64,000 nucleotides of DNA. Source: Candidatus Obscuribacterales bacterium (GTDB lineage: Bacteria; Cyanobacteriota; Vampirovibrionia; Obscuribacterales; Obscuribacteraceae). Where the stretch lies: assembly GCA_019744775.1 (NCBI GenBank), contig JAIETZ010000003.1, forward strand, positions 186,001 through 250,000, in the 5' to 3' direction. Numbering within the stretch: position 1 is the stretch's first letter; each line of letters begins with the position of its first letter. Both the position numbers and the translations under genes were made by a program. The notes under the pieces are model-generated. The model searched no databases. It was not told the DNA's origin and saw only the letters and a list, made by a program, of their open reading frames with translations. Below are positions 1-64,000 of this stretch, one piece after another.

Positions 1-1323
1 TCCAGAAAGCAAACCACCGAACCACATGCTCCGGAAAATGCCGATGCGGAAAATGTACAAGACTACGTATTTCCGTTTGTTGTTGAATTTTGTCCTGGCG
101 AAAATCACACTATTGAAAAGCCTTCAGGCTATGAACAATTCCGTGATCAGGGAAAATATTCACTTGAAGGCTACAAAATGTTTACAGGCGCTGACTTTTG
201 CAAACGTGATCGCAAGCCTGGTGAAAATGCGCCTTTCTGGACTTATAGGCGTCTTATCGACTACAAGATGTTCGCCAATGGTTCATTCGGCAAAGACATA
301 GCTATGATTAATTGGTCGAGCAATGATCTGCGTGGTAAGAACATCATTGATAAGCCTGCAATAACCGTTGCCGAACGACTTGCTGAAGCGAAACAATTGA
401 GCTTAGGGTTCTTATACTGGCTGCAAACCGAAGCGCCGCGCGATGACGGTGGCAAAGGCTATCCTGAAATGCAGTTGCGCAAAGATATTATGGCAACGGA
501 AGATGGACTTTCCAAATACCCCTACATTCGCGAGGGAAGAAGAATAGTTGCCCACACAACGGTGATTGAGCAAGACATTGCTAGTGCAACCAATAAGACA
601 GCACGAGCAAAGCTTTTCAATGACTCTGTTGGCATTGGACTTTACCCTATTGATATTCATGGTCGCCAGGAAGTGCCTGGTGCAGGACAATTTGCTCGAC
701 CATTCCAAATCCCCTTGGGTTCACTTATCACCCAACGCTCTTCAAATATAATTCCAGCTGCTAAAAATATCGGTACAACACATGTAAGCAATGGCGCTTA
801 CAGGCTGCATCCTGTCGAGTGGGGCATCGGCGAAGCCGCCGGTGTTATTGCGGCCTATTGTGCAAAAAATGGCATTCGCACAGATAAGACACGTACTCAG
901 CTGAAGCATTTGAGACAAATTCAAAAGTCACTGGTCGAACAAAGAATTCCAATTTATTGGTACAAAGACATTTCAACAACAGATCCCGACTTTGCCGCGA
1001 TTCAATTCCTCTCCGCAATAGGTGCGTTGCCGTCAGCTAGTGATAATCTCCTTTTCGATCCGCAACAGACAATTAGTCGCAGTGATGCTAGATCTGCTTT
1101 AGCGCGTGTCCTCAAGCTTCAAGGACACGACCAAATCCTTGATAGCATCATAAAGAGTAACGACGATGAGTCGCTTACTTGGAGTGATTTGGCTGTAATG
1201 GGCCGACATAGAAGCATAAAGAAGGACACCAAAAAGGCTGACAATTCAACTGTCTCACGTCGTGACTTTGCGGCATGGCTATATTTGGTTGCAACTGATC
1301 CCAAATACATGGGGAAAGTCTAA
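1..1323 (+). CDS. FAD-dependent oxidoreductase, C-terminal part (5' end outside window)
   Basis: The frame is open from base 1, so the N-terminal dinucleotide-binding region lies upstream and only the last 440 codons are seen. The visible part contains a conserved 'PYIREGRRI' stretch, then 'VGIGLYPIDIHG' and 'HPVEWGIGEAAG', which are typical of the FAD_oxidored family (PF12831-type flavoproteins that bind FAD non-covalently). After that domain comes a roughly 45-residue segment (around 325-375 of the visible part) of the kind 'FAAIQFLSAIGALP...ISRSDARSAL', which resembles an S-layer-homology repeat, and a weaker second copy near the end. The substrate cannot be deduced. The stop lies 3 bp from the end of the convergent pyruvate kinase gene. 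Confidence 0.75.
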   Translation, partial: SRKQTTEPHAPENADAENVQDYVFPFVVEFCPGENHTIEKPSGYEQFRDQGKYSLEGYKMFTGADFCKRDRKPGENAPFWTYRRLIDYKMFANGSFGKDIAMINWSSNDLRGKNIIDKPAITVAERLAEAKQLSLGFLYWLQTEAPRDDGGKGYPEMQLRKDIMATEDGLSKYPYIREGRRIVAHTTVIEQDIASATNKTARAKLFNDSVGIGLYPIDIHGRQEVPGAGQFARPFQIPLGSLITQRSSNIIPAAKNIGTTHVSNGAYRLHPVEWGIGEAAGVIAAYCAKNGIRTDKTRTQLKHLRQIQKSLVEQRIPIYWYKDISTTDPDFAAIQFLSAIGALPSASDNLLFDPQQTISRSDARSALARVLKLQGHDQILDSIIKSNDDESLTWSDLAVMGRHRSIKKDTKKADNSTVSRRDFAAWLYLVATDPKYMGKV

Positions 1324-1326
1324 ACG

Positions 1327-3165
1327 TTAGTCTTTTCCATTAGCTATTTCTACACGGACGCCACGGGCGCGGCCGCTTACGCCGGCCACAGCGTCCATAA
1401 TTACTATCAAATCGCCTGAGGCAATTAGGTTGGCAGCGATTGCTGTTGGTATTGCTGAGCGGGGCATGTTTTCGTCATCAGTTGCTGATTTGATGTGCAG
1501 CGGATAAACACCCCAGAGAAGTGCCATTTGTCGGCAAATGGAAGCTCGTGAGGCTGTGGCAATGATTGGTGAACGCGGACGGAATTTGCTAATTAATCGA
1601 GCGGTACTACCACTGTAAGAAGGGACGATTATTGCTGCTGCATTGAGTTCAGAAGCTAAGTGCGTGGCGGCAACGGTAATAGATTCAAGTATTTGTCTTG
1701 AGCCGTCGATGTCTCTATGAGCTGGTAGTTGTTCTGATGTTTCTACCTTTTCAATAATGCGGATCATTGTCTCAACGGCTTCCAGGGGATACTGACCTGA
1801 GGCCGATTCGTTGGAAAGCATTACAGCATCGGTGCCGTCAAAAATTGCGTTGGCGACGTCAGAGGCTTCCGCGCGAGTTGGGCGGGGTGCACTGACCATG
1901 GAATCAAGCATTTGGGTTGCAGTTATGACTGGACGACCAGCGATATTGGCTTGACGAATGATTTGCTTCTGGATAAGCGGCACGTCTTCTGAAGGACATT
2001 CAACACCAAGATCGCCACGAGCGACCATGACGCCATCGGCTACCGCTAATATCTCTTGCAATGAGTTGACTGCTTCGCGCCTTTCGATTTTGGCGATGAC
2101 CGGAGTCTGGCTGCCTGCCTCTTTGAGGTAAGCCTTCACTTCAGTTACGTCATTGGCTGTTTGCACAAAGGAAGCGGCTACCCAATCGACTTCGTGTTTA
2201 GCTCCAAATGAAAGATCAGCCTTATCCTTCTCAGTCAGCACAGAGATGTTGAGCAGAGAACCGGGAAAATTGACACCTTTGCGTGGTTTTAGTGGACCGC
2301 CGACTTTCACTTTCGTGACAAGCGCTTCTTTGGTAATTTCCTCAACAACGAGTTCCATACGTCCATCGTCGATTAGAATAACTGCGCCCGGCTTAATATC
2401 TTCGAGTAGTCTTTCGTAGCTTACGCTAGCAAGCTTTTCGGTGGCAACAACAGGTGCTGTCTGTAGTTTAAAAATGTTGCCTGCTACAAGTTGCACTTCA
2501 CCGCCTATAACTTCGCCTATGCGGATTTTTGGACCTTGAATATCTTGCAGAATGCCTATGTTTAAGCTAAGTTCTTTGGCAATTTTTCTAATTCGCTTGA
2601 TGTTTTCTTCGTGACCGGCATGTTCACCGTGAGAGAAATTGAGGCGGAAGATGTTTACACCTGCTAGCATCATGGACTTGATCATTTCATCGTTGGCGCA
2701 GGATGGGCCAACTGTGGCGACCAATTTGGTTCGCTTGTTGAAGCGTTCAAGCGCAGGCGCCTTGTCAGTGCCTTGATGGCGCAACAGCCTTTGTTTGGTC
2801 AACAATTGGCTTAATTGAAATTCTGTTACGTAGCCAAGTTCAACAAGGATTTCACCAAGACGACGCCTAGTCTTTTCTTGCACGGACATGGCTTTGGATA
2901 ACTGCTCTTGGCTGATGAAGTCATTGCTTAGTAAAAGTGAACCGATGAATTGATGCGATAGGTGCTCGCGCAGGATTTTGTCTAGTTGCTCAATGGTGAT
3001 AAGTCCCATTGATAGGAGAATTTCACCTATTCTCAAATGCGGTTTTTCAGCTTGAATGTATAACGCTGCTGTTACTTCGTCGGCTGTGACCATGCCACGA
3101 GCAACGAGTAATTCGCCGATGATGCGATTTTCGTCGAATTCACTGTACGTTTGTGTAGTGGGCAA
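1327..3165 (-). CDS. pyk: Pyruvate kinase with N-terminal MshEN-like repeats
   Basis: Converts phosphoenolpyruvate and ADP to pyruvate and ATP, the last step of glycolysis. Residues 144-612 form a normal-length (about 470 aa) pyruvate kinase: the start 'KLVATVGPSC', 'VARGDLGVE', the signature 'ITATQMLDSM' with 'PRPTRAEASDVANAI', and the C-terminal allosteric domain. Residues 15-125 are extra. They hold four 24-residue repeats at 15-38, 45-68, 73-96 and 102-125, separated by 6, 4 and 5 residues. Each follows the MshEN pattern (RLGxxLxxxGxxxxxxLxxxLxxQ); repeats 2 (RIG) and 4 (RLG) match best, while 1 and 3 lack the leading Arg. In MshE and some GspE proteins this fold binds cyclic di-GMP. TTG start with AAGGAA 8 nt upstream. 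Only 18 bp separate it from the upstream SNF2 gene, so they are probably co-transcribed. Confidence 0.93.
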   Translation of the reverse strand: MPTTQTYSEFDENRIIGELLVARGMVTADEVTAALYIQAEKPHLRIGEILLSMGLITIEQLDKILREHLSHQFIGSLLLSNDFISQEQLSKAMSVQEKTRRRLGEILVELGYVTEFQLSQLLTKQRLLRHQGTDKAPALERFNKRTKLVATVGPSCANDEMIKSMMLAGVNIFRLNFSHGEHAGHEENIKRIRKIAKELSLNIGILQDIQGPKIRIGEVIGGEVQLVAGNIFKLQTAPVVATEKLASVSYERLLEDIKPGAVILIDDGRMELVVEEITKEALVTKVKVGGPLKPRKGVNFPGSLLNISVLTEKDKADLSFGAKHEVDWVAASFVQTANDVTEVKAYLKEAGSQTPVIAKIERREAVNSLQEILAVADGVMVARGDLGVECPSEDVPLIQKQIIRQANIAGRPVITATQMLDSMVSAPRPTRAEASDVANAIFDGTDAVMLSNESASGQYPLEAVETMIRIIEKVETSEQLPAHRDIDGSRQILESITVAATHLASELNAAAIIVPSYSGSTARLISKFRPRSPIIATASRASICRQMALLWGVYPLHIKSATDDENMPRSAIPTAIAANLIASGDLIVIMDAVAGVSGRARGVRVEIANGKD

Positions 3166-3183
3166 CTTGAGTTTCCTTGCGGT

Positions 3184-6100
3184 TTAGAAGGAAAAGAGGA
3201 ATTCCAAATCTTCTTTGGTCAGTTCTTTGGCAACGCCTTCGTCGCCGCCGATAACTAAGTCGGCAAGTTCTTTCTTTTTCTTCTGCAAGGCAATTATTTT
3301 CTCTTCTACAGTGCCTCTTGTAATGAGTTTGTAATTAAAGACGTGCTTGGTTTGACCGATACGGTGGGCTCTATCTGTTGCTTGGTTTTCGACAGCCGGG
3401 TTCCACCATGGATCATAGTGAATGACGTAATCGGCGCCTGTTAAGTTAAGACCTGTGCCGCCTGCTTTCAAGCTGATCAAGAATATCGGAATATCCGGAT
3501 TGCTGTTGAAGTGGTTGACACGATCAAGACGTTCTTTGGCAGGAGTCTGACCGTCAATATATTCGTAAGCGTAGCCGGCTTTTTCCAGCTCGGGACGGAT
3601 AAGCGTAAGCATTTCAACGAATTGGCTGAAGATGAGCGTCTTGTGTCCGCCTTCGATAATGTCTTCCAGCATTTCCATGAGTGCTTCGAGCTTGGAAGAG
3701 TCAGGCAGCTTTTCTTCTTTGTCGCGGTTCTTTAATAGACGTGGATCACAACAGACTTGTCTCAAGCGCAATAAGGCTGCCAAAACCGATATCTGCGAGC
3801 GGGCAATACCACGAGCGGCAATTTCGCCGAAGACTTTTTGACGGCACTCGTCAAGGACATTGAGATAGAGTGAGCGTTGTTCGTCGTCCATTTCACAGAG
3901 CGTGACGATGTCTGTACGTGGTGGTAGTTCTTTTTCCACCTGGCTCTTCAAGCGGCGCAAAATAAATGGATGAACAATGCGGCGCAATTTCTGACCGGCA
4001 CCATCAATGCCTGCTTCAATCGGGCGCTCGAATGTTTCATTGAAATCTTTGTGATTACCCAGGAAGTCCGGCATTAAGAAATCAAATATGGACCAGAGTT
4101 CTTTTAGGCGGTTTTCTACCGGTGTACCGGAGAGTGCCAGCCTGTGCAGCGCGTTTAAGCTCTTGGAGGCGATAGCGCCTACTGATTCCGGGTTTTTGAT
4201 GTTTTGTGCTTCGTCAAGAATGAGATAGTCGAATTGAATGTTCTTCAATGCTTCATAGTCGCGACGAATGATACCGTAGGTTGTAAATACAACGTCAGGC
4301 TTGCTGCTGCTTACTTTTGTTAGTTTGGTCAACAGCTCATTTCTGTCTCTGCCCAAGAATAACGCTGTTGAAAGAGTTGGTGTAAAGCGCTCAGCCTCGG
4401 CCAGCCAATTGTAGACAACGGATGTTGGAGCAACAACCAACGATGACATGTGCTTGCCCTTTTTGTGATGTTCCAACAAGAGGGTGAGAGCTTGAATTGT
4501 TTTACCAAGACCCATGTCGTCAGCAAGAATGCCACCCAGACCATATTCACGCAAGAAGGTTAGCCAGCTGTAGCCCTCTTTTTGATAATCACGCAACTTG
4601 CCGCGGAAATCTTTGTGTACATCCAATTGTTCGAGCTTCTTGAAATTGAGAAGTCTATCGAGGAATTGCTGGAAGCCTTCGTCGGCATTAATGTCAACTT
4701 CATGAGCTTCTAAAGCTGCGTACACAGGCAATGCTTGATAGAGCGGACGCGACATATCTTTGCTCTGTCCGATTGCTTTGAGCAGACTCAATAAGTTATT
4801 GACCGGCAGACGTACATATTCGCTGTCATCGATTTTTAAATAAGTACGGTTGCGAAAGAGCGCTTCGATAATCTGTGGGAATGGCAACTTATTGCCGTTC
4901 GAATGCGCCGACAAGTCGAAGTCAAATTTGTAATTGTCTTTCTTGAGCGATACGCCGGCTTTTAGCTTGACCGGCTCTTTGCGCACTCGATAGTGCTTCA
5001 AATTGTCCATGCCGACAATTTCCCAGCCGGCACATTGCTCTGAGGAAAGATAATAGACAACATCGAGAGCCTGATCGTCCAGGAAGAAGAATCGATCTGC
5101 AACGGTTCTTGTAGGCTGTAAGTTGGACAAAAAGCGTCTGACTTGACTTTCTTGTTCCCAAAGACGTTTTACCCAGACGCTTTGTCCGGCGTCCGAAATT
5201 GTTCTTGTATAAAGTTCAGACTCAACAGCACTTGTTTCATCACGAGAAGGTAACACAAGATTGCCGTAGCGGAAGCCTAGGGCGAGTTCCAGGTTGGGGT
5301 TGGCGCTTGTAGTGCCACCGTTGCCGTTTTTCTCGGCTAGACGAATGACTACTTGTGGCGGTTCGGTAATAGCAACAGGGAAAGGAGCGCTGGTTTCATC
5401 AAGGCTGACATCCATGCGCTTGACCAAAATCGGCAGGTCCACAGCGAGGAACTTTGGCACGACCTCTAATTTGACGGTCATCTTGCCGTGCGAATCAAAG
5501 AATTGAAAGAGCCTATGCAAAGGACTTAAGTCAATGGTGTAAAAGGTGTTGTCTGCCAATACCCAGGACGGCTGTCCAAGGAAAAATATGGAATCCTCAA
5601 TCGGTTTGTTGTGTTTCAACGCCACGAGTTGAATGCACAGTTCACCGTTTTCAGTTTCTGAAATAACTACACGCGGCTTAACAGGTGATGCCGCAAAAGT
5701 AATTGGCTTGTCGGTGCCTGTATTTATAAGGTTGGTGCAAAGACTTGCGTGATAGAGCACTTGCCCTTCATCGTTGCGCGGGATGCGGTGACCACCGGCA
5801 AGTCCTGACTTAGCGACAGATGGTAGTGATACCAAATACTCAGCCAAGCGATAGCTGCGCGAGCCTGGTTTTAACTGCTGAAGATTGTCGGGTGAGAGTC
5901 TTAAGATGTTGACTTTGCCGTGTGGCTCATCGGGAATCATGCCCAAGATAAGAGCCAGCGGTTTTTCAATTACCAGAATACCCAAGGTTAAATCGCCAGG
6001 CTCTTTAACTTCCAGCCCGGATTTTGGATCATCCAAAAAGTCTTTGGCTTTCGGGAAAATTTCTTGCGGCGCTTCCCGCGGACGGTCGACCTCACTGCTG

Positions 6101-6420
6101 TCAAATCTAATGCCTGGATGGTTGCGGGCAATGTGGGTCAAAATTACGGCCACTGAATGTTTGCAAACTTCCTCAAAATAAGGGCAGCTGCACTCAGCTT
6201 TGAATTTAATTTCCGAGTCGATAGTTACCTTAACTTTGTAAGGCTGGGACTCTGAGCCAATGACCAGGGCTTCGATAAGCCCACCGCCGTTAGCCTCTTC
6301 GTACTTCAGGACCTTCTTGCGCCGGTAATATTGAATGCCGCGGCGATAGACAGGCTCGCTTGAAGATTCCTGTAAGGCTTCAAGGGTAAGAGAAAACTTT
6401 TTTCCAGAAACTGGATTCAT
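3184..6420 (-). CDS. SWIM zinc-finger SNF2-family helicase
   Basis: A 1078-aa DNA-dependent ATPase of the SNF2/RapA-like superfamily, expected to translocate on duplex DNA and remodel protein-DNA complexes. Near the N-terminus a SWIM zinc finger is visible (C77-x-C79-x6-C86-x-H88). Residues of about 130-560 are a long poorly conserved region. The C-terminal half has the full helicase core: Walker A 'DDMGLGKT' near residue 635, 'DEAQNIKN' (motif II), 'LSGTPVEN' (motif III), 'FILRRLK', 'GGTGLNLTGAD' (motif V) and 'DRAHRIGQ' (motif VI) near 1020. The SWIM plus SNF2 arrangement is a common bacterial architecture of unknown exact role. ATG start; the 480-bp upstream region also serves the divergent dismutase gene. 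It heads a probable two-gene unit with pyruvate kinase. Confidence 0.92.
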   Translation of the reverse strand: MNPVSGKKFSLTLEALQESSSEPVYRRGIQYYRRKKVLKYEEANGGGLIEALVIGSESQPYKVKVTIDSEIKFKAECSCPYFEEVCKHSVAVILTHIARNHPGIRFDSSEVDRPREAPQEIFPKAKDFLDDPKSGLEVKEPGDLTLGILVIEKPLALILGMIPDEPHGKVNILRLSPDNLQQLKPGSRSYRLAEYLVSLPSVAKSGLAGGHRIPRNDEGQVLYHASLCTNLINTGTDKPITFAASPVKPRVVISETENGELCIQLVALKHNKPIEDSIFFLGQPSWVLADNTFYTIDLSPLHRLFQFFDSHGKMTVKLEVVPKFLAVDLPILVKRMDVSLDETSAPFPVAITEPPQVVIRLAEKNGNGGTTSANPNLELALGFRYGNLVLPSRDETSAVESELYTRTISDAGQSVWVKRLWEQESQVRRFLSNLQPTRTVADRFFFLDDQALDVVYYLSSEQCAGWEIVGMDNLKHYRVRKEPVKLKAGVSLKKDNYKFDFDLSAHSNGNKLPFPQIIEALFRNRTYLKIDDSEYVRLPVNNLLSLLKAIGQSKDMSRPLYQALPVYAALEAHEVDINADEGFQQFLDRLLNFKKLEQLDVHKDFRGKLRDYQKEGYSWLTFLREYGLGGILADDMGLGKTIQALTLLLEHHKKGKHMSSLVVAPTSVVYNWLAEAERFTPTLSTALFLGRDRNELLTKLTKVSSSKPDVVFTTYGIIRRDYEALKNIQFDYLILDEAQNIKNPESVGAIASKSLNALHRLALSGTPVENRLKELWSIFDFLMPDFLGNHKDFNETFERPIEAGIDGAGQKLRRIVHPFILRRLKSQVEKELPPRTDIVTLCEMDDEQRSLYLNVLDECRQKVFGEIAARGIARSQISVLAALLRLRQVCCDPRLLKNRDKEEKLPDSSKLEALMEMLEDIIEGGHKTLIFSQFVEMLTLIRPELEKAGYAYEYIDGQTPAKERLDRVNHFNSNPDIPIFLISLKAGGTGLNLTGADYVIHYDPWWNPAVENQATDRAHRIGQTKHVFNYKLITRGTVEEKIIALQKKKKELADLVIGGDEGVAKELTKEDLEFLFSF

Positions 6421-6603
6421 ATGTACTTTGCTAGTTTGCTCGTCTGCTTAAATACGCGAATACGCAGATACCGCGTCGCTGAAACGCCAATAGGCGTCGG
6501 CAACTCATAGTCTCCAACGGTATTAGCTTAGCATGGATAGGCTAAATCGTTAACTGATATTGCAAATTTAGCCACTTGCAACTCCAAGTGTTATGCTTCT
6601 TGA
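6421..6603. other. Intergenic region: divergent control region of SNF2 gene and leader RNA
   Basis: No coding sequence is seen here. The stretch separates the minus-strand SNF2 helicase gene from the plus-strand leader RNA of the dismutase gene. It contains a small inverted repeat, ACGCC-AATA-GGCGT, at 6484-6497, and the extended -10 site described separately at 6589-6597. Confidence 0.5.
6589..6597 (+). promoter_or_regulatory. Extended -10 promoter element
   Basis: TG-T-TATGCT fits the extended -10 form (TGN followed by a TATAAT-like hexamer). No -35 box at the usual spacing is evident. Transcription would start near 6604, just before the structured leader. Assignment is by pattern only. 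Confidence 0.45.
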
Positions 6604-6788
6604 TAACAAGGGTAAGAAGTAATTGATCGGGTTTATAGATTCAATGGAGGTTTCTCTATCGAGAAAATCTATGACTTAGTACAACTTGATCTAGGTGGCT
6701 CTTACTAACAAGGGCAATAAATAAAAGGAATCCCGCTGGGCATTTCCAGCAAACTGTTGCCAGGTTTTAAATAACCTGGCTTTCCTTT
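6604..6788 (+). ncRNA. Structured leader RNA or small RNA ending in an intrinsic terminator
   Basis: About 185 nt between an extended -10 site and a strong terminator, with no open reading frame. Visible pairing: a closing stem GTAAGA (6612-6617) with TCTTAC (6700-6705); inside it ATAGAT (6637-6642) with ATCTAT, enclosing a TTTCTC-TATC-GAGAAA hairpin; then hairpin GCTGG-GCATTT-CCAGC (6735-6750); then the terminator. The sequence TAACAAGGG occurs on both sides of the first domain (6604-6612 and 6706-6714). The arrangement, a folded domain followed by a terminator about 110 nt ahead of a gene, is that of a riboswitch or attenuator for the dismutase gene, or of an independent small RNA. It does not match any riboswitch class or 6S RNA that I can recognise. 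Confidence 0.45.
6759..6788 (+). terminator. Intrinsic terminator upstream of sod
   Basis: Perfect 8-bp stem GCCAGGTT (6759-6766) / AACCTGGC (6773-6780) with a 6-nt loop, followed directly by TTTCCTTTT. It ends the structured RNA and stands before, not after, a gene. Confidence 0.8.
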
Positions 6789-6900
6789 TGGAGGACAAGT
6801 TTCTTATCCTTGGCTTTATCCACACCTGCTTGGAAATTCAGATGTGGTATGAATTACCTCTTAAGTAGACCCGTCGTTTTATCCTAATCAGGAGATGAGA

Positions 6901-7515
6901 ATGCTACAGCAGAAAATTTCATATAAACCGTACAAAGAGATGGACTTTTCCCGCCTTAAGGGACTGAATGGTATTTCCGATGAGACATTGGAAATCCACT
7001 TGGGTCTATATTCCGGCTACGTTAAAAACACCAATATCCTCAATGAGAAAGTCATTGAGATTACAGAAGCAGGCAAGAGCGGCTCACCTGAGTACGCTGA
7101 ATTGAAGCGTCGTTATGGCTTCGAGTACAACGGCATGCGCTTGCATGAGTACTACTTTGAAAACCTGAAGCCGAATGGCTCGGATATGTTCAAAGAGTCT
7201 TCCGCTTTGGGCAAAATAATTACCGAAACCTACTCCAGCATCGACGTTTGGAAAAACGACTTCTGCAAAGTTGGTGCTATGCGCGGTGTGGGCTGGGCAA
7301 TTCTTTTCCAAGACCCATTCACCAAGACATTGTCCAACCACTGGATTACACTCCATGAGGAAGGCAATATCGCCGGATTTAATCCATTGCTCGTAATGGA
7401 TGTCTGGGAGCATGCTTGGTTCCGTGATTACAAACCGGCTGACAGACCAAAATACATCGAAGCCTTCTTGAGCAACGTTGATTGGTCCGCTGTCGAAAAG
7501 CGTCTACTTAAGTAA
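6901..7515 (+). CDS. sodB: Fe/Mn superoxide dismutase
   Basis: Dismutates superoxide to oxygen and hydrogen peroxide with a single Fe or Mn atom. The 204-aa product has the four expected metal ligands: H33 ('EIHLGLYSGYV'), H82 ('RLHEYYFENL'), D167 and H171 ('MDVWEHAW'). It is a divergent member: the usual HH pair in the first helix is not seen. Two in-frame ATGs occur (6895 and 6901); the Shine-Dalgarno GGAG at 6891-6894 touches the first but lies 6 nt from the second, so 6901 is chosen. No signal peptide, so cytoplasmic. The gene follows a structured leader with a terminator, which may control it. Whether Fe or Mn is used cannot be told. Confidence 0.9.
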   Translation: MLQQKISYKPYKEMDFSRLKGLNGISDETLEIHLGLYSGYVKNTNILNEKVIEITEAGKSGSPEYAELKRRYGFEYNGMRLHEYYFENLKPNGSDMFKESSALGKIITETYSSIDVWKNDFCKVGAMRGVGWAILFQDPFTKTLSNHWITLHEEGNIAGFNPLLVMDVWEHAWFRDYKPADRPKYIEAFLSNVDWSAVEKRLLK

Positions 7516-7540
7516 CTGCTTTTCTGAAATAGGTAACTTT

Positions 7541-7563
7541 GTAGGGGCGCATTATGTGCGCCC
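7541..7563. repeat. Dispersed palindromic repeat, copy 1 (terminator-like)
   Basis: A 23-nt element starting GTAGGGGCGCA and ending TGCGCCC; its arms pair (7545-7551 with 7557-7563). An almost identical element lies in inverse orientation at 57441-57463. Here it sits between the convergent ends of the dismutase and histidine kinase genes, with TTACTTTTT after it on the plus strand, so it may act as a terminator for both. Confidence 0.65.
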
Positions 7564-7580
7564 TTACTTTTTGCCTGCAT

Positions 7581-9365
7581 TTATGCCGGTACAGTTGCCG
7601 GCTGGTGCACCGGTAAATAGACAGTAAATGTTGTGCCTTGCCCGACTTGGCTGCGGCAGGCAATTGTGCCGTGATGCGCTTCTGTAATCTCTCGGCAGAG
7701 ATGCAGCCCGAGACCTGAGCCGGGTGCATATTTCTTGCCGGGCAAGCCTTGCCAGAATCTTTCAAACAATCTATCAATTTCCTCTTCAGGAATGCCCGGA
7801 CCGGAGTCCTGCACCGAGATAATTACCTGTTCGTAATCGACTTCTAAAGCAACTTTGATGAAGCCATCGGATGGTGTGAACTTCAAAGCGTTGTTCAACA
7901 AATTCTGCATCAGACGTTTGATGGACATGTAATCAGCTTGTCCAAATACTGGTGTGCGCGGACGATCAAACATCAATTCGATGTTGCGGCTTCTGGCAAG
8001 AATTTCAATTTCAGTGACAGCGTCGGAACAAAGCTTAGTCAAATTGCAGTCGCTGAGTTGCAAACTGCGTATGTCTCTTTCCAGGCGGTAAATGTCAATC
8101 AGGTTTCTTATCAAATCAATGAGATCCTCATTGCTTTGTTTCAATTGCAAGAGAACTTCTTTTTGGTTCTCGTCGAGATCACCTAGTTTGCCGCCGATTA
8201 GAATATCGAGAACACGATCTGCTCCGACAAGCGGATTTTTTAAATCGTGAGTGAGGGCAGCCATAAAGTCTTCACGCTCTTGTAAGACATGCAAATGATT
8301 GGCTTGTTCTTGCAGGCGTTTGCGTTCGGATATGTCACGACAAACCATGACACCACCTCTAATGCTTCCTGTTTTATCAATTAGCGGGCGGGCATTTACT
8401 GAGACAAATACACCGAATGGCCTGCGACCGTTGCGAATGAACATTTCCACATCATTAACTTCCTGTCCGCCGGCAGCAAGGGAGAGTGGAAATCTATCTG
8501 CAGGAAATGGTGTTTTTTGATCGGACAAGTAAAATCCATAATGCCTGGGCCATTCTTCAGGCATTAACTCGCAAGTGCCGAAGCCGACAATACGTTCGGC
8601 AGCCGGATTGAACATTACTAGATTCTTTGATTCGTCGCAGACCATAAGTCCTTCGGAAATACTGTCGAGAACGAGATTTAATAGGCGTCCTTTGGCTTGT
8701 AATTCACGTTCGGAGCGATCCAGTTCTGTGATGTGTTGATAAAGCCTACGCATCAGGATAAAGAACAAAAGCAAAATTACGGCATCAAGCAAAAGAAAAA
8801 CATTGGCGGCATTTTTGGAATCCAGTACGGATTGATCGACCTGTCCATTTAAATGCGCGATTACTTCTGTTTCGTGCGCAGCTGCCACCGAACGTAATTG
8901 ATCAAAGCCTTTGTTGGCTCCGTCGATAACTAGTGCTTCGCGTGCTGCGTCAAAACCTTTATTTTGCCTGGTGTTGATTATCTGCTGAATGCGGTCAAAC
9001 CTATTCTTGGACAAATTTTCCAGCTTTGCCAACCAGGACTGTCTTTCCGGAAATGAGGCATTGGCTATTTTTAATTCGGTTATGAAGCGTAAGAAGCCTG
9101 TCTGTGCCGTTTGGAACGACTGCAGATAGTCGTTGTCGCCTGTAATCACGTAACTCTCAGCACCGGCTTCGGCCGCCTTCATGGTGGTCAACGCTTCATG
9201 CAGTTGGCTTACATATTGGTAAGAATGGTTGATTGATCTTTCGAGATCCAAGAGTTTGAAAGCGTTTTTATAGGACAGCAAAAAGACATAACCGACTATC
9301 AGGAGTATCAGTCCTGAGCCAATAAAAAACTTTTTTGTTTTATCCCACTCTCCAGACATGGTCAA
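7581..9365 (-). CDS. Membrane histidine kinase, CHASE3-PAS-HisKA-HATPase
   Basis: A 594-aa two-component sensor. Order of parts: TM1 at about 14-32; extracytoplasmic CHASE3 domain at about 40-175 (with 'AEAGAESYVITGD'); TM2 at about 190-207; PAS domain at about 228-345 ('SISEGLMVCDESKNLVMFN'); HisKA with the phospho-accepting His near residue 374 in 'THDLKNP'; and an HATPase domain with N box 'NNALKFTP', G1 'DSGPGIP', F box and G2 'GSGLGLHL'. No response regulator is adjacent, so the partner and the signal are unknown. ATG start. Confidence 0.93.
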   Translation of the reverse strand: MTMSGEWDKTKKFFIGSGLILLIVGYVFLLSYKNAFKLLDLERSINHSYQYVSQLHEALTTMKAAEAGAESYVITGDNDYLQSFQTAQTGFLRFITELKIANASFPERQSWLAKLENLSKNRFDRIQQIINTRQNKGFDAAREALVIDGANKGFDQLRSVAAAHETEVIAHLNGQVDQSVLDSKNAANVFLLLDAVILLLFFILMRRLYQHITELDRSERELQAKGRLLNLVLDSISEGLMVCDESKNLVMFNPAAERIVGFGTCELMPEEWPRHYGFYLSDQKTPFPADRFPLSLAAGGQEVNDVEMFIRNGRRPFGVFVSVNARPLIDKTGSIRGGVMVCRDISERKRLQEQANHLHVLQEREDFMAALTHDLKNPLVGADRVLDILIGGKLGDLDENQKEVLLQLKQSNEDLIDLIRNLIDIYRLERDIRSLQLSDCNLTKLCSDAVTEIEILARSRNIELMFDRPRTPVFGQADYMSIKRLMQNLLNNALKFTPSDGFIKVALEVDYEQVIISVQDSGPGIPEEEIDRLFERFWQGLPGKKYAPGSGLGLHLCREITEAHHGTIACRSQVGQGTTFTVYLPVHQPATVPA

Positions 9366-9525
9366 AACAACCGTTGGTTATGTATTTCAGCCGCTCACAA
9401 GTCTAATTTGCCCAAAAAAGCCATAGGAATAAACAATAAAACTTAAGCTTATTTCCTTATTGCGTTACTTTTGGCTAAGTAGTGTGTGTTTGGTTCATTT
9501 CGACGACTTTCCGGGGCTCAGTTAC

Positions 9526-9534
9526 TGCTAAAAT
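9526..9534 (+). promoter_or_regulatory. Extended -10 element of the HTH-selW-cmk unit
   Basis: TGC-TAAAAT is an extended -10 match. It would start transcription near 9541, before the chosen start codon at 9573 and after the alternative upstream start at 9486. The same TGCTAAAAT string occurs ahead of the ATPase gene at 44152. Confidence 0.4.
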
Positions 9535-9572
9535 TTGACGGTTATTGGACTAGCATGAGGTTGGCAGGCACT

Positions 9573-10229
9573 ATGTCTACAGAGACTGGCACAAACCCGG
9601 AAACCAATGTAAACGACATACCGCAAGAAGCCGCTCCCGAGCCGAGCGTCGAGATACCGCGTCCAACCCTTACCCTGAGGGAAGCTGCCGCCATAATGGG
9701 CAAGTCGCTACGTTCACTTGAGCGCAGTATCCTGGGCAAATGGGGCAACAAGCTGCCGGCAGGCTGGTCTGCACGTAAGATAGACACCGAGTCAGGTCAA
9801 GAATGGCGAATCATCCCGCCTCCAGGGTTTCGCTTAAGACATATCTTCTCGGATGCTAATGAGACTGCCGAATCAAATGACGAAATGGAAAAGCCGGTAG
9901 AAACAAAACGCCGTTTGCCGCGCCAACTAAATTCCTCTATCGAGAGTCCGGCTATTGTTATAGACCGCACTGATGAAGTAGAAAATCTTTTGCGCGAACT
10001 TCTGCAAGTGCAAAGACAGCTTTCCGAGGAAAGACGCCTGCGCATGGAGGACCTCCGTCTGATAACCCAGATGCAGGGTTCAATGAGATTGCTTGAAACC
10101 AATGCCAATGAGACTAGCCGTCTGAAAGAAGAGTTGGTGCTTGTGAAAAACGAATTCCAATCTCTGAAAGTTGACTATTTGGCTGTTGTCAACGCTCCCT
10201 GGTGGAAGCGCTTATTCAAGCAAAAGTAA
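9573..10229 (+). CDS. Helix-turn-helix and coiled-coil protein, function unknown
   Basis: A 218-aa protein with an N-terminal acidic tail, a small HTH-like domain at about 30-85 ('LTLREAAAIMGKSLRSLER', followed by a Trp-rich 'wing' and 'GQEWRI'), a variable linker, and a Glu/Arg-rich coiled coil at about 140-205 ending in 'PWWKRLFKQK'. The layout resembles excisionase/MerR-type DNA-binding heads joined to a coiled coil, so a DNA-binding role is inferred. The frame is open from 9486, but the likely promoter at 9526-9534 points to the ATG at 9573 (or 9555). The SelW-like gene begins 29 bp downstream, suggesting one transcript. Confidence 0.7.
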   Translation: MSTETGTNPETNVNDIPQEAAPEPSVEIPRPTLTLREAAAIMGKSLRSLERSILGKWGNKLPAGWSARKIDTESGQEWRIIPPPGFRLRHIFSDANETAESNDEMEKPVETKRRLPRQLNSSIESPAIVIDRTDEVENLLRELLQVQRQLSEERRLRMEDLRLITQMQGSMRLLETNANETSRLKEELVLVKNEFQSLKVDYLAVVNAPWWKRLFKQK

Positions 10230-10258
10230 ATAAGTCCAGCAAATAAGTGGAGAGGGTA

Positions 10259-10594
10259 ATGAGTCAAGCTGACGCGTTTGTAATTACATATTGTGGTGCT
10301 TGAGGTTACAGGCAACGGGCTGTCAGGTTGGCAGCCGAGTTAGAAGTACAGCTTGGTCTCAATTCAGAACTCAATCAAGGTTCTGGCGGCATCTTTGAAG
10401 TTGAGTACCAAGGACAAAACGTTTTTTCCAAGAAAGCATTCAACCGCTTTCCGGAAGACGGAGAGGTGGTGGCGATAGTGACACTTATGGGACAGGGAAT
10501 GTCACTCAAAGAAGCACAGGATAAGGCTGCTGAGGGAATTGCACAGGGACCATCTTTCATGGAATGGTTGAGCAAATTCTTCAAAAAGGACTAA
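10259..10594 (+). CDS. SelW-like selenoprotein with in-frame TGA (selenocysteine)
   Basis: Read with the TGA at 10301-10303 as selenocysteine, the gene gives 111 residues of the SelT/SelW/SelH (Rdx) thioredoxin-like family. The N-terminus is 'ITYCGAUGYRQRAVRLAAEL', which is the family redox motif CxxU followed by GY and R; the rest has 'GGIFEVEYQG', 'VFSKKAFNRFP' and 'EDGEVV', all family hallmarks. U is residue 15, C is residue 12. Starting instead at the TTG at 10328 would remove the active site and the first beta-strand of the domain, so decoding of TGA is the better reading. ATG 10259 has GGAG at 10249-10252. A SECIS-like hairpin follows the TGA. Lies between the HTH gene and cmk with short gaps. 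No selA/B/C/D gene is present in this window. Confidence 0.85.
10318..10336 (+). promoter_or_regulatory. Bacterial SECIS-like hairpin
   Basis: GGCTG (10318-10322) pairs with CAGCC (10332-10336); T-G and C-G pairs extend the stem to a loop AGGTT (10325-10329). The loop Gs are about 22 nt after the TGA, inside the 16-37 nt range of bacterial SECIS elements, and the loop is close to the AGGUCU loop of E. coli fdhF. Known role: binding SelB with the selenocysteyl-tRNA. Confidence 0.75.
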
Positions 10595-10600
10595 AAACTT

Positions 10601-11287
10601 TTGGCTGAGCAAAGAGATCTGGTGATTGCCATTGATGGACCGGCAGGCGCCGGTAAATCGACAGTGGCGCAAATGGTGGCACAGAAACTCCAATACCTTT
10701 ACTTGGATACCGGTGCTATGTACCGCGCGGTCACCTATCTTGTAGTGAAGCGCGGTGTCAATCCGGATGATGAAAATGCTGTGACGGAAACAGCCAGACA
10801 GGCAGATATTGAACTTAAGAGCAGTGTCGATGGCTCAGGCAAACCGAGAGTGTTTGTCAATGGTGAAGAGATAACAGACAAGATTCGCACAAGGGAAATT
10901 TCCAATCTGGTCAGTCCTTTGTCGGCAATTGCGTCAGTGCGTTCAATTCTTGTTGATCAACAAAGAAAGCTCGCTGCCGGCGGCAAAGTTGTCTTGGATG
11001 GACGTGATATCGGCACTGTTGTTTTGCCGAATGCCGATGTAAAAATATTTCTGACGGCGTCTTCTGAAGAACGCGCCAGAAGAAGACTGAAGGATCTCGA
11101 GAAATCAGGCGAGACGGCCGATTTCCAGGAATTACTTGCTGAAATCGAAGCACGCGACAAGCGTGACTCAACAAGAGAAGTGGCACCTTTAAAAGTTGCC
11201 GATGGCGGTATCGTCGTCGACACCGATAGTCTGACAATTGATCAAGTCGTGGGCAAGATTTTAGATATTTGCGCTACGAAGAATTAG
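10601..11287 (+). CDS. cmk: Cytidylate kinase
   Basis: Phosphorylates CMP and dCMP with ATP to give CDP and dCDP in pyrimidine nucleotide salvage. The 228-aa product has the P-loop 'GPAGAGKST' at residues 13-21, 'YLDTGAMYRAV', the CMP-binding insert typical of the long bacterial form, 'VVLDGRDIGTVV' and the lid region 'ERARRRL'. TTG start, 6 bp after the SelW-like gene and with AAGGA about 11 nt upstream, so probably translated from the same message. The stop is 1 bp from the end of the convergent helicase gene. Confidence 0.95.
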   Translation: MAEQRDLVIAIDGPAGAGKSTVAQMVAQKLQYLYLDTGAMYRAVTYLVVKRGVNPDDENAVTETARQADIELKSSVDGSGKPRVFVNGEEITDKIRTREISNLVSPLSAIASVRSILVDQQRKLAAGGKVVLDGRDIGTVVLPNADVKIFLTASSEERARRRLKDLEKSGETADFQELLAEIEARDKRDSTREVAPLKVADGGIVVDTDSLTIDQVVGKILDICATKN

Positions 11288-11288
11288 A

Positions 11289-13607
11289 CTAAAAATCTTC
11301 GCGGACTTCGTCGCGGGCAATGAGAGCTTCTGTTTTTTGACAAAGAGCAACAAGAGGCTCCGGCATGCCTGGTGCGCGTATAAATTGCCGGCAGAGATCA
11401 AGTGTGCGCCGCAACGCACGCACTACATCGCCTTCATCGAATGGGCTGGCATTGCGAATCTCGTCCCAAGTGGCACCCTCCGCCCACATCTGGCAGATAC
11501 CGGAAAATAGCGGACTAAAGCTTACGGGTACTTCAATTTCAAATTCCTTTTGCAGGCGCAAAACGTGTTTGGCGGTTTTGAGAATTTGTCCAAGGGCTAT
11601 TTCCACGTGCGGTGAAATTGACGCTCTATTGGATGACACTCGGTCGTCTTCTGTGACAAGGGCTGTAATAACAGCTGCTAATTCGGCAGGTTTTAGTGTT
11701 TCTAGAACGCCACTCAAGGCAACTTCTGTTAAGAAGAGTTCGTTAGTGCCTCTTATCGTGGCGGCCATCAGACCGAGCTGGGTGGGCGTGTCGCCCTGTA
11801 TATAACCTTCAATGCGTAAGATGTTAGCCAAGGCTTCAAAAGTTCTCCAGTAACGCCCTGATTGCCAGTGTATGCGTTTTTCAATTTGCTTGTGTCTGGC
11901 GCGCAGATGGTCAATGCGCTCGGTTTGTTTGCTGCAAGGTTTTTGCACAGGACAACCATGGCAGGGCATGCCATTTGCCTGGTCGAGCATTTCCTTCATT
12001 TGTGTTTTTACTTCTGCAAGGGCAACGCTGCCTTCTTGAGCATGAGCTTTGGAAAGCCCTTTTTGAATCTGTTTGAGTTGTTTTTCTTTAGTATGTACTG
12101 CTTCAAGGCGCTTTTTGTAGAGCGGCAAATTGCCCAATACTTTTGGACACAAAGGCTTAGCCAAGCTTTCCAATTCGCGTTCTATCTGCATGGTTTGCAA
12201 ATAGAGAGGTTCTAATTCCTGGCTGACCATGAATTGTCCAAAGGACTTTTCAATAAGCTCTTGGGCTTCTTCAATGCTGTGTCTTTGCAGCAGGTTGAGA
12301 ATCATGCCATATGAAGGCGTGAAGCGACTGGATAATGGATCTGCCGGTGCCTGGGCTAGTTTGCCGGCATCCTCTACTGGTTCAAATGGATGATGCAAAA
12401 CGACTACGTGCCCGACTTCGTCCATGCCTCGTCTGCCGGCACGTCCGGACATTTGTAAGAATTCGCTTGCGGTTAGTTGCCTGTGTCCTTCGTCGGCACG
12501 TTTGGAAATTGAGCTGATGATGGTTGTTCTTGCCGGCATGTTAATCCCTGCAGCAAGAGTCTCTGTTGCGAAAACTACTTTCAATAGACCCTTTTGGAAA
12601 AGCTTTTCCACCATTGCTTTCCATGAAGGCAACATGCCTGCGTGGTGAACGGACATGCCCTCAAATAGATAAGGTAAATGCGGATGGTTTTTTAAATTAG
12701 GGTTATCACCGACGAAATGATCAACTTGTTTCTTGAGTTCTTCTTCTTCCTCGTGACTCAGCAGGGGAATGCCGCGTGCCTTTAGCATTGATTCTTCGCA
12801 GCCGCGTCTGGAGAATAGGAAATAAATAGCCGGCAGCATATTGCGAGAAGCCATTGTCGCCAGAATATCGCCTGGTCGCGGAGACATGCTGGCGATGATG
12901 CTTCGACGATTGCCTTTAAAAGTCTTTTTGCTGCGACCAAAGTGTTCTTTAAGACTCTTGTTTGTGCCTTGTCCGGGAGTAAGCAAAGGGTAAAGATGGC
13001 GAGCTCCGAAGTAGTAAAAGCGTAGTGGCACGGGACGAAAACTTGATGTAACAAGTTCTGTCGGCCCGTGTGTTTCGTCTATCCATTGTGTCAGTTCTTG
13101 GGCATTGGCAATGGTGGCGGAAAGCGCTACCAGCTGAATGTTTTTGGGAGCGTAAATAATCGACTCTTCCCAAACAGTGCCTCGTTGCGCATCGTTCATG
13201 TAATGACATTCATCTAAAATGACGAAAGAAACATCGCGCAGGTTGCGGTCGATATCACCAAGGGCGGTTCCGTAAAGCATATTGCGAAAGACTTCTGTTG
13301 TCATAACGACAATGGCTGCGTCTCTATTGATGGAAACATCGCCTGTTAAAAGACCGACCTTCTCATCACCGAACTTCATGCGGAAATCGTAAAACTTTTG
13401 ATTGGACAGGGCTTTTAGAGGCGTTGTGTAGAAACAACGCTTATTGGCTGCCAGAGCCATTTCTACAGCATACTCGGCAATGACTGTTTTGCCTGAACCT
13501 GTCGGTGAAGAGACTACAACGCTCTTGCCTTCTTCCAAGTGTTGAATAGCTTGTAATTGAAAATCGTCAAGCTTGAAAGAGAAAAAATTGTCAGGACTTA
13601 ATTGCAA
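11289..13607 (-). CDS. Ski2/Mtr4-like superfamily II helicase
   Basis: A 772-aa DExH helicase, expected to unwind RNA with ATP. Motifs seen: Walker A 'SPTGSGKT' near residue 35, 'DECHYMND' (motif II), 'LSATIAN' (motif III), 'ATETLAAGINMPA' (motif V region) and 'QMSGRAGRRGMDEVG' (motif VI), the last being typical of the Ski2/Mtr4 (DOB1) group. The C-terminal 300 residues include a Cys cluster 'CHGCPVQKPC' and a DSHCT-like helical domain. Such proteins occur in cyanobacteria and actinobacteria with roles in RNA processing that are not well settled. ATG start; no neighbour in the same transcript is evident. Confidence 0.9.
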   Translation of the reverse strand: MQLSPDNFFSFKLDDFQLQAIQHLEEGKSVVVSSPTGSGKTVIAEYAVEMALAANKRCFYTTPLKALSNQKFYDFRMKFGDEKVGLLTGDVSINRDAAIVVMTTEVFRNMLYGTALGDIDRNLRDVSFVILDECHYMNDAQRGTVWEESIIYAPKNIQLVALSATIANAQELTQWIDETHGPTELVTSSFRPVPLRFYYFGARHLYPLLTPGQGTNKSLKEHFGRSKKTFKGNRRSIIASMSPRPGDILATMASRNMLPAIYFLFSRRGCEESMLKARGIPLLSHEEEEELKKQVDHFVGDNPNLKNHPHLPYLFEGMSVHHAGMLPSWKAMVEKLFQKGLLKVVFATETLAAGINMPARTTIISSISKRADEGHRQLTASEFLQMSGRAGRRGMDEVGHVVVLHHPFEPVEDAGKLAQAPADPLSSRFTPSYGMILNLLQRHSIEEAQELIEKSFGQFMVSQELEPLYLQTMQIERELESLAKPLCPKVLGNLPLYKKRLEAVHTKEKQLKQIQKGLSKAHAQEGSVALAEVKTQMKEMLDQANGMPCHGCPVQKPCSKQTERIDHLRARHKQIEKRIHWQSGRYWRTFEALANILRIEGYIQGDTPTQLGLMAATIRGTNELFLTEVALSGVLETLKPAELAAVITALVTEDDRVSSNRASISPHVEIALGQILKTAKHVLRLQKEFEIEVPVSFSPLFSGICQMWAEGATWDEIRNASPFDEGDVVRALRRTLDLCRQFIRAPGMPEPLVALCQKTEALIARDEVREDF

Positions 13608-13705
13608 GGTGAAAGGAGGCTAAGCGCCCGGATTGAGTTAACGGCTAAATCATAGCAGGGATGGGGCTTTTCAGGGGCATAATCGCCTTAAGGCAAATGG
13701 CATAT

Positions 13706-13711
13706 TATAAT
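13706..13711 (+). promoter_or_regulatory. -10 box of the tRNA-Pro gene
   Basis: Perfect TATAAT nine bases before the tRNA; no clear -35 box. Confidence 0.5.
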
Positions 13712-13719
13712 AGTCCTGC

Positions 13720-13794
13720 CGGGACGTGGCGCAGGGGTAGCGCGCACCCTTGGGGTGGGTGAGGCCGGAGGTTCAATTCCTCTCGTCCCGACCA
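13720..13794 (+). tRNA. tRNA-Pro (anticodon GGG)
   Basis: Complete cloverleaf: acceptor stem CGGGACG / CGTCCCG, D stem GCGC/GCGC, anticodon stem CACCC/GGGTG with loop TTGGGGT (anticodon GGG at 13752-13754), T arm with TTCAATT, and an encoded ACCA end. Reads CCC (and CCU by wobble) proline codons. It is followed by a terminator. Confidence 0.97.
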
Positions 13795-13807
13795 TAACAG
13801 GAAGCCG

Positions 13808-13837
13808 AGCCGGACCATTTGGTCCGGCTTTTCTTTT
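13808..13837 (+). terminator. Intrinsic terminator of tRNA-Pro
   Basis: Nine-bp perfect stem AGCCGGACC / GGTCCGGCT with an ATTT loop, followed by TTTCTTTT. Starts 14 nt after the tRNA. Confidence 0.9.
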
Positions 13838-13842
13838 CGGAT

Positions 13843-14280
13843 TTATTCTAGTTTGTTTTCGTCTAATAGAGTCTTGAGCATGCCTTGTCTGTGAGAAAGG
13901 CTTGCTTGGTTCTTTTTCTGTTTTTCGTCTTCTTTTTGCTGACTGAAAACTTGGTAGTTGCCCCAGTCAAACAAGTTCGCCGGGTTACCAATCCAGATTT
14001 CTTTGATGTTCTTATCATCGACTTTCAGATTGTCGTGCACTTTGCCGTCTTCTGTTTTGCAAAATACTTTTTGTGTTTTGTCGGCGTCTAGACGAGTTTG
14101 CAAACTAACTTCATTGTAGATGGCGCGAAACTCTTCGGCAGAAGTATTGTGAAAAAGAGTTGAAAATTTATAGCTGGCTTTGTCGGCCATAGACTTGCGC
14201 TCACTGTCGTGCTTGCCGGACATATCCAAAACATCTTTGGCGATATTTTCTGGTGTAAAAGGAAGTTCTTTGTCGGACAT
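13843..14280 (-). CDS. Hypothetical soluble protein
   Basis: 145 aa, rich in charged residues, with no signal peptide or membrane segment. I do not recognise a domain. It starts 'MSDKELPFTPENIAKDVLDM' and has a Lys/Glu-rich tail ('QQKEDEKQKKNQ'). No good Shine-Dalgarno precedes the ATG at 14280. A better-looking site (AGGAG before an ATG at about 14360) opens a different frame that does not look like a protein, so the exact start is uncertain. It lies downstream of pilT on the same strand, 128 bp away. Confidence 0.55.
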   Translation of the reverse strand: MSDKELPFTPENIAKDVLDMSGKHDSERKSMADKASYKFSTLFHNTSAEEFRAIYNEVSLQTRLDADKTQKVFCKTEDGKVHDNLKVDDKNIKEIWIGNPANLFDWGNYQVFSQQKEDEKQKKNQASLSHRQGMLKTLLDENKLE

Positions 14281-14408
14281 GATCTTGAACCATTTGTAAG
14301 GAAAAGCGGTAAGGAAAAGTTTTTGATCCAGGAAATCTTCAGCACAAAAAGAGAGTGCATGGGACTCCTGATTTCAATATACCCAAATTCGGCCAAAAAT
14401 GGACAAAT

Positions 14409-15506
14409 TTAAGCGCCGGTGGAGGCACCTTTTAATATACGTTCCATTTCGACTTGGTTGAGAGCATAGCGGCGTGCCGTGTCGGAGTCTATAAAGCCCT
14501 CTCGATAAGCGTTGTAGATGCTGCCGTCCATTGTCTGCATGCCTTCAAATGTTGAATTGCGAATGTACTCGTTAATGGCTTCAATATTGTTGCCGAGAAT
14601 TGCTTCCTGAATGGTCAGATTGTTGAGCATGATTTCGTGCACTGCCATACGTCCGCCGTCACGCAACGGCAATAGTTGTTGAGCAATTACAGCCTTAAGT
14701 GAATTGGCTAGTTGCTGGCGAATTTGCTCTTGTTCGGCCGAGTCGAACATACCCATTATTCTTTGGATTGTTTTTGGTGCCGAAGATGTGTGCAAGGTGG
14801 AAAGCACTAATAGCCCGGTCTCAGCGCCTCTCAGCGCCCCTAAAATCGTTTCCCGGTCACGTAGCTCACCGATGAGTAAAACGTTCGGGTCGGCACGCAG
14901 GGCAACGCGTAAAGCGGTGGCAAAGGATCTTGTCGAGAAACCAATTTCTCTTTGTGTGATGATGCAACGTTTTGGACGGTGAACAAATTCCACCGGGTCT
15001 TCCATCGTGTAAATATGTGAGAGTTCTCGCTCATTGATGGCATCAAGCATGCCGGCAAGTGTTGTAGATTTGCCGGCTCCTGTAACACCTGTGACAAGTA
15101 TTAGTCCGGAGCGCGAGTGAGTAAGTTCCTCAATTACAGGCGGTAATCCAAGTTGAACGATAGTTGGTGCCACAGGCGGTATAATACGCATGGCCGCTCC
15201 GAGCGCATCGAGGTCTGTGTACAAGTTGATACGAACACGAGCCTTGTCGCCGAATTGCAAACCAATGTCTATTTCGTGTTTTTGATCAAATTCAGCTTGC
15301 TGTCTTGGATCCAGTAAGGATAAAAGTGTTGATTTAAGCGCTTCAGGAGTGAATACTGGCAGACCGGAAACCGCACGAATGCTGCCGTCGATACGTAAGA
15401 CAGGTGCCATGCCCGACTTGAAGTGAATATCCGAAGCCTTATATTCGAGGGCAAGATCAAGGATCTGCTCGACTGAAACGGGTAGATTGCGGGCGTCAAC
15501 TGACAT
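14409..15506 (-). CDS. pilT: Type IV pilus retraction ATPase PilT
   Basis: A 365-aa hexameric secretion ATPase that drives depolymerisation of type IV pili and hence twitching motility. Seen: N-terminal 'ASDIHFKSG', Walker A 'GVTGAGKST' near 138-146, Asp box 'IYTMEDPVEFVH', Walker B region 'LIGELRDRET', the His box 'TLHTSSAPKTIQRI', and the PilT-type C-terminus. It lacks the MshEN/GspE N-terminal domain found in assembly ATPases, as expected for PilT. The sigma factor gene ends 14 bp upstream, so the two are probably one operon. Confidence 0.94.
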   Translation of the reverse strand: MSVDARNLPVSVEQILDLALEYKASDIHFKSGMAPVLRIDGSIRAVSGLPVFTPEALKSTLLSLLDPRQQAEFDQKHEIDIGLQFGDKARVRINLYTDLDALGAAMRIIPPVAPTIVQLGLPPVIEELTHSRSGLILVTGVTGAGKSTTLAGMLDAINERELSHIYTMEDPVEFVHRPKRCIITQREIGFSTRSFATALRVALRADPNVLLIGELRDRETILGALRGAETGLLVLSTLHTSSAPKTIQRIMGMFDSAEQEQIRQQLANSLKAVIAQQLLPLRDGGRMAVHEIMLNNLTIQEAILGNNIEAINEYIRNSTFEGMQTMDGSIYNAYREGFIDSDTARRYALNQVEMERILKGASTGA

Positions 15507-15520
15507 TTTTACTGAAGGAC

Positions 15521-16267
15521 CTATATTATCTCTGTGCCGAGTATGCCTTTTAAACTCTTGAGGCCGGAATTAACGGCACGTGACACAACCATCTCTGATA
15601 AACCCAGTATCCGGGCCGTTTCCTTCTGTGTCAAATCATAGAAGAAAACAAACTGTACAATCTTGCTTGTTTTATCGGATAGTTTTTGAACGGCATTGGC
15701 AATAAGTTCTCTGTCTTCCTCAGCCAATTGGAAATCTTGATACTTTTTGTCGGGCACCATGTCGTTGAGGCTGCGATGATCCTCGTCTTCATTGGTATCA
15801 CCGTTAGATTCTAATGACTCATAATGCGTGCAGGCATCCCACGACTGTTGGGCAGCCAGTATCTCGTGTTGAGCGATACCGGAATTTTCCGACAGCTCAT
15901 GCAAGGTTGGTGCTCGTCCCAGCTCTCTGGATAACGTCTCTTCCAGATGTCCTATCGCTGAATTTATTTCGTTGAATTTGCGAGGCACCTGCACAAGACA
16001 GGCATTGTCGCGCAAGTAGTGGAGAATTTCGCCCTTGATATAACAAGTTGCCACAGTTTTGAAGCTGGCCTTACTTCTTTCCGGATCGTAGTAACGAATA
16101 GCTTTTAAGAGGCCAATTGCCCCAACTTGCTCAAGATCCTCGAGCAAATCCGGGCGTGTTCTGGAATAGCGTCTGGCAATGCGCCCGACAAGAGACATAT
16201 GATCTTTGACCAACTGGTCAGAAGATTTCCGCCCCGAATTGTCGGCCGCTAATCGAAGGGTGCCCAT
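15521..16267 (-). CDS. SigF/SigB-type alternative sigma factor
   Basis: A 248-aa RNA polymerase sigma factor with region 2 ('DLEQVGAIGLLKAIRYYDPER', about 45-65), 'ASFKTVATCYIKGEILHYLR', region 3 ('LSRELGRAPTLHEL') and region 4 ('LTQKETARILGLSEMVVSRA', about 210-230). It belongs to the sigma-70 family group 3 (SigB/SigF/SigG type). In the cyanobacterium Synechocystis, SigF controls pilus genes; its position directly upstream of pilT suggests a similar role here (inference). No anti-sigma gene is adjacent, though a STAS protein is found at 34646-34939. ATG start. Confidence 0.9.
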   Translation of the reverse strand: MGTLRLAADNSGRKSSDQLVKDHMSLVGRIARRYSRTRPDLLEDLEQVGAIGLLKAIRYYDPERSKASFKTVATCYIKGEILHYLRDNACLVQVPRKFNEINSAIGHLEETLSRELGRAPTLHELSENSGIAQHEILAAQQSWDACTHYESLESNGDTNEDEDHRSLNDMVPDKKYQDFQLAEEDRELIANAVQKLSDKTSKIVQFVFFYDLTQKETARILGLSEMVVSRAVNSGLKSLKGILGTEII

Positions 16268-16336
16268 GTGTTATCCCGTAAAGACGTGCGTAGCTTGTCC
16301 CCACAAGATCTTTCCCGGTTAGCCTAAAGATTAAAC

Positions 16337-16366
16337 TTGACAAGCAGCCCTGAAGCAGGGTAAAAA
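16337..16366 (+). promoter_or_regulatory. Candidate promoter of the histidine kinase gene
   Basis: TTGACA (16337-16342), 18-bp spacer, TAAAAA (16361-16366). A second possible -10, TACAAT, lies at 16391-16396, immediately after the inverted repeat CGGAG-N6-CTCCG (16374-16389), which could be an operator. Confidence 0.4.
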
Positions 16367-16488
16367 CCTGGGTCGGAGCCCGAACTCCGCTACAATTGGG
16401 CTAGATGGGCAGATTTAGTTGTGTTTAATGCGTCCGCAATATGCAGCTTAAGTGCCTATGATTAAGTAGCTAAGATGGGAAACAGTCC

Positions 16489-18465
16489 TTGATACAAGCG
16501 ATTAGAAATAAGTCGATGAAAGCCCTGGAGACTATTGGACAGCTCTGGGGACGCATTTCAACTCAAAAGCGACTATTGCTGTTTGGGTTGGTTTCCATTT
16601 CCGCCATAGTTACTTTTACCGCTTGGGTGGTTGTTAACCGAACGCAGGCTGTTATAAACCACTCCGTGCAACAGTTTGGACAAGCTCTAGCACAAGCGCT
16701 TGCTCGAGGGGGCGCGGAAGCTCTTTCCAATTCAGGCAATCTAGAAGGGCTTAAATACTATGTTCTGACCGAAATGGGACAGACTCCTGCAATTGCTTAC
16801 GTCGTTTTTTGCGATCCCTCCGGAAAAATACTTCTGGACAGTCAAGCATTGCCGACCAATAGAGATGAAGATCCAAAAACGCAACAGATTTATCCAATCT
16901 ATCGTCTGACTCGCTGGCAGCAATCGGAGCCGGGAATTTATTCCAGCCCGATTGGATACAGACCACTCATGAATATCGCAGTGCCTATGCAACGCAACAA
17001 TCAACAACTAGGCATTTGTTGGGTGGGACTTGATAGCTATGCATTTACTATCTTGGGCACCCCTAAGGAGACGCGAGTATTTCTCGTCTCGATTTTTGGA
17101 TTAGTGGGATTTTTAGGTGCGCTTTGTCTTGCTGTTAACTATGCGCTTATCAACGGCCCATTAACTGCACTTTCCACGGGAGCAAGTCATATTGCCGCCG
17201 GGCGTTTCGGTCACCAGATTGAACCGCAAAGTGCAGGCAAAGAAATTGATCAAGTGGTCAATGCATTTAACTACATGTCCAATCGATTGCAGCAATACGA
17301 CAAGCAAAACCTTGATAGTTTGATGGGAGAGCGGAATAAGTTCATTTCCGAACGCAACAAACTTGAGCTGGTTCTGATGTCTATCGCCGACGGCGTTGTC
17401 GTGTGTGATCGAGATAATAAAGTACAAATTGCTAATACGGCTGCAACGCAGCTGTTTGACAAAGAAGCCAGTGAAATCGTTGGTAAGCCGCTTGTCTTTT
17501 GCACGGAAGGTCCTGAGTCTCCGCAGATTTGTCAGGTGATTCAAGCATTTACCGATACCGTATCGCCTGGATCGCTTGAGCCTGTTGTTCAGCAAATTCA
17601 CCTTGGACAAAGAACGGTGAGACTGCACATAGCGCCACTTACGACTAATCGCGAATTTCTCGGCTCAGTTATGATCATGCAAGACATCACGCGCCAGGCT
17701 GAACTTGAGCGCATGAAAAACGAATTCATTTCTAATGTGTCGCATGAATTGCGTACACCAATTACGTCTATCAAGAGCTATGTTGATACTCTTTGTAATC
17801 ACGGTGAAAAGTTGGAAGCCGATACGCACCGCGAATTCCTGCAAATTATCGACAACGAAGCTGATCGCTTGATGTATCTAGTTAATGAAGTGCTTGAGTT
17901 GTCTCGCGTGGAAGAAGGCGAATCTGAACTCGAGATGTCGCAGCAAGATTTGCGCGCCACTGTTGAGTATGCCCTCAGAGCGGTCAATCTTATGGCAGTT
18001 GAGCGGCAGATTGAAGTCAATCTTTCCAGTGATACCAACTTGCCGCCTGTGACTATCAATCAGGAGTCAATTGAGCGCGCAGTTATCAACCTGATGACCA
18101 ACGCCATTAAGTACACACCAGTAGGCGGACACATTGAAGTAGTGCTTGCGCATTTGAAAGAGAGCAACGAAATAAAGATTGCCGTTTCTGATACAGGTAT
18201 TGGTATTCCTGAAGAATCATTGCCGCACATATTCGATCGTTTCTACAGAGTAGAGCGCAAAGTGCATACGATAAAAGGCACGGGACTTGGTCTAACCATT
18301 GTCAAAAAGATTTTGGAAAGACACGGTGGTCGTGTGCAAGCCGAATCATCGCTGGGTGATGGCTCTACTTTCAGTCTTTTCCTGCCTTGCTCGGCTACAA
18401 AAGAAAGTCCAATTGTTGTTTCTGATGAAACGCACCAGGAAGCGGCTGGTTTACAAGGGGTTTAA
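16489..18465 (+). CDS. Membrane histidine kinase, HAMP-PAS-HisKA-HATPase
   Basis: A 658-aa sensor kinase of the PhoR/WalK (VicK) layout. TM1 at about 24-46, an extracytoplasmic domain at about 47-190, TM2 at about 196-218, HAMP at about 218-270, a short coiled coil, a PAS domain at about 285-400 ('SIADGVVVCDRDNKVQIAN'), HisKA with His near 419 in 'VSHELRTPITSIKSY', and HATPase ('NLMTNAIKYTP', 'DTGIGIPEE', 'GTGLGLTIVKKI'). TTG start with GGGA about 9 nt ahead; an ATG nine codons later (16516) lacks a Shine-Dalgarno. No response regulator is adjacent. Confidence 0.92.
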   Translation: MIQAIRNKSMKALETIGQLWGRISTQKRLLLFGLVSISAIVTFTAWVVVNRTQAVINHSVQQFGQALAQALARGGAEALSNSGNLEGLKYYVLTEMGQTPAIAYVVFCDPSGKILLDSQALPTNRDEDPKTQQIYPIYRLTRWQQSEPGIYSSPIGYRPLMNIAVPMQRNNQQLGICWVGLDSYAFTILGTPKETRVFLVSIFGLVGFLGALCLAVNYALINGPLTALSTGASHIAAGRFGHQIEPQSAGKEIDQVVNAFNYMSNRLQQYDKQNLDSLMGERNKFISERNKLELVLMSIADGVVVCDRDNKVQIANTAATQLFDKEASEIVGKPLVFCTEGPESPQICQVIQAFTDTVSPGSLEPVVQQIHLGQRTVRLHIAPLTTNREFLGSVMIMQDITRQAELERMKNEFISNVSHELRTPITSIKSYVDTLCNHGEKLEADTHREFLQIIDNEADRLMYLVNEVLELSRVEEGESELEMSQQDLRATVEYALRAVNLMAVERQIEVNLSSDTNLPPVTINQESIERAVINLMTNAIKYTPVGGHIEVVLAHLKESNEIKIAVSDTGIGIPEESLPHIFDRFYRVERKVHTIKGTGLGLTIVKKILERHGGRVQAESSLGDGSTFSLFLPCSATKESPIVVSDETHQEAAGLQGV

Positions 18466-18542
18466 TTAAGCCGCGTTTAATCAGGGCTGACCATAGATTA
18501 GCAACATATCGATTTTGGGTTTCGGTTTACAAGGTAGCCACA

Positions 18543-18551
18543 TGTTATGAT
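18543..18551 (+). promoter_or_regulatory. Extended -10 element upstream of coaD
   Basis: TG-T-TATGAT, an extended -10 match about 100 bp before coaD. A small hairpin AGCTG-AAAAA-CAGCT follows in the leader, at about 18567-18581. Confidence 0.4.
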
Positions 18552-18650
18552 CATGCAGTTGACAAGCTGAAAAACAGCTAGTCTTCTTTGATGTTCAGGG
18601 GCTTTGGAGTGTCATGCCGATGAAAAACGGTAGGATTGGAGTCTAAAAGC

Positions 18651-19139
18651 TTGGCTAGAGCAATCTATCCGGGATCTTTTGATCCAATGACGCTAGGTCA
18701 TCTGGATATCATTCGGAGAGCTTCCAGGCTCTTTGACAAAGTGGTGATGGCGGTGGTCGGCAACCCGGGTAAATCCCCCCTCCTGCCGATTGAAGAGCGT
18801 AAAAGGCTCATTCAAGCGACAGTAAAAGGGATGCCCAATGTAGAAGTCGGGAGTTTTGAGGGCTTAACCGTTGATTACGCCAGAGCCAACGAAACGACCA
18901 TCTTGATAAGGGGGCTGCGAGCTATATCGGATTTTGAAGCAGAGTTGGGCATGGCCCAAACAAATAAAGAACTGTTTCCTGAACTAGAAACAATTTTTTT
19001 AATGTCAAAAGCCGAGTATTCTTTTATTAGCTCTTCTACCGTCAAGGAGATAGCCCGATTGGGAGGCGACGTTTCCCAGTTCGTTCCAGAACCCGTAAAT
19101 GTTTACTTAAAAGAACATTTCGCAAGAGGTGCCAAATAA
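18651..19139 (+). CDS. coaD: Phosphopantetheine adenylyltransferase
   Basis: Transfers AMP from ATP to 4'-phosphopantetheine, giving dephospho-CoA, the fourth step of coenzyme A synthesis. The 162-aa product begins 'MARAIYPGSFDPMTLGHLDI', containing the nucleotidyltransferase HxGH-type motif (here LGHLD), and has 'RGLRAISDFEAELGMAQ' and the ISSSTVKE motif near the end. Two TTG starts are possible (18636 and 18651). GGAG at 18638-18641 overlaps the first and is 9 nt from the second, and the second gives the usual family N-terminus, so 18651 is chosen. The next gene starts on the base after the stop codon. Confidence 0.95.
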   Translation: MARAIYPGSFDPMTLGHLDIIRRASRLFDKVVMAVVGNPGKSPLLPIEERKRLIQATVKGMPNVEVGSFEGLTVDYARANETTILIRGLRAISDFEAELGMAQTNKELFPELETIFLMSKAEYSFISSSTVKEIARLGGDVSQFVPEPVNVYLKEHFARGAK

Positions 19140-19757
19140 ATGACGACAGCAATTGCACCAAGTGCAACCACAGCTTATAAGCAAACATCCATTTACAAGC
19201 ATTTGGATTTGCTCGAGCATTTGATTGACGATGCTGCCGGCATCCACAAGTTTAAGCTGATCAATGCCGATCAATTTCTTGATGTGCTCGACAAAGCAAG
19301 AGCTCGCCTCCCTGAAGAACTCAGAGAAGCTGCTGATGTATTGCAACATCGCGATGAAGTAATCGCCGAAGCACAAGCAAGAGCAGAACAAATTATTTCC
19401 ATGGCCCGCCGTCAGGCTGAGACCATGGTCCACGAGTCGGAATTACTGAAGGCAGTACAATCCGAAGTAGAGCGTATTCGTAAGCAAGTAGTTGGCGAAG
19501 TAGAGCAAATGCGTAAGGAAGCTCTTGGCGAAGCCGAGCGTATCCGCGGCGAAGCCGAGCAAGAAGCGCAGCGTGTTCGCGATGGTGCTGACCATTATGC
19601 TGAATCAGTGCTGTCACGCATTGACGCTGATCTCAACACATTGGGTCAAACCCTTGCCGAGTCGCAGTCAATTGTTCGCAACGGACAAAGACTCTTGGGT
19701 CAAGTTAAGCGTCAGGCATCACTCACTAGCCCGCTTTTGAGCGGACGGAACGAGTAG
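19140..19757 (+). CDS. DivIVA/Cdv3-like coiled-coil protein
   Basis: 205 aa. A short globular N-terminal part (about 15-65, 'LLEHLIDDAAGIHKFKLINA') is followed by a long Glu/Arg/Ala-rich coiled coil (about 70-175) with repeats of 'GEAERIRGEAE' type. No membrane segment. It resembles the cyanobacterial conserved proteins related to Cdv3/DivIVA that I recall lying next to coaD in cyanobacteria; a role in cell division or polar organisation is therefore possible but inferred. Superficially it also looks like an ATP synthase b subunit, but it has no membrane anchor. ATG directly follows the coaD stop. The 3' end overlaps the convergent serine hydrolase gene by 32 bp. Confidence 0.8.
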   Translation: MTTAIAPSATTAYKQTSIYKHLDLLEHLIDDAAGIHKFKLINADQFLDVLDKARARLPEELREAADVLQHRDEVIAEAQARAEQIISMARRQAETMVHESELLKAVQSEVERIRKQVVGEVEQMRKEALGEAERIRGEAEQEAQRVRDGADHYAESVLSRIDADLNTLGQTLAESQSIVRNGQRLLGQVKRQASLTSPLLSGRNE

Positions 19758-20925
19758 TCGCTTTACCGGGACCAGCTTTAGAAATTGAATACTGCGGCCA
19801 GTGCTTGTGCTTTGCCACATGTCTCATTCCGTGCGGCAAACGGTAGTGTCGTGCACGGAACTTGGGCTTCGGCGGGTCGGGCACTAGTTCGCCGGTAAAT
19901 CCTTCATAGACAATTTTCGACAATTTGCGCACTAATACATTAGCCCGCCTGTCATTGTGCGGACGTTCGACTTGTATGGCAACCAGATAGCATTTGCCGC
20001 TGTTGCACCAGACAATACCGGCATCGCCTACCATTGAGCCAATGTCACCTGTTTTGTGAGCAATTCTTGCCTCTTTGCCTAGACCATTTGGAATGAGTGA
20101 CTTGTTGCGCACACGTTGCATGACGTTGAACATCCAGTCATGACTTTTCTTCTCGAGAATTTCACCGTTGTTGATTCTGGCAACTAAATACGCCAATTCA
20201 TATGGACTTGTTTTGTTCGCACCCGGCAAATCCGGTAACCAGGCATTTAATTGGGTTTGTTTCAGCCCCCATTGTTTAAACAACGGATTGAACTTATCAA
20301 TGCCGCCAAGTAAATCAATGACGAGATTGGTGGCAGTGTTGTCCGATCTGGTAATCATCAGTTCGGCTGCGTCTTGAACGGAAATTTTGGAACCTACAGG
20401 TCGCCACTGCAAAATGCCGGAACCGCCTGCCATCAAGTCTTTGCGCAATTCAAGTTGCTTATTTGGATCAACTAGGTGTTTGTCTTGCGCGCTCAACAAT
20501 GCAACTAAAATAGGAATCTTGATAATGGAAGCTGCAGGGAATTTGTGATAGCCGTTAATTTCGGCATATTCGCCGGAGTCGAGATCAACAGCGAAGACAC
20601 CGGCTGTTAATTTCGGCAAGTTAGCGGCTTCTTTCAGCCCAGTGGCAATGGTTTCCGATTCTGCTTTCAATGCAAATGGCGGTGCTATAAGGACAGGTGT
20701 TTCTGGTATCAGATCGTTTGCCAGGGTGGTATTGGGTGTATCGGCAGGGAGTTTGTAGCATTGTAGTAAGGTGATTAAACAGGCAAGCATGCCATAAAGA
20801 ACGAGCCGTTGTCCGGGTGGCAGGCGCTTATTTCTCTTCTTGCGGGCCACGTGACGCTTTGCGTGTTTAACACGCAACGGATAAGTTTGTCTCTGGTGGT
20901 TTCCTGAATGATTCACATTTACCAT
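19726..20925 (-). CDS. Membrane-anchored class-A-fold serine hydrolase without Glu166
   Basis: A 399-aa protein of the class A beta-lactamase fold. A very basic cytoplasmic N-terminus (1-39) and one TM segment (about 40-57) anchor it, leaving the catalytic domain outside. The three active-site motifs are complete: S133-I-I-K136, S194-D195-N196 and K291-T292-G293. In the omega loop the usual ExxLN reads QTQLN, so the position of the general base Glu166 is Gln (about residue 223). Without that Glu, deacylation of beta-lactams would be poor; a peptidoglycan peptidase or penicillin-binding role is more likely than antibiotic resistance (inference). Confidence 0.85.
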   Translation of the reverse strand: MVNVNHSGNHQRQTYPLRVKHAKRHVARKKRNKRLPPGQRLVLYGMLACLITLLQCYKLPADTPNTTLANDLIPETPVLIAPPFALKAESETIATGLKEAANLPKLTAGVFAVDLDSGEYAEINGYHKFPAASIIKIPILVALLSAQDKHLVDPNKQLELRKDLMAGGSGILQWRPVGSKISVQDAAELMITRSDNTATNLVIDLLGGIDKFNPLFKQWGLKQTQLNAWLPDLPGANKTSPYELAYLVARINNGEILEKKSHDWMFNVMQRVRNKSLIPNGLGKEARIAHKTGDIGSMVGDAGIVWCNSGKCYLVAIQVERPHNDRRANVLVRKLSKIVYEGFTGELVPDPPKPKFRARHYRLPHGMRHVAKHKHWPQYSISKAGPGKATTRSVRSKAG

Positions 20926-20937
20926 TTTAGCCTCAAA

Positions 20938-21963
20938 TCAAATTTTGGTAAGATTCTGTGCGTCCTTATGCTCGGTTTTAATCTCGACTGCAGCTGTTCT
21001 TCGTGGGATGAAGAAGTACAACGAAAGCAAAACAAACGTGGTTAATGACAGCCAGTATCTTGAAAGTAGCGAAACGTCGGTGCGTGGTGAGACGAAGCCT
21101 TCTATGCAGGCGGCAATAATGAGAAGGGGAATGCAGCCGCCAAAAAGTCCTAAAGCCGGCTTGGCTGCTAGTTTTAAGGAATCTATGCGCGAATAATTGC
21201 CGGGAAACAAAAGAGCTTTCCCTATCAAAAGACCGGCCCCGCCGCTTATGAAGATTGCCGTGAGTTCCAAAACTCCGTGAGGCGCTACAAAGGCTAGAAG
21301 ATTACGGGCAATGCCGAAATTGTGGCAGACACCAAATATGGTGCCAAGAGAAATGCCATTAAATATTAAAACGATTGCTGTGCCAACGCCAAAGGTAATT
21401 CCCAAGGCAAAAGCTACGATGGATACGTGGATGTTATTGGTGACAATCTGGGAGGCGGCAAGAGGACTGAAATTTTGTATACCGCCTGTCCACAATTCCC
21501 GCTTTTCAACGGTACTCCAGATATGGTCTGGTACTAAAGGGTCACCATGGAAAAGTTCTTGGCGAGCAAAATTAAGGTCCGAGTTGGTTGCTACGTAAGA
21601 ACCTATTAGAGGTAAAACGAAAAGCGTAACAGCAGCCAATACATAGGCAAAATATCTCAAGACCAAATTGGGGAATTCCACCCAGAGAAAGCGCAGTAGA
21701 TCAATTAAGCGGTTATTGGTGTTTTGATAAACCTGGTTGTGGGCGCGGACTACTAAATTGTTGATGTAGCTTTCCAGTTGCCTATCAACCATAAATGAGC
21801 GCGCTCGAGATAAATCGGCTGAGGTTGCTCTGTAAAGTCTGCCCAACTGTCTCAATTCTTCCTTGCTTAAACCGGCCATGCCGAATTTATCTATGCCGGC
21901 AAGAATTGCTTCCAGCTTTTGCCAGGACTTCTTCCTTTGTCTTACCCAACGTTCGAGGTTCAC
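20938..21963 (-). CDS. SpoIIM-like (DUF95) integral membrane protein
   Basis: A 341-aa membrane protein of the stage II sporulation protein M family. The N-terminal 100 residues are soluble and helical ('LSKEELRQLGRLYRATSADL'), a family hallmark; five or more TM segments follow from about residue 110. The family is widespread in non-sporulating bacteria and is usually found with RDD-family, DUF58 and MoxR genes. Here the RDD gene is divergent and only 43 bp away, which fits. Exact function is unknown. The stop is 12 bp from the start of the serine hydrolase gene, so those two are likely co-transcribed. Confidence 0.85.
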   Translation of the reverse strand: MNLERWVRQRKKSWQKLEAILAGIDKFGMAGLSKEELRQLGRLYRATSADLSRARSFMVDRQLESYINNLVVRAHNQVYQNTNNRLIDLLRFLWVEFPNLVLRYFAYVLAAVTLFVLPLIGSYVATNSDLNFARQELFHGDPLVPDHIWSTVEKRELWTGGIQNFSPLAASQIVTNNIHVSIVAFALGITFGVGTAIVLIFNGISLGTIFGVCHNFGIARNLLAFVAPHGVLELTAIFISGGAGLLIGKALLFPGNYSRIDSLKLAAKPALGLFGGCIPLLIIAACIEGFVSPRTDVSLLSRYWLSLTTFVLLSLYFFIPRRTAAVEIKTEHKDAQNLTKI

Positions 21964-22006
21964 AGGAGTATACTTTTATCGAAGTCATGCCAAGTTAGGT
22001 CAGTCC

Positions 22007-22774
22007 GTGCAAAATCCAGACTATGTAATATCTACCCCGGAAAACGTCGAGTTACACCTGGAGATGGCTGGTTTGGGCAACCGCATCTTGGCTTGCCTGA
22101 TTGATACTGCCATTAGCTACCTGGTCGTCGGCATAATAGTTGGACTGGCCTTTGGCGTCGCCTATTTTCTGGAATCCATGCACCTACCTTGGCAGCAGGC
22201 GACCGTGCTCGGAATTTATCTTGTGAGCGTCACCATTATCAGCGTCTTTGTGGTTATGCTGGGTTATTTCATTTACTTTGAGGTGCGGTGGCAGGGACAG
22301 ACGCCAGGCAAGCGCGTTATGCGCATTCGGGTGGTCGATGAAAATGGCGCGCCTGTAAAAACAAGCGCTGTTTGGATTCGCAACCTCGTGCGCAATGTTG
22401 ATGTGGGAGTTTTCTTTATTGGAGTTCTCTTCATTATGTTCGATAAGAGAGAAAGGCGCCTTGGTGATTTTGCCGGAGCTACTCTTGTAATAAGGGAAAG
22501 ACGACTCGACCCGATGATTGTCGAAGCAGGCTTTGCTGAATCCAAAGACTTCGTGCGGCATGTTGATGCCGGCAGACTTAGCCCGGAAGAGTATCAAATA
22601 GTGGCTAGTTTTCTGGCGCGGCGCAACAAGCTGGAAAAGGGAGCAAGACAGCTTTTGGCTCGCGACCTCAAGGAATACTTGATGAAAAAGGTCGGCGATG
22701 CGCAATTGAAAGAACAGAGTCCCGAGCTTTTTCTGGAAGCTGTTTACTTTGCCTATCAGGAGCGAGCGATTTAA
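22007..22774 (+). CDS. RDD-family membrane protein
   Basis: 255 aa. Typical RDD protein: 'GLGNRILACLIDTAISYLVV' with the conserved Arg and Asp in the first TM, then further TMs and 'TPGKRVMRIRVVDENG'. The cytoplasmic C-terminal 90 residues are extra. The frame is open further upstream, but that region is the opposite-strand SpoIIM gene; GTG 22007 with TTAGGT 7 nt before it is chosen. RDD proteins act in ion exchange or membrane stress in some bacteria, but the role here is unknown. Divergent from, and probably functionally linked to, the SpoIIM-like gene. Confidence 0.85.
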   Translation: MQNPDYVISTPENVELHLEMAGLGNRILACLIDTAISYLVVGIIVGLAFGVAYFLESMHLPWQQATVLGIYLVSVTIISVFVVMLGYFIYFEVRWQGQTPGKRVMRIRVVDENGAPVKTSAVWIRNLVRNVDVGVFFIGVLFIMFDKRERRLGDFAGATLVIRERRLDPMIVEAGFAESKDFVRHVDAGRLSPEEYQIVASFLARRNKLEKGARQLLARDLKEYLMKKVGDAQLKEQSPELFLEAVYFAYQERAI

Positions 22775-22793
22775 AACCGGATTTGGTTCTAAC

Positions 22794-23909
22794 TTAGCGC
22801 TGCGCTACTGGAACATAGTTCAAGTTGTTTGGTCCTGTGTACTCGGCACGTGGACGAATCAAACGATTGTTTGAGTATTGCTCAAGCACGTGAGCTGTCC
22901 AGCCGGAAATGCGGCTCATAGCAAACACTGGCGTGAAGAGATCCTCTGGAATGCCGAGCATGTAGTAGACCGAAGCGGAGTAGAAGTCTACATTTGCGTA
23001 GAGTCCTTTGTCAGCCAAAATCATTGCTTCAATCTTGCGGGACATGTTGAAGAGTTTCAGATCGCCTTCGCGCTTGCCGAGTTCTTCAGACATCTTGCGC
23101 AAGTGTGTTGCGCGTGGGTCTTCTGTTTTGTAAACGCGGTGTCCGAAACCGGATATCTTCTTGTGCTCTTCGAGCATCCTCTTGATGTACGCTTCAACTT
23201 TTGATTCTTCGCCAATCTTAAGCAGCATTTTGATAACTTCTTGGTTGGCGCCACCATGGAGCGGACCAGCCAAAGTACCTATTGCTGCAACAATTGCCGA
23301 ATACATGTCGGTCAATGTACCTGCTGCTACGCGAGCAGCAAAGGTGGAAGCATTGAGTTCGTGATCAGCATGCAAGATAAGCGCAATATCCAAAGACTTT
23401 GTGTCTAATGCATCTGGCTCTTTGCCGGTCAGCATGTAGAGGAAGTTGCCGGCTGTGGAAAGATCGGTTTTTGGAGCAATTGGCTCTTTGCCGTTGCGAA
23501 TGTTGTCCCAGTGGGCAATGATTGTTGGGAATTGCGATGTGAGACGAGTGGCTTTGCGGATATTTGCTTCGCGGCCATTGTCGCCGGCATCCGGATCGAA
23601 CATGGAGAGAACAGAAACTGCCGAACGTAGCACATCCATTGGCGGAGTGTTCTTCGGAAACTCCTTCATGATTTTCACAAGGTGTGCTGGCAGTTGTCTG
23701 TTTGCTTTTAATTCTTTGACCAATGTCTCGTATTCGGACTTGTTCGGCATACGACCGAACCAGAGCAAATAGACCGTCTCTTCAAAAGTCGAGTTCTTTG
23801 CCAGGTCGTGAATGTCATAACCCTGGTAAATCAGGCGGCCTTCTTTACCATTTACGTCGCAAATCGTTGAGGTTGCGGCTACTACGTCTTCTAGCCCTGC
23901 CTTAGTCAT
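22794..23909 (-). CDS. gltA: Citrate synthase
   Basis: Condenses acetyl-CoA with oxaloacetate to citrate at the entry of the TCA cycle. The 371-aa product is of the type found in Gram-positives and archaea (short form, no N-terminal zinc domain). Active-site parts: 'LHADHELNAS' (His), 'GPLHGGANQEV' (His), and 'GFGHRVYKTEDPRA' (His and Arg) plus the Asp near 'LYANVDFYS'. The frame could start at 23948, but ATG 23909 has GGGAG six nt upstream and matches the usual family N-terminus, so it is chosen. Confidence 0.95.
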   Translation of the reverse strand: MTKAGLEDVVAATSTICDVNGKEGRLIYQGYDIHDLAKNSTFEETVYLLWFGRMPNKSEYETLVKELKANRQLPAHLVKIMKEFPKNTPPMDVLRSAVSVLSMFDPDAGDNGREANIRKATRLTSQFPTIIAHWDNIRNGKEPIAPKTDLSTAGNFLYMLTGKEPDALDTKSLDIALILHADHELNASTFAARVAAGTLTDMYSAIVAAIGTLAGPLHGGANQEVIKMLLKIGEESKVEAYIKRMLEEHKKISGFGHRVYKTEDPRATHLRKMSEELGKREGDLKLFNMSRKIEAMILADKGLYANVDFYSASVYYMLGIPEDLFTPVFAMSRISGWTAHVLEQYSNNRLIRPRAEYTGPNNLNYVPVAQR

Positions 23910-23961
23910 GGTCGACTCCCGAGAATTTGAATTGTTTGGTGTGCTCATTGGTATTTTTTCC

Positions 23962-23982
23962 GTGTTGTATTTTGCTCAACAC
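23962..23982. promoter_or_regulatory. Inverted repeat upstream of citrate synthase
   Basis: GTGTTG (23962-23967), 9-nt spacer, CAACAC (23977-23982). Lies about 55 bp before the citrate synthase start, in the divergent control region shared with the methyltransferase gene. Operator function is a guess. Confidence 0.3.
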
Positions 23983-24081
23983 AATAGTTAATAATCGTCT
24001 GTTTATACACTAAATGACAACCATATAGCCTGAGTATAGGCTCATTTCGCCGGTTTTAGCAATTTCGCAAATTGAGCCATT

Positions 24082-26397
24082 TTGGGCGATAATTTTGAGG
24101 TGCCGAAGTCAAAAAAGCCAAGTGATCAAAATGCAGCCAAGCGGCAAAAACTGCATGGCCAGCAGTTTTCGGCGATAAGGCAGTTAGTCAGGCGTCTAAA
24201 GAAGCTCGTTCCAGTTGAGACAAACTCTCAATATGACGAGGCTGTGCTGGCTTATGCGGCGCTTCTGTCACTGGCGGCACGCCAAATTATGCCGGAAATT
24301 TTTCAGGGAAAACCTGCCGGAATTATTCTTTCAGCCCTGACAGACGAGCTTCGTCTGGATAAAAGCCAATTTGCTGACGTGCTTGTTGTCCATATAAATG
24401 ACGCCTGCTTGACAGCCGATAAGTCGTTGATTGCCTCACTGAAAGAAATTCTCTTGCAGGCAGGATCTCAGGAGATCGCGGTTCTGTCAGACCCATTGCT
24501 TGTTGGTTGGGTGTATCAGTGCCTGCTTTTTGAGCGAAGAAACTCTTTTACTAAATCTGATGCGTTGCAGAGAATTAGTTCCGATGAGATTCAGTTGAGC
24601 GATCTGCCGGTGCTTACGCAATGGTTTACGCCTGATTGGATAAGCAAATTTCTTGTTGCTGAAACGATAGCGCTCAAGGCAAATTCGTCAGACAACGATT
24701 TCACATTCATTGATCCTTGTTTGGGCACAGGACATATTTTTGTTGAGGCGCTTAAGGCGCGTTTTGCGTCGCGCGGTAATTTGCCTGCTGAGACTTGTCT
24801 GACAAAAATTCTTGCCGATGAATTATTTGGTTGCGACATAGATAGAAAAGTAGTTGAGATAGCTGGATTTTCTATTTATCTTGCTTGTCGGGATTTGGCA
24901 CCAATAATTGAACTGCCGTTGCCCCAAATCTTTTACTTTGAAGAAGGCGTCGGTAGTCTGTGTTTGCCGTTTGATGAAAAGCCTGGAGTGGAGATTTATT
25001 CACTAGTCGGCAAGGCCGATATAGAGCAACTAAGACGAAAATATTCGGCTGTCATTACTAATCCACCGTATTTAAGTCATCGGCTGATGCCCAAAGAGCT
25101 TTCGAATTTTCTAAAAGACAATTATCCTTTAGGGCGTTTTGATCTTTACGCTGCCTTTCTCGAATTTTGCATGAAGCTGGTTGAGGAAGATGGAGTTTTT
25201 GCTCTCATTTGCCAGCAAAGCTTTATGTCAATTACCCGCTATGAGAAATTGCGGCAAGAGCTTTTGGAAAAATTCTCTCTTAAAACGATTGTTCAATTGG
25301 GCTCAGGAGTCTTTGCTTCTCGAAAAGGTGAAAAGGTAAGCAACGCCATTATCATTGCCCAGTTGAATAAACAAGAAAGTGCCACTGACTGTTTTCGAAT
25401 TTTGAGTGATGAGGAGCAAGCAATTGCACAGATAGAAGGAATTCGAAATTTGCCCAAGCTGGAAGGCAATTCCCAGCTATTTTGGAAATTTCCGGGACAG
25501 CAATTTGCATTTTGGTGTCCGGCGGAAATACTTGCTTTGTTCGACCTGCCGGCCTTGGAGTCGTCCGAGTCAGGCATTGAGTCAGCCAACGGTCTGTTCA
25601 CTTGTAACAACAAGGAATTTGTGAAATTCTTCTGGCAAGTTGATGAGAGTGAGGCAGGCAATTATGTGCCTTACGATAAAGGCGGCGGCTATAAGTGGCA
25701 TTACACAACACCGCTGCGCCTGAATTGGCGCAACGATGGAAAAGACATTCGCGATTATCGCAAATTGCGAGGACAGTCGGTAGCGCTTCCGGGTGAGCGT
25801 TACTACTTCAAACCAGGCGTTACTTATTCTTATATTGGAACACGTGGCTTCAAAGCCAGATTGCTGTCGCCAGACAGTATATTTGATATTGCCAGTTCGG
25901 CGTTGTTTACAGATGATCCCCACTATTTGCTTGGATATTTAAATTCGTCGCTTGCTCGTTTTCTATTGGGTGTTTTAAACCCGACTGTAAATTTCCAGAT
26001 CGGTGATTTAAGACGACTGCCGTATAAAAAACCTTCGTTGCAAATAAGACAGAAGGTTGCTAAAGCAGTAAACGAAGCAATTGAACTTGCTCGCCGGTTG
26101 GAGGCTTTTGACTCGCAATCACCCAATTACAAAGGACCGGTGCTGCGGCAATATACGCAATCAAACGATTTGGAGCATCTGGCGGACGCGTGCGTTTTGC
26201 ATCGTGAGAAGTTATCTGAATTGAATGAGCTGGAAGCTTCGTTGCAAAAGGCCATTGACGATGAGATTTTTGCGCACTATGGAATTAGCGCGGAAATGCG
26301 AACTTTAATTGAAAACGATCCCTGGGTTAGCCGTAATCAAAAACTAATTGGCGATATGCCTAGCGATAAGCAACTAATCGCTGACTGCATTAGTTGA
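24082..26397 (+). CDS. N6-adenine DNA methyltransferase, TaqI/Eco57I/PglX-like
   Basis: A 771-aa gamma-class amino-methyltransferase expected to methylate adenine in DNA with S-adenosylmethionine. Motif I 'DPCLGTGHIFVEAL' lies near residue 212 and motif IV 'NPPY' near 327. The C-terminal half ('YYFKPGVTYSYIGTRG', 'ALFTDDPHYLLGYLNS', 'NPTVNFQIGDLRRLPY') is like the target-recognition region of BREX PglX and TaqI-type enzymes. No restriction, BREX or phosphatase gene is adjacent and no nuclease motif is seen, so it looks like an orphan enzyme. Start is uncertain: TTG 24082 or GTG 24100. The 3' end overlaps the convergent RND gene by 8 bp. Confidence 0.88.
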   Translation: MGDNFEVPKSKKPSDQNAAKRQKLHGQQFSAIRQLVRRLKKLVPVETNSQYDEAVLAYAALLSLAARQIMPEIFQGKPAGIILSALTDELRLDKSQFADVLVVHINDACLTADKSLIASLKEILLQAGSQEIAVLSDPLLVGWVYQCLLFERRNSFTKSDALQRISSDEIQLSDLPVLTQWFTPDWISKFLVAETIALKANSSDNDFTFIDPCLGTGHIFVEALKARFASRGNLPAETCLTKILADELFGCDIDRKVVEIAGFSIYLACRDLAPIIELPLPQIFYFEEGVGSLCLPFDEKPGVEIYSLVGKADIEQLRRKYSAVITNPPYLSHRLMPKELSNFLKDNYPLGRFDLYAAFLEFCMKLVEEDGVFALICQQSFMSITRYEKLRQELLEKFSLKTIVQLGSGVFASRKGEKVSNAIIIAQLNKQESATDCFRILSDEEQAIAQIEGIRNLPKLEGNSQLFWKFPGQQFAFWCPAEILALFDLPALESSESGIESANGLFTCNNKEFVKFFWQVDESEAGNYVPYDKGGGYKWHYTTPLRLNWRNDGKDIRDYRKLRGQSVALPGERYYFKPGVTYSYIGTRGFKARLLSPDSIFDIASSALFTDDPHYLLGYLNSSLARFLLGVLNPTVNFQIGDLRRLPYKKPSLQIRQKVAKAVNEAIELARRLEAFDSQSPNYKGPVLRQYTQSNDLEHLADACVLHREKLSELNELEASLQKAIDDEIFAHYGISAEMRTLIENDPWVSRNQKLIGDMPSDKQLIADCIS

Positions 26398-29300
26398 TTG
26401 TCTGGTTTGCCTTAGTTCCCTGTGCTAATGCGTTCTGTTTTGGACGCATAAACAGTTCAAACAGAGCTGGGATGGTTACAAGGGTAAATGCGGTGCTGGT
26501 AATTAGACCACCGACTATTACAATTGCCAGAGGTTGTTCCAATTCACGACCAGCCCCGCCAAAGATGGCTAGAGGCAACATGCCCAATGCGGCGGTAATC
26601 GCCGTCATCAATACAGGGGCAAGCCTGTCCACGGCTCCTTGATAAAGTGCGTCATCAAATGGCACATTTTGATCGACAAGGGTTTTGATATGTGTAACCA
26701 GCAAAATTGAATTGCGCGCTGAAATCCCGAAAAGGCTTATGAAGCCAATCATTGAGCCAATACTCAAGACATTGCCGGTCAATGCCACAGCTAGAATTCC
26801 GCCGATGGCAGCTAATGGTAAGTTAGTCGCTATTAGAAGTGTTGCTTTCCAGGAACCCAGTCCTCTGTTGAGAAGTAAAAGTATTCCGACAAGCGACAGA
26901 AGCGACGTCCAGATGAGATTGTTGCTGGCTTGTTGTTGAGCTTCGTATTGTCCGGCGTAGTGGATGTAATAACCGGCAGGCAGCTGTACTTGTTTTTCTA
27001 TTAAGCGTTTAGCGTCGTTGACGACTGAAACAACGTCGCGCCCGTTCGTATTTGCTTGCACCACTATCCGGCGTGCGACATTTTCTCTGATAATTGCATT
27101 GGGACCGGGCATTTCTTCAATAGTTGCCAGATCTGAAATTGGTATGCGGGCGCCATCTGGAGTGTCGATGAAAGTTTGTTTGATCAAATCTAGGTTGTGC
27201 CTTGAAGTTTCATCCAGCCAAATCTTTAAACTAAAAAGTCTTTGTCCCTCGAGCACTTGTGAAACTATTTTGCCATTGAAGGCAGTTGAGATAAGCTCTG
27301 ATACGTCATCTGCGGTAAGTCCATAACGAGCCGCTATCGAGCGATTGATTTTGACAATGACTTCCGGAGTCAATACTTGTGATTCGGTTTTTACATCGAC
27401 GGCTCCTTTAACAGTGGACAAAGCGCCTTCTACTGAATGTGCCAGAGTGCGCAAAGTATTTAAGTCGGGACCGAATATTTTGATGGCGATGTCGGCGCGT
27501 GTGCCGCCGGAAAGTACATCATCCATGCGGTGTGCAATAAATGATCCTACATCAAAAGCCATTCCCGGAATTTCAGAAAGATGGCCGCGAATATCGGCAA
27601 GTATTTTCGATAGGGGGCGATTGCTTTCTTTCAGATGGAGATCAAATTCGCTAAAGTGAGGACCGCCGGCATCATCGTCAAGCTCCGCGCGACCGATTCT
27701 TTGTCCGACGGCTATAACATCTGGATGTTTGAGAAGATTCTTCTCAAGGGCAATACCCATTCGCTTCGAGGCGTCAATACTTTGTCCGGGAAGTCCTGTT
27801 GCTGCGATGATCAAATTAAGTTCACGAAACTCAGGCAAGAAAGTCTGTCCCATAAAGGGTAGCAGCGAAAGTGATGTTAGAAATGCTACGAGGGAAAATA
27901 CCGCAACCATGCGAGGCTGTTCCATTACCCTGTGCAATAAGCGACCGTATTTGTTTTTGAGATAGTGAACTGTTGAGGGTTCGCCTTTCGGCAACTGTTC
28001 GCGCTTGCTCAAGAAGTAAACGCATAAGGCTGGAGTTACAGTCAACGCTACGGCTAAACTGGAAAGGGTGGCTACTATGTAAGAAAAGGCCAGTGGTGTA
28101 AAAATCCTGCCCTCGACTCCAGAGAGAACAAAGACAGGCAAAAACACCAATGCAACGACAAAAGTGGCATAGACAACAGATGAGCGCACTTCGCGGCAAG
28201 CCATATAGATAACTGAAAGAGTCGGCTTGGGGTGTTCCGACATATTGTTTTCTCTGAGTCGACGGTAGACATTCTCTACATCGACAATGGCATCATCAAC
28301 AACTTCGCCGACAGCAATTGCTAGTCCGCCCAGAGTCATTGTGTTGATGCTGCCGCCTGTTGCTTTTATCGCTAGGATTGCCGATAGCAAAGAAAGAGGA
28401 ATAGCAGTCAAGCTTATAGCGGCGGTGCGCCAGTTGAGCAGGAAACACCACAAGACGGCAACAACCAGGACACCGCCCAAGGCAATGGCAAACAAGACGT
28501 TGTTTATTGATGTTTCGATAAATTCAGCTTGCTCGAAAATGTAGTGGACTTTGATGTCTTTGGGTAGAGAGAGCTGTAGTTCGGCAATCGCTTTTTTTAC
28601 TTGCTTGGTTACCCCAAGCGTATTAGCCCAGGGTTGTTTAGTGATGATTATTTCGATGCCGGTGTCGCCATTAACTGTGGCATCGCCGATTTTAAAGGCG
28701 GAGCCGATTTTCACATCGGCAACGTGTTTGAGCAAAATTGGCGTCCCTGCTCGTACGACAATGACTGAATTTGCTAAGTCGTCGATGTCTTGAATCCTGC
28801 CGACTCCGCGAATACTAAGTTGACGATCCGGGCGTACGAGGTAACCGCCGGGTGCGACTGAGTTTGCTTTTTCTGTTGCTTGCAATACTTGATTGAGTGT
28901 GACTTCATAGGATCTCAGCTTGTCGGGGTGCACCAGTACTTGATATTCCTTTTTGTCCCCACCCATCACCAGGACTCTGGCGACACCAGGGACGGCCAAA
29001 ATACGGTTGCGAATATCCCAATCAGCAAGGGTGCGCATTTCCATGGGTGTGGTGACGGTCGATGTAAGTCCTATTTTTAGAATATCGCCTACAACAGACA
29101 TTGGCGGCAGCATTATTGGTGGACCAATGCCATAGGGCAATTTGGGTAACACAGTCTGAATTCTTTCATTGACCAGCTGTCTTGCCAGATACAGATTTGT
29201 GCCGTAGTTAAATATGACTGTTATGACGGATACGCCCGGGAGCGAAAGCGACTTCACCAGGCTCACTCCTGGTGTGCCGTACAAAACAGTTTCCAGAGGC

Positions 29301-29500
29301 AGGCTTACAACAGGCTCGACTTCAGAAGGAACCAATCCTGGCGCTTCTGTCTGGATTGTTATTTGTGGTGGCGCAAATTCCGGTACGACGTCGACATCCA
29401 TCTGAGTTGAGAGATAAAGACCGGAAACAACAAGTACCATCGCTAAGACTATCACAATAAAGCGATTGGCTATTGACCATTTGATTACTTGGTTGAGCAT
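26390..29500 (-). CDS. RND efflux permease, HME (CzcA/CusA-like) type
   Basis: A 1036-aa inner-membrane proton-driven exporter with the usual 12 TM segments and two large periplasmic loops. The TM4 motif is 'GEVVDDAIVDVENVYRRL', where Asp and Glu residues carry protons; this form is common in the heavy-metal-efflux group and in related cyanobacterial pumps. Substrate could be divalent metal cations or organic compounds; it cannot be decided from the sequence. It begins 4 bp after the adaptor gene. No TolC gene is adjacent; the TolC-like gene at 61790 belongs to another RND operon but could be shared. Confidence 0.93.
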   Translation of the reverse strand: MLNQVIKWSIANRFIVIVLAMVLVVSGLYLSTQMDVDVVPEFAPPQITIQTEAPGLVPSEVEPVVSLPLETVLYGTPGVSLVKSLSLPGVSVITVIFNYGTNLYLARQLVNERIQTVLPKLPYGIGPPIMLPPMSVVGDILKIGLTSTVTTPMEMRTLADWDIRNRILAVPGVARVLVMGGDKKEYQVLVHPDKLRSYEVTLNQVLQATEKANSVAPGGYLVRPDRQLSIRGVGRIQDIDDLANSVIVVRAGTPILLKHVADVKIGSAFKIGDATVNGDTGIEIIITKQPWANTLGVTKQVKKAIAELQLSLPKDIKVHYIFEQAEFIETSINNVLFAIALGGVLVVAVLWCFLLNWRTAAISLTAIPLSLLSAILAIKATGGSINTMTLGGLAIAVGEVVDDAIVDVENVYRRLRENNMSEHPKPTLSVIYMACREVRSSVVYATFVVALVFLPVFVLSGVEGRIFTPLAFSYIVATLSSLAVALTVTPALCVYFLSKREQLPKGEPSTVHYLKNKYGRLLHRVMEQPRMVAVFSLVAFLTSLSLLPFMGQTFLPEFRELNLIIAATGLPGQSIDASKRMGIALEKNLLKHPDVIAVGQRIGRAELDDDAGGPHFSEFDLHLKESNRPLSKILADIRGHLSEIPGMAFDVGSFIAHRMDDVLSGGTRADIAIKIFGPDLNTLRTLAHSVEGALSTVKGAVDVKTESQVLTPEVIVKINRSIAARYGLTADDVSELISTAFNGKIVSQVLEGQRLFSLKIWLDETSRHNLDLIKQTFIDTPDGARIPISDLATIEEMPGPNAIIRENVARRIVVQANTNGRDVVSVVNDAKRLIEKQVQLPAGYYIHYAGQYEAQQQASNNLIWTSLLSLVGILLLLNRGLGSWKATLLIATNLPLAAIGGILAVALTGNVLSIGSMIGFISLFGISARNSILLVTHIKTLVDQNVPFDDALYQGAVDRLAPVLMTAITAALGMLPLAIFGGAGRELEQPLAIVIVGGLITSTAFTLVTIPALFELFMRPKQNALAQGTKANQTIN

Positions 29501-29504
29501 GCTT

Positions 29505-31037
29505 TTAGTCTTTGGCTATTTTTTCGCTGTCGGTGGAGCTGGCTTTTTCGGCTTGTATTTGCCGTTTTTCGCGAGCCGATTTTTTTGAAAGCGAGGACAC
29601 AAGCAGTCCAAGGAAGAATGAGATGACAACCGCAATGGCAACCAATTGAACATGCCAGGCTTGGCTGTCGTTTGCGCTGTCGCTACCTTCACCATGACCA
29701 ATTAAACGCTCGCCCTCGGTTGGTTGCGTAAACATTTCGTCGCGTCCACCGGATTTCAAAAGCTCGGCAGCTAGTTGGAAGGCGCCTTCCACTATTACTC
29801 GCTGTCCTTCATGCAGTCCGGACAGGATTTCTACTTGATCGCCCAGGCTGCGACCTGTTTTTACTCGTGTTGGTTGATAGCCGTCTTTTGTTTCGACAAA
29901 TACTAAATTATGACCAGTGCTGTCAACCAAAGCTTCTTTGGGTAACATCAAGGTTTGCACCGGTGCTGATGTTTGGATGTGCAATTGTGCGTACATATCA
30001 GGCTTAAGGCGTTGATCAGGGTTGGCTATTTCAGCTCTGACTGGAAGTGTTCTCTTGTCAGGATCAAGTTCAGTGCCTATATAAGTAAGAGTGCCGCGGA
30101 AAATTTCATGTGGGTAAGAAGTGACACTGAGTGCGACAGACTGTCCTGTGGACATGCGTGAAACGTCGTCTTCATAGATATCGGCAGTTGCCCAAACTTT
30201 GGTGAGATTGCTTATCTTGAAAAGTTCATCAGCCGAAGTAATTGATTGACCGATGGTGGCTGAGACCTGTGCGACCATGCCTTCTCGACTTGCCAAAACA
30301 GGAACCGTCAAAATAGTCCGGCGAGTCTTGAACATTTCTTTCAGCCTGGCATCACTTACGCCAAGTTGTCCTAAGCGGTGACTCAACGAATCGTAGATGA
30401 TGTTTAGTTTGGCTCTCAATGATTTGAGAACAATTTCTCTTTTTGTAGTGGCTGCCTTCAGTCGGCTTTCTGCCAGCTTCATGTCGGCATTTGCTTGTTG
30501 CCATGTACGCTGGGCAGCAATACCTTCAGCAAAGAGCTTCTCATTGCGCTTCACTTCAATTTGAGCAAGATCAAATTGTGTCTGGTTTTGTTTGATTTCG
30601 GCATCAAGTTCTGCTGTTGTTTGCGCTATTTGATATTCAAGTTCGGTTTTACTCTTAAGTGTTTCGGATGCTAGTTCGTTTATCTCAGGACTGTCGAGCA
30701 AAATAAGCGGCTGTCTGGCTTTGACATGTTCACCTTGTTTGACCAAGATGTCGATAATGCGGCCGGAGACAAGTGAATGTTGTTCAAATTGCCATGTGGG
30801 AATAGCTTCAATTTTCCCTGTTGTTTCAACAGTCATGGGCAGAGGTTTTTGCTCAATGGTCATAATTCTTAAGCCCAGGGCGGCTTTGCCCAGGTTGCTT
30901 ACAGGAATTATCTGACCTTCCGGTCCAAAGGTTTCAAGCCCTGAGGCGCTGTCGCCGGCGAAGGCACAAGGCTGCAAAAAGCCGAATGTGAGAGCAAATG
31001 TCAGGCAAGCCAGGCGCAATTTTTTGTTCACAGCCAT
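29505..31037 (-). CDS. RND periplasmic adaptor (CzcB/CusB-like) with a C-terminal TM
   Basis: A 510-aa membrane-fusion protein that links the RND permease to an outer-membrane channel. A signal peptide (1-27, 'LACLTFALTFGFLQPCAFA') is followed by barrel-sandwich halves (about 75-110 and 245-290), an alpha-hairpin (about 115-240), a beta-barrel and a membrane-proximal domain ('LMLPKEALVDSTG'). An unusual second TM segment lies near the C-terminus (about 465-486, 'LVAIAVVISFFLGLLVSSL'), followed by a charged tail. So the protein may be anchored at its C-terminal end. First gene of the operon with the permease. Confidence 0.9.
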   Translation of the reverse strand: MAVNKKLRLACLTFALTFGFLQPCAFAGDSASGLETFGPEGQIIPVSNLGKAALGLRIMTIEQKPLPMTVETTGKIEAIPTWQFEQHSLVSGRIIDILVKQGEHVKARQPLILLDSPEINELASETLKSKTELEYQIAQTTAELDAEIKQNQTQFDLAQIEVKRNEKLFAEGIAAQRTWQQANADMKLAESRLKAATTKREIVLKSLRAKLNIIYDSLSHRLGQLGVSDARLKEMFKTRRTILTVPVLASREGMVAQVSATIGQSITSADELFKISNLTKVWATADIYEDDVSRMSTGQSVALSVTSYPHEIFRGTLTYIGTELDPDKRTLPVRAEIANPDQRLKPDMYAQLHIQTSAPVQTLMLPKEALVDSTGHNLVFVETKDGYQPTRVKTGRSLGDQVEILSGLHEGQRVIVEGAFQLAAELLKSGGRDEMFTQPTEGERLIGHGEGSDSANDSQAWHVQLVAIAVVISFFLGLLVSSLSKKSAREKRQIQAEKASSTDSEKIAKD

Positions 31038-31108
31038 TAGACGAACCTGCCGTATCTAGACCAACTTAGATTCCTAACTAAGCTAATTATAGCTGTGTGG
31101 CGCTAATT

Positions 31109-31681
31109 TTATAGTTCGTATTTGGTCTTTCCCAGCCTGCTTGGCTGATATGGTTGTGCGCTCGGGGCGCGGCCACCCCAATACTGGCTCCACGATTTAT
31201 AGGGAAAGTTTGTTTTTTTGGCCATGTACGCTTGATACAGAAAGTCGGCGTTATATTTGCCATCGGTATTGATTGTAAAACTTAGTTTTGTATCGGCGTC
31301 GGAAATTTGGAAGCATGTGGGCACAAGCGGCTGTTCTCTTGAGGTGTATTGCGGGGTGCCACCTTCCGTGATAGTGCCATTGTTGTTGAAGTCGAAATAA
31401 GCGATATTGATTGGCGGCTTCTCGCTAAACGGTTTATCTATGCCTATGTAATTCTTGACTGTTTGGAATTCGGCAATGATATTTCCCCGCAGGTCGTAGT
31501 CTTCGTGCCTTGCATGAGCCTGGGCTTGCTCAGTCTTCAAGTCTTTGATTCTGTCTTGAAAATAGCCGTTAACTTCTTGCAGTAGGCGATCATGAGTACC
31601 TTGGTCGCTCTTTGGCAGGCTATTGAGCTCTTCTATTTTTTTTGCAATGCCTTCGGGAGTGCGTCCCTGGGAGTCTTTCAT
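31109..31681 (-). CDS. Hypothetical protein with an EF-hand-like loop
   Basis: 190 aa, no signal peptide. I recognise no family. The N-terminal half is helical and charged; near the middle is 'YFDFNNNGTITEGG', whose DxNxNGTI spacing is that of a calcium-binding EF-hand/dockerin loop. The C-terminus is rich in Tyr, Pro and Ser. ATG 31681, with GGA 6 nt upstream, is preferred to the TTG two codons before. It stands alone between the adaptor gene and the MlaC-like gene. Confidence 0.6.
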   Translation of the reverse strand: MKDSQGRTPEGIAKKIEELNSLPKSDQGTHDRLLQEVNGYFQDRIKDLKTEQAQAHARHEDYDLRGNIIAEFQTVKNYIGIDKPFSEKPPINIAYFDFNNNGTITEGGTPQYTSREQPLVPTCFQISDADTKLSFTINTDGKYNADFLYQAYMAKKTNFPYKSWSQYWGGRAPSAQPYQPSRLGKTKYEL

Positions 31682-31766
31682 CGTCAATCCTCAATTGCTG
31701 CACAAAGGGATATATGCCCAACAGAGGCATGATCTGACACTCGATGTCATTAATTTGCCTGATTGT

Positions 31767-32381
31767 TTAGATTAAAGACATTGCTGTACTGTTAATAGAC
31801 TCATTTGGGTCTATGTCGAGCTTCTCTTTTAGCCATGCGATGAGACCTTCGACGCCTGATTTGGCGATTTGCTTCTGGAATCGGGCGGTCATGCGTGTCA
31901 GCAAGTCCTTTTCGCCGACGGTAAGGCTTATGACCGTCGGTTCGCCGTTGCTGTTTCGGCGCAGACGCCAGGTTACGTGCGACTGCTTTTTGCCCATAAC
32001 TAGAGCTGTTTTGACCAATACGTCATTTTTGGATGTGGTTTCTGAAAGAATAGACAATTTCCCTTTGTGGAAAATATGGTGCCACCGTGGGTAGTATCGT
32101 TTTTCCACAAGATGTCGCAAAGCAGAGACAAACTCTCGCTTCTGTGTGGCGTTTAATTTGTTCCATTGCGGTTGTCCTACAGAAGATTCGGCCATTTCTT
32201 GATAATCGATATGTCTGGCTGCCGGCTCAAATACACTGTGATCATCGTCATCGCCTGACCACTGAGAAAAGAGGATGACCAAGTTTTGGACTACGTTTTT
32301 GCCGCTTTGTGCTTGCGCAGGCAGGCTTGTGAGCGTAAGAACGATATACAGGGCAAGTATGGAGAAAAGTATTTTTTGCAT
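31767..32381 (-). CDS. MlaC/Ttg2D-like periplasmic lipid-binding protein
   Basis: A 204-aa exported protein (signal peptide 1-25, cleavage after 'PAQA'). The mature part has the MlaC (Tol_Tol_Ttg2) pattern: 'IDYQEMAESSVGQPQWNKL', 'QKREFVSALRHLVEKRYYPR', and a C-terminal 'VTWRLRRNSNGEPTVISLTV' strand region. MlaC carries phospholipids between the outer membrane and an inner-membrane ABC complex. Here it follows genes for an ABC-2-type exporter by only 8 bp instead of the usual mlaEFD genes, so it may serve a different lipid or hydrophobic substrate (inference). Confidence 0.78.
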   Translation of the reverse strand: MQKILFSILALYIVLTLTSLPAQAQSGKNVVQNLVILFSQWSGDDDDHSVFEPAARHIDYQEMAESSVGQPQWNKLNATQKREFVSALRHLVEKRYYPRWHHIFHKGKLSILSETTSKNDVLVKTALVMGKKQSHVTWRLRRNSNGEPTVISLTVGEKDLLTRMTARFQKQIAKSGVEGLIAWLKEKLDIDPNESINSTAMSLI

Positions 32382-32389
32382 TACTGACC

Positions 32390-33433
32390 TTAGAGCATTG
32401 CTCGGCGCTTATTGAGAAGAATTGCGGCTGTCGCCAGACCCGCTACCGCCCAAGTGGCCAGCACCAAAATGTCTCGCAAATAATCAGCTGGAGTACCCAG
32501 CATGACGCCACGAAACGCATCTGCAGAATAATACATAGGCAATGCTTTGGCTAAAATCTTTTCCCATGTGGGCATGCCGTCAACAGGAATAATAATTCCG
32601 GACACGAACATGAGTCCCACTCCCAAGATGGACACGGTCATCGTGTAAATGCGGATTGTTTTTAGAAGACAGGCAGCACCCAATCCTATGCAAGTAAAGC
32701 AGAACATTGATGCCAGTGTGGCAATGACAATGCCGAAGAAATTATTGCCTAAACTAAAGCCTGCTAAAGGCGATGTTATGCAGAGCGCCAGCCATAAAAC
32801 GACGGCTGCCTCGACGGTTACGGTCAATGTCTTAGCAATAATTGCCGCTCTTAAACCCCGGGGAGCAAGGATAATTTGTCTATAGGTCTTTTCCATCCAC
32901 TCATAAATCCAGGAAAAACCCAAATTCATGCAGGCCAGTACATAACAAAGATAGGCAGCCAGCCCTGGTGTGACAAAGTCACGCATCGTGAAAGTTACTG
33001 GAAATAACGATGCCGAATGCAGGGGTAGACTTAACTCTTTAGCGCGTTGAGTTAAAACCGACAAGATGCCCATGGCAATTTGTTGATCAATTAGTGGATT
33101 GTGTCCTTCGGTCAGAATTTGCACGGAATCTTCCAAAGGATCCTGAGAAACATTTGCTAGAACGGCTATTTTGCTCGAGGTCAAATCGCGCTTAGCTTGA
33201 TCAAGATCCTCGTAATTAGTGACAACGAATCTATTTGTTTCTTGCAAACGTTTAGTCAATTCGCTAATGCCTGCCGGATCGTAAAGACCAAGTGGAATAT
33301 TTCTTGCGCCGGCAATGGTATTGCCTACAATCCAAATAATTAGAATGGCCAGCAAGCTGCTGGCAATAAAGTACAAGGGTCTGCGCGTCCATTGCAGAAT
33401 GTCCTTGCTGATAATTGCCAGAACTTGGTGCAT
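32390..33433 (-). CDS. ABC-2 type transporter permease
   Basis: A 347-aa membrane subunit: one TM near residue 20-40, a periplasmic loop to about 165 ('IPLGLYDPAGISELTKRL'), then five TMs with a 'GLMFVSGIIIPVDGMPTWEK' segment characteristic of ABC-2 (YhhJ/DrrB-like) permeases. With the ATPase encoded 26 bp upstream it would form an exporter, perhaps for a drug, lipid or polymer. The MlaC-like gene follows by 8 bp. Confidence 0.88.
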   Translation of the reverse strand: MHQVLAIISKDILQWTRRPLYFIASSLLAILIIWIVGNTIAGARNIPLGLYDPAGISELTKRLQETNRFVVTNYEDLDQAKRDLTSSKIAVLANVSQDPLEDSVQILTEGHNPLIDQQIAMGILSVLTQRAKELSLPLHSASLFPVTFTMRDFVTPGLAAYLCYVLACMNLGFSWIYEWMEKTYRQIILAPRGLRAAIIAKTLTVTVEAAVVLWLALCITSPLAGFSLGNNFFGIVIATLASMFCFTCIGLGAACLLKTIRIYTMTVSILGVGLMFVSGIIIPVDGMPTWEKILAKALPMYYSADAFRGVMLGTPADYLRDILVLATWAVAGLATAAILLNKRRAML

Positions 33434-33459
33434 GTAAAAAGGACTCCTTTGAAATTTGA

Positions 33460-34491
33460 CTAGCGTGTTACGGCTGTGCCTGTTGAGACCGCTAAAAAGA
33501 TCTCTTCCAGGCTTGGTTCGTTGGTTGCAACATTGGAGAATACGAGTTTTTCTGTTTCCAACCAGTTCAAAACCGTTTGCATGCTTGGTACAAGCTGCGC
33601 ATCTTTTGGCTGGGCAATTGAAATGGTGTTGCGGACAGGATCGTAGTTGATCTGAGTTGGTAGTCTTAAGAGAAGTCTTTCTATCTTGATATTCAACTCT
33701 TCTTGCGAATAGGTTTTTGCCAGGCGGATAGAAATGCTGTGAATTCCCTCAGTCTTGGCTCTTAATTCTTCGATGTTGCCTTCCAATACCATTTGTCCGC
33801 GACGAATAATGCCTATGCGATCTGCCAATAACTCCGCTTCTTCCAAATAGTGAGTGGTCAGCAAAATGGTAACGCCGGCTGAACGCAATTCCTTGAGCAT
33901 TACCCAAATTTGTCTGCGTGAGGCTGGATCTAGTCCAACTGTAGGCTCATCCATGAACAATACTTTTGGATTGTGCAAAATGGCCATGGCGATAGAAAGT
34001 TTGCGCATCATGCCACCGGAAAATTCGCCGGCCAGGTCGTTGGCTCTGTCAGCTAGTCCAGCTTGCGCCAGCAACTGTTTAATTCTTGGTATCGCTTGTG
34101 CGCGGTTCATGCCGTAAAGGTCGGCTATGAAGATAAGGTTTTCGTATGCGGTGAGTTCCTGGTAGAGGCAGACATCTTGCGAAACTACGCCAAAGGCTTT
34201 TTTGCACTTTTCCGCTTGTTTGATGCTGTGAAAGCCGGAGATAAAGACATCACCGGACGTTGGGCTCAAAAGCGTGGTCAGCATATTTATTGTTGTTGTT
34301 TTGCCTGCGCCGTTATCGCCAAGCAGCGCGTAAATATCGCCTTCTTTGACGGAAAAACTTAGACGATCAACAACGACCCTGTCACCAAACTGCTTGGTCA
34401 AGGACACGGCTTGAATAGCCGGTGCCAATTTTGAGCCGGTTCCTGACTGAGACATGTCGTGCAGCGTTCCGATTGAATCTGAGTTCTTCAT
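33460..34491 (-). CDS. ABC transporter ATP-binding protein
   Basis: A 343-aa ATPase subunit of the CcmA/DrrA type. Walker A 'GDNGAGKTT', Q-loop region 'GVVSQDVCLY', signature 'EFSGGMMRKL' (a slight variant of LSGGQ), Walker B 'KVLFMDEPTVGLDP' and switch His 'LLTTHYLEEAE' are all present. Residues beyond 240 form the C-terminal domain common in DrrA-like proteins. First gene of the exporter operon (ATPase, permease, MlaC-like). Confidence 0.93.
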   Translation of the reverse strand: MKNSDSIGTLHDMSQSGTGSKLAPAIQAVSLTKQFGDRVVVDRLSFSVKEGDIYALLGDNGAGKTTTINMLTTLLSPTSGDVFISGFHSIKQAEKCKKAFGVVSQDVCLYQELTAYENLIFIADLYGMNRAQAIPRIKQLLAQAGLADRANDLAGEFSGGMMRKLSIAMAILHNPKVLFMDEPTVGLDPASRRQIWVMLKELRSAGVTILLTTHYLEEAELLADRIGIIRRGQMVLEGNIEELRAKTEGIHSISIRLAKTYSQEELNIKIERLLLRLPTQINYDPVRNTISIAQPKDAQLVPSMQTVLNWLETEKLVFSNVATNEPSLEEIFLAVSTGTAVTR

Positions 34492-34645
34492 TGGATTCCT
34501 AATTACAGTCTGCTGTCAAGAATGAAGTAGGGCGCCAGACAGAATTGGCAGGCAGATGAAATTTATTGTATCAGGAGTGACAGGTCTATATAGTGCTGCG
34601 CTAACGACGCCGCTTGTCAAGATGCTTTTGTAGAAAAGAATGTTC

Positions 34646-34939
34646 CTAGCAGTGAGGACCGGTGACGGAGAGCATGCCGCAGGCTTTCATGATGGCGTCT
34701 ATGTGTGCGACCTTGAAAACCTTGTAAATGTCTGTGGGTATGTTTGCGAAGGTGACCTTGGTGCCTTTTGAGTCGCTGCGTAAAAGCAGTTCTTCCAGCC
34801 ATTCAATTCCTTCTACGGAAATGAATGTGGCATTGGCAAAGTCCAGTGTCAGTTCAGTTGTGTCTCCGGCAAGAAGCTCATCCACTTCAGGGATGCTGCT
34901 TTTTATTTGACCGATGATGGCGTAATTTTTTGCTTTCAT
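34646..34939 (-). CDS. STAS-domain protein
   Basis: A 97-aa protein that is one STAS domain (beta-alpha fold, with 'LTLDFANATFISVEGIEWL'). STAS proteins of this size are usually anti-sigma-factor antagonists; the phosphorylatable Ser would lie in 'FISVEG'. Starts 9 bp after adhE ends, so it is probably in the adhE transcript. It has no cognate kinase nearby; the SigF-type sigma factor at 15521-16267 is a possible target (inference). It could also act on an unrelated partner. Confidence 0.75.
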   Translation of the reverse strand: MKAKNYAIIGQIKSSIPEVDELLAGDTTELTLDFANATFISVEGIEWLEELLLRSDSKGTKVTFANIPTDIYKVFKVAHIDAIMKACGMLSVTGPHC

Positions 34940-34948
34940 AACTGACTC

Positions 34949-37558
34949 TTATGGACGGTTGCGTTTTGGATAGGAACTCATGAAGAGTTCCAGAACTTCA
35001 CTAACTAACGCAGTGCGTGGATTGGTGCGCGCACTAATGTCGGCGCAGGCGTTCTTGATCATGTTTGGAAGTTCTTTTTGGAAGTCGCTCGGGGAAATGC
35101 CTAACTCGGAAATGCTTGATGGTTGTCCTGCGGCAGCAAGCAAATCGTAGACACCGCGTTGTAATGCAAGCACGCCTTCTTTGGTGTCATGACCACCTTC
35201 GTAAGTAGCCAGTCCTAAGTATTGAGCAGCCTTGGCATATTTCTTGTCGGCAACATAGAGATTGTAGCTGGAATGCGCAGTTATCTTGTTGGGCATGCCG
35301 GAGTTGTAGGCAATTGTTGAAAGTAAAAACACGCCGTTGGCTTTGCCGTGAGTGATATGGAATGTTGCACCCAGTGCGTGAGCTAATGCGTGGTTGATGC
35401 CGACGGATGCACCACCGATGGCCATGCCGGCCATGCTGGCGGCATTGTGCAGTTTGTGTCTCCAGACAATGTTTTCGCTGTCCTTCAAAACTTCCGGCAG
35501 TGCTTCAAAGATTAGGCGCATTGCTTCCAATGCTAAGCCATCGGTATAATCCGTTGATAGGAACGAAACCAATGCTTCCAGCGAGTGTGTCAAAGCATCA
35601 ATTGCTGTGTCGACAGTAATATCTCTGGGCAATGTGCGGGTTAAGTTCGGATCGATGATGGCGACATTTGGAACTAGGGTTTTGTCGACAAGTGAAATTT
35701 TGCGCTTCGTTTCATTGTCCTTGAAGACAGCAAACGGTGTAACTTCAGAGCCGGTTCCCGATGTTGTTGGAATGGCTATCAATTGTGTATGCACTGTCTG
35801 AGGATAATTGCCTATGCGATAGCGGAAATCCAAGAAGTTAACATCGACATCAGCACGAGTAAGATTTGGTGTGTCGTAGAACAAACGCATTAGTTTGGCT
35901 GAGTCGATAATTGAGCCGCCACCTAAAGCAATAATTGTATCCGGCTTGGACTGACGCATTTTGTCGATGGCTTTGCTGATTGCTTGCCAATCAGGCTCGA
36001 CGCCAACCTCATCAAATACTTCAACTTGACTGTCCGCAGGCAATCTCTCAAGGACTGCTGATAGGTGACCACGTTTTGCAGCGGATTTTGTTGTAAGCAC
36101 AAAGACGGATTTCGTCTCGATGTTGCGCAAGTGATCGATACTGCCCGGATTGTTGTAGATGTTTTTCGTTGTTGGTAGCGAGAAAACGGCGGTGCGACGT
36201 CTAGGCACGCGCTTCAAATTCAACAAATTGCTGATGCCGACATTGTCGGTGGTGATATTGCCGCCGCCGGTGCCGCAACCAAAACTCAAAGTGGTCTTCA
36301 GGTTGTTGTAAATGCCGCCAAGCCCACCCATGGACGTTGGTGAGTTCACAATGATGCGTCCTGCATTTATGGCAGTAGCAAATTTTTCAATAACACTGTC
36401 GTCTTTGGCAAAAACGCCTGCGGTGTGACCTGTGCCGCCTGCATAGTTGATATCCAGGGCGCGGTTGATGCCATCCTGCACGTTGTCTACAAAAACATAG
36501 CTCAATACAGGCATTAGTTTTTCAACGGCCAATTTGTGTGACCGAATATCGCCTTCCATCGCGCAAAGCAAAATCTTCGTTCTGCTGTCGACACTAATGC
36601 CGGCTTGGTCGGCAATTAGTTTTGCCGGTTGTCCAACGAGGCGGTAGTTCATGCCACCAGATTTGGGATCGATAACAACATTTGCCACCTTTTCTGTTTC
36701 TTCGGGTGTGCAGACATGGCAGCCCAGGCGTTTAAATTCTTCCATCAGAGAAGGCCCTACTTCTCTATCGATTATGAGAGTCTGTTCCGATGGACATTCC
36801 GTTCCGTTATCAAACGTCTTGGAGATGATTATGTCCATAGCGGTTTCAGGCATACTGGCGGATTTGTGGACGTAGGCAGGTGTGTTGCCTGAACCAACGC
36901 CTAATGCCGGCTTGCCTGATGAATAGGCAGCCTTGACCATGTTTGTGCCACCTGTGGCAAAAATCAAATCGACTTCCGGATGGATCATCAGAAGTTCGGT
37001 TTCGCGACGCAAGCGGGAAGACTTTTCCACCCAGGAAATGAAGCCTTTAGGAGCGCCGGCAGCAATTGCTGCTTCATAGACAATTTTGGCCGCTAGATTG
37101 CTGCAGTTGGCAGCCATTAAGTGCGGGCTAAAAATTATCGAGTTGCGTGTTTTAGCTGCAACTATGCTTTTGAAGATAACAGTCGATGTTGGATTGGTAA
37201 CCGGTGAAAGCGCGAGAATCACACCCATCGGTTCGGCAATTTCCACCATGTTGTCTTCCGGCATTTCTTTGATAATGCCGACTGTTTTTTCGCCTTTGAT
37301 CTGCTCGTAAAGGTATTCTGAGGCGACACAGTTTTTCATCACTTTGTCTTCCATGACGCCCATGCGTGTCTCTTCTACGGCAGCTTGTGCGAGAAGAGCT
37401 GCATTGTTGACGGCAGCCTGTGCCATGGCTTTGACGATGCGGTCAACATCTGCCTGGCTATATTGAGTGAAAACTGCTGCAGCCAGACGCGCCTGACGGG
37501 CCAGGTGATTGACCCTGTCCATTAACTGAGTGTCTTGTTCTCGAATGGAGATGACCAT
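34949..37558 (-). CDS. adhE: Bifunctional aldehyde/alcohol dehydrogenase
   Basis: An 869-aa fusion. Residues about 1-440 form a CoA-acylating aldehyde dehydrogenase (catalytic Cys near 255 in 'DNGTECPSEQT'; 'GVGSGNTPAYV'), and about 455-869 form an iron-dependent alcohol dehydrogenase ('IPTTSGTGSEVTPFAV', 'GINHALAHALGATFHITHG', whose Asp/His residues bind Fe). It reduces acetyl-CoA through acetaldehyde to ethanol, reoxidising two NADH in fermentation, and in other bacteria assembles into spirosomes. Start ATG 37558 has GGAGGA upstream. An inverted repeat 56 bp before the start may be an operator. The STAS gene follows. Confidence 0.96.
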   Translation of the reverse strand: MVISIREQDTQLMDRVNHLARQARLAAAVFTQYSQADVDRIVKAMAQAAVNNAALLAQAAVEETRMGVMEDKVMKNCVASEYLYEQIKGEKTVGIIKEMPEDNMVEIAEPMGVILALSPVTNPTSTVIFKSIVAAKTRNSIIFSPHLMAANCSNLAAKIVYEAAIAAGAPKGFISWVEKSSRLRRETELLMIHPEVDLIFATGGTNMVKAAYSSGKPALGVGSGNTPAYVHKSASMPETAMDIIISKTFDNGTECPSEQTLIIDREVGPSLMEEFKRLGCHVCTPEETEKVANVVIDPKSGGMNYRLVGQPAKLIADQAGISVDSRTKILLCAMEGDIRSHKLAVEKLMPVLSYVFVDNVQDGINRALDINYAGGTGHTAGVFAKDDSVIEKFATAINAGRIIVNSPTSMGGLGGIYNNLKTTLSFGCGTGGGNITTDNVGISNLLNLKRVPRRRTAVFSLPTTKNIYNNPGSIDHLRNIETKSVFVLTTKSAAKRGHLSAVLERLPADSQVEVFDEVGVEPDWQAISKAIDKMRQSKPDTIIALGGGSIIDSAKLMRLFYDTPNLTRADVDVNFLDFRYRIGNYPQTVHTQLIAIPTTSGTGSEVTPFAVFKDNETKRKISLVDKTLVPNVAIIDPNLTRTLPRDITVDTAIDALTHSLEALVSFLSTDYTDGLALEAMRLIFEALPEVLKDSENIVWRHKLHNAASMAGMAIGGASVGINHALAHALGATFHITHGKANGVFLLSTIAYNSGMPNKITAHSSYNLYVADKKYAKAAQYLGLATYEGGHDTKEGVLALQRGVYDLLAAAGQPSSISELGISPSDFQKELPNMIKNACADISARTNPRTALVSEVLELFMSSYPKRNRP

Positions 37559-37613
37559 TAATTCTCCTCCAGTACTAAAGACTGGATTTCAGCGCCTCTG
37601 TTCCGGCGAACTC

Positions 37614-37637
37614 ATTACACAATAAGTAAAGTGTAAT
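37614..37637. promoter_or_regulatory. Inverted repeat upstream of adhE, candidate operator
   Basis: ATTACAC (37614-37620), 10-bp AT-rich spacer, GTGTAAT (37631-37637): a perfect 7-bp dyad. A second smaller dyad, GTAAC-N6-GTTAC, follows at 37641-37656. In many bacteria adhE is controlled by the NADH sensor Rex; this dyad is not a clear Rex site, so the regulator is open. Confidence 0.4.
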
Positions 37638-37822
37638 AGAGTAACCGCTCCGTTACCCGTTTTAACAGCTCAGGTTGGAGAACTTTCATTTATCTTATTG
37701 CTTAAGGTTCCTTTTATAAAGCTTGTTTTTCGCTCATAAGTGGGGCAACCACGCAAATATAGCTATCAATATAAAGAGACACTGACTAAAATATTGGCAA
37801 CGGCAAACCAAGAGCAAACGAG

Positions 37823-40738
37823 ATGAAGCTAGTTTCCGACAAAAAGAGAATCGGGTCATTGGCAATGGCTCTGTCCTTTGCTGCCAATTTGAGCCTATAT
37901 CCGGCAATAGCCCAGAACCAGCAAGCTCAGCAGGTTTACGTGCCGCCGACGAAATACCAACGCACCAAGCAATATGCCTTGGCTGGTATGCAGACTGCCC
38001 AGAGCCCAGGCATTCCTTTAGCGATGTCGGGGATTCCTTACGGGGTTAATCCGACTCTCAATGTACCGTCAGCCACCTGGAGGGCTCCTTCGGCAAACGT
38101 TGCCTCCTACACTGCCTGCGATTCAGTCGCTCATACGCAAGCGACAAAGCTGGTCAAGTTGGGCAAGTTGGATCATGCCAGACAGGTAATTTTGACAGGC
38201 TTGCGTTCTCATCCCGGTGATCAGCGCTTGCGCAAAGATCTGCTCGATATTGATTTGAAGCGCGCCAAATACTTGAACAGCCAAAAGCAATTTGATGCAG
38301 CAACTTCCGCATTGCGTGAAGGGCTTTATTGGGTTTCTACAAGCACTGTTGCATTAAGCATGTTGAACAGCATTCTAGTCGTGCAGGGTATTAATGCCTC
38401 TGATGCTGCTGCTCGTTTGAGACTAGCTGATGTGTTCGCCGGACAGAACAAAAATACTGATGCGTTTGTTGAATATCGCATTTCGGCAAACATCACTGCC
38501 ACGGCAGCCGCTTACATTGGCTTGGGCAATATCGCCTATCGCTTCGGCGAGATGAAAGAAGCAAAGGGATTCTATGGACAAGCTGTTTCTCTTGAGCCTA
38601 ATCTTGCTGCTACGCACAGACAACTAGGATTGTTTGACTTAGCTATAAACGACTTGGTGGGAGCCAATTCCGAACTAAGTCGAGCACTTATTCTTGACCC
38701 GACTGATCAAACATCGGCTCGCTCGCTTGTCGGACTGTGGCAGCGTCAGGTATCGATGAATACCAATGACGTAAATAACCATCTTGGATTGGCTCGTGCC
38801 TATTTGCTTGTCGGCGACTTGAAGTCGGCTCAGCAAGAGTACAGGCAAGTGGTATTAATTGATCCACAGAACCCGCAATTGCCGGCAGCTCGCATGGGTT
38901 TCAAACTTGCTATATCCAGACAGGAAGTAGCCAGAGCCTTTGACGCAGCGCGCGGCTTTGAGTCACAAGGCAATTTTTCAGCAGCACTGCAAAGTGTGCA
39001 GAGTGCTTTGAGAATTGAGCCAAATAATATTCAATTGCTCAACTACGACGGCAGCCTCTGGGAAAAAATGGGGCGTTTTGAAAATGCCCGCTCAGCTTAT
39101 TTGGCTGTATTGAAACAAGATCAAGCCAACACTTATGCCATTCAACGCTTAAATGCATTGGCAACTGCTGGAGGTATTGATGCCGCCAAAGTTGCCTCTT
39201 CATCCGGATTAGGAATTGCTGCCGCTTCCGCAGGAGGCGCCGCATTGGGAGCAGCTCTGCCGGCTATCATGTCGCCGCCGCCAGTTGCCAAAATTGGTAC
39301 CGATGAGGAAGTGAATAGTATCGCTGGGCTTTTAGGTCACGTGCGGACAGTTGCCGCCGGTGAAAAAATGCGTATCACTAAAGGTGAGAATACAGTACAA
39401 AGTCTTATGCAACTTATGGAGAAGCTGAATTCCGGCAAGAGTAGTGGTAGCGGTGGACTAAATTTGTCTGCTTTGTTCGGCGGCGGTGGTGCTGATACAG
39501 CCGCTGCTTCTATGGGATCCGGGCTGCCACCAGGAGTATCGGCATTACTTGGTGCGGGACCGGCCGGCTCGTCTGTACCGAATGGCTTGTCCGCCTTATT
39601 AGATAGCATCGGTGGTGCCAGCGGATTGGCAGCTCTTTTGGGCGGCGCGGGAAAGCGTACGGTAGGCAGCAATGGCTTACCGCCAGCAATTGCTGACCTG
39701 ATGCGTGGAGATAAGTCGCCGGCTGGTTCTGGTTTGCCTTCGGCAATTGCTGACTTGTTGCATGGCAGTCAATCATCAGCCGGAGTTGATTCTGCTTTGG
39801 CAGGGTTGCCGCCAAATATTCAAGCGATTGTAAATGGCACTCAACCGCCTGCCAAGCCGGCAGCATCAAGCATTACCGCTGGCGTTCCAGCTTCTGTAGC
39901 AGCCATTCTCGGAGCCGTGCCGGTACCTGCTGCAGCAGCCACTAGCGAATTAGCATCGACCAGTGCTCGAAAGACAAGCGGCAGCAAAAGTGTAAGTGCA
40001 AGAAAGGTGGAGACAACAAAAGGAAAAACGTCTGTCAAGAAAGCGACAGTGAAATCGGCGCCCAAGGTAGCAAGTTCATCTGGAGTAAGCGCAGCTACCG
40101 AAGCAGTAGCAGCTGGAACCGGAGCTGCACTTGGCGGTGGACTAGCCGGCTATATGCCTCTTATTCAAATGGCTATGGAACGGTTTACTGCACTTGAACA
40201 GCAAACTAAAACTATGCAACAGCAATTGGAGGAAGCAAGGCAGCAATTGCAGGTTTTGCAGTCAAGACCGTGTGTTACTCCTTGTGGTGGTAATTATTCA
40301 CCGCCTAATCTACAAGCACCACCAGGATTTTTGCCCATGACACCACAATTAGACATGGCGCAACCATTGAATCCCGCCTTACCTTCTTCATCTAGCTTGC
40401 CAGTTGCTGGTGAAGTTGGAGCTGCCGCGCTTGGCACCGCTATTCCTGCTATTAATTCTCCAACTTTTAGTTCAGCAGCATCCACGTCAAGCGCCGATGG
40501 TTCTGATACCAGTAAAAAAAAAGAAAAGCAAAACAAAATTCGCCTTGAACTGGAAGGCGTGCGCCCGGATATTTTGGGATTGAGATTCAAGGTTGTTTTG
40601 AAGAACGACGAGAATCATTCAATTCCAGTGCCTGCTGATCCCAATGCCATCATAAGGAAACTCAAGGTTTCGTTCCCGGCTACTTCAGTGCCGGCACATG
40701 GCGAATTGCACGGCAATATCAAGTTCTCAATTCCCTAG
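37823..40738 (+). CDS. Exported TPR protein with low-complexity repeats
   Basis: 971 aa. Signal peptide (about 1-30), then TPR repeats from about 95 to 450 that should bind protein partners. About 455-760 is Ala/Gly/Ser-rich and holds several copies of a degenerate unit, 'GLPPAIADLMRGDKSP', 'GLPSAIADLLHG', 'GLPPNIQAIVNG', 'GVPASVAAILGA'. A coiled coil lies at about 785-820 ('LEQQTKTMQQQLEEARQQLQ'), then a Pro-rich stretch, and the last 70 residues form a compact beta-type domain ('IRLELEGVRPDILGLRFKVV'). I do not recognise the C-terminal domain. Probably a periplasmic or surface assembly. ATG start; a TAAAAT -10-like box lies at 37787. It overlaps the convergent DUF4239 gene by 4 bp. Confidence 0.8.
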   Translation: MKLVSDKKRIGSLAMALSFAANLSLYPAIAQNQQAQQVYVPPTKYQRTKQYALAGMQTAQSPGIPLAMSGIPYGVNPTLNVPSATWRAPSANVASYTACDSVAHTQATKLVKLGKLDHARQVILTGLRSHPGDQRLRKDLLDIDLKRAKYLNSQKQFDAATSALREGLYWVSTSTVALSMLNSILVVQGINASDAAARLRLADVFAGQNKNTDAFVEYRISANITATAAAYIGLGNIAYRFGEMKEAKGFYGQAVSLEPNLAATHRQLGLFDLAINDLVGANSELSRALILDPTDQTSARSLVGLWQRQVSMNTNDVNNHLGLARAYLLVGDLKSAQQEYRQVVLIDPQNPQLPAARMGFKLAISRQEVARAFDAARGFESQGNFSAALQSVQSALRIEPNNIQLLNYDGSLWEKMGRFENARSAYLAVLKQDQANTYAIQRLNALATAGGIDAAKVASSSGLGIAAASAGGAALGAALPAIMSPPPVAKIGTDEEVNSIAGLLGHVRTVAAGEKMRITKGENTVQSLMQLMEKLNSGKSSGSGGLNLSALFGGGGADTAAASMGSGLPPGVSALLGAGPAGSSVPNGLSALLDSIGGASGLAALLGGAGKRTVGSNGLPPAIADLMRGDKSPAGSGLPSAIADLLHGSQSSAGVDSALAGLPPNIQAIVNGTQPPAKPAASSITAGVPASVAAILGAVPVPAAAATSELASTSARKTSGSKSVSARKVETTKGKTSVKKATVKSAPKVASSSGVSAATEAVAAGTGAALGGGLAGYMPLIQMAMERFTALEQQTKTMQQQLEEARQQLQVLQSRPCVTPCGGNYSPPNLQAPPGFLPMTPQLDMAQPLNPALPSSSSLPVAGEVGAAALGTAIPAINSPTFSSAASTSSADGSDTSKKKEKQNKIRLELEGVRPDILGLRFKVVLKNDENHSIPVPADPNAIIRKLKVSFPATSVPAHGELHGNIKFSIP

Positions 40739-41562
40739 TGCATTAACGGGCAAGCAACCGCTGTCTTATTGTTTAGCTCTTGGCTTAGGACATCTTTGAA
40801 TATGCGCTCGTCCCTAAGGAATTCTTCCGGATAGACTTTAACGTCGCCGGAAAATGGGTAGCCATAAAAGGCAACCAAGAGCAAGTTTAAGCCAATTAAG
40901 AGAGACACGCCGGCAGTCATGATTATCTGCGATAGTAAATCCGGTAGTCCAAAGAAGTAAGTGAAAATAATTGTGCATACAGCACCTACGAAAAGCACGA
41001 ACCAAACTGCCGGCCAGACGCCATGAGAACTTAGGACCAGTCTGTCGCGACGCGCGTCGGTAAATTCGGACAATTCCTGCAAAAGTGATTGGTAAATTGC
41101 TTTTTGACTTTCGGTGACAGGTTCCCACATGACGCAAGCTTTGTAGAGAAGCACCCTGTCCTTTTGTGCTTTTGGACTGGCCTGCATTTTGTTCATCAGA
41201 TTCCATTCGTTGGAGCGTACCTCATGGACGTAGTCCATACAGAGTTGGTGAATCTGAAAACGTTTTGCTGAAGGCAGACCATCTGCCAATTCAAATATAT
41301 TGGCCACAGCATTAGCCTCTTGTCCGACAGTCATGTGCGCTGTTTGGAATTTGGTCATACAGTCGACAACGATTAAACCAAGCAAAACAGCATAGAGGGT
41401 GCCTACAACAGAAAGAAGCGGACTTGCTACATCGTGATAATGCTTGAGAGCTTCGGCATTGACCTTGCGCCGTACCAACAATAAGCCGAAAACGGAGATA
41501 ATTACTCCTACAAAGACGAAGAGTCCGCCGACTAAGTAAGAGTCCCAAGATATCCGTTCCAT
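40735..41562 (-). CDS. DUF4239 (bestrophin-like) membrane protein
   Basis: A 275-aa integral membrane protein. Two TMs near the N-terminus (about 10-30 and 48-66, with 'VVGTLYAVLLGLIVVD'), a long helical middle region ('GQEANAVANIFELADGLP'), then two TMs in 'VWFVLFVGAVCTIIFTYFF' and the following segment. This is the DUF4239 layout, related to bestrophin-type channels. Function unknown. It begins 23 bp after the metalloprotease gene ends and is probably its operon partner. Confidence 0.82.
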   Translation of the reverse strand: MERISWDSYLVGGLFVFVGVIISVFGLLLVRRKVNAEALKHYHDVASPLLSVVGTLYAVLLGLIVVDCMTKFQTAHMTVGQEANAVANIFELADGLPSAKRFQIHQLCMDYVHEVRSNEWNLMNKMQASPKAQKDRVLLYKACVMWEPVTESQKAIYQSLLQELSEFTDARRDRLVLSSHGVWPAVWFVLFVGAVCTIIFTYFFGLPDLLSQIIMTAGVSLLIGLNLLLVAFYGYPFSGDVKVYPEEFLRDERIFKDVLSQELNNKTAVACPLMH

Positions 41563-41585
41563 TTAATTAGTCCTTTCGAATTGCT

Positions 41586-42443
41586 TCAAAGCACATACTG
41601 CGGCTTTTGCTTGTAGAGATATCGCAAGGTGGCGGCATCCCCTGGCGATAGTTGTGGCACAATGCGATCGACATACATAAGATCATCGCGATAAGGGCTA
41701 TGCGCCTTAATCCCTAATGCGTGACCAAATTCGTGGGCAGATTGTGCTTGCAGTCTCTCGTTGTTGCCGTCGAGCAACAATTCAATAACCACAGGCTTTT
41801 GGGCAATGTTTACTTGTTGTGCCAAATCGAATGGGTAAACTTGAGCCGATGTGATACCAGCCACGTGAGTGCCACCCGGAGTGCCTGAGTCGGAAAATCC
41901 TTCGGTAAAAAATACAAGTATTTGCGCATTACGAGGATCATCGGTAAAGGCAAAACTGAGTAAGCCTTCGTTTTGAAAGCGCCGCCATTGTTCTATGCCG
42001 TTAGCCACAATGTAGTTGATATCAGGAGTCCAACCGAAGGCTGTTTGCAACTGTGCGAAAGGATCTGCGGTTGGGGATTTGAGCATTCCATAGACTTCCT
42101 CAACCCTTGTCTCTTGGATTTGATCAAAAGGACACTGAGATAATTTAAGTCCGGGAGCTATCCAAATTTTGAGAGGCATTTTTCTTGCTTCCCAGCGCAC
42201 AAGCGCCCCATTTAATGTAGGTTCGCCAGGTAAATAGGAAGTAGCCTGCTGATTGGGTCTGCGATCTTCTCCGGGTGTTAAGTGCAATCCATTAACTCCG
42301 GGCAAGTCCGATTCGGAGGACCGGCTATAGGTTTGAAAGCCGGCTTTGGGTAGGGCGCGGGTTTGCGCGTATAAGTCAGAGGGTGCCAATAAAAGGATTA
42401 CGAGGCTGATGCCAAGTAAGCTTTTTAATGAAACACTCTGCAT
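41586..42443 (-). CDS. Matrixin-like zinc metalloprotease, exported
   Basis: 285 aa. The signal peptide directly follows the chosen ATG ('MQSVSLKSLLGISLVILLLA', ending 'LYAQ'). The zinc site is the metzincin motif H-E-F-G-H-A-L-G-I-K-A-H, followed by the Met-turn 'DLMYVD'. This is the M10/M12-type catalytic core, so the protein should be a secreted or periplasmic protease. A region at about 110-150 carries 'WTPDINYIVANGIEQWRRF', the usual beginning of the matrixin domain. A TTG start at 42473 is possible but ATG 42443 has AGGA 10 nt upstream and starts the signal peptide. The DUF4239 gene follows. Confidence 0.88.
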   Translation of the reverse strand: MQSVSLKSLLGISLVILLLAPSDLYAQTRALPKAGFQTYSRSSESDLPGVNGLHLTPGEDRRPNQQATSYLPGEPTLNGALVRWEARKMPLKIWIAPGLKLSQCPFDQIQETRVEEVYGMLKSPTADPFAQLQTAFGWTPDINYIVANGIEQWRRFQNEGLLSFAFTDDPRNAQILVFFTEGFSDSGTPGGTHVAGITSAQVYPFDLAQQVNIAQKPVVIELLLDGNNERLQAQSAHEFGHALGIKAHSPYRDDLMYVDRIVPQLSPGDAATLRYLYKQKPQYVL

Positions 42444-42559
42444 AGATTCGCCGTCCTGAATTGGCAAGGGCAATAGAATAAAGGTTCTAAATCTTCATTT
42501 TACAGAACGTCCATTTTTCAAGCCCAAAAAATTGCCGAAGCTACGTTAAAGGTAGGACA

Positions 42560-43288
42560 ATGATGACAGTTTTAAACGCAGTAGGTGGCCTAGTTTTGAC
42601 TGACCGATACCAAGAAATGAGCATGAAAGCAGCCCAGGCTGTAGCTTCTCAGCTAAAGCAGAAGCCAAACAGCGCTCTTGGTTTGCCTACCGGTAGGTCG
42701 CCTGTGGGTTGTTACAAACTCTTATCTGATTGGACGCGTGCCGGCAATTTGGACTGGTCGAAAGCAAATTGTTTTGCTCTCGATGATTATCTGCATGTCC
42801 AGGAGGAATTTTCCTTTGCCCGTTTTCTGGAGGATCATCTCTTTAAAAACGTCAGCTTGCCGGACAACCAAAAACATAATCCTTGTTGGGTTGATAATTA
42901 TGATGAGGAGATTCATCGGGCTGGTGGTCTTGATCTAGTAATGATAGGCATAGGACGCAATGGACATATTGCTTTCAATGAACCAGGCACACCCGTAACA
43001 AGTTGGACGCATTGTTCAGGACTAACGGAATCGACGCGTCAGGCAAATGCGTCAATGTTTCCAGACGCCAACATGGTGCCAAGCGGCGCTATTTCCATTG
43101 GTTTGTCGACAATACTCTCGGCTCGTAAGGTTATCTTGTTGGTCAGCGGTGAAATAAAGAGAGATATTGTAATCAGGTCGCTATCCGGACCAATTACAAC
43201 AGAGGTGCCGGCATCATGTTTGCAAACACACCCTGACTTAAAGGTATTTGCCGACTTCGAGTTGCCGAATCATATTCCTCAGCATTGA
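42560..43288 (+). CDS. nagB: Glucosamine-6-phosphate deaminase
   Basis: Converts glucosamine-6-phosphate to fructose-6-phosphate and ammonia in amino-sugar breakdown. The 242-aa product has 'LGLPTGRSPVG' (phosphate binding), 'FALDDYLHV' (catalytic Asp), and 'GIGRNGHIAFNEPG' (active-site His), all NagB hallmarks. It could belong to the related 6-phosphogluconolactonase group, but LDDY and FNEPG favour NagB. Two adjacent ATGs serve as start. The cyclophilin gene starts 10 bp downstream. Confidence 0.9.
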   Translation: MMTVLNAVGGLVLTDRYQEMSMKAAQAVASQLKQKPNSALGLPTGRSPVGCYKLLSDWTRAGNLDWSKANCFALDDYLHVQEEFSFARFLEDHLFKNVSLPDNQKHNPCWVDNYDEEIHRAGGLDLVMIGIGRNGHIAFNEPGTPVTSWTHCSGLTESTRQANASMFPDANMVPSGAISIGLSTILSARKVILLVSGEIKRDIVIRSLSGPITTEVPASCLQTHPDLKVFADFELPNHIPQH

Positions 43289-43298
43289 TGGAGACTGC

Positions 43299-43922
43299 AT
43301 GGTGAAATTTAGGCATTTTACGTCGGCGCTATTGGCGGCAATCTATGCTTTTCTGCCGTGCTCAGGACAAGGTGAGCAGCCCGGTTTTGAAAGCGATGAC
43401 TCTCGAATAGTAGCGCCTAGACAAACGGTGCCCATGCAACCTGCCCAGCCGGCGTCGCATGTGGATCCTGTTGTTGTTTTAGAAACGAGCAAAGGGCAGA
43501 TTGTCATTCGTCTGTTTGATCAGTTGGCACCAAATACGGTGAACAACTTTCTTGATCTTGTGGACAAAGGATTTTACAACGGGCTTAAGTTTCATCGCCG
43601 CGAAGCAGGCTTTGTTGTGCAGGGTGGTTGCCCGAATGGTGACGGTACAGGCAATTACATCGACCCTAAAACAAACCAACCGAGATATTTGAAACTCGAA
43701 ATCAACCCGCGCTTGAGACACAATTCCGCAGGTGTTGTGGCGATGGCTCGCAGTAATCATCCGGATTCTGCCAGTTGCCAGTTTTATATTACGCTTGGAG
43801 CGGCACCTCATTTAGATGGAAAGTATGCAGTATTTGGTGGCGTGATACGTGGCATGAATGTCGTACATTCACTGGCAATCGGCGACAAAATAATTTCTGC
43901 TAGTATACAAAATCCTCAGTAA
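43299..43922 (+). CDS. Exported cyclophilin-type peptidyl-prolyl isomerase
   Basis: 207 aa. An N-terminal signal sequence ('FTSALLAAIYAFLPCSGQ'), possibly a weak lipobox with Cys, then a spacer and a cyclophilin domain from about residue 58: 'VVLETSKGQIVIRLFDQLAPN', 'KFHRREAGFVVQGGCPNGDG', 'GVVAMARSNHPDSASCQFYI' and 'LDGKYAVFGGVIRG'. It speeds cis-trans isomerisation of prolyl bonds during folding, here outside the cytoplasm. Start ATG 43299 with GGAG 5 nt upstream is preferred to in-frame codons within nagB. Confidence 0.92.
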   Translation: MVKFRHFTSALLAAIYAFLPCSGQGEQPGFESDDSRIVAPRQTVPMQPAQPASHVDPVVVLETSKGQIVIRLFDQLAPNTVNNFLDLVDKGFYNGLKFHRREAGFVVQGGCPNGDGTGNYIDPKTNQPRYLKLEINPRLRHNSAGVVAMARSNHPDSASCQFYITLGAAPHLDGKYAVFGGVIRGMNVVHSLAIGDKIISASIQNPQ

Positions 43923-43965
43923 CTGTTTAGAAATCAAATTGAGCCCTGTCTATTTGGAGAAAAAA

Positions 43966-44106
43966 GTGGGAATAGAGAGAGCGAAAATCCGTGCTGTTAT
44001 TGTGGGCAACATCGCCATTCTGGGCATGAGCCTGGCTGGTTGCGGAGAAAAACCAGAAGCTGAAATGATTCAAGTGGGACAAGGGTCATTGTGTCATGGA
44101 AATTGA
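43966..44106 (+). CDS. Very small lipoprotein, 46 aa
   Basis: GTG start with a strong GGAGA 5 nt upstream. The product has a basic N-terminus ('IERAKIR'), a hydrophobic stretch ('AVIVGNIAILGMS') and a perfect lipobox L-A-G-C (Cys 26), then 20 mostly polar residues and the stop. So the mature form would be a 21-residue lipopeptide attached to the membrane. It follows the cyclophilin gene by 43 bp and might share its transcript. No family recognised; it may also be the remnant of a longer gene. Confidence 0.6.
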   Translation: MGIERAKIRAVIVGNIAILGMSLAGCGEKPEAEMIQVGQGSLCHGN

Positions 44107-44136
44107 TATTTAAAATCCTAATTTCCGACATTTTGG

Positions 44137-44145
44137 TGCTAAAAT
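44137..44145 (+). promoter_or_regulatory. Extended -10 element just before the DUF4143 ATPase gene
   Basis: TGC-TAAAAT; the expected start point, about 7 nt downstream, falls on the ATG at 44152. The message may thus be leaderless. No Shine-Dalgarno is visible. No -35 box is evident. Confidence 0.4.
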
Positions 44146-44151
44146 ATTGAC

Positions 44152-45411
44152 ATGTACCCACGAAATCTTAAAAAATCACTCCTTGTCGCTGCCGGTGATA
44201 CGCCAGTTGTAATGGTCAACGGTTCCAGACAAACTGGTAAAAGCACCCTGATTCAGCACCTTTTCCCGGCTTCCAAATCGCCTGAGTATGTTTCATTGGA
44301 TAATTTGGCTACTTTGGACTCGGCTAGATCGGATCCACAAAGATTTATCGAGAATTTACCGGAGAGAGTTATTATTGATGAAATCCAACGTGCTCCTGAA
44401 CTCATGCTGCCCATCAAATATTCGGTGGACCAAAGAAGACGTCCTGGCCGCTTCTTCCTAACCGGATCGGCAAATGTATTGGCACTTCCCAAAGTAGCCG
44501 ATACGCTTGTTGGCAGGATCGAGGTTCATACTCTTTGGCCATTATCACAGGGCGAAATTCAAGGTCAAACTGAATCGTTCATTGACACTGCATTTAGTAC
44601 TGCCAAATTTAAAAGAGTCAAGCCGATTAAAATGGCAGACCTCACACAGTTAATGTGTACAGGTGCTTATCCTGACGTACTTCAACGTGACACTGTAGCG
44701 AGACGCAAAGACTGGTTCACTGGATACATCAACACTTTGATCGAGCGAGATGTGCGTGATTTGCGCAATATTGAGCAGTTGACTGTAATGCCAAGACTAT
44801 TACAGCTCATCGCTACTCGTGCTGGAGGATTACTCAATTATTCTGATCTTTCGCGATCTCTAGAAATAAATTTGTCTACTTTAAAAAATTACTTGGCACT
44901 TTTAGAACTGCTTTTCTTAGTGGTACCAATACAGCCATGGTTTGGAAACATAGGAAAAAGACTGGTTAAAGCACCAAAGCTCTATATGAATGACACTGGA
45001 TTGCTATCTTACCTACTCAATGCAGATGCGAAGGCCGTCACTCAGAATGGTTCTCTTTCGGGAATGATTTTCGAAAATTTCGTAGTGATGGAGCTGCTCA
45101 AACAAATAGCCTGGAGCGAGGCTCAGCCGAAAATTTACCATTTCCGTACCGAGGCAGGACAGGAAGTTGATATTGTTCTTGAAACGCGTGATGGCCGAAT
45201 AGTTGGCATTGAGTGCAAAAGCGCCATTACACTTTCCAGAGATGCTTTTAAGGGATTGAATGCGTTGAAGCAAATGACCGGGAAAAAATTTCATCGCGGC
45301 ATTATCTTGTACGCTGGTGACTCAAATCTTGCTTTCGAAAACTATTTTGAGGCGATACCAGTTTCGGCCATTTGGGAGACTACAAGTGGCAAAGCTCCCA
45401 CTCTTATATGA
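44152..45411 (+). CDS. AAA ATPase with DUF4143 domain
   Basis: A 419-aa protein. N-terminal ATPase: Walker A 'NGSRQTGKST' (23-32), Walker B 'RVIIDEIQRAPEL', 'RFFLTGSAN' (sensor). C-terminal DUF4143 from about 215, with a winged helix and a nuclease-like fold ('EVDIVLETRDGRIVGIECKSA', showing the D and ExK of a PD-(D/E)xK motif). This family is patchily distributed in prokaryotes, often in accessory regions, with unknown function. No signal peptide. The gene stands alone and the convergent SGNH-like gene ends 18 bp away. A leaderless message is suggested by the -10 element just upstream. Confidence 0.9.
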   Translation: MYPRNLKKSLLVAAGDTPVVMVNGSRQTGKSTLIQHLFPASKSPEYVSLDNLATLDSARSDPQRFIENLPERVIIDEIQRAPELMLPIKYSVDQRRRPGRFFLTGSANVLALPKVADTLVGRIEVHTLWPLSQGEIQGQTESFIDTAFSTAKFKRVKPIKMADLTQLMCTGAYPDVLQRDTVARRKDWFTGYINTLIERDVRDLRNIEQLTVMPRLLQLIATRAGGLLNYSDLSRSLEINLSTLKNYLALLELLFLVVPIQPWFGNIGKRLVKAPKLYMNDTGLLSYLLNADAKAVTQNGSLSGMIFENFVVMELLKQIAWSEAQPKIYHFRTEAGQEVDIVLETRDGRIVGIECKSAITLSRDAFKGLNALKQMTGKKFHRGIILYAGDSNLAFENYFEAIPVSAIWETTSGKAPTLI

Positions 45412-45429
45412 AAATCCATGCTTCCCTGT

Positions 45430-46605
45430 TTATTTCTTCAAGTGCGGTAGTAAATGCGCGATAAGCTTGTGTCCGCCGGAGTGGTTTAAGTGGGTGGTGT
45501 CCCAGAAGTCACCGTCATTGAAATCGCTATTGGCGCCCAGAGGAACATAGGTTGCACCTTGTTTGGCGGCCATTTGTCCTATTGTGTCTTCAAAGTGTTG
45601 ATAGAAGCCATTGGGCAACAGTTGTCTGTTGGTGCCTGTGAGAGGCATGTTTACCAAGATAACCTTGATGCCACGCTCGTGGCAGACGGACATCAGTTTG
45701 TCCAGAAAGCCCATTTGTATAGATAGATCTCTGTCGGCAATATTGCGGTAGCGGCGACGATATTCTTCAGTACTGTTTTTCCAGCGATCTTCCACGCTGC
45801 CATCAAGCATGAAGCCGGCTTGCTGTGCTTGTTTGGGTTGTGCTTCGGTTGCTGTCAGCCCAAGCAGTTGTCCTGACGATTGATAGAACTTCTCGAGCGC
45901 CTTGTCTATTTCCTTCTGCAGGCGCCAGCGTTTGCCGTAGAAAAAACACGTGTGAGTGCAAATGAAATCAGCTTTGTCCATCCAGTTGGGCAGGTAGAGG
46001 TCTTGATAGTTGGGGAAATTCTTCAGTCCAACTAAGCGCTTGAAAGTAAATGTATGAATCGGTGACGGCAAGTCATAGTCGCTAAAGTCACGCGGAGCAA
46101 TGCCGAGTACTAAGTAATCCGGTTTCTTGTCGCCTTTCAAATACTCGTTGACGTAGATGTATGCGTCAGACGCCATCTGACCAAAAATAGCTAAATTGAA
46201 AACTGTTGGTTTATCAAAACCGGCACCGGCAAGATGCTTTTCCAGGGTGTGCGAGCGGTGGTGGTGGAATATGTCGTAAATGGAACTGTCCGCTTCTTTG
46301 TCCATCGACCAAAATGGATACATCACAAGCGACGAACCAAGTAAGACTACGTTTGGTCTGCTTGGTAGGTTTTTCAAATCATCGAGTGCCAGGTCTATTG
46401 AGCCTGTGCCACCCCAAAGATCTTTGGAGGATGCCTTTTCTTCGCCATAAGCCATCCAGAGGGCAAAGTTTATAACGGCAAAAATTGCCAGCGCCAAGAA
46501 GGATGCTGTGATCCACGAATTCGATGGTTTTTTACTGGAACCAGCCTGTAAACCATTTATAGGTTCGGCAACTGACCCAGGTTTAGCTGACAAGACTTCC
46601 GGCAA
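45430..46605 (-). CDS. Membrane-anchored SGNH-hydrolase-like protein
   Basis: 391 aa. A short cytoplasmic N-terminus, a single TM at about 30-52 ('ITASFLALAIFAVINFALWM'), then an extracytoplasmic domain. 'PNVVLLGSSLVMYP' is the block I Ser region and 'DTTHLNHSGG' near the C-terminus is block V (Asp and His) of SGNH/GDSL hydrolases; it also resembles cyanobacterial DUF1574 proteins and AlgX/DltD-like O-acetyl or alanyl transfer proteins. Probably modifies a cell-surface polymer (inference). L28 is encoded 74 bp upstream on the same strand. Confidence 0.78.
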   Translation of the reverse strand: MPEVLSAKPGSVAEPINGLQAGSSKKPSNSWITASFLALAIFAVINFALWMAYGEEKASSKDLWGGTGSIDLALDDLKNLPSRPNVVLLGSSLVMYPFWSMDKEADSSIYDIFHHHRSHTLEKHLAGAGFDKPTVFNLAIFGQMASDAYIYVNEYLKGDKKPDYLVLGIAPRDFSDYDLPSPIHTFTFKRLVGLKNFPNYQDLYLPNWMDKADFICTHTCFFYGKRWRLQKEIDKALEKFYQSSGQLLGLTATEAQPKQAQQAGFMLDGSVEDRWKNSTEEYRRRYRNIADRDLSIQMGFLDKLMSVCHERGIKVILVNMPLTGTNRQLLPNGFYQHFEDTIGQMAAKQGATYVPLGANSDFNDGDFWDTTHLNHSGGHKLIAHLLPHLKK

Positions 46606-46679
46606 AACGGACTCCCCGAAATCACTCTTGACTATTTTAAGGTCCGGGTTCAGAGCCGGCGATTAAGCTTTTATAGGAC

Positions 46680-46883
46680 TTAAACAGCTCTCTTAACCTT
46701 GCCTGCTTTTAAGCAGCAAGTGCAGACCTTCATACGCATGGTTGTTTGCCCAACAATAGCCTTAACCGGCTGCAGGTTGGGGAGCCAGCGGCGCTTATTG
46801 TGGGGGTTGTAGTGCGAACGCAGGAACGTGTAGTTACGACCGGTCATCGGTCCTTTGCCGCAAACATCACAACGTCTGGCCAT
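46680..46883 (-). CDS. rpmB: 50S ribosomal protein L28
   Basis: 67 aa, a structural protein of the large ribosomal subunit. '[20 protein letters not shown]' and '[14 protein letters not shown]' are typical. CxxC near the N-terminus and 'CTCC' near the end form the zinc-binding (C+) form. Normal length. Confidence 0.96.
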
Positions 46884-47152
46884 GATTTAAATCCTTCTTA
46901 CAGTCCCTGTCGGGAAGAGCAATCGCGCCACTGGAGCCAATCTTGGGGCCCATCGGCACATATACAATCGAACCAGTGATCTTAGCATTTTTTGCCAAGA
47001 GCTAGCCTACCTTTCCAAAAAAATTAGATTGTAGGGGGCGAAAAAAGAAGCAATTATCATGGTAGTCTGTGTCTGGGGAATCGTCGGGTTTTGATGCGGT
47101 AGTCAACATGAGCGATTTCTGAACAATTCGGCGGGAAGACTTGGAATAAACG

Positions 47153-47731
47153 ATGGCATTAGTAAATTACGCGGCTCGGGAAATAAACTGCAAAATCGTT
47201 TACTACGGAACTGGACTTGGCGGCAAAACCACCAACCTGAAGTACATCCATAGCCAGTTGGCCCCAACAACCCGCGGTGAGCTCATAAGCTTGGCCACGG
47301 AAACTGAAAGAACTCTTTTCTTTGATTTTTTGCCTCTGGATTTGGGTTCAGTGCAAGGCTTCAAAACAAGATTTTCCCTTTACACCGTTCCTGGTCAGGT
47401 TGAATACAACGCTTCTCGTAAGCTCATCTTGAACGGTGTTGACGGCATTATTTTCGTAGCTGACTCAGATGTGATGCGTTCGAAAGACAATGTCGAGTCC
47501 TTGCAGAACATGATTGAGAACTTGGCAGAGTACAGTCTTACACTGGATAACGTTCCATGGGTTTTGCAGTACAACAAGCGCGACCTGGCTTCCGCCATGC
47601 CCATTGAGCGTATGGAAAAAGAATTGAATATTCGTGGCGTCCCAAGCTTTGAAGCAGTAGCTTCTGAAGGTCTTGGGGTATTTGCCACCTTGAAAGCAAT
47701 CAGCAAACTGATTTTGAATCGCTTACAATAA
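47153..47731 (+). CDS. mglA: MglA-like small Ras-type GTPase
   Basis: 192 aa. P-loop '[17 protein letters not shown]' near residue 18, the family-typical '[20 protein letters not shown]', '[17 protein letters not shown]' (G3), and 'LQYNKRDL' (NKxD, G4). MglA switches cell polarity and controls type IV pili and gliding in Myxococcus; pilT and a SigF-type sigma factor are in this window. No MglB-like (roadblock) gene is adjacent. ATG start. recG follows by 8 bp, so both are probably transcribed together. Confidence 0.93.
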
Positions 47732-47739
47732 CGGCCATT

Positions 47740-50307
47740 ATGCCGGTTGTTCAAGGCAAGTACAAAGAAGTCGAACTAAACGCCTTGCGGCGTGCGATTC
47801 TTGTCGAGCGCAAGGGTCGCTATGCCGACTATCAGGGCAAACGCTCGACGTTTTCGCAGTTCATGCGTCAGACAGCGGCTGTTATGTGCCGCCGTAATCC
47901 TAAAGAAGCGCGTTGGGCAACCATACTGGGACTGTTTCGCGAATATCCAAATCTAGATGTGGCAACAAGAATTGCTGTCTTGCGCAGAGCCGAAGAATTG
48001 ATTGAAACACTAATGGGCAGCCCTTCGGCAGAGGACCCCGTTGCAGAGTCTCAGCCGGAAAAGCCGGCTGCAAGCAAAGAATCCAATAAGCCGGCAACAC
48101 TTCCAAGAAAGGCAGTCGAACAAAAATCGGTGCCGCCAGTAAAGCCGATAACGATAAACAAAGACGCGAAGGCGACGAAAACAAATAAACTTCCGCGCGA
48201 GGTTGATGTTCAGTACGTCAAAGGTGTTGGACCAAAAGTTGCTGAGCTTTTGAACAGACTCAATATTTTTACTGCGCACGATTTGATTCATCACTATCCG
48301 AAAAGACATTTGGATTTTCAAAACAGATTGATGATCAAAGATGTCGAACCCGGTCAGGAAGTGACTGTCTTCGGCACCATCGCATCAGTTTCGGCTTTTC
48401 AATCGCGGCGCGGCAATGTATCTATTCTGACCGTGGTCATTACAGACGGCACTGGGCGTTTGAACGTGACACGTTTTATTGGCGGCAAATCCAACAAGTA
48501 TTTGCTTGACCGTTATAAGGCTCAATATCCCAAAGGCGCTCAAGTGATGGCTTCCGGCATAGTGGAACGCGATAAGTCGGGCAGGCGGCTTGAACTCAAG
48601 AATGCGGAATTGGAGATATTTGGTAATTTGGCTGGTGATGGTGAGGAGTTGGATTCCATCCATGCCGGGCGTCTGGTGCCTGTTTATCCGCTAACGGAAG
48701 GTCTTTCATTGCGCTACCTGCGCAATGTTATTCACAATGCGCTTGAATCATTTTTAGCAAATGTCGACGAAACATTACCTGCCGAGATCATCAAAAAATA
48801 TGACCTTGTAGATTTGAAATCGGCATTGAAGGAAATACATTTTCCGGAAAGTCATGAAGCGCTCAATCTGGCAAGAAGACGTCTTGTTTTTGATGAGCTC
48901 TTCGGCATGCAATTGCAATTAGCGTGGCGACGTCATCACTATCAAGTGAGCGAGTCGGCTGTTGAGTTAGTCATGAAACCGGAAGGACTTGTCGCCCGCT
49001 TGCGTGCAAGCTTGCCATTTACGTTGACCAATGCTCAGGAGCGGGTATTTAAAGAAATTGCCAGCGACATGGCTTCCGGTAAACCGATGCAAAGATTGGT
49101 GCAGGGAGATGTTGGTTCCGGCAAAACAGTTGTTGCACTTATGGCTTTACTGGTTGCTGTGGAAAACGGCTATCAAGGCGCCATCATGGCACCGACTGAA
49201 ATTCTTGCCGAGCAGCATTTCCGTCAATTCCAAAGATTGCTTACGCCTTTAGGACTTAAGGCGGCTCTGTTGTTAGGCAAGCAAGGCGTCAAGGAAAGAA
49301 GAGAAGTCCATCAAGGACTTATGTCGGGACAGATCCATATTGCTGTAGGAACGCATGCGCTAATTCAAGAAGGTGTTGAGTTTGAAAAACTAGGTTTGAT
49401 CATCATTGATGAACAACATCGATTCGGTGTCAAACAACGAGCGCAATTGAAAGCAAAGGGCGTGCATCCACAACTATTGACGATGACCGCGACGCCAATT
49501 CCAAGAACTTTGGCCCTTTGCTTGCATGGCGACCTTGATGTGTCGGAAATTGATGAGTTGCCTCCGGGGCGCAAGCCAATTGAAACGAAGCTGCTTACCG
49601 GTACGGAAAAGCGACAAGTCTGGGCAGGTGTTGAGCGTCAGGTGCAAGCTGGCAGACAGGCCTATGTTGTCTTTCCGCTGATTGAAGAATCAGAAACGTT
49701 GTCGGCAAAGGCTGCCACTGCCGAGTATGAAAAACTGAAGACGAATGTTTTTGCCCATAGACGAGTTGGGCTTATGCACGGTAAGTTGAAACCACAAGAA
49801 AAAGATGAGGTCATGGAGCAGTTCAGGCGTGGTGAACTGGATATTCTGGTTTCAACAACGGTAATTGAAGTTGGAGTCGATGTACCTAACGCAACTGTCA
49901 TGGTAATTGAAAATGCCGATAGATTTGGTCTGGCTCAATTGCACCAATTGCGTGGACGAGTCGGCCGAGGCGCCGAGCAGTCTTATTGCTTGCTTTTGTC
50001 CGATAGCCGTACTGATACGACAAGGCAGCGCCTGGAAATCATGACCAAGACTAATGACGGTTTCGTCGTTGCCGAGAAGGATTTGGAAATAAGAGGGCCT
50101 GGCGAATTTCTGGGCACTCGTCAAAGTGGTTTGCCGGATTTATTGCTGGCGGATTTGCTTAATGATGCAGAGATTTTGGAATTAGCGCGTAAAGCCGCTG
50201 TTGAAATGATAAATGCTGATCCGGAATTGGTAAAGCATCCCATGCTCAAACAACGAGTGAACAAGACTCTGGCATTGGAGCAAACGCAGTATCTGGGTTC
50301 TGGCTAA
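47740..50307 (+). CDS. recG: ATP-dependent DNA helicase RecG, long N-terminal extension
   Basis: A branched-DNA helicase that remodels stalled forks and Holliday junctions. The core begins at about residue 150 ('VQYVKGVGPKVAELLNRLNI', HhH and wedge domain), and the helicase motifs follow: Walker A 'QGDVGSGKT' near 458, 'IIIDEQHRFG' near 557, 'TATPIPRTLAL' and 'VIENADRFGLAQLHQLRGRVGR'. It has 855 residues, against about 690 in E. coli RecG. The extra N-terminus has a helical part (20-95) and a Lys/Pro-rich linker; cyanobacterial and plant RecG proteins also have such an extension. The 3' end is followed by a palindromic repeat. Confidence 0.95.
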   Translation: MPVVQGKYKEVELNALRRAILVERKGRYADYQGKRSTFSQFMRQTAAVMCRRNPKEARWATILGLFREYPNLDVATRIAVLRRAEELIETLMGSPSAEDPVAESQPEKPAASKESNKPATLPRKAVEQKSVPPVKPITINKDAKATKTNKLPREVDVQYVKGVGPKVAELLNRLNIFTAHDLIHHYPKRHLDFQNRLMIKDVEPGQEVTVFGTIASVSAFQSRRGNVSILTVVITDGTGRLNVTRFIGGKSNKYLLDRYKAQYPKGAQVMASGIVERDKSGRRLELKNAELEIFGNLAGDGEELDSIHAGRLVPVYPLTEGLSLRYLRNVIHNALESFLANVDETLPAEIIKKYDLVDLKSALKEIHFPESHEALNLARRRLVFDELFGMQLQLAWRRHHYQVSESAVELVMKPEGLVARLRASLPFTLTNAQERVFKEIASDMASGKPMQRLVQGDVGSGKTVVALMALLVAVENGYQGAIMAPTEILAEQHFRQFQRLLTPLGLKAALLLGKQGVKERREVHQGLMSGQIHIAVGTHALIQEGVEFEKLGLIIIDEQHRFGVKQRAQLKAKGVHPQLLTMTATPIPRTLALCLHGDLDVSEIDELPPGRKPIETKLLTGTEKRQVWAGVERQVQAGRQAYVVFPLIEESETLSAKAATAEYEKLKTNVFAHRRVGLMHGKLKPQEKDEVMEQFRRGELDILVSTTVIEVGVDVPNATVMVIENADRFGLAQLHQLRGRVGRGAEQSYCLLLSDSRTDTTRQRLEIMTKTNDGFVVAEKDLEIRGPGEFLGTRQSGLPDLLLADLLNDAEILELARKAAVEMINADPELVKHPMLKQRVNKTLALEQTQYLGSG

Positions 50308-50315
50308 ATCGCAGA

Positions 50316-50398
50316 GCACGTCATTCTGACGAGCGAAGTGAGGGAGAATCTCGCGTCTTTAACAGGTGAGATTCTTCGCTTTGCTCAGAATGACGTGC
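50316..50398. repeat. Long palindromic repeat of the CATTCTGA type
   Basis: Left arm starting GCACGTCATTCTGA (50316-50329) pairs with TCAGAATGACGTGC (50385-50398); the inner parts GAGAATCTC and GAGATTCTTCGCTT also pair largely. The hairpin lies between the convergent ends of recG and the next gene and can act as a terminator for both. Elements of this sequence (GTCATTCTGAGCGAAG-like) are dispersed in many bacterial genomes. Confidence 0.75.
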
Positions 50399-51730
50399 CT
50401 AAATCTGCGGCTTGTGGCTTTCGGCAATTAGCGATAAGAAAATATAGAAGAGTTGTTCGGTGCCTTTTAGAAATGAATCAAGAGATTCGTCAGGCAATTT
50501 GTCGCTGTTTAAATCAAATATGGGCCGGTCTGGATTGAGGGTTAGACAACTAAGTGCCGGATACTTGGCACTTACGTCGGAATGTGCTTGGTGGACATAA
50601 CGCCTGACTTGGTCTCGACCTAGTAGTGCCGATAAGCTTGCTGTAACTGAATTTATACCATTAACAATGGTAATGGCTTTCAGTGACACCGGCTGTTGAA
50701 CTGGTGTTGCAGGCTCAGGCTTGGGCGGAGCCGGTGCAGCCTTTGCGCGAATCATTTCCTTCTCTCGCATTGCATCCATACAGGTAAGTACTGACCAACG
50801 ATCAAACGGCAGCTTGTTGGCTATTTGACTCACAGACAAACCAACCTCTAGCAAAAACCAAATCTTTCGGGCAATTTCTGCTTGATTGGTATTAAAGCCT
50901 TTCCAGTTCGGCGAACCGTTTTGCAAATAAATCATGTCAGGCCAGTCGAGCTTTTTCATTAACTGAGGCAACTCATCGGAGCGTCTTGCCGCTTCAAGCA
51001 GAAACTGATGAGGCTCTTTGCTGCTCAATATAGGATCAGCAGCGGACATGCTTTCCTCCGGCTGTGGTTCGAAAACGAATTCCATGGGCTCCGTGTGAGT
51101 GAGCAATTCGTACCACGCCGATTCTCCGCTCAAGTGTCCGAAGCCAACTTGCAGCAGTCTCCCGTGTCGGACGCCGATTGTTGCAGAAAGCTTGCCTACG
51201 CGAGCCTTCAGCGTGAGAGTGCCAGTCTGCCTGGAGGAAATAACTGTTTGGATAACTGTGGGTAGATCAAATAACGAAAGGTCACCCTTCAATCCGGCTG
51301 CTTCTGTAGGTGATGACTTGTCCAATCGTTTCGTGATTAGACTGACTATTTCTTTTGTCACTTGGGGAAAGTAGGCTTGCAATTCGTTGAATTGTTTCAT
51401 TGGCAATCTCAAGATCACAGAGTCTTCCATTGCACGAATAGAGGCGGTACGTTTGGATTCGTTGTAGGCAGCCATTTCACCAAAGAGATCACCTGGTTCT
51501 AGATGAGTGACCAGTTTGGGTGGATCATGACCTTGATACACTGCCACCCGACCTTGTTGAATTACATACAACGCGTCAGCCTTGTCGCCTTCGTGAAAAA
51601 CTACTTGTCCGGATGAAAGTCTCTCTTCTTCGAACAATTGGCAGATAGCTGACAGCACGCGCTCATCGAGCACCTTAAAAATCGTGCGCTCTTTGAGGAA
51701 ATCAGTCAGGCTCTGTGACGATTGGACCAC
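50399..51730 (-). CDS. Cyclic-nucleotide-binding domain and DUF4388 protein
   Basis: 443 aa. Residues about 10-135 form a cNMP-binding (CRP-like) domain; the phosphate-binding cassette 'GDLFGEMAAYNESKRTASIR' keeps the GE and RTA positions required in cAMP binders. Residues about 150-240 form a DUF4388 (PATAN-like) domain ('LKGDLSLFDLPTVIQTVISS', 'GTLTLKARVGKLSATIGVRH'), seen in signalling proteins of gliding and phototactic bacteria. The rest has no recognised domain. There is no DNA-binding HTH, so this looks like a signal relay, not a transcription factor. Its start is 2 bp from the end of the upstream TPR gene. Confidence 0.85.
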   Translation of the reverse strand: MVQSSQSLTDFLKERTIFKVLDERVLSAICQLFEEERLSSGQVVFHEGDKADALYVIQQGRVAVYQGHDPPKLVTHLEPGDLFGEMAAYNESKRTASIRAMEDSVILRLPMKQFNELQAYFPQVTKEIVSLITKRLDKSSPTEAAGLKGDLSLFDLPTVIQTVISSRQTGTLTLKARVGKLSATIGVRHGRLLQVGFGHLSGESAWYELLTHTEPMEFVFEPQPEESMSAADPILSSKEPHQFLLEAARRSDELPQLMKKLDWPDMIYLQNGSPNWKGFNTNQAEIARKIWFLLEVGLSVSQIANKLPFDRWSVLTCMDAMREKEMIRAKAAPAPPKPEPATPVQQPVSLKAITIVNGINSVTASLSALLGRDQVRRYVHQAHSDVSAKYPALSCLTLNPDRPIFDLNSDKLPDESLDSFLKGTEQLFYIFLSLIAESHKPQI

Positions 51731-51731
51731 A

Positions 51732-53801
51732 CTACCTCACAAGATTTTCAACTTGGGATGTGCTGCTTGGGGCATCTGGCGTGGTCGGCGCCTCTGTTGT
51801 TGCAGCAGGAGGAGCGGCCACTTGTCTTATTTTAGCCAAATTGCTGTTGGCTGATTCGGCATAAGGCCCAGCCGGCTCGAGCGACAAGTATTTTTCGAAG
51901 GAAGCAACCGCATCCGGCACATTATTGTCAGCCATGTTGACCAACCCCAAAGCATAGTAGGCGGCAGAAAACTTGTCGTCGAGACTAACTGCTCTTTGGT
52001 ATTCCGCTTTTGCTTCAGGAGCCATATTTTGTCCGGCATAAGCTAAGCCAAGGTTGTAGTGCACTTGGACATTATTCGGTGCTGCCACGCTGGCTGACTT
52101 GTACTCATTCATAGCGCCGCCAAAGTCTTTCTGAATCAAGTAAATATTGCCGAGATTGACATGGGCTTCCATAAAGGTGGCGTCAAATTCCATAGCTTTG
52201 CGGTATTGCGATGCGGCACCTGTGAGGTCGCCTGTCTTTTGCAAGGCTAAACCAAGATTGTTGTAGGCTTGTGGCGAGCGCGGATTAATTTGCACCAGTC
52301 GTTGATAAATCTCAATTGACTGCTCGTTTTTATTTTGATCGGACAAGTTGTCCGCCAAAAGCGCAAGTATTTTGCTGTCCTCTGGGTTTTGAGCGAGCAA
52401 TTGTCTGTAGATAACTTCGGCTTTCTCTGGATTGCCTTCATCGGTTGATAGAACAGCCAGGCTTAGCTGCGCATCTTTATTGTTGGGATTAAGAGCAATG
52501 GCTGATTCCAATGCCGAGCGAGCGCCGGGTCTGTCTTTCAACGTGATTAATGCTTTGCCCAGTTCCACATAGGCATTGGCGTCGTTTGTTTCTATAGAAA
52601 GACCTTGGCGATAGTAACCTACCGCTTCACCCAATTGTCCTTTCATAAGCAATGTGCGACCGAGGTTTATCAATGCTTGTCCGTCATTTGGTGTGGAATT
52701 CAGCACCGCACGGAATTCACTTTCCGCTTGCGCCAACTGACCTTTGTTTTGTCTTATTATGCCCAAATTGTAGTGAGCATTGATGTTGTCCGGACTGGCT
52801 TTGATGACAACTTCAAACTGTTGCGCAGCTGAGTCCATATCACCGCTCAATTGCAGTGCATAGCCCAAGCCGTAAATGGTTTCAATATCGCCGGGCTTTA
52901 TCTTGTGAGCATTGCGGAATGCTGTAATTGCATCGTTGTACGAGCCAAGCTTAGTTAGTACATTGCCCAGCGAGTACTGCCAGTCGGCACGATCTGCTTT
53001 TATGCCGGTAGCTGTTTTCAATTCTTTTGCCGCGTCTTGCAAATTGCCTTGCATGGTCAAAGCTGTTGCTAATTGAGCGTGTGCTTCCGGCACCGATGGT
53101 TCGATAGCAATTGCGCGAGCAAATTCATGCGAAGCGCCTGCTGCGTCGCCAGTCGATAGCAGTGAGTTGGCGTAGTTGTAGCGAATTGAGAAGTTGCCTG
53201 GTTCATGCACCAGCACCTTACGATATTCAATAATTGCATTGCGCCAGTCGCCTTTGTCCTGATAAGTGGCAGCTAGCTGGGATCTCGCTTTTAAGTTATC
53301 CGGATAAGCTGCTACTACATTACCTAATTCAGTAATGGCGCCATCAAGATTGCCGTAAACGCGCAAAGCAATACCTAAATTCAAGCGCAACAATGGTACA
53401 TCGGGACGCAGGCGGACAGCATCCTGGTACTGTCTTATTGCATCTACTATTTTGCCTTGTGATTGAAACAATAGACCTAAGCTTTCGTGAGCAAAAGCAT
53501 CGCTCGGTCTTAAGGCAATCGCTTGCTGATATTCTGCAACGGCATCTTCTAGATCACCATGCTGTTGCAAGGCCGTCGCCAGGCTTATGTGCGCAAGTGG
53601 ATCACCTGGGTTGGTAATAACTATTTGCTTGAAAGCAGCGATGGCTCTTTCCAGGTCGCCCGCCTTGAAGTATGTGAGGCCTTGATAGTAGTGCTCAAGC
53701 GCCTGCTTGGACATTGGTTGTCCCAAGACTTGTGTTGCCGCCCAGGTGGGGGCTGCCATGCTTACGGTCAATGCCGTTGTAATTATCAGATTTCTCAACA
53801 T
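51732..53801 (-). CDS. Exported protein of about 17 tandem TPR repeats
   Basis: 689 aa. Signal peptide at the N-terminus ('MLRNLIITTALTVSMAAP', cleavage after 'TWA'), then 34-residue TPR units almost end to end from about residue 30 to 650 (e.g. 'ALINLGRTLLMKGQLGEAVGYY', in part). The C-terminal tail is Ala/Pro/Thr-rich. The frame is open to 53906, but ATG 53801 begins the signal peptide and is chosen. It should act as a scaffold in the periplasm. The cNMP/DUF4388 gene follows, the two stops and starts being 2 bp apart, so they form an operon. Confidence 0.88.
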   Translation of the reverse strand: MLRNLIITTALTVSMAAPTWAATQVLGQPMSKQALEHYYQGLTYFKAGDLERAIAAFKQIVITNPGDPLAHISLATALQQHGDLEDAVAEYQQAIALRPSDAFAHESLGLLFQSQGKIVDAIRQYQDAVRLRPDVPLLRLNLGIALRVYGNLDGAITELGNVVAAYPDNLKARSQLAATYQDKGDWRNAIIEYRKVLVHEPGNFSIRYNYANSLLSTGDAAGASHEFARAIAIEPSVPEAHAQLATALTMQGNLQDAAKELKTATGIKADRADWQYSLGNVLTKLGSYNDAITAFRNAHKIKPGDIETIYGLGYALQLSGDMDSAAQQFEVVIKASPDNINAHYNLGIIRQNKGQLAQAESEFRAVLNSTPNDGQALINLGRTLLMKGQLGEAVGYYRQGLSIETNDANAYVELGKALITLKDRPGARSALESAIALNPNNKDAQLSLAVLSTDEGNPEKAEVIYRQLLAQNPEDSKILALLADNLSDQNKNEQSIEIYQRLVQINPRSPQAYNNLGLALQKTGDLTGAASQYRKAMEFDATFMEAHVNLGNIYLIQKDFGGAMNEYKSASVAAPNNVQVHYNLGLAYAGQNMAPEAKAEYQRAVSLDDKFSAAYYALGLVNMADNNVPDAVASFEKYLSLEPAGPYAESANSNLAKIRQVAAPPAATTEAPTTPDAPSSTSQVENLVR

Positions 53802-54364
53802 GGTTGTATCCAGGGTTGGGAATATAAAGAAATGCTTGTCAAGACATATTGTTTGCCGAACTACATTATGCCTCATCAATATAAAGATTGGCATAAGGAT
53901 TCGCAACTATTTGCTCCTTGAAACTCTTACTAATCTGAAAGGCGGCACTGTAGGCTGCTTTTGACAAATCAACAAAGACCGGGGTTAACCCCAATTGCTA
54001 ATAAAAACCATTAGACAGGTTGGCTAATTTTTGATGCTGTTTTTTGGACATAGTGCACATTGCTGTCAATAGTTGGGCTGGTGTACATTGAGAGTAGGAA
54101 GAACAGAAAGCGCTTATCAAAAGTGCACTGTTGTTGCGGCTTTTACGCCCGCCTTCTTTGGAACACGTTGAAATAGCAATATTCAATAGAGAGAATTATG
54201 AGCAACGCAAAATTCCTAATAACGAGTTTTCTGTAGCGTCTCTTCTTTACCAGTCGCTGTGCTGTGCACGCGGCTAATTCCAATAATTTCTCAAGTTAAC
54301 TAGCAACACCAAATACGGTGATGCCTGGTGTCAAGGCACATTCCAATACGGAAAGGTACATTTT
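53802..54364. other. Large intergenic region with small hairpins
   Basis: No convincing gene. It holds the divergent control regions of the TPR gene and of patA. Seen: a perfect palindrome GGGGTTAACCCC at 53981-53992; in the patA leader, two overlapping alternative hairpins, CACC-N6-GGTG (54307-54320) and TGCCT-N7-AGGCA (54322-54338), of which the second hides the GGTGT that could pair with ACACC (54306-54310). An open 12-codon frame at 54199 has a GAGAG before it, but I would not call it a gene. Confidence 0.4.
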
Positions 54365-55702
54365 ATGGTTCTCTACAAGAAGGACATGCAAGAAAAGTCA
54401 CGGTTACCGATTGTAGACAGACAGGCTCTGCGCTACGAGCAGATGGCAGCTGAGGCACTGACGAATTCAATTGAACACTTAAACCATGCCTACAGACAAA
54501 AACTTTGTGGGGCTGAAGGTGCAGTTGAGTTTCGTGACGGTGGTGTTTATACCTACGACAATCATGGCAAACGCTATTTAGATTGCCTTGGTGGTTACGG
54601 TATATTCAACGTCGGACACAGACACCCGCGCGTTATCGAAGCTGTGCGCAATCAGTTAGATCAAGTCTGCTTGCACAGTCAGGACTTGCTCAATCCTTGG
54701 GCAGCTGAGCTTGCAGCCAAACTAGCTGACATTGCTCCAGGCAAATTGAAGTACACATTCTTCTGTAACAGTGGAACAGAAGCAGTTGAAGGCGCCTTGA
54801 AGCTTGCTCGCTTGTACACAGGCAAGACCGAAATCATCTCCACACGCAACGCTTATCATGGCGTCTCCATGGGCGCGCTTTCGGCAACCGGTCGCGATGT
54901 ATTTCGTAAGCCGTTTGAGCCATTGCTTGAAGGTTTTGTGCACGTGCCATTCGGCGATGCCGAAGCTATTGAAGCTGCAATCACAAAGAAAACAGCAGCC
55001 GTTATCCTTGAACCAATTCAAGGTGAAGGCGGTATACATGTGCCACCGAAGGGCTACTTGAAAAAAGTACGTCGTATAACCCAAAAGCACGGCATCTTGC
55101 TTATTCTCGATGAAGTGCAAACAGGTATGGGTCGTACTGGTCGCATGTTTGCTTGCGAGCATGAAAATGTCCAGCCGGATATCATATGCTTAGCCAAAGC
55201 ATTAGGCGGTGGTGTCATGCCGATTGGTGCTTTCATGTCGACATCGAAGATTTGGAAAGTGTTGGAGTCAAACCCAACAATTCACAACTCGACATTTGGT
55301 GGAAATCCGCTTGCTTGTACGGCAGCATCCGCCACAATTGATGTATTGCGAGATGAACACTTGCCTGCTCGTGCAACCATGATGGGCAACCACTTTATGC
55401 GTCGCTTAACGCAGCTTCAGAGACGTTATCCTGAATACATTGCTGAAGTTAGAGGCAAAGGTCTTTTGATTGGCTTGGAATTCGAAACCAAGGAAGTCCG
55501 TGAAGCTGTCCAAGTTGAACTCTTCCACAGAGGTGTATTGGTAGCCGCTACGCTCAATGCGAACCGCACAATTCGTATCGAGCCACCATTAATCATCACC
55601 GAATCACAAATCAACTTCATGGTTGATACCTTGGAAGATATCTTGGTCGACATCACCAATAAAAAGGTGAAGGTCAAGAAGAGAAAAGCCAAGAAGGACT
55701 AA
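54365..55702 (+). CDS. patA: Putrescine aminotransferase
   Basis: A 445-aa class III pyridoxal-phosphate aminotransferase. The sequence follows E. coli PatA (YgjG) closely: 'LDCLGGYGIFNVGHRHPRV', 'KLKYTFFCNSGTEAVEGALK', 'VILEPIQGEGGIHVPP', 'LLILDEVQTGMGRTGRMFAC', 'CLAKALGGGVMPIGAF' (the PLP Lys in 'LAKALGGG'). It transfers the amino group of putrescine to 2-oxoglutarate, giving 4-aminobutanal, which cyclises. Other diamines (cadaverine) are possible substrates. The Shine-Dalgarno is the GGAAAGG about 9 nt before the start. The gene follows a leader with overlapping hairpins. Confidence 0.9.
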   Translation: MVLYKKDMQEKSRLPIVDRQALRYEQMAAEALTNSIEHLNHAYRQKLCGAEGAVEFRDGGVYTYDNHGKRYLDCLGGYGIFNVGHRHPRVIEAVRNQLDQVCLHSQDLLNPWAAELAAKLADIAPGKLKYTFFCNSGTEAVEGALKLARLYTGKTEIISTRNAYHGVSMGALSATGRDVFRKPFEPLLEGFVHVPFGDAEAIEAAITKKTAAVILEPIQGEGGIHVPPKGYLKKVRRITQKHGILLILDEVQTGMGRTGRMFACEHENVQPDIICLAKALGGGVMPIGAFMSTSKIWKVLESNPTIHNSTFGGNPLACTAASATIDVLRDEHLPARATMMGNHFMRRLTQLQRRYPEYIAEVRGKGLLIGLEFETKEVREAVQVELFHRGVLVAATLNANRTIRIEPPLIITESQINFMVDTLEDILVDITNKKVKVKKRKAKKD

Positions 55703-55735
55703 CCCCTGCTAAACTTTTGTCGGGGGTATTTACCA

Positions 55736-56260
55736 ATGAATAAATTAGGCTTGATTACAGGCGCAGTTTTGGTGGCAATCACCGCGCAGGCAACCCTGGC
55801 ACAGACTTCGACGACAGAAGAAGTAATTATTACGGAGCCGGCTTTTAAATCGCAGGACAAGCCGTTAATTAAGGGTGGGAAAGAAACCCGTATTCCCTAT
55901 AGTCCGGTACCATTATTCAAGCAACGCCTTGCTAATAGCTTGGAGCAAATTGATACTGGTGTATCCAAAGGCTGGGTGACAAGCGATGTTGCGGCTACTC
56001 TAAAACAGCAAGGCAATGAAATCGCCCCATTGATTGACAAGATCAAAGATGCAAAAGGCGCAGATAAGCCATTAGTTGATGAAGTCGAGCAAAAGCTTAC
56101 TGCTCTGAATGCTGCTGTGTTTGCTTCGTTCAATAAGCAACCAGTTAAGACGGAAGCGAAGAAAGCAGAGCCGGCTAAACCAGCAGCTAAAGTTGAAACT
56201 AAAAAGCAAACAGCTACAACTAAGACGACTGCTCAGAAAAAATCAGTTAAGACTCCATAG
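55736..56260 (+). CDS. Secreted protein with Lys/Ala-rich tail
   Basis: 174 aa. Signal peptide (1-22, cleavage after 'TLA'), a globular central region (about 50-130) beginning 'IPYSPVPLFKQRLANSLEQI', and a low-complexity tail (Lys, Ala, Thr, Pro; 'KKAEPAKPAAKVETKKQTA'). No family recognised. The tail looks histone-like and could bind peptidoglycan or nucleic acid (weak inference). The gene lies 33 bp after patA, with an ACCCC...GGGGGT hairpin in the gap, and 15 bp before the uracil-DNA glycosylase. Confidence 0.65.
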   Translation: MNKLGLITGAVLVAITAQATLAQTSTTEEVIITEPAFKSQDKPLIKGGKETRIPYSPVPLFKQRLANSLEQIDTGVSKGWVTSDVAATLKQQGNEIAPLIDKIKDAKGADKPLVDEVEQKLTALNAAVFASFNKQPVKTEAKKAEPAKPAAKVETKKQTATTKTTAQKKSVKTP

Positions 56261-56275
56261 TTCGAGATCTGAGAA

Positions 56276-56974
56276 GTGGCTGACTCTTTTAGTAAGTTGA
56301 ACAAGGAAATTATTTCCTGTCGACTTTGCCCGCGCCTTGTTGTGTACCGGGAAAAGGTCGCTAGAGAAAAGCGTGCCGCATATGCCAATTGTGATTACTG
56401 GGGAAAGCCGGTAACAGGCTTTGGCGACCCTAGTGCTGAGTTGCTTATCGTGGGTTTGGCTCCGGCTGCGCATGGTGGAAATAGAACTGGGCGTGTGTTT
56501 ACTGGTGACAGTTCAGGGACATTTCTGATGAGAGGACTTCACGCTTTTGGTTTTGCCAATATTCCAGACAGTGTGAGTCGTGATGATGGGCTTGTTTTGA
56601 ATAATGCTTACATTGTTGCGCCGGTTAAGTGTGCGCCGCCGGATAATAAGCCTTTGCCGAAAGAGATATTGAACTGTCGGCCGTATCTTGATAGAGAAAT
56701 GGCGTTGTTGAAAGACCTCAAAGTAGTTCTTGTGTTGGGAAAAATCGGCATGGAGTCTTTTCTCCAGGTATTGCGAGAGCAAGGACACGAAATTCCCAAA
56801 TTGGCTTTCGCGCACGGCGCAGTTTATGACTTAGGTGAGGGCTTGCCGCGTATGTTTGTGTCCTATCATGTAAGTCGGCAGAACACGCAAACTGGCAAGC
56901 TTACGCCTGCCATGTTTGAGTCTGTGATTGGGAATATACAGAAATTTCTCAAGCGTCGCGGACCTAAAACATAG
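56276..56974 (+). CDS. Uracil-DNA glycosylase, family 5 (UDGb-like)
   Basis: A 232-aa base-excision repair enzyme that removes uracil (and often hypoxanthine) from DNA. 'GLAPAAHGGNRTGRVFTGD' is the family 5 motif. 'CRLCPRL' near the N-terminus and two further Cys residues would hold a 4Fe-4S cluster. The second catalytic motif reads 'SYHVSRQNTQTG', with Val where a Pro is usual (HPS). GTG start; the 3' end overlaps the convergent VOC gene by 11 bp. Confidence 0.9.
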   Translation: MADSFSKLNKEIISCRLCPRLVVYREKVAREKRAAYANCDYWGKPVTGFGDPSAELLIVGLAPAAHGGNRTGRVFTGDSSGTFLMRGLHAFGFANIPDSVSRDDGLVLNNAYIVAPVKCAPPDNKPLPKEILNCRPYLDREMALLKDLKVVLVLGKIGMESFLQVLREQGHEIPKLAFAHGAVYDLGEGLPRMFVSYHVSRQNTQTGKLTPAMFESVIGNIQKFLKRRGPKT

Positions 56975-57407
56975 CGGACAGTCTCATTGGGGCGCCGTCG
57001 AAATTTATTTGGTTCTTGTTCCAGAGGGCGACTTCGATTTCGTAACCAGTTGGATCGGTGACATACCACGATGTTGAGTGTGGATAGTCAACGGCTCCGC
57101 CGTATGCGACTTCTAACTTCTCGCGTTTGATTACGTCTTCCCATTCATTGCGATCGGTTATTCGCAAACCGAAGTGGTTGATGCCGTGAAAGTTATGCAG
57201 GCGTGAATCGTCGAAGTCGGCGTATTCTCGTTCTGGGTGTTCGTAGATGCAGAGCATTGATTCTCCGCCTTTGATAATGCCCCAGCGTACGCCGCCGCGC
57301 ACGCCGTATTCGACCAGAGTGAAACCGAAGACGCGGTTGTACCAGTCGACGGTTTTGTCGAAGTTTTTGACGGACATGTTTAGGTGATCTAGGTGTTTGA
57401 TTTTCAT
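56964..57407 (-). CDS. VOC (glyoxalase/dioxygenase) family protein
   Basis: 147 aa, one vicinal-oxygen-chelate domain made of two beta-alpha-beta3 modules ('KHLDHLNMSVKNFDKTVDWY', 'GINHFGLRITDRNEW'). Metal ligands of the family (His in 'LDHLN', His in 'INHFGL', Glu in 'YEIEVALW') are present. Glyoxalase I-like, lyase, dioxygenase or antibiotic-binding roles are all possible. ATG 57407 has AGGAG 7 nt upstream and is preferred to a TTG at 57452 that falls inside a repeat. Confidence 0.85.
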   Translation of the reverse strand: MKIKHLDHLNMSVKNFDKTVDWYNRVFGFTLVEYGVRGGVRWGIIKGGESMLCIYEHPEREYADFDDSRLHNFHGINHFGLRITDRNEWEDVIKREKLEVAYGGAVDYPHSTSWYVTDPTGYEIEVALWNKNQINFDGAPMRLSAMF

Positions 57408-57440
57408 GGTGGATCTCCTTTTGTAGGCGTGGTGGATAAC

Positions 57441-57463
57441 GGGCGCATGCAATGCGCCCCTAC
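57441..57463. repeat. Dispersed palindromic repeat, copy 2 (inverse orientation)
   Basis: Reverse complement of the 7541-7563 element with few differences in the loop: it starts GGGCGCATGC and ends GCGCCCCTAC. It lies between rubrerythrin and the VOC gene, which run in the same direction. Confidence 0.65.
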
Positions 57464-57473
57464 GAGAGGACAG

Positions 57474-57956
57474 TTAGGCCGACTCCTTTAGAGTTGGGCT
57501 TTTCAAGTTTTCCAGAGCGGTTTGGTAGCGTTTGGCGTGGAAGGCTTCGACCATGCCTAGTGCTTTGAAGCGCTTTGCGGCTTGTTGAAAGATGTCTGCG
57601 TGTTCTTTTGATTCGGCAGCTTGTTCTTTGAATTCAGCAACTGCTTCAAGATTTCCTTCTTCTTTAGCAACGCGTTCAAACTCCGGATACATTTGGTTTG
57701 TCTCGTAGAGTTCGCCTTCAATGGCAAGTTCGAGAAGTTTTTCGACGGTCATTTCTGATTCCGGATACAAGAGATCTAGATGTGCGAAGGCGTGTCCAGT
57801 TTCTTGATGTGCTGTTTCTTCGAAGAGATCAGCGACGGAATTGCTGCCGAGTTTGCGTGCAATTCTGGCGAAATACAGATATTTGCGATTGGCCATTGAT
57901 TCGCCGGCAAATGCGGAATGTAGGTTGGCTTCGGTTTTTGTTTGATGATTGTGCAT
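57474..57956 (-). CDS. Rubrerythrin without a rubredoxin domain
   Basis: 160 aa. A ferritin-like four-helix bundle with the di-iron ligand pattern of rubrerythrins: Glu in 'FAGESMANRKY', 'EETAHQETGHAFAH', 'EGELYETNQMYPEF', and 'AAESKEHADIF'. It reduces hydrogen peroxide using NAD(P)H-linked electron carriers. The usual C-terminal rubredoxin domain (CxxC ... CxxC) is missing, so an external donor such as rubredoxin is required. A PerR-type box lies 30 bp upstream, and the Fur-family gene is 64 bp further on the same strand, so oxidative-stress control is likely. Confidence 0.93.
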   Translation of the reverse strand: MHNHQTKTEANLHSAFAGESMANRKYLYFARIARKLGSNSVADLFEETAHQETGHAFAHLDLLYPESEMTVEKLLELAIEGELYETNQMYPEFERVAKEEGNLEAVAEFKEQAAESKEHADIFQQAAKRFKALGMVEAFHAKRYQTALENLKSPTLKESA

Positions 57957-57985
57957 GACTGAACTCCTTTTGTATTTAATCTAGC

Positions 57986-58002
57986 TTTAGAATTAATCTA
58001 AA
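57986..58002. promoter_or_regulatory. PerR/Fur-type box upstream of rubrerythrin
   Basis: TTTAGAATTAATCTAAA, close to the PerR consensus TTATAATNATTATAA in spacing and dyad symmetry. It lies 30 bp before the rubrerythrin start. A second copy differing at three positions is at 58445-58461, before the Fur gene. Confidence 0.65.
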
Positions 58003-58020
58003 TGGAAGGCCAAAAAATTT

Positions 58021-58428
58021 TTACTGGTCTTTGACTTCCCCAAAGAAAGTAATTTGATAGCTGTGAACCTTGTAATTGTTGCCCAGTAAGGGTTTCAGGT
58101 GTGCTATCTGGTCGGCTGGGATGTCCAAAATCTTGCCCGATTTCACATCAACAAAGTGATGGTGTTCAGTCATGTTGGCATCGTAGCGGGTTCTTTCCGC
58201 CTCGGTCACAACCTCTCTAATAACGCCTGCTTGAACAAGTGTATTTAGGGTGTTGTAGACGGTTGCGCGTGATAGAGCTACCGGCAATTTGCTTTCAACA
58301 GCTTGCAAAACCTCATCAGCAGTAGGATGCGAGTGGGTCTCCAACATGTATTTGGCGATTACAACCCTCTGCGGCGTTGGTTTTACGCCGTGTTCTATAA
58401 GGATGTCTTCTACTGAGGATAATGTCAT
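58021..58428 (-). CDS. Fur-family regulator, PerR-like
   Basis: A 135-aa metal-dependent repressor. Winged helix with 'SRATVYNTLNTLVQAGVI' and the dimerisation/metal region 'TEHHHFVDVKSGKILDIP'. The HHH segment and nearby Asp residues would bind the regulatory metal. The protein has no cysteine, so it lacks the CxxC structural zinc sites of ordinary Fur and PerR. Linked to rubrerythrin, and with a matching box (58445-58461) 17 bp upstream of its own start, it probably represses itself and rubrerythrin in a peroxide-sensitive way. ATG 58428 has AAGGAG 6 nt upstream. Confidence 0.88.
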   Translation of the reverse strand: MTLSSVEDILIEHGVKPTPQRVVIAKYMLETHSHPTADEVLQAVESKLPVALSRATVYNTLNTLVQAGVIREVVTEAERTRYDANMTEHHHFVDVKSGKILDIPADQIAHLKPLLGNNYKVHSYQITFFGEVKDQ

Positions 58429-58444
58429 CTTGGTCTCCTTAGGA

Positions 58445-58461
58445 TTTAGAATAAGTCTAAA
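58445..58461. promoter_or_regulatory. PerR/Fur-type box upstream of the Fur-family gene
   Basis: TTTAGAATAAGTCTAAA, 17 bp before the regulator's start. Differs from the box at 57986-58002 only in the centre (AAG against TAA), so both are likely bound by the same protein. Confidence 0.65.
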
Positions 58462-58486
58462 CTGAGACTTTGTCAACCCTGGGTGA

Positions 58487-59242
58487 TTACATTTTCATTT
58501 TCATAAAAATGGGCTCTGGAATGGTTTTTATGATGAGCATTATCCACTGCCAAAACCAAGGGGTGTAGACGACCTGTTTGTTTGCTTTCAATGCTTTGAC
58601 GATATCTTGAGCAACGGCTTCCGGACTTGCAACCAAGAACATTCCTTGACGGCCGTATGTCATTTTTGTGTCTACAAACCCAGGCTTAACGGTGAGTACT
58701 TGTACGCCGGATTTGCAGAGACGATTGCGCAGCCCTTGGAGGAAGAGAGCGAAGGCGCCTTTGGCAGATCCATATATATAGTTGCTTTGTCTGCCACGGT
58801 CGCCGGCTACCGAAGCTATGCCAATAATAAAACCGTGTCCCTGTTTTTCAAAATGATTAGCGGCGTGAGTGAGAATTGAAACGGCTCCAGTGAAGTTGGA
58901 GTCGATGATGCTTTTTGCTTGTTCAAATTCTGATTGTGCTTCTATTTGATCACCAAGTTCGCCAAAGGCAACGACCAGACCATCAAGTCCGTGTTTGCCG
59001 TTTTTGCTTTCAACTTGGATCAAGAGAGTTTCGTGTGATTTGAAATCAGATGCTTGAAAGGAGTGTGCTGTTGATTGTTGCTGGTAGCGGACGCTTAGAT
59101 CGTTAGCGATTCTTTCTATCTCGGTAGGGGTGCGTCCGGCTACGTGTACATGCGCGCCTTGTTTTGCAAGTTCTTCTGCTAGCGCTCTGGCGATACTAGA
59201 TGTTGCACCAAGTACAAGTATGGATTTGTCTTTTAAGTCCAT
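58487..59242 (-). CDS. dprE2: DprE2-like short-chain dehydrogenase
   Basis: 251 aa. Rossmann motif 'VLGATSSIARALAEELAKQG' near the N-terminus, and the SDR catalytic triad: Ser in 'GIASVAGDRGRQ', then Y-x-x-x-K in 'YIYGSAKGAF'. A hydrophobic segment near the C-terminus ('YTPWFWQWIMLIIKTIP') resembles DprE2. DprE2 reduces the 2-keto intermediate made by DprE1, giving a polyprenyl-phosphate arabinose. ATG 59242 overlaps the stop of the DprE1-like gene by one base (TAATG), so they are translationally coupled. Ends 10 bp before the Fur box. Confidence 0.82.
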   Translation of the reverse strand: MDLKDKSILVLGATSSIARALAEELAKQGAHVHVAGRTPTEIERIANDLSVRYQQQSTAHSFQASDFKSHETLLIQVESKNGKHGLDGLVVAFGELGDQIEAQSEFEQAKSIIDSNFTGAVSILTHAANHFEKQGHGFIIGIASVAGDRGRQSNYIYGSAKGAFALFLQGLRNRLCKSGVQVLTVKPGFVDTKMTYGRQGMFLVASPEAVAQDIVKALKANKQVVYTPWFWQWIMLIIKTIPEPIFMKMKM

Positions 59243-60612
59243 TATCGAATCTCTAAGCGCTGTGATAGATGAGAGGAGAATGTGTTTTTTGGATCGTATT
59301 TTGCTTTGACCTTTTGCCATTCGTCAAAACGTGGATACATTTTGCGAAATCCATCTGCAGAAAGAAATGCATCTTTTGCTAAATAGATTCTGCCGCCGTA
59401 GTTCAATACAACGGATTCAAGTTCCTTGAGGAAATCAAATAAGCCATCTTTAACGGCGATGTCCAAAGTTAGCGTGTAGCCGGGTCTCGGGAAAGACAAC
59501 CAGCCATCTTGTGGTCCAAATCTTTTCAATACTGCCAAGAAAGAACCCCAGCCGTTTTCGCTGGACAGGGTGAGCAATGTTTTCAATGCTTCGCGGCTGG
59601 TTTCTTCAGGAAATACCGTTTGATGTTGAATGAATCCTCTCTTGCCATAGAGTCTGTTCCAAGAGCCGATGGCATCCAGTGGGAAGAAGTAAGATTCGAA
59701 ATTAGCGATACCTTTGTGGTGATCGCTCATTTGTTTGGCATAGAAAAGTGAATTGAAGGTGCCCATCGTAAATGGATTCAATAGCCAATCAGGAGAATCA
59801 ATTGGTACTTGAATCTGGCGTTTTTCTTTCAGCGAAAGTGGATTGGATAAATGTTTGATTCTTTCGTCGTCTTTTGTAAGAGAGTTGCCTAGCATTAAAA
59901 TACTGCGTCCAAGATCATTGCCGCGTGCCAGGCAGTCTATCCAGGCAACGGAATATTGATAGTCCTTTTCGTGTTGATCGAATAAGGACATAACTGCATC
60001 GAGATTCTTTGCCTTGATTTCAGTCTTTTCTACAAATACAGACTCAATGGGTTTGAGGGTCATCTGCACATCGGTGATGATGCCTGTTAGTCCCATGCCA
60101 CCGACAGTTGCCCAGAAGAGATCGCTGTTTTGTTCTCGGGAGCAAAATACCTTTTCTCCGGAGGCAACAATTACAGTAAAACTTTTGACAAAATTGCAAA
60201 ATGATCCATCGCGGTGATGATTTTTGCCATGGATATCTGCAGCAATTGCGCCGCCGACCGTTACGTATTTGGTGCCGGGCACCACGGCTGGAAACCAACC
60301 TCTTGGTGCAAAAATGTTGATTATCTCTTCCAGCGTTACGCCCGACTCTAAGTGTAAGTCGCCTGAAGTATTGTCGAATGAAGTGAAACGATCAAAGCGC
60401 TCCAGCAAAATGGTGTAGCCATTGTCGTTAATGGAGGCATCACCATAGCTCCGACCTTTGCCGCGAGCGATGAGCGTGTCAGAGTTAGCGTTCTTAACAT
60501 AATTATCGACAGCAGACCAATTTTCAGGGCGCACGGTTTTAGCCTGCACGACCGGGTATCTGCCCCAGCCAGTGAGGGGTCCGCTGTTTACGGCTGACCA
60601 TTGATTCTGCAT
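59242..60612 (-). CDS. dprE1: DprE1-like FAD-dependent sugar oxidase
   Basis: 456 aa. FAD-binding (PCMH) domain with 'ARGKGRSYGDAS', 'PAVVPGTKYVTVGGAIAADI' and 'IHGKNHHRDGSF', the last a DprE1 hallmark. The C-terminal part has 'AKDAFLSADGFRKMYPRFDE', conserved in DprE1. In mycobacteria DprE1 oxidises decaprenyl-phosphoryl-ribose at C2 for arabinan synthesis. Aligned by eye, the position of mycobacterial Cys387 (WNICVDF) is Thr here ('YTLTLDI'). The enzyme probably makes a polyprenyl-phosphate arabinofuranose donor with the coupled DprE2-like gene; the acceptor polymer is unknown. Confidence 0.87.
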   Translation of the reverse strand: MQNQWSAVNSGPLTGWGRYPVVQAKTVRPENWSAVDNYVKNANSDTLIARGKGRSYGDASINDNGYTILLERFDRFTSFDNTSGDLHLESGVTLEEIINIFAPRGWFPAVVPGTKYVTVGGAIAADIHGKNHHRDGSFCNFVKSFTVIVASGEKVFCSREQNSDLFWATVGGMGLTGIITDVQMTLKPIESVFVEKTEIKAKNLDAVMSLFDQHEKDYQYSVAWIDCLARGNDLGRSILMLGNSLTKDDERIKHLSNPLSLKEKRQIQVPIDSPDWLLNPFTMGTFNSLFYAKQMSDHHKGIANFESYFFPLDAIGSWNRLYGKRGFIQHQTVFPEETSREALKTLLTLSSENGWGSFLAVLKRFGPQDGWLSFPRPGYTLTLDIAVKDGLFDFLKELESVVLNYGGRIYLAKDAFLSADGFRKMYPRFDEWQKVKAKYDPKNTFSSHLSQRLEIR

Positions 60613-60720
60613 AGCACGCCTAGAAAGTAGGGATACACTCCGCTAGCCGGACAACTATATCATTGCCATTAGGGTTATTATGTCGAATAGGGTTAATGAA
60701 CGGCGAAAGGGATACAAGGC

Positions 60721-61707
60721 ATGAGCTCGCGTTGGCGCGATAAAGCCTATAAGGCAGAAGCCGCCCTGGATGAGGGGAATCTCAACCAGGCAGAGAGTTT
60801 GCTGCACCAAGCTGTGGATGCTAAGGTGCTGGAAGGCTTCGAGGATATCGAGCTGGCTGAGCTGTTAAGCAAGTTGGCCCTAATTCATCTGGCTCAAGGT
60901 AAAGGCGATATGGTCGAGCCTCTTCTTAAGCGCTCCCTGAAGATTCGCCAGAGAGAAATGGGAGACGAAGCCCATGGTGAAGTGGTTTTGGCGCTAAATG
61001 ACCTCGCGGCTTTTTACCATCGCGTGGGACAGTATGGACAGGCAGAAAAGCTTTACGTCGAAGCTCTGCAAGTACTTATTCAAATTTTCGGTGATGACAG
61101 CAATGCTTTAGTTGCGTGTCTTACTAACTTGGCACAGTTTTTCAGGCAAATTGGAAAGTACAAGGAAGCCGAAGAGCAATTTCGTAAAGCGCTTGAGATT
61201 TTGGAAAAAGGAAAAGGTGCTGATCATCACGAAGTTGGTCTGGCGCTTAACAACTTAGGCATGTTGTGTAAACAACAAGGCAGATTTGTTGAAGCAGAGA
61301 CGTATTACAAAAGAGCCCTTGCGATATTCGAAAAGGGTAAAGGTAAATATTCAAAAGAAGAAGCTACGATGTTGAACAATATGGGTTTGTTATATTGTTC
61401 GCAAAACAAATTCATCGAAGCAGAAGTTGTCTTCTGGCGCGCAGTAGAAATTTACGAGAAGTCGCTCGGGCCAGATCATCCTGAAGTGGCAAAACGTATG
61501 GCAACTTTAGCTGGTGTGTATTTTGCTCTGGGCAATTACGAAAAGGCGTTAGGGCTTTACGAATGGGCGATGAAAACCATCGAAAAAGCCAAGGGAGCTG
61601 ACGATCCAAGCGTGCAGAGATTGCATGCATGTGTGAATTTGTGTCAGCGGGCCATTCAAAAAGACGACATTAGTCACGAAGAAATTGGAGTCATCTGGCG
61701 CGGTTAA
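60721..61707 (+). CDS. TPR protein of kinesin-light-chain type
   Basis: 328 aa of 42-residue TPR units (TPR_12/kinesin-light-chain type, such as 'VGLALNNLGMLCKQQGRFVE', and 'AEKLYVEALQVL'), about six or seven in a row between residues 15 and 310. No signal peptide, so cytoplasmic. A scaffold for protein contacts; partner unknown. It is divergent from dprE1, 108 bp away, and 82 bp ahead of the TolC-like gene. Confidence 0.85.
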   Translation: MSSRWRDKAYKAEAALDEGNLNQAESLLHQAVDAKVLEGFEDIELAELLSKLALIHLAQGKGDMVEPLLKRSLKIRQREMGDEAHGEVVLALNDLAAFYHRVGQYGQAEKLYVEALQVLIQIFGDDSNALVACLTNLAQFFRQIGKYKEAEEQFRKALEILEKGKGADHHEVGLALNNLGMLCKQQGRFVEAETYYKRALAIFEKGKGKYSKEEATMLNNMGLLYCSQNKFIEAEVVFWRAVEIYEKSLGPDHPEVAKRMATLAGVYFALGNYEKALGLYEWAMKTIEKAKGADDPSVQRLHACVNLCQRAIQKDDISHEEIGVIWRG

Positions 61708-61789
61708 AGGTAATTCTTTTCTTTTTCCAATAGAATATTCAATGCCCCCTTTCGGCTGACAAATTAAAGTGCTTTTTGGTCAGGTAGTG

Positions 61790-63247
61790 ATGAAGTATTC
61801 ATCGGCAATATGGCTCAGCTGTATTGCTGTGATTTGTCTTGCCATCTGCCAGCCATGTTTTGCTCTCACTAATGAGGGCAGGGTTACCGAATACAGCTTT
61901 TTGCCTGAGCCATTGAAGCCGGCATATACGTTGAGCGAAGCGGTCAATGAGGCGTTACGGAATTTCCCGTCTATTCGTGCTGCCCGTTTTAAATTAAAAG
62001 CTGCTGCTGCCGAAATTACCCTAGCTAAAACTGAATACCTGCCGAATCTTGATGTGCTGGCTCAAGAGATATTCACCAGCCATAACATTGTCGCCGGCAC
62101 AATCATTCCGCAGGTTTTGGATGTTATTCCAATTCAATCCGGAAGTGCATCAGGCAATACCGGAAAAGGTTATTTCTCATCTAACCAAGGTATAGGTGCG
62201 TCATGGTTAGCTCTGGACTTTGGACTTCGTCGAGCAAACGTCAAATTAGCACATGCTGCAACCACGCAAGCAGAACAGAGTTTAAAATTGACGGAATTGG
62301 ATGTTGCTTTTCAAGCTGCAGAAAGTTATCTCGATATGATTGCTGCCGAGCAAACAATTAGAGCAGCGCGTGCCACAGTCGATCGAATGAAAGCAAATGT
62401 GTTGGCAATACACACGTATGTGGACAATGGTCTACGTCCTGGTGTTGATGCTTCAAGAGCCGACTATGAGCTTTCAGCAGCACGCATTGCGCTAATAGAT
62501 GCAGAGCAAGCTACAGAATTGGCGCGCGTTGATTTGGCAGAAAAAATGGGAGTTGCAGGTACTTACGTCAATATCGATCCGGATCCAATTATTAGAGCGC
62601 CGAGTCCAAAGTTTGATGCCAGACCGGTTGAGTTGAGCAAGCATCCGTTGGCGCTCTTGCGATCATCCGTTGTCACAACAGCCACAGCTAAAGTTAAGGT
62701 GATTGATAAGACTTGGTATCCGCACCTTTGGTTGCATGGCAATTTCTGGGGTAGAGGTTCCAATGCTCCAGGCGGTGTCGGTACACCAATCGGTGGCGGC
62801 ATATTACCGCAAGCAATGAATTACATGGTTGGTGCGTCTTTAAGTTTCCCAATTATGGATTACTTTGAAATTAAGGCTAAACGCAAAAACGCATTCAATG
62901 AAGAGTTAGCGGAGAAAGCTAACTTCGATCTAGCGATGCAGATACTTGAGCAAAAGGATGCGCGTGCACGTGTGCTTCTAACAGAAGCAAGACGCGTAGC
63001 TGACGAAACACCTATTATGGTCAAAGCTGCTCGTGAAAACGCTGTGAAGACAGTTGAAAGATACAAAGTTGGATTGGCAAACATCGTAAACGTGTCGGAA
63101 GCAGAACGCATTCTGGCACGTGCTGAGGTCGATGATGCTCTTGCCCAGGTTCGAGTATGGAAAGCAATTCTGGCTACAGGATATGTACAAGGTGATTTGC
63201 GTCCGTTCTTGAAGATAGTTAGTGCAGCGGAGGGCAAATACCGGTGA
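61790..63247 (+). CDS. TolC-like outer-membrane efflux channel
   Basis: 485 aa. Signal peptide ('LSCIAVICLAICQPCFA'), then two OEP repeats typical of TolC: 'LSEAVNEALRNFPSIRAARF', 'AAAAEITLAKTEYLPNLDVL', and helical hairpins with 'TVERYKVGLANIVNVSEAER'. It forms a trimeric channel through the outer membrane. ATG 61790 with AGG 5 nt upstream is chosen over a GTG at 61769. Its stop overlaps the start of the RND gene by GTGA, so the two are coupled. Confidence 0.92.
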   Translation: MKYSSAIWLSCIAVICLAICQPCFALTNEGRVTEYSFLPEPLKPAYTLSEAVNEALRNFPSIRAARFKLKAAAAEITLAKTEYLPNLDVLAQEIFTSHNIVAGTIIPQVLDVIPIQSGSASGNTGKGYFSSNQGIGASWLALDFGLRRANVKLAHAATTQAEQSLKLTELDVAFQAAESYLDMIAAEQTIRAARATVDRMKANVLAIHTYVDNGLRPGVDASRADYELSAARIALIDAEQATELARVDLAEKMGVAGTYVNIDPDPIIRAPSPKFDARPVELSKHPLALLRSSVVTTATAKVKVIDKTWYPHLWLHGNFWGRGSNAPGGVGTPIGGGILPQAMNYMVGASLSFPIMDYFEIKAKRKNAFNEELAEKANFDLAMQILEQKDARARVLLTEARRVADETPIMVKAARENAVKTVERYKVGLANIVNVSEAERILARAEVDDALAQVRVWKAILATGYVQGDLRPFLKIVSAAEGKYR

Positions 63248-64000
63248 ACCTCATTGGTGGATCGCTTAAACGACCAATAAGCGTTGTTGTTGCCGTAATA
63301 TCCATTGCGCTTGTAGCAGTCATGGCTTTGCGCTCAATGCGTCAGGACGTATTTCCTGATCTGAATATCCCAGCCATTTATGTTATCCAAGGTTATGGCG
63401 GCATGGCACCAGACCAGATGGAGGGTTACTTAACTTCAGTCTACGAACTGTTTTTTTTGTATGTGCCTGGTATTGAACACGTTGAATCTCAGTCAATTCA
63501 AAACGTAGCGCTTATCAAAATTTTCTTCCAGCCTGACACGGATATGGCTGAAGCTATGGCGATGGTTGTGGCGATGAGTAATAGGGCCACCAGTCTTATG
63601 CCTGATGGAACACTTAACCCCTTCGTGCTGCGCTTTGACGCGGGCACGTTGCCGGTAGGAGAGCTTGTGCTTTCTTCGCCAACAGAAACCGTAGAAAAAA
63701 TTCAGGATTTGGCTTATGTGCGAATTAGAACGCAATTAGCAACAGTGCCCGGTGCACAAGCACCACCTCCTTTTGGCGGCAACATTCGCTCCATTATTGT
63801 CAATGTGGATGCCGATAAGCTAAGGCGTTACAACATCTCTGGTAATGAAATTCTCAATGCCCTGGCCACAGGCAATAAAGTTATGCCGGCAGGTAATGTA
63901 AGAACTGGCGATTTGATGCGTATTGCTCCCGTAAATACTGACTTGCCTGATATTCACCAGCTTGACTATTTGCCTATACGTACAGGTGCTGGTCCACAAA
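63244..64000 (+). CDS. RND efflux permease, N-terminal part (runs off the window)
   Basis: GTG start overlapping the TolC-like stop. 252 codons are seen: the first TM ('KRPISVVVAVISIALVAVMA'), then the porter domain with 'RQDVFPDLNIPAIYVIQGYG', 'PDQMEGYLTSVYE' and 'ESQSIQNVALIKIFFQP', as in AcrB/MdtB-type permeases. The remaining three quarters are outside the window, as presumably is an adaptor gene. The substrate cannot be deduced. Confidence 0.9.
   Translation, partial: MNLIGGSLKRPISVVVAVISIALVAVMALRSMRQDVFPDLNIPAIYVIQGYGGMAPDQMEGYLTSVYELFFLYVPGIEHVESQSIQNVALIKIFFQPDTDMAEAMAMVVAMSNRATSLMPDGTLNPFVLRFDAGTLPVGELVLSSPTETVEKIQDLAYVRIRTQLATVPGAQAPPPFGGNIRSIIVNVDADKLRRYNISGNEILNALATGNKVMPAGNVRTGDLMRIAPVNTDLPDIHQLDYLPIRTGAGPQ

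Follow-up and report, generated by a model that had tools for sequence, protein, structure and literature searches.

The gene at 10259-10594 of the window (the whole 64,000-nucleotide stretch of DNA that was analysed, located in contig C3 of a 4.10-Mb genome, G000, that is 97.8% complete) is, judging from its sequence, almost certainly a SelW-like selenoprotein gene of the Rdx family. Its single in-frame TGA is very probably read as selenocysteine (Sec), because the genome has the whole Sec machinery and dozens of relatives keep both the TGA and the hairpin that follows it. The host, a non-photosynthetic relative of cyanobacteria, belongs to the Obscuribacterales, an order that the NCBI taxonomy assigns to Candidatus Melainabacteria, part of the Cyanobacteriota/Melainabacteria group. 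The significance of the gene is threefold: a complete Sec trait together with a SelW-like protein extends across one family of this order; one locus holding either Sec with a predicted SECIS element or Cys without it offers a natural experiment; and the case serves as a warning that the active sites of such proteins are dropped by gene callers. The features of the locus and of the Sec machinery are collected in Table 1.

Table 1. Features of the rdx locus (window positions) and Sec machinery genes found in the same genome.
Feature	Position	Strand	Details
Upstream gene (HTH/coiled-coil in the first-pass annotation)	9573..10229	+	Homologue 5' of rdx in most orthologous loci
Shine-Dalgarno-like GGAGAGG	10248..10254	+	Seen in the sequence, just 5' of ATG 10259
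Predicted selW-like (rdx) selenoprotein gene	10259..10594	+	111 aa with TGA as Sec; stop TAA 10592-10594
Predicted CxxU active-site motif, C-G-A-U (TGT GGT GCT TGA)	10292..10303	+	C12-G-A-U15
In-frame TGA, codon 15, very probably read as selenocysteine	10301..10303	+	TGA in 24 best-match homologues, TGC/TGT in 6
Bacterial SECIS hairpin, predicted	10318..10336	+	8-bp stem, GGU apical loop 10326-10328
cmk, (d)CMP kinase	10601..11287	+	TIGR00017 270 bits; 6 nt after rdx stop
selB	same genome		368 bits, cut-off 242; C-terminal winged helix SelB-wing_3 present
selA	same genome		502 bits, cut-off 268
selD	same genome		360 bits, cut-off 125; no TGA interruption; followed by yedF (TIGR03527)
tRNA-Sec	same genome, one copy		72 bits, gathering 47; anticodon TCA (ARAGORN)

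Apart from the one TGA, the reading frame is open throughout, and translation around that codon (MSQADAFVITYCGA-TGA-GYRQ...) yields flanks that are parts of one Rdx/SelW protein. With the TGA read through, the product is matched by PF10262 at 60.2 bits (cut-off 22.6, E = 2.2e-16) and by TIGR02174 at 52.9 bits (cut-off 34.2, E = 3.3e-14), in agreement with the first-pass annotation, which had placed a single TGA at the U of a CxxU motif in a SelW-family frame. The top NCBIfam match by E-value (7.8e-21) is NF041051 SelTWH_Campy, an equivalog assignment that was rejected at 74.1 bits, below the model cut-off of 88. Across the protein alignment, Cys12 and Sec/Cys15 are invariant. A mechanical open reading frame (ORF) caller reported 10328-10594 only, starting from TTG, so that the active site is missing, as had been anticipated in the first-pass annotation; the accompanying claim that annotation hides such genes is borne out mechanically and by a comparable truncation in a public record of Thermomicrobium roseum. 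In that organism, the plasmid NC_011961.1 (L087:519-521) carries an Rdx gene in which a TGA occupies the CxxU position, with a weak hairpin 3' of it, and the public coding sequence WP_012642931.1 begins 3' of the TGA, which leaves the active site absent. The search of plasmids gave one distant relative.

The AlphaFold model, built with 16 homologues, has a pLDDT that averages more than 90 across residues 11-90 and sets the CxxU motif after strand 1, with strand 7-12 followed by helix 18-32, both at pLDDT above 90. The top 23 Foldseek matches all belong to the SelW family or MIEN1, mouse SelW (2npb) included, and sequence-profile matches to SelW-family structures in the PDB also contain 2npb. 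The fold is shared with the solved structures 2oka, 2obk, 2fa8, 3dex, 2p0g, 2npb and MIEN1 (2ljk) over approximately 65-95 aligned columns, whereas sequence identity to them is low, at about 21-35%. From fold and motif, the protein would be a thiol/selenol oxidoreductase with a thioredoxin-like fold, in which Cys12 and Sec15 would sit in the loop that joins strand 1 to helix 1 and could alternate between the reduced state and a selenylsulfide; thiol/selenol redox chemistry is thus a likely role for the Rdx protein. The function of SelW-like proteins has been called unclear in the literature (PMC1088965).

In the genomic neighbourhood, cmk lies 3' of rdx in most orthologous loci, and the upstream gene belongs to no Pfam or NCBIfam family found by profile searches; the upstream gene, rdx and cmk probably form one operon here. 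The short distance between rdx and cmk in the window, together with a gene order that is conserved in the family, would suit a UGA acting mainly as a selenium sensor, whereby Sec insertion controls translation of the gene and onward into cmk. Such a regulatory purpose is improbable, since the same gap widens to several hundred bases or about 1 kb in many relatives, the gene order is unchanged in forms that carry Cys, and the CxxU motif already constitutes a complete active site.

The proposal that the TGA encodes a catalytic Sec draws much of its strength from homologues. A search of 146 relatives returned matches in 38 genomes; each of the best 24 matches has exactly one TGA, found on reading to occupy the same codon, and six other homologues that were read have TGC or TGT there, which answers the question of Cys replacement raised in the first-pass annotation. 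Fifteen regions in 15 genomes of the family hold additional TGA copies followed by a hairpin of the same type, two of the regions (G006 and G027) lying at the cmk locus. The upstream gene and/or cmk adjoin rdx in 23 of the 24 TGA homologues (the exception being L039) and in all six Cys homologues; as both forms occupy the HTH-rdx-cmk locus, this one conserved site carries Sec in some genomes and Cys in others. The Cys forms are nested inside the Sec forms in the tree, where support for deep branches is weak. At five loci of genera g11 and g13 (L048, L049, L051, L052 and L053), Cys stands at the HTH-rdx-cmk locus while selB and a second, TGA-containing Rdx copy are retained; Sec and Cys seem to have been exchanged there in genomes that kept the Sec trait. 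Farther away in the phylum, genomes that have selA (families f12 and f22) also possess Rdx genes with one TGA; three distant-family genes that were read show TGA at CxxU followed by a hairpin, and a fourth (L085) does likewise. Among non-Obscuribacterales families of the phylum, selA above the cut-off was observed together with a single-TGA Rdx gene in G146, G150, G156, G162 and G164.

Substitution rates in near relatives bear on the possibility that the TGA is a true stop, in which case the locus would be a decayed gene or encode a 14-residue peptide, with the remainder, if expressed, starting from TTG 10328. The truncated call of the ORF caller fits such a stop, as does the fact that TGA is the normal terminator of 5 of the 33 long ORFs in the window. 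However, the stretches flanking the TGA are both under purifying selection in comparisons with near relatives (G001 and G002): dN is 0.006 against a dS of 0.11 downstream of the TGA between G000 and G001, members of the same genus, and between G000 and G002 the corresponding values are 0.105 against 0.40 upstream, a stretch of 9 codons only, and 0.17 against 0.80 downstream. Moreover, the TGA is fixed in the 24 homologues despite protein divergence to about 50% identity, its sole replacement among the homologues read is Cys, and a start at 10328 would delete the CxxU motif together with strand 1. Genuine termination at this codon is consequently very unlikely.

The sequence that follows the TGA has the form of a bacterial SECIS element, as the first-pass annotation had proposed for a hairpin about 22 nt downstream. 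Published constraints for bacterial SECIS elements (PMC13188914) comprise an apical loop of 3-9 nt, an upper stem of 4-16 bp, a G in the first two loop positions, a distance of 16-37 nt from the UGA and a minimum free energy (MFE) of at most -7.5 kcal/mol. The predicted hairpin, with stem strands GGCTGTCA/TGGCAGCC and the loop GGT, falls within every one of these limits, at 3 nt, 8 bp, GG, 22 nt and -13.8 kcal/mol, the last value being the fold energy of the 51 nt from the UGA. Folded alone, 10295-10350 reaches z = -2.6 against dinucleotide shuffles; when the same peptide is recoded with shuffled synonymous codons, the window hairpin does not stand out in energy (p = 0.27), and 5.6% of such shuffles form a hairpin of at least 7 bp with an apical G. 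The hairpin in a single sequence is weak evidence, whereas the comparative signal is strong. Across the 24 homologues, codons +7 to +9 after the TGA (V-R-L), counted only where the homologue has that amino acid, are GTC in 20 of 20, AGG in 20 of 20 and TTG in 21 of 24, and neighbouring codons vary normally; AGG makes up 5% of Arg codons in the genes of the window. In the homologue alignment, 94.6% of pairing cells pair, compared with 88.9% in shuffles, and 13 cells are changed on both sides, compared with 4.8 in shuffles, none of 500 shuffles reaching 13; these both-side changes are confined to two of the eight pairs, and shared ancestry inflates covariation counts. When the partner strand is slid, pairing falls to 14-58%. 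The six Cys homologues keep 3 to 7 of the 8 pairs, and the leading loop G is gone in five of them. By these alignments, the predicted hairpin is conserved beyond the needs of the encoded protein.

A decoding apparatus for such a signal is present. The first-pass annotation had singled out a lack of SelB and tRNA-Sec as decisive against Sec; selA, selB, selD and tRNA-Sec were all found, and the Sec machinery of the genome is complete. By analogy with the pathway known from bacteria, SelB-GTP loaded with Sec-tRNA-Sec would bind the mRNA hairpin and Sec would be inserted once the UGA enters the ribosomal A site, giving the full-length protein, while translation would stop after 14 residues without selenium. 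Alternatively, the UGA might be decoded by near-cognate readthrough or under a reassigned code (e.g., as Trp) in place of Sec, for no other stop interrupts the frame and readthrough alone would also yield a full-length product; this is highly improbable, because ordinary genes here end in TGA, the Sec machinery is at hand, the position is that of a redox residue which is otherwise Cys, and a SECIS-type hairpin is conserved in the TGA forms only. That the TGA is a misread or misassembled TGC, TGT or TGG, a concern of the first-pass annotation for which one change from the TGC/TGT of Cys homologues would suffice as the smallest error, has a negligible probability, as dozens of separate assemblies show the identical TGA together with the hairpin that Cys forms have lost.

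The Sec trait and the TGA-containing Rdx gene also tend to occur together. Among the 146 relatives, selB scores above the cut-off in 40, all of the same order. Across 50 family genomes, selB is present in 32 of the 36 that have a TGA-Rdx gene and in 5 of the 14 that do not (Fisher p = 3.5e-4; 32 with both, 4 with TGA only, 5 with selB only and 9 with neither), where G031, its TGA match listed with an extra TAA, was scored as TGA. The genomes with a TGA-Rdx gene and no selB above the cut-off (G025, G031, G041 and G045) are 92, 83, 70 and 75% complete, respectively. In three genomes of family f2 of the same order (G050, G051 and G052), selB is above the cut-off and the Rdx gene was not found; hence, selenoproteins of other kinds are to be expected in them.

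Run on the genome, a SECIS covariance model recovered the 10259-10594 gene only and therefore cannot list other selenoproteins; among its next hits (E = 0.4 to 0.9), which were rejected, the best ones lack a long coding frame that extends to either side of a TGA. A second candidate was observed in the same genome outside the window (L086:834-1412, G000:C2), an AhpD-like peroxidase-related gene (TIGR01926, 113.5 bits, cut-off 81.8) that has one TGA (L086:1125) at the U of C-H-Y-U, a motif that aligns with the CxxC of PDB 3c1l. The TGA of this candidate is followed by a strong hairpin (-18.9 kcal/mol), the MFE loop of which is without the usual leading G, and an OsmC-like gene comes after the candidate. 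The genome's peroxiredoxin-type (PF00578) and molybdopterin oxidoreductase (PF00384) genes are free of internal TGA codons.

Reviews of prokaryotic selenium use (PMC1794560, 2006; PMC9312934, 2022) describe Cyanobacteria as apparently lacking selenocysteine. A proteome survey (PMC9529120) mentions in passing a single Sec-containing protein of a Candidatus Melainabacteria; in the open-access literature, this was the only mention of selenocysteine in Melainabacteria that was found, and no paper on Sec in Obscuribacterales, Obscuribacter or Vampirovibrionia was found there. One tentative scenario, to which somewhat less than an even chance is given, is that Sec use with a SelW-like core member may be an old trait of the non-photosynthetic Cyanobacteriota/Melainabacteria branches, one that has persisted in Obscuribacterales and a few other families but disappeared elsewhere, with replacement of Sec by Cys at the HTH-rdx-cmk locus in some genera.

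SelW-like selenoproteins are already known in bacteria, and a SELENOW-like PF10262 protein with CxxU appears in a catalogue of predicted bacterial selenoproteins (PMC13188914); what is unusual is the lineage, in which such proteins are hardly reported. With the bacterial SELENOW-like selenoproteins described previously (PF10262; PMC13188914, PMC1088965, PMC1794560), the predicted protein has in common the Rdx domain and a CxxU motif with Sec in the second position, and, as in those genes, a putative bacterial-type SECIS lies within the coding region, right after the UGA. In contrast to them, the C-terminal tail is longer here, extending about 30 residues past the domain, and the gene resides in a fixed neighbourhood, between an unassigned gene and cmk, in a host lineage of Obscuribacterales.
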